Shown here: positions 1-6,519 of the stretch, piece after piece | How the letters are laid out: each line of letters opens with the position of its first letter | Position numbering within the stretch: the first letter of the stretch is position 1 | Assembly (NCBI GenBank): GCA_903901905.1 | Contig: CAIUSQ010000289.1 | Span: 1-6,519 of the forward strand | Source: an uncultured Actinomycetes bacterium | GTDB taxonomy: Bacteria > Actinomycetota > Actinomycetes > Nanopelagicales > Nanopelagicaceae | Length of the DNA stretch: 6,519 nucleotides | Direction: 5' to 3' | Translations under genes and position numbers: made by a program | Notes under the pieces: generated by a model | Databases searched by the model: none | What the model was told of the DNA's origin: nothing | Seen by the model: only the letters and a program-made list of their open reading frames with translations

Positions 1-1551
1 CAAAGCGCAGGGATCATTGTTTTTCCAGAGATGATCGTGACCGGATATCCAGTTGAAGATCTGGCTCTTCGCCCATCATTTCAAGCAGCCAGTATTGCGG
101 CAGTTGAAAAGATTGCATCCACAATCACCGGTGACATTGTTGCTGTCGTTGGTTACCTGGATAAGGGGCCCAAAAATGCGGTGGCGATCATTCATCAAGG
201 CCAGATAAAGGCGCGTTATTTTAAACAGCATCTTCCCAACTATGGTGTCTTTGATGAGTTCAGAAACTTCAAACCAGGGGATCAAAACTTAGTAGTGCGA
301 ATTCAAGGTGTGGATGTGGCCATTGCTATCTGTGAGGATATTTGGCACTCAGTCGATGCAATCGCCGCCCGTAAACCTGGACTGTTAGTGGTACCTAACG
401 GCTCTCCCTTTGAACGCAATAAAGATGATGTCCGCCTAGCCCTAGTTAAAAAGAGGGCACAAGAAATTGGCGCACCTATTGCTTATGTAAATATGACTGG
501 TGGACAGGACGATCTAGTTTTTGACGGGGACACAATTGTTGTTAGCGCCGATGGTGGGGTATTGGCCCGCTCTGCCCAGTTTGTTGATCAGATGTTAATT
601 GTTGATATTGAATGCAGCGAGTCAACCTCTAAGCCAGATTTAGAGATTTCAAAGAGCCCTAACAAAGTTTCAGATACTCAACTTGGAGATGTGGCACTTA
701 GGCTTTCAGATGAAGAAGAGATGTGGCAGGCCTTAGTCGTTGGGCTTCGCGATTATGTTTCAAAAAATGGATTTAGATCTGTTGTCCTTGGCCTATCTGG
801 CGGAATAGATTCGGCGTTAGTAGCTGCAATTGCAATTGATGCCGTAGGCGCTAAAGCTGTTAACGGTGTGGCCATGCCAAGTGAGTACTCATCAGATCAT
901 TCAATTGAAGATGCACAATCACTTGCCGATATCACTGGAATTCATTTTCGGATAACTCCAATTGCTCCGATGGTTGATGCCTATCTTGAGAATCTAACAC
1001 TTAAGGGTCTTGCCGAAGAAAATCTCCAGGCCCGAGTTCGGGGAACTACACTTATGGGCATCTCAAATCAAGAAGGACATTTAGTTTTAGCAACAGGTAA
1101 TAAGAGTGAGTTAGCAGTTGGCTATTCAACTCTCTACGGTGATGCAGTTGGCGGGTTTGCACCCATTAAAGATATTTACAAAACCGATGTTTGGGCTTTA
1201 GCGACCTGGCGAAATCAACATGCAATTAAATCCGGCCAAGTCGCACCAATCCCAGAGCGATCCATCACTAAAGAACCAAGCGCCGAACTGCGTCCTGGCC
1301 AAAAGGACTCTGACTCTTTGCCAGATTACAAAGTATTAGACAAGTTATTGATGGCATATGTGGATCAGGACCGTGGATTCCAGGAACTGCTAAACGATGG
1401 ATTTGATCCGGATCTTGTCCGTCGCGTGCTCTCTTTAGTTGATAAGGCTGAGTACAAACGGCGCCAATACCCTCCAGGCACCAAGGTTTCATCCCGTGCA
1501 TTTGGCAAGGATCGTCGACTTCCTATGACATCTCGCTGGAGTGAAAACTAA
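1..1551 (+). CDS. nadE: Glutamine-dependent NAD+ synthetase, 5'-truncated by window edge
   Basis: Cytoplasmic enzyme for the last step of NAD+ synthesis: deamido-NAD+ + ATP + glutamine to NAD+. The frame is open from base 1, and the Met at 31 is not the start: the bases before it encode GIIVFPE, the nitrilase-fold strand carrying the catalytic Glu (codon 28-30). The other two members of the glutaminase triad are visible, Lys in YFKQHLPNYGVFDE (codon 223-225) and Cys in AICEDIW (codon 331-333). The C-terminal synthetase half has the ATP-pyrophosphatase loop LGLSGGIDSAL (SGGIDS at 796-813), then ATGNKSELAVGYSTLYGD and KEPSAELRPGQKDSDSLPDY, and ends with the family-typical RRLPMTSRWSE. I estimate 40-50 missing residues, giving about 560 in total, so this resembles the shorter two-domain class rather than the roughly 680-residue mycobacterial enzyme. 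Both domains look intact. Its ammonia donor, glutamine, is made by the synthetase encoded 1.8 kb downstream. Confidence 0.96.
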   Translation, partial: QSAGIIVFPEMIVTGYPVEDLALRPSFQAASIAAVEKIASTITGDIVAVVGYLDKGPKNAVAIIHQGQIKARYFKQHLPNYGVFDEFRNFKPGDQNLVVRIQGVDVAIAICEDIWHSVDAIAARKPGLLVVPNGSPFERNKDDVRLALVKKRAQEIGAPIAYVNMTGGQDDLVFDGDTIVVSADGGVLARSAQFVDQMLIVDIECSESTSKPDLEISKSPNKVSDTQLGDVALRLSDEEEMWQALVVGLRDYVSKNGFRSVVLGLSGGIDSALVAAIAIDAVGAKAVNGVAMPSEYSSDHSIEDAQSLADITGIHFRITPIAPMVDAYLENLTLKGLAEENLQARVRGTTLMGISNQEGHLVLATGNKSELAVGYSTLYGDAVGGFAPIKDIYKTDVWALATWRNQHAIKSGQVAPIPERSITKEPSAELRPGQKDSDSLPDYKVLDKLLMAYVDQDRGFQELLNDGFDPDLVRRVLSLVDKAEYKRRQYPPGTKVSSRAFGKDRRLPMTSRWSEN

Positions 1552-1572
1552 GCCTGCTAAATGGCCTGCTAA
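1552..1572 (+). repeat. Short direct repeat after nadE stop
   Basis: GCCTGCTAA occurs at 1552-1560 and again at 1564-1572, separated by ATG, starting at the base after the nadE stop codon. It is not self-complementary and no U-tract follows, so it is not a terminator. No function can be assigned and it may be chance. Confidence 0.5.
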
Positions 1573-1612
1573 TTGCAAATACTTCGCAACTCGCAAAAAA
1601 CTACTGATTCGG

Positions 1613-1618
1613 TAGAAT
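1613..1618 (+). promoter_or_regulatory. -10 box of the cys leader transcript (leaderless)
   Basis: TAGAAT fits the actinobacterial TANNNT -10 consensus and ends exactly six bases before the ATG of the Cys leader ORF at 1625. This places transcription start at or next to the A of that ATG, giving a leaderless mRNA. There is no SD before the ATG, which agrees. The -35 region (about 1589-1595, ACTCGCA) is poor, so an accessory factor or a weak promoter is possible. The geometry matches the leu leader promoter downstream. Confidence 0.6.
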
Positions 1619-1624
1619 TTATAC

Positions 1625-1702
1625 ATGCAATCAATGATCACCTGGTTTTTTACACGTAACCGCGTGGTTGATTTCTGCGTTGCTTCTAGTGGCTGTTGCT
1701 GA
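1625..1702 (+). CDS. Cysteine-responsive leader peptide upstream of cysK
   Basis: A 25-codon ORF whose second half reads RNRVVDFCVASSGCC followed by TGA. Three of the last eight codons are Cys (TGC 1676-1678, TGT 1694-1696, TGC 1697-1699), a rare amino acid in this window's proteins, and the gene it precedes is cysteine synthase. Short Cys-containing leader ORFs ahead of sulfur-assimilation operons have been predicted in Actinobacteria and shown in mycobacteria to act as Cys-responsive attenuators. The VD-x-C-x-VAS-like ending resembles the small 'putative leader peptides' annotated in streptomycetes, as far as I recall. Translation probably begins without a 5' UTR. When charged Cys-tRNA is low, a ribosome would stall on the last two sense codons and alter folding of the RNA up to the cysK SD. 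The peptide itself is probably not functional. The sense-strand reading is unambiguous; the regulatory role is inference. Confidence 0.78.
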   Translation: MQSMITWFFTRNRVVDFCVASSGCC

Positions 1703-1727
1703 TTTAACTTACTACCCAAAATCAGCA
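1697..1727 (+). promoter_or_regulatory. Hairpin at the end of the Cys leader ORF
   Basis: TGCTGATTT (1697-1705) is perfectly complementary to AAATCAGCA (1719-1727): nine base pairs with a 13-base loop. The left arm starts on the last Cys codon and spans the leader stop codon, so a stalled or terminating ribosome must open it. It shares base 1697 with the long-range helix 1689-1697/1815-1824 and lies beside it, so the two could stack or compete. Confidence 0.6.
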
Positions 1728-1732
1728 CAAAT

Positions 1733-1749
1733 CTTTGCCAAAGGCAAAG
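1733..1749 (+). promoter_or_regulatory. Small perfect hairpin in cys leader
   Basis: CTTTGCC (1733-1739), loop AAA, GGCAAAG (1743-1749): a seven-base-pair perfect stem. It is followed by GCCAAAAATTTAAAG rather than a T-run, so it is not an intrinsic terminator. It may be part of the leader fold between the two arms of the attenuator. Confidence 0.55.
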
Positions 1750-1786
1750 GCCAAAAATTTAAAGCCATATCACCCAAATCGGCAGA

Positions 1787-1804
1787 AATCTGAAATTTCA
1801 GATT
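1787..1804 (+). repeat. 18-base perfect palindrome upstream of cysK
   Basis: AATCTGAAATTTCAGATT equals its own reverse complement across all 18 bases. In RNA it gives a seven-pair stem with an AATT loop; in DNA it has the form of an operator for a dimeric regulator. It lies 58 bases before the cysK ATG and well downstream of the inferred promoter, so as an operator it would act as a roadblock or serve an unseen second promoter. I do not recognise it as a known factor's consensus. Confidence 0.6.
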
Positions 1805-1848
1805 AACTAAAAGGAACAGCCCACAAGTTAACGAGTATTAAGAAGAGC

Positions 1849-1855
1849 AGAGGAG
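1849..1855 (+). promoter_or_regulatory. cysK ribosome binding site
   Basis: AGAGGAG followed by six bases (AAAATT-type spacer, 1856-1861) and ATG at 1862. It is a strong SD that fixes the cysK start. Its 5' half can pair weakly with the Cys leader ORF at 1672-1678, which is the proposed point of control. Confidence 0.85.
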
Positions 1856-1861
1856 AAAATT

Positions 1862-2788
1862 ATGAAGGTTTATAACAACATCACAGAGGTATTTGGAAAT
1901 ACCCCGCTAGTGCGCATCAACAAGATCACAGATGGTGCTGCAGGTAATGTCTTTGCAAAGCTTGAGTTCTATAACCCAAGTTCTTCGATTAAAGACCGCT
2001 TAGGAATTGCAATGATCGATGCTGCAGAGGCAAGCGGTGAGTTAAAGCCTGGCGGAACAATCGTCGAAGCAACATCTGGAAACACTGGAATTGCCGTAGC
2101 AATGGTTGCAGCGGCCCGTGGATATAAGTCTGTTATGACTATGCCAGAGTCGGTTTCAAAGGAGCGTCGTAAGTTGATTCGTGCTTATGGCGCTGAATTA
2201 GTTTTAACCCCTGCAGCCGAAGGTATGAAGGGCGCAGTTGCAGCGGCAGAAAAACTTGCTGCATCCGGTGCTGTTTTAGTTCGCCAATTTGAAAACGCAG
2301 CAGGACCTGCAATCCACCGCAAGACAACTGGTGAAGAAATCTGGCGAGATACAGAAGGCAAAGTTGATGTCTTTATCTCTGGAATCGGAACTGGTGGAAC
2401 TATCACTGGTGCCGGACAGTTGCTTAAAGAGAAAAACCCAAAAATCAAAGTTATTGGCGTAGAGCCGGCGGCATCACCATTGCTTAATGGTGGGGAACCT
2501 GGGCCACACCCAATTCAGGGAATTGGAGCAAACTTTATTCCAAATGTTTTGGATCGCTCTGTTTATGACGAAATTTTAGATGCAACAGCTGATGATGCAA
2601 TTAAGTATGCGCGTCGTGCAGCTGCCGAAGAGGGAATCCTTGCAGGAATTTCATCAGGTGCAACTTTGTGGGCAGCAACTCAGATTGCAAAGAGACCAGA
2701 GTATGCAGGTAAAAACATTGTTGTTATCTGCGCGTCATCTGGTGAGCGCTACCTATCGACGGTTCTTTACGAAGATTTAGTGGACTAA
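1862..2788 (+). CDS. cysK: Cysteine synthase A (O-acetylserine sulfhydrylase)
   Basis: A PLP enzyme that converts O-acetyl-L-serine and sulfide to L-cysteine and acetate in the cytoplasm. At 308 residues it has the normal family length. Visible landmarks: the opening [22 protein letters not shown] with the Schiff-base Lys at residue 44; the substrate loop TSGNTG at 71-76; QFEN at 142-145 and [11 protein letters not shown] at 151-161; the PLP-phosphate loop GTGGTITG at 176-183; [12 protein letters not shown] at 216-227; and SSGERYLST at 292-300, whose Ser contacts the PLP ring nitrogen in the family. Nothing essential is missing. A CBS-type or CysM assignment is less likely because the sequence keeps the CysK HPIQGIGA and RYLST signatures and lacks a C-terminal regulatory domain. 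The gene follows the Cys leader and is almost certainly cotranscribed with cysE, five bases downstream. Confidence 0.96.
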
Positions 2789-2793
2789 CTTCT

Positions 2794-3300
2794 ATGGGCT
2801 TTCGATTTAAAGAAGATCTAGATAACGCACTGAGCCACGATCCGGCTGCGCGTAATCGATTAGAGATCGCATTGGCATATCCAGGTGTACATGCAGTGTG
2901 GGGCCATCGCATCTCCCATTTTCTTTGGAACCGTGGACTTAAGTTAATTGCGCGGGTTCATTCAAATGCAGTCAGATCAACAACAGGAATTGAGATTCAC
3001 CCAGGAGCAAAGATTGGGCGCAGGTTCTTCATAGACCACGGTATGGGTGTAGTCATTGGTGCCACTGCAGTTATTGGTGATGACGTCATGCTCTACCACG
3101 ACGTGACATTGGGCGCTCGAGGAATTGAAAAAGGCAAGCGTCACCCAACAATCGGAAATGATGTCATCATCGGCGCTGGCGCAAGAATTCTTGGAAACGT
3201 GAGCGTTGGCGAAGGAAGCCGAATTAGTGCTAACTCCGTCATTACGCGTGATCTACCGGCAAGAAGCATTATCGATAAGGCTGATTTTTTCGTAATTTAG
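2794..3300 (+). CDS. cysE: Serine O-acetyltransferase, short form
   Basis: Transfers acetyl from acetyl-CoA to L-serine, giving the O-acetylserine used by CysK. The N-terminal helical part (residues 1-60, [24 protein letters not shown] region) leads into a left-handed beta-helix of hexapeptide repeats (about 65-155: [38 protein letters not shown]). Both catalytic His residues are present by comparison with E. coli CysE: His82 in FIDHGMG and His117 in GKRHPTIG. At 168 residues it is short, lacking the usual GVPAR-type ending, and finishes in DKADFFVI. The C-terminal Ile is notable because the terminal Ile of CysE is what docks in the CysK active site in the cysteine synthase complex. GATA replaces the common GETA at residue 90. 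No SD precedes the ATG and it lies five bases after the cysK stop, so translation is probably coupled. Confidence 0.92.
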
Positions 3301-3317
3301 CTATATTCATAGGGCTG

Positions 3318-3333
3318 TTAACACGCTCGTAAC
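3318..3333 (+). promoter_or_regulatory. Possible GlnR-type box upstream of glutamine synthetase
   Basis: TTAAC (3318-3322), six bases, GTAAC (3329-3333). This fits the half-site layout of actinobacterial GlnR boxes (GTNAC-n6-GAAAC, with the core AC-n9-AC), four of five positions in each half-site. A third GTAAC at 3342-3346 is out of that register. The position overlaps the probable -35 region of the following gene. A match this short can occur by chance; the target gene being a glutamine synthetase is the main support. Confidence 0.35.
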
Positions 3334-3342
3334 CTGAGTTTG

Positions 3343-3349
3343 TAACAAT
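3343..3349 (+). promoter_or_regulatory. Candidate -10 region for a leaderless glnA transcript
   Basis: TGTAACAAT ends six bases before the ATG at 3356. Neither register is a perfect TANNNT (TAACAA with a seven-base gap, or AACAAT with six), but the spacing to ATG is that of the two leader promoters in this window. TTAACA at 3318-3323 could be a -35 with a long 19-base spacer. There is no SD before the ATG (GTTTCT), which favours leaderless translation or read-through from cysE with weak initiation. Confidence 0.4.
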
Positions 3350-3355
3350 GTTTCT

Positions 3356-4660
3356 ATGAGTGCAGATAGAAGTAAGCAGCAAGAGTTCGTCCTTCGAACC
3401 CTAGAAGAGCGCAATATTCGTTTTGTTCGTTTGTGGTTTACAGATGTTTTGGGCTTTCTTAAATCTGTTGCAATTGCGCCAGCTGAATTAGAAAATGCAT
3501 TTGATGAGGGAATTGGATTCGATGGTTCTGCAATCGAAGGCTTTGCGAGAATTACCGAATCTGACATGTTGGCAAAGCCTGATCCTGCAACGTTTTCCAT
3601 TCTTCCTTGGCGCACCGAATCACCGGGTGCAGCCAGAATGTTTTGCGACATCGCACTTCCTGATGGAACATCTTCACCGTCGGATCCACGTAATGTCTTG
3701 CGTCGAATTTTAGAAAAATCAACCAAAATGGGTTATGCCTGTTACACACATCCTGAGATTGAATTCTTCTTGTTTAAGAAAGCACCTGAAGTCGGTGTTG
3801 CTCCAGTTCCTGTTGATCAAGGTGGATATTTTGATCACACTCCAGCGGTGGTTGGCCATGACTTCCGTCGACAAGCAATTACATTACTTGAGGCCATGGG
3901 AATTAGCGTTGAGTTCTCTCATCATGAAGGAGCTCCGGGTCAACAAGAGATTGATCTGCGTTATGCGGATGCGTTAACGACTGCAGATAACATCATGACT
4001 TTTCGCCATGTCATAAAAGAGGTTGCATTAGATCAAGGCTTCCATGCATCGTTTATGCCAAAGCCATTTACCGATCACCCAGGTAGTGGAATGCACACGC
4101 ATGTTTCATTATTTAAAGGTGAAGAGAATGCATTTTTTGATGCCGATGCAGAGTTTAATCTTTCAAGCGTAGGCCGCTCGTTTATAGCCGGACTAATTAA
4201 GCACGCACCAGAGATCACTGCAATTACTAATCAGTGGGTTAACTCTTACAAACGTTTACATGGCGGGGGAGAAGCACCTGCATACGCAAACTGGGGCCAA
4301 AGTGATCGTGGGGCGCTAGTTCGCGTTCCAATGTATAAACCTAAGAAAGAAAACTCAACGAGAATTGAATTTCGATCACCAGATACAGCGTGTAATCCAT
4401 ATTTGGCGTATGCAGTTATGTTGGCAGCAGGTCTAAAGGGAGTTGAAGAAAAGTACATTCTTACCGACTCAAAGGATCCTGTCGTCTTGCCATCAAACCT
4501 GAATGAAGCGATTATTGAGATGGAAAAGAGCGAATTAGTGCGAGAGACCTTGGGCGAACATGTCTTTGAGTTCGTACTTCGAAACAAGCGCGCTGAATGG
4601 CTGGAATACAGCCGCCAAGTAAGCGCATTTGAACTCGATCGTTATTTGCCAGTCCTTTAA
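3356..4660 (+). CDS. glnA: Glutamine synthetase, GlnA2-type, without the adenylylation loop
   Basis: Type I glutamine synthetase fold: glutamate + ammonia + ATP to glutamine, normally a cytoplasmic dodecamer. The 434 residues include FDGSAIEGF (55-63, the Asp50-type latch), PEIEFFLF (133-140) with the first metal-binding Glu residues, HHEGAPGQQEID (189-200), GMHTHVSLF (245-253), NQWVNSYKRL (292-301), GGEAP (303-308, the Glu327-type flap residue) and RIEFRSPD (336-343). The sequence is closest, from memory, to mycobacterial GlnA2 (opening RTLEERxIRFVRLWFTDVLGFLKSVAIAPAELE). Around residues 366-380 it reads KYILTDSKDPVVLPS, where GlnA and GlnA2 proteins carry a longer segment (NLYDLPPEE in E. 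coli), so the adenylylation Tyr and its loop are absent. It therefore should not be controlled by GlnE. Streptomyces GlnA2 was reported to act on polyamines, so a gamma-glutamylpolyamine ligase role cannot be excluded. The -35 of the leu promoter lies inside its 3' end. Confidence 0.92.
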   Translation: MSADRSKQQEFVLRTLEERNIRFVRLWFTDVLGFLKSVAIAPAELENAFDEGIGFDGSAIEGFARITESDMLAKPDPATFSILPWRTESPGAARMFCDIALPDGTSSPSDPRNVLRRILEKSTKMGYACYTHPEIEFFLFKKAPEVGVAPVPVDQGGYFDHTPAVVGHDFRRQAITLLEAMGISVEFSHHEGAPGQQEIDLRYADALTTADNIMTFRHVIKEVALDQGFHASFMPKPFTDHPGSGMHTHVSLFKGEENAFFDADAEFNLSSVGRSFIAGLIKHAPEITAITNQWVNSYKRLHGGGEAPAYANWGQSDRGALVRVPMYKPKKENSTRIEFRSPDTACNPYLAYAVMLAAGLKGVEEKYILTDSKDPVVLPSNLNEAIIEMEKSELVRETLGEHVFEFVLRNKRAEWLEYSRQVSAFELDRYLPVL

Positions 4661-4675
4661 TTCAAGCGTTACCCT
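4646..4675 (+). promoter_or_regulatory. Promoter of the leu leader-leuA transcript
   Basis: TTGCCA (4646-4651), an 18-base spacer, TACCCT (4670-4675), then six bases to the leader ATG at 4682. The -35 matches TTGACA at five of six positions and the -10 fits TANNNT. Transcription would start at the leader ATG, giving a leaderless leader ORF. The -35 is in the last codons of glnA, and the -10 is just past its stop. Confidence 0.6.
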
Positions 4676-4681
4676 TAACTC

Positions 4682-4729
4682 ATGAGAAAGAGCAGCCTCC
4701 TCCTTAGCTGCCGTGGCGGGGCCAAGTAA
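4682..4729 (+). CDS. Leucine leader peptide upstream of leuA
   Basis: A 15-codon ORF, MRKSSLLLSCRGGAK then TAA, with three consecutive Leu codons (CTC CTC CTT, 4697-4705) immediately ahead of the leucine biosynthesis gene leuA. No SD precedes its ATG, and a -10 box lies six bases upstream, so it is probably translated from the 5' end of the mRNA. Ribosome speed over the Leu codons would report leucyl-tRNA charging. The Leu codons overlap the anti-SD sequence CTCCTTA (4700-4706). One Cys codon follows the Leu run at 4709-4711. The peptide is presumably only a sensor. Its role is inferred from position, codon content and the surrounding RNA structure. Confidence 0.8.
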   Translation: MRKSSLLLSCRGGAK

Positions 4730-4777
4730 CCGGTCCCCTCGCTGCGGAGTTTTGTCGTACCGGTTAAAAGACAAAAC
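4727..4777 (+). promoter_or_regulatory. H-type pseudoknot in the leuA leader
   Basis: Hairpin stem GTTTTGTC (4749-4756) with GACAAAAC (4770-4777), eight perfect pairs, loop 4757-4769. Eight further pairs join TAACCGGT (4727-4734) to ACCGGTTA (4759-4766), which lies inside that loop, so the two stems interlock as an H-type pseudoknot. The first stem begins on the leader stop codon TAA, so a terminating ribosome would unfold it. ACCGGT is also self-complementary, so dimer or local alternatives exist. Confidence 0.75.
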
Positions 4778-4787
4778 CCGCCAAATT

Positions 4788-4794
4788 TAAGGAG
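4788..4794 (+). promoter_or_regulatory. leuA ribosome binding site
   Basis: TAAGGAG followed by six bases (CAGTAA) and ATG at 4801. A strong SD that fixes the leuA start. It is the exact reverse complement of 4700-4706 in the leader peptide's Leu codons. Confidence 0.88.
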
Positions 4795-4800
4795 CAGTAA

Positions 4801-6516
<1,716 letters not shown>

Positions 6517-6519
6517 ATC

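Follow-up and report, generated by a model that had tools for sequence, protein, structure and literature searches.

A LEU element upstream of leuA in an uncultured actinobacterium: leader leucine codons that co-vary with the leuA Shine–Dalgarno sequence, and a probable translational switch

In an uncultured, freshwater-type Actinomycetes bacterium of the family Nanopelagicaceae, a short reading frame with three consecutive leucine codons lies upstream of leuA. The question raised by this locus is whether one sequence can act both as a sensor of leucine and as a lock on the translation of leuA. The whole stretch of DNA that was analysed, 6519 nt of contig CAIUSQ010000289.1, is referred to as the window, and its features are listed in Table 1. 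The original prediction held that the bases CTCCTTA in the leader leucine codons are, letter for letter, the reverse complement of TAAGGAG, the Shine–Dalgarno sequence (SD) of leuA, and this was confirmed at the positions given: the seven exact complementary bases are joined by an eighth, G.U, pair, and the ATG of leuA is 6 nt 3' of the SD. A single window is weak evidence because a seven-base match could be chance, and it is the comparison with relatives that carries the case.

Table 1. Features of the leuA leader region (window coordinates)
Feature	Position	Strand	Evidence or remark
−10-like TACCCT	4670..4675	+	6 nt 5' of leader ATG
Leader ORF, MRKSSLLLSCRGGAK*, 15 aa	4682..4729	+	ATG at 4682
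Leu codon run CTC CTC CTT, proposed sensor	4697..4705	+	Codon-position test
Anti-SD CTCCTTA, 5' strand of base stem	4700..4706	+	Sequence, fold, swap tests
Hairpin P1, 5' arm, in leader codons after Leu run	4711..4721	+	
Pseudoknot, 5' strand, loop AACCGGT	4728..4734	+	Loop × downstream swap test
Hairpin P1, 3' arm	4737..4747	+	
Hairpin P3, GTTTTGTC/GACAAAAC, pseudoknot partner in its loop	4749..4777	+	Folds
Pseudoknot, 3' strand ACCGGTT	4759..4765	+	Loop × downstream swap test
leuA SD TAAGGAG, 3' strand of base stem	4788..4794	+	Sequence
leuA, 2-isopropylmalate synthase, 571 aa	4801..6516	+	

The leader of the window and its transcript

The window holds a newly found LEU element, and the anatomy of this element has been in print since 2005, when Seliverstov, Putzer, Gelfand and Lyubetsky named the element and stated the pairing of Leu run and SD (PMC1262725). 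The likeness extends to the upstream ORF with its Leu run, the base stem formed by Leu codons and leuA SD, the pseudoknot, the regulated gene and the phylum. The same authors state that how the actinobacterial leuA leader acts was not known. No Rfam family (riboswitch, T-box or leader) matched the window up to an E value of 1. The LeuA protein of the window is 88–91 % identical to the best 120 of 8000 scored matches, among which Candidatus Planktophila dulcis is one named source, and on this protein similarity the window is placed near Candidatus Planktophila.

In 265 of 270 elements, from the set of 274, a TANNNT motif was located 3–12 nt 5' of the leader start, compared with 9 of 270 when the same search was shifted 45 nt upstream, the leader start codons having been picked with this motif in view. 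Its position just before the leader start predicts a leaderless leader mRNA, beginning at about 4682 in the window; a sigma-70 scan did not find a full promoter at the −10-like sequence. The minimum-energy fold of the inferred leaderless transcript (4682–4820) has the base stem, with pair probabilities of 0.92–0.96, enclosing two inner hairpins, which may correspond to the alternative hairpin fold that the LEU element has on the same stem. The base stem was absent from the fold of 4660–4820, a range that includes bases probably not transcribed.

Terminator-like sites were not detected on the + strand between 4600 and 4860, and one was detected on the − strand. This result bears on transcriptional control, in which transcription would end early or continue depending on the leader and hairpins, by a Rho-dependent or another route, with the SD pairing as a secondary matter. 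Several authors term the leuA leader an attenuator: the leuL1 leader of S. lividans (MRFGLLLLSCRGEGL; PMC8079986), cg4015 of C. glutamicum, with four consecutive Leu codons before leuA (PMC4046766), and the leu leader of C. diphtheriae (MNRANLLLLRRGGSQA; PMC5784534) are all described in this way and are homologous to the leader of the window. In M. tuberculosis, RNA species of 85, 65 and 45 nt were seen on Northern blots upstream of leuA (PMC3526491), which suggests short transcripts. However, a U-tract terminator was not found on the + strand in the range scanned, the leaderless LeuL1 leader is likewise reported to be without a typical terminator (PMC8079986), and transcriptional control leaves the coevolution of the SD pairing, given below, unexplained. 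We consider it rather unlikely.

Conservation of the element and the genes that it precedes

A leader of this type was present in 78 of 81 leuA loci (80 loci and the window). It was missing in L011, L061 and L019, of which the L019 sequence begins inside the gene. The contig of L019 is titled as a Bifidobacterium breve MAG and encodes a LeuA 99 % identical to that of the window over residues 172–571; it is probably a mis-assigned freshwater contig. A covariance model, R1, for which 55 of 76 core stretches were used, matched 52 of 61 genomes in the family of Planktophila versatilis (G001), with one match per matching genome. Class and phylum counts, which include weak matches (E near 1e-5) and for which just the best candidates per genome were scored, so that absences are not firm, were 235 of 246 genomes in the class of P. 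versatilis and 24 of 198 genomes drawn from its phylum, five of these 24 (G066, G100, G078, G038 and G082) resting solely on matches judged to be chance. Third and fourth matches of some genomes were examined in part. Weak matches at L104–L108, L113 and L237, which no leucine gene follows, were judged chance and stand outside all pairing counts.

From 277 elements, three without a recognised gene (L258, L265 and L289) were set aside, giving 274 elements, 251 of them unique; the swap set of 244 unique elements also leaves out seven elements that the 274-element set includes. L258 was later placed before leuB–ilvE, and L265 and L289 of this first listing are the same places or genomes as the later L290 and L289. 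Among 192 match places, 24 precede leuC and five precede leuB (two of these five being the same place), and nine elements precede LeuA-like genes of below 60 % identity, that is, diverged leuA copies. The leuC elements include L183, L185, L187, L190, L191, L193, L195, L197, L201, L204, L207 and L231, and several have long matches to their own SD, such as TCCTTCTTC with GAAGAAGGA in L231.

With leuB downstream, 12 loci were obtained (L296, L298, L300, L302, L305 and L308–L314), and ilvE follows leuB in nine of them, the fetched stretch being short in some. In place of a leucine run, these leaders have VRIL (eight loci, including L302), VVIL, VLIL, ALIL or LVIL: all 12 have mixtures of valine, isoleucine and leucine, and none has LLL. 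VRIL leaders are also present in two further genomes (L289 and L290), for which the fetched stretch did not show a leuB. A conserved small ORF of about 27–32 aa (like MTEEQQKAQQALQEAMDRRDNGGETGH) was noted after the leuB-type leader in L296, L298, L300, L305, L310, L311, L290 and L289. No earlier description of the leuC, diverged-leuA or leuB elements was found in searches of an open-licence library.

Pairing within the element is also conserved. In an alignment of 55 sequences, 97.2 % of P1 cells were paired and both sides had changed in four of 11 pairs; for the second helix, the partner of which is poorly aligned in this fixed alignment, 61.6 % of cells were paired. When the P1 loop was paired with the downstream stretch in no fixed register, native partners reached −12.12 kcal/mol and swapped partners −10.00 kcal/mol (z −14.9, 242 elements), and within 40 genomes the own partner was better in 27 cases and worse in nine. 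The switch had been pictured as a single helix between codons and SD, and this bare form does not hold, as P1 and the pseudoknot are conserved as well. A P3-like stem was counted, without a control, in 33 of 41 elements of the family, and P3 in the window presents ACCGGTT in its loop. On the folds, the pseudoknot may take the form of a kissing loop in the family of the window.

A compact conserved hairpin with a pseudoknot would also suit a binding site for a regulatory protein (orthologs of ML1624), for which translation of the leader would be irrelevant; this was proposed by Seliverstov et al. from phylogenetic co-occurrence and mutant data (PMC1262725). However, the ORF is kept, with its start codon near TANNNT in nearly all elements, and the amino acids of the run follow the operon (leucine before leuA and leuC; valine, isoleucine and leucine before leuB), which a protein-bound RNA does not require. 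Since the ilvE transaminase serves all three branched-chain amino acids, a mixed run before leuB is what an amino-acid sensor predicts and a protein-binding RNA does not. On this evidence protein binding is quite unlikely.

Co-variation and codon choice in the leader

In the swap test, the duplex energy of each Leu run with its own SD was compared with the energies obtained when SDs were exchanged among elements. Own partners paired more strongly than swapped partners (−10.31 versus −9.34 kcal/mol; z −7.2; 0 of 10 000 permutations; 244 unique elements). The preference was also detected for leuA alone (z −6.2, 214 elements) and for leuC alone (18 of 10 000 permutations, 26 elements). It was not detected for four leuB starts, nor for the SDs of the leuB-type small ORFs in eight cases (native −6.9, swapped −7.1); matches to the SD seen by eye were CTCATC with GATGAG in L199/L312 and CATTCTT with AGGAATG in L305 and L310.

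Descent was addressed in two ways. Within 40 genomes with two or three elements, not all independent as many are from one family, 29 favoured the own partner, nine a swapped one and two neither (P=0.001). On a FastTree LeuA tree, 55 leuA pairs joined by paths sharing no branch, a design that controls for descent, gave a better own partner in 40, a worse one in 12 and an equal one in three (P=1.3e-4). At least seven contiguous Watson–Crick pairs between Leu run and SD were present in 37 of 242 unique elements compared with a mean of 7.5 % when SDs were exchanged among relatives, and at least five contiguous pairs in 171 of 242 compared with about 60 % of swaps. A single-base independent-pairs test over supported branches gave a median P of 1 at −9 and 0.625 at −12, and a form restricted to C and T leaned against coevolution; this test has little power because C to T changes retain a G.U pair. 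The comparison with relatives indicates that the base stem is maintained. Synonymous changes that destroy the pairing, named at the outset as what would count against the idea, are not the rule, as changes tend to be matched; exceptions are the nine genomes and 12 pairs with a worse own partner, and L230, which has CTA codons and an SD without a match.

A preference for the own SD was likewise recorded for the P1 3' arm, in leuA elements (z −5.2) and not in leuC elements (z −1.3), in a comparison that does not control for kinship. On this sequence preference the arm (4737–4747 in the window, and its counterparts in relatives) might be a second lock. P1 3' arms are CTCGTC-like, and SDs such as GACGAGGAG resemble the leader GACGAG.

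Codon choice was analysed in 78 loci, with expectations taken from the same leuA genes. At the two paired Leu positions CTG was found in eight of 77 and two of 78 loci, with 38.1 and 38.5 expected, while at the outer Leu position it was at background level (16 of 23, expected 14.4). A check of codon choice against the SD in homologues had been suggested with the original prediction; its outcome, from the swap and codon tests together, is that leader and SD co-vary and that codons are constrained where they are paired. For the third base of the middle codon, 200 of 251 elements could be assigned a pairing register. An A in the leader is opposite T in three of three cases, a G is opposite C in seven of 10 (CTG cases that may largely be one clade), a C is opposite G in 67 of 123, and a T, in 64 cases, is opposite A in 29 and opposite G in 28. 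The Watson–Crick share was 0.53, compared with 0.41 when swapped (60 swaps, highest 0.49). Five distinct elements have CTA, three of them placed in register, and L005 pairs CTCCTACTT with AAGTAGGAG.

The complementarity could be no more than a by-product of pyrimidine-rich Leu codons and purine-rich SDs, and swapped partners do still pair well, as the mean swapped energy and the share of swaps with at least five contiguous pairs indicate. This reading is disfavoured, and we regard it as very improbable: the own partner is better overall, in leuA alone, in leuC alone, within genomes and in disjoint pairs, CTG is avoided at paired and not at outer positions, and CTA faces TAG as CTG faces CAG.

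The last Leu codon is CTT in 76 of 78 loci, with 6.4 expected, and co-variation with the SD is absent at the third base of this codon (0.53 versus 0.52 swapped). The fixation of CTT without co-variation indicates that a second constraint acts at this codon, perhaps slow decoding. CTC and CTT are decoded by one tRNA-Leu, and that this tRNA was picked as a starvation sensor may in addition act at the last codon; as the sole source of codon choice it is hardly credible, given CTG at background in the outer codon and SD changes matched to CTA and CTG codons.

Proposed mechanism and comparison with known systems

The comparison with relatives shows a complementarity that coevolves, a codon choice that depends on position, hairpin P1 and the pairing of the pseudoknot; the stall, the response to leucine and control at translation initiation are inferred. 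The LEU element of the window probably acts as a translational attenuator. Its transcription would start at the leader's own start codon. With leucine plentiful, a ribosome would read the 15 codons and depart. The Leu run would then base-pair with the SD of leuA, kept close to it by the intervening hairpin and pseudoknot, and leuA would be translated at a low level. With leucyl-tRNA short, the ribosome would stall on the Leu codons and cover them, and the SD would be freed.

This scheme was modelled by folding 229 leuA and leuC elements with a ribosome footprint, the footprint size and leaderless start being assumed. On average, opening the SD took 5.8 kcal/mol in the free RNA, 5.3 kcal/mol when a ribosome stood at the stop codon, and 2.7, 2.8 and 3.3 kcal/mol when it stood on the three Leu codons. 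Compared with the stop state, a stall on the middle codon left the SD more open in 180 elements, less open in 40 and equal in nine. When the Leu codons were replaced by CTG in silico, opening the SD cost less, 3.5 kcal/mol in the free RNA and 4.0 kcal/mol in the stop state. In the window itself the effect of the stall is small, 1–2 kcal/mol: the cost was 2.2 kcal/mol free, 0.1–0.9 stalled and 1.2 at the stop codon, or 3.1, 1.9–2.2 and 2.6 kcal/mol, respectively, with 17 bases of leuA included. Such folding supports a stalled-ribosome switch without proving it; the switch is a plausible mechanism and the one that fits best.

Published mutants bear on the same point. Changes in the leuA leader of S. 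coelicolor, as cited in PMC1262725, had some effect that was not consistent with classical attenuation, and elsewhere in that paper Leu-codon mutations are said not to influence regulation. Perhaps these data disagree with a stall switch since Leu-codon changes alter sensor and lock together. More tentatively, with belief and doubt close to balance, LEU-type elements in general may be leaderless, terminator-free translational attenuators, near-universal in the class of the window, in which the sensing codons are the anti-SD. They may have spread to leuA, leuA paralogs, leuC and leuB–ilvE, the sensor having changed to Val/Ile/Leu in operons that also encode the transaminase, and the older mutant data would be puzzling as a mutation in the sensor is a mutation in the lock.

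The descent-controlled evidence of coevolution and the wider set of target genes are what this analysis adds. Together, Leu codon/SD coevolution and leaders that follow the operon make a specific translational switch directly testable. Leu-codon mutants, past or future, need careful reading, as sensor and lock are inseparable without compensation.

In its treatment of the LEU element, PMC1262725 favours a protein-bound element and leaves the mechanism open, whereas the co-variation and V/I/L leaders described here favour translation of the leader. Mechanisms overlapping the ribosome binding site are mentioned in PMC4833913, with citation of Lopatovskaya 2010. Of the better-known systems, two share part of the proposed design of the window. 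Trp-type transcription attenuators also have a leader in which the regulated amino acid is abundant; they depend on a terminator and an antiterminator hairpin, whereas an intrinsic terminator was not found on the + strand of the window at 4600–4860. In erm-type translational attenuation, as proposed for the window, a ribosome that stalls while making the leader peptide uncovers an SD that is otherwise sequestered. However, the stall of the erm type is caused by an antibiotic and its anti-SD is distinct from the sensing codons, whereas in the switch proposed here the anti-SD would be the sensing codons themselves.
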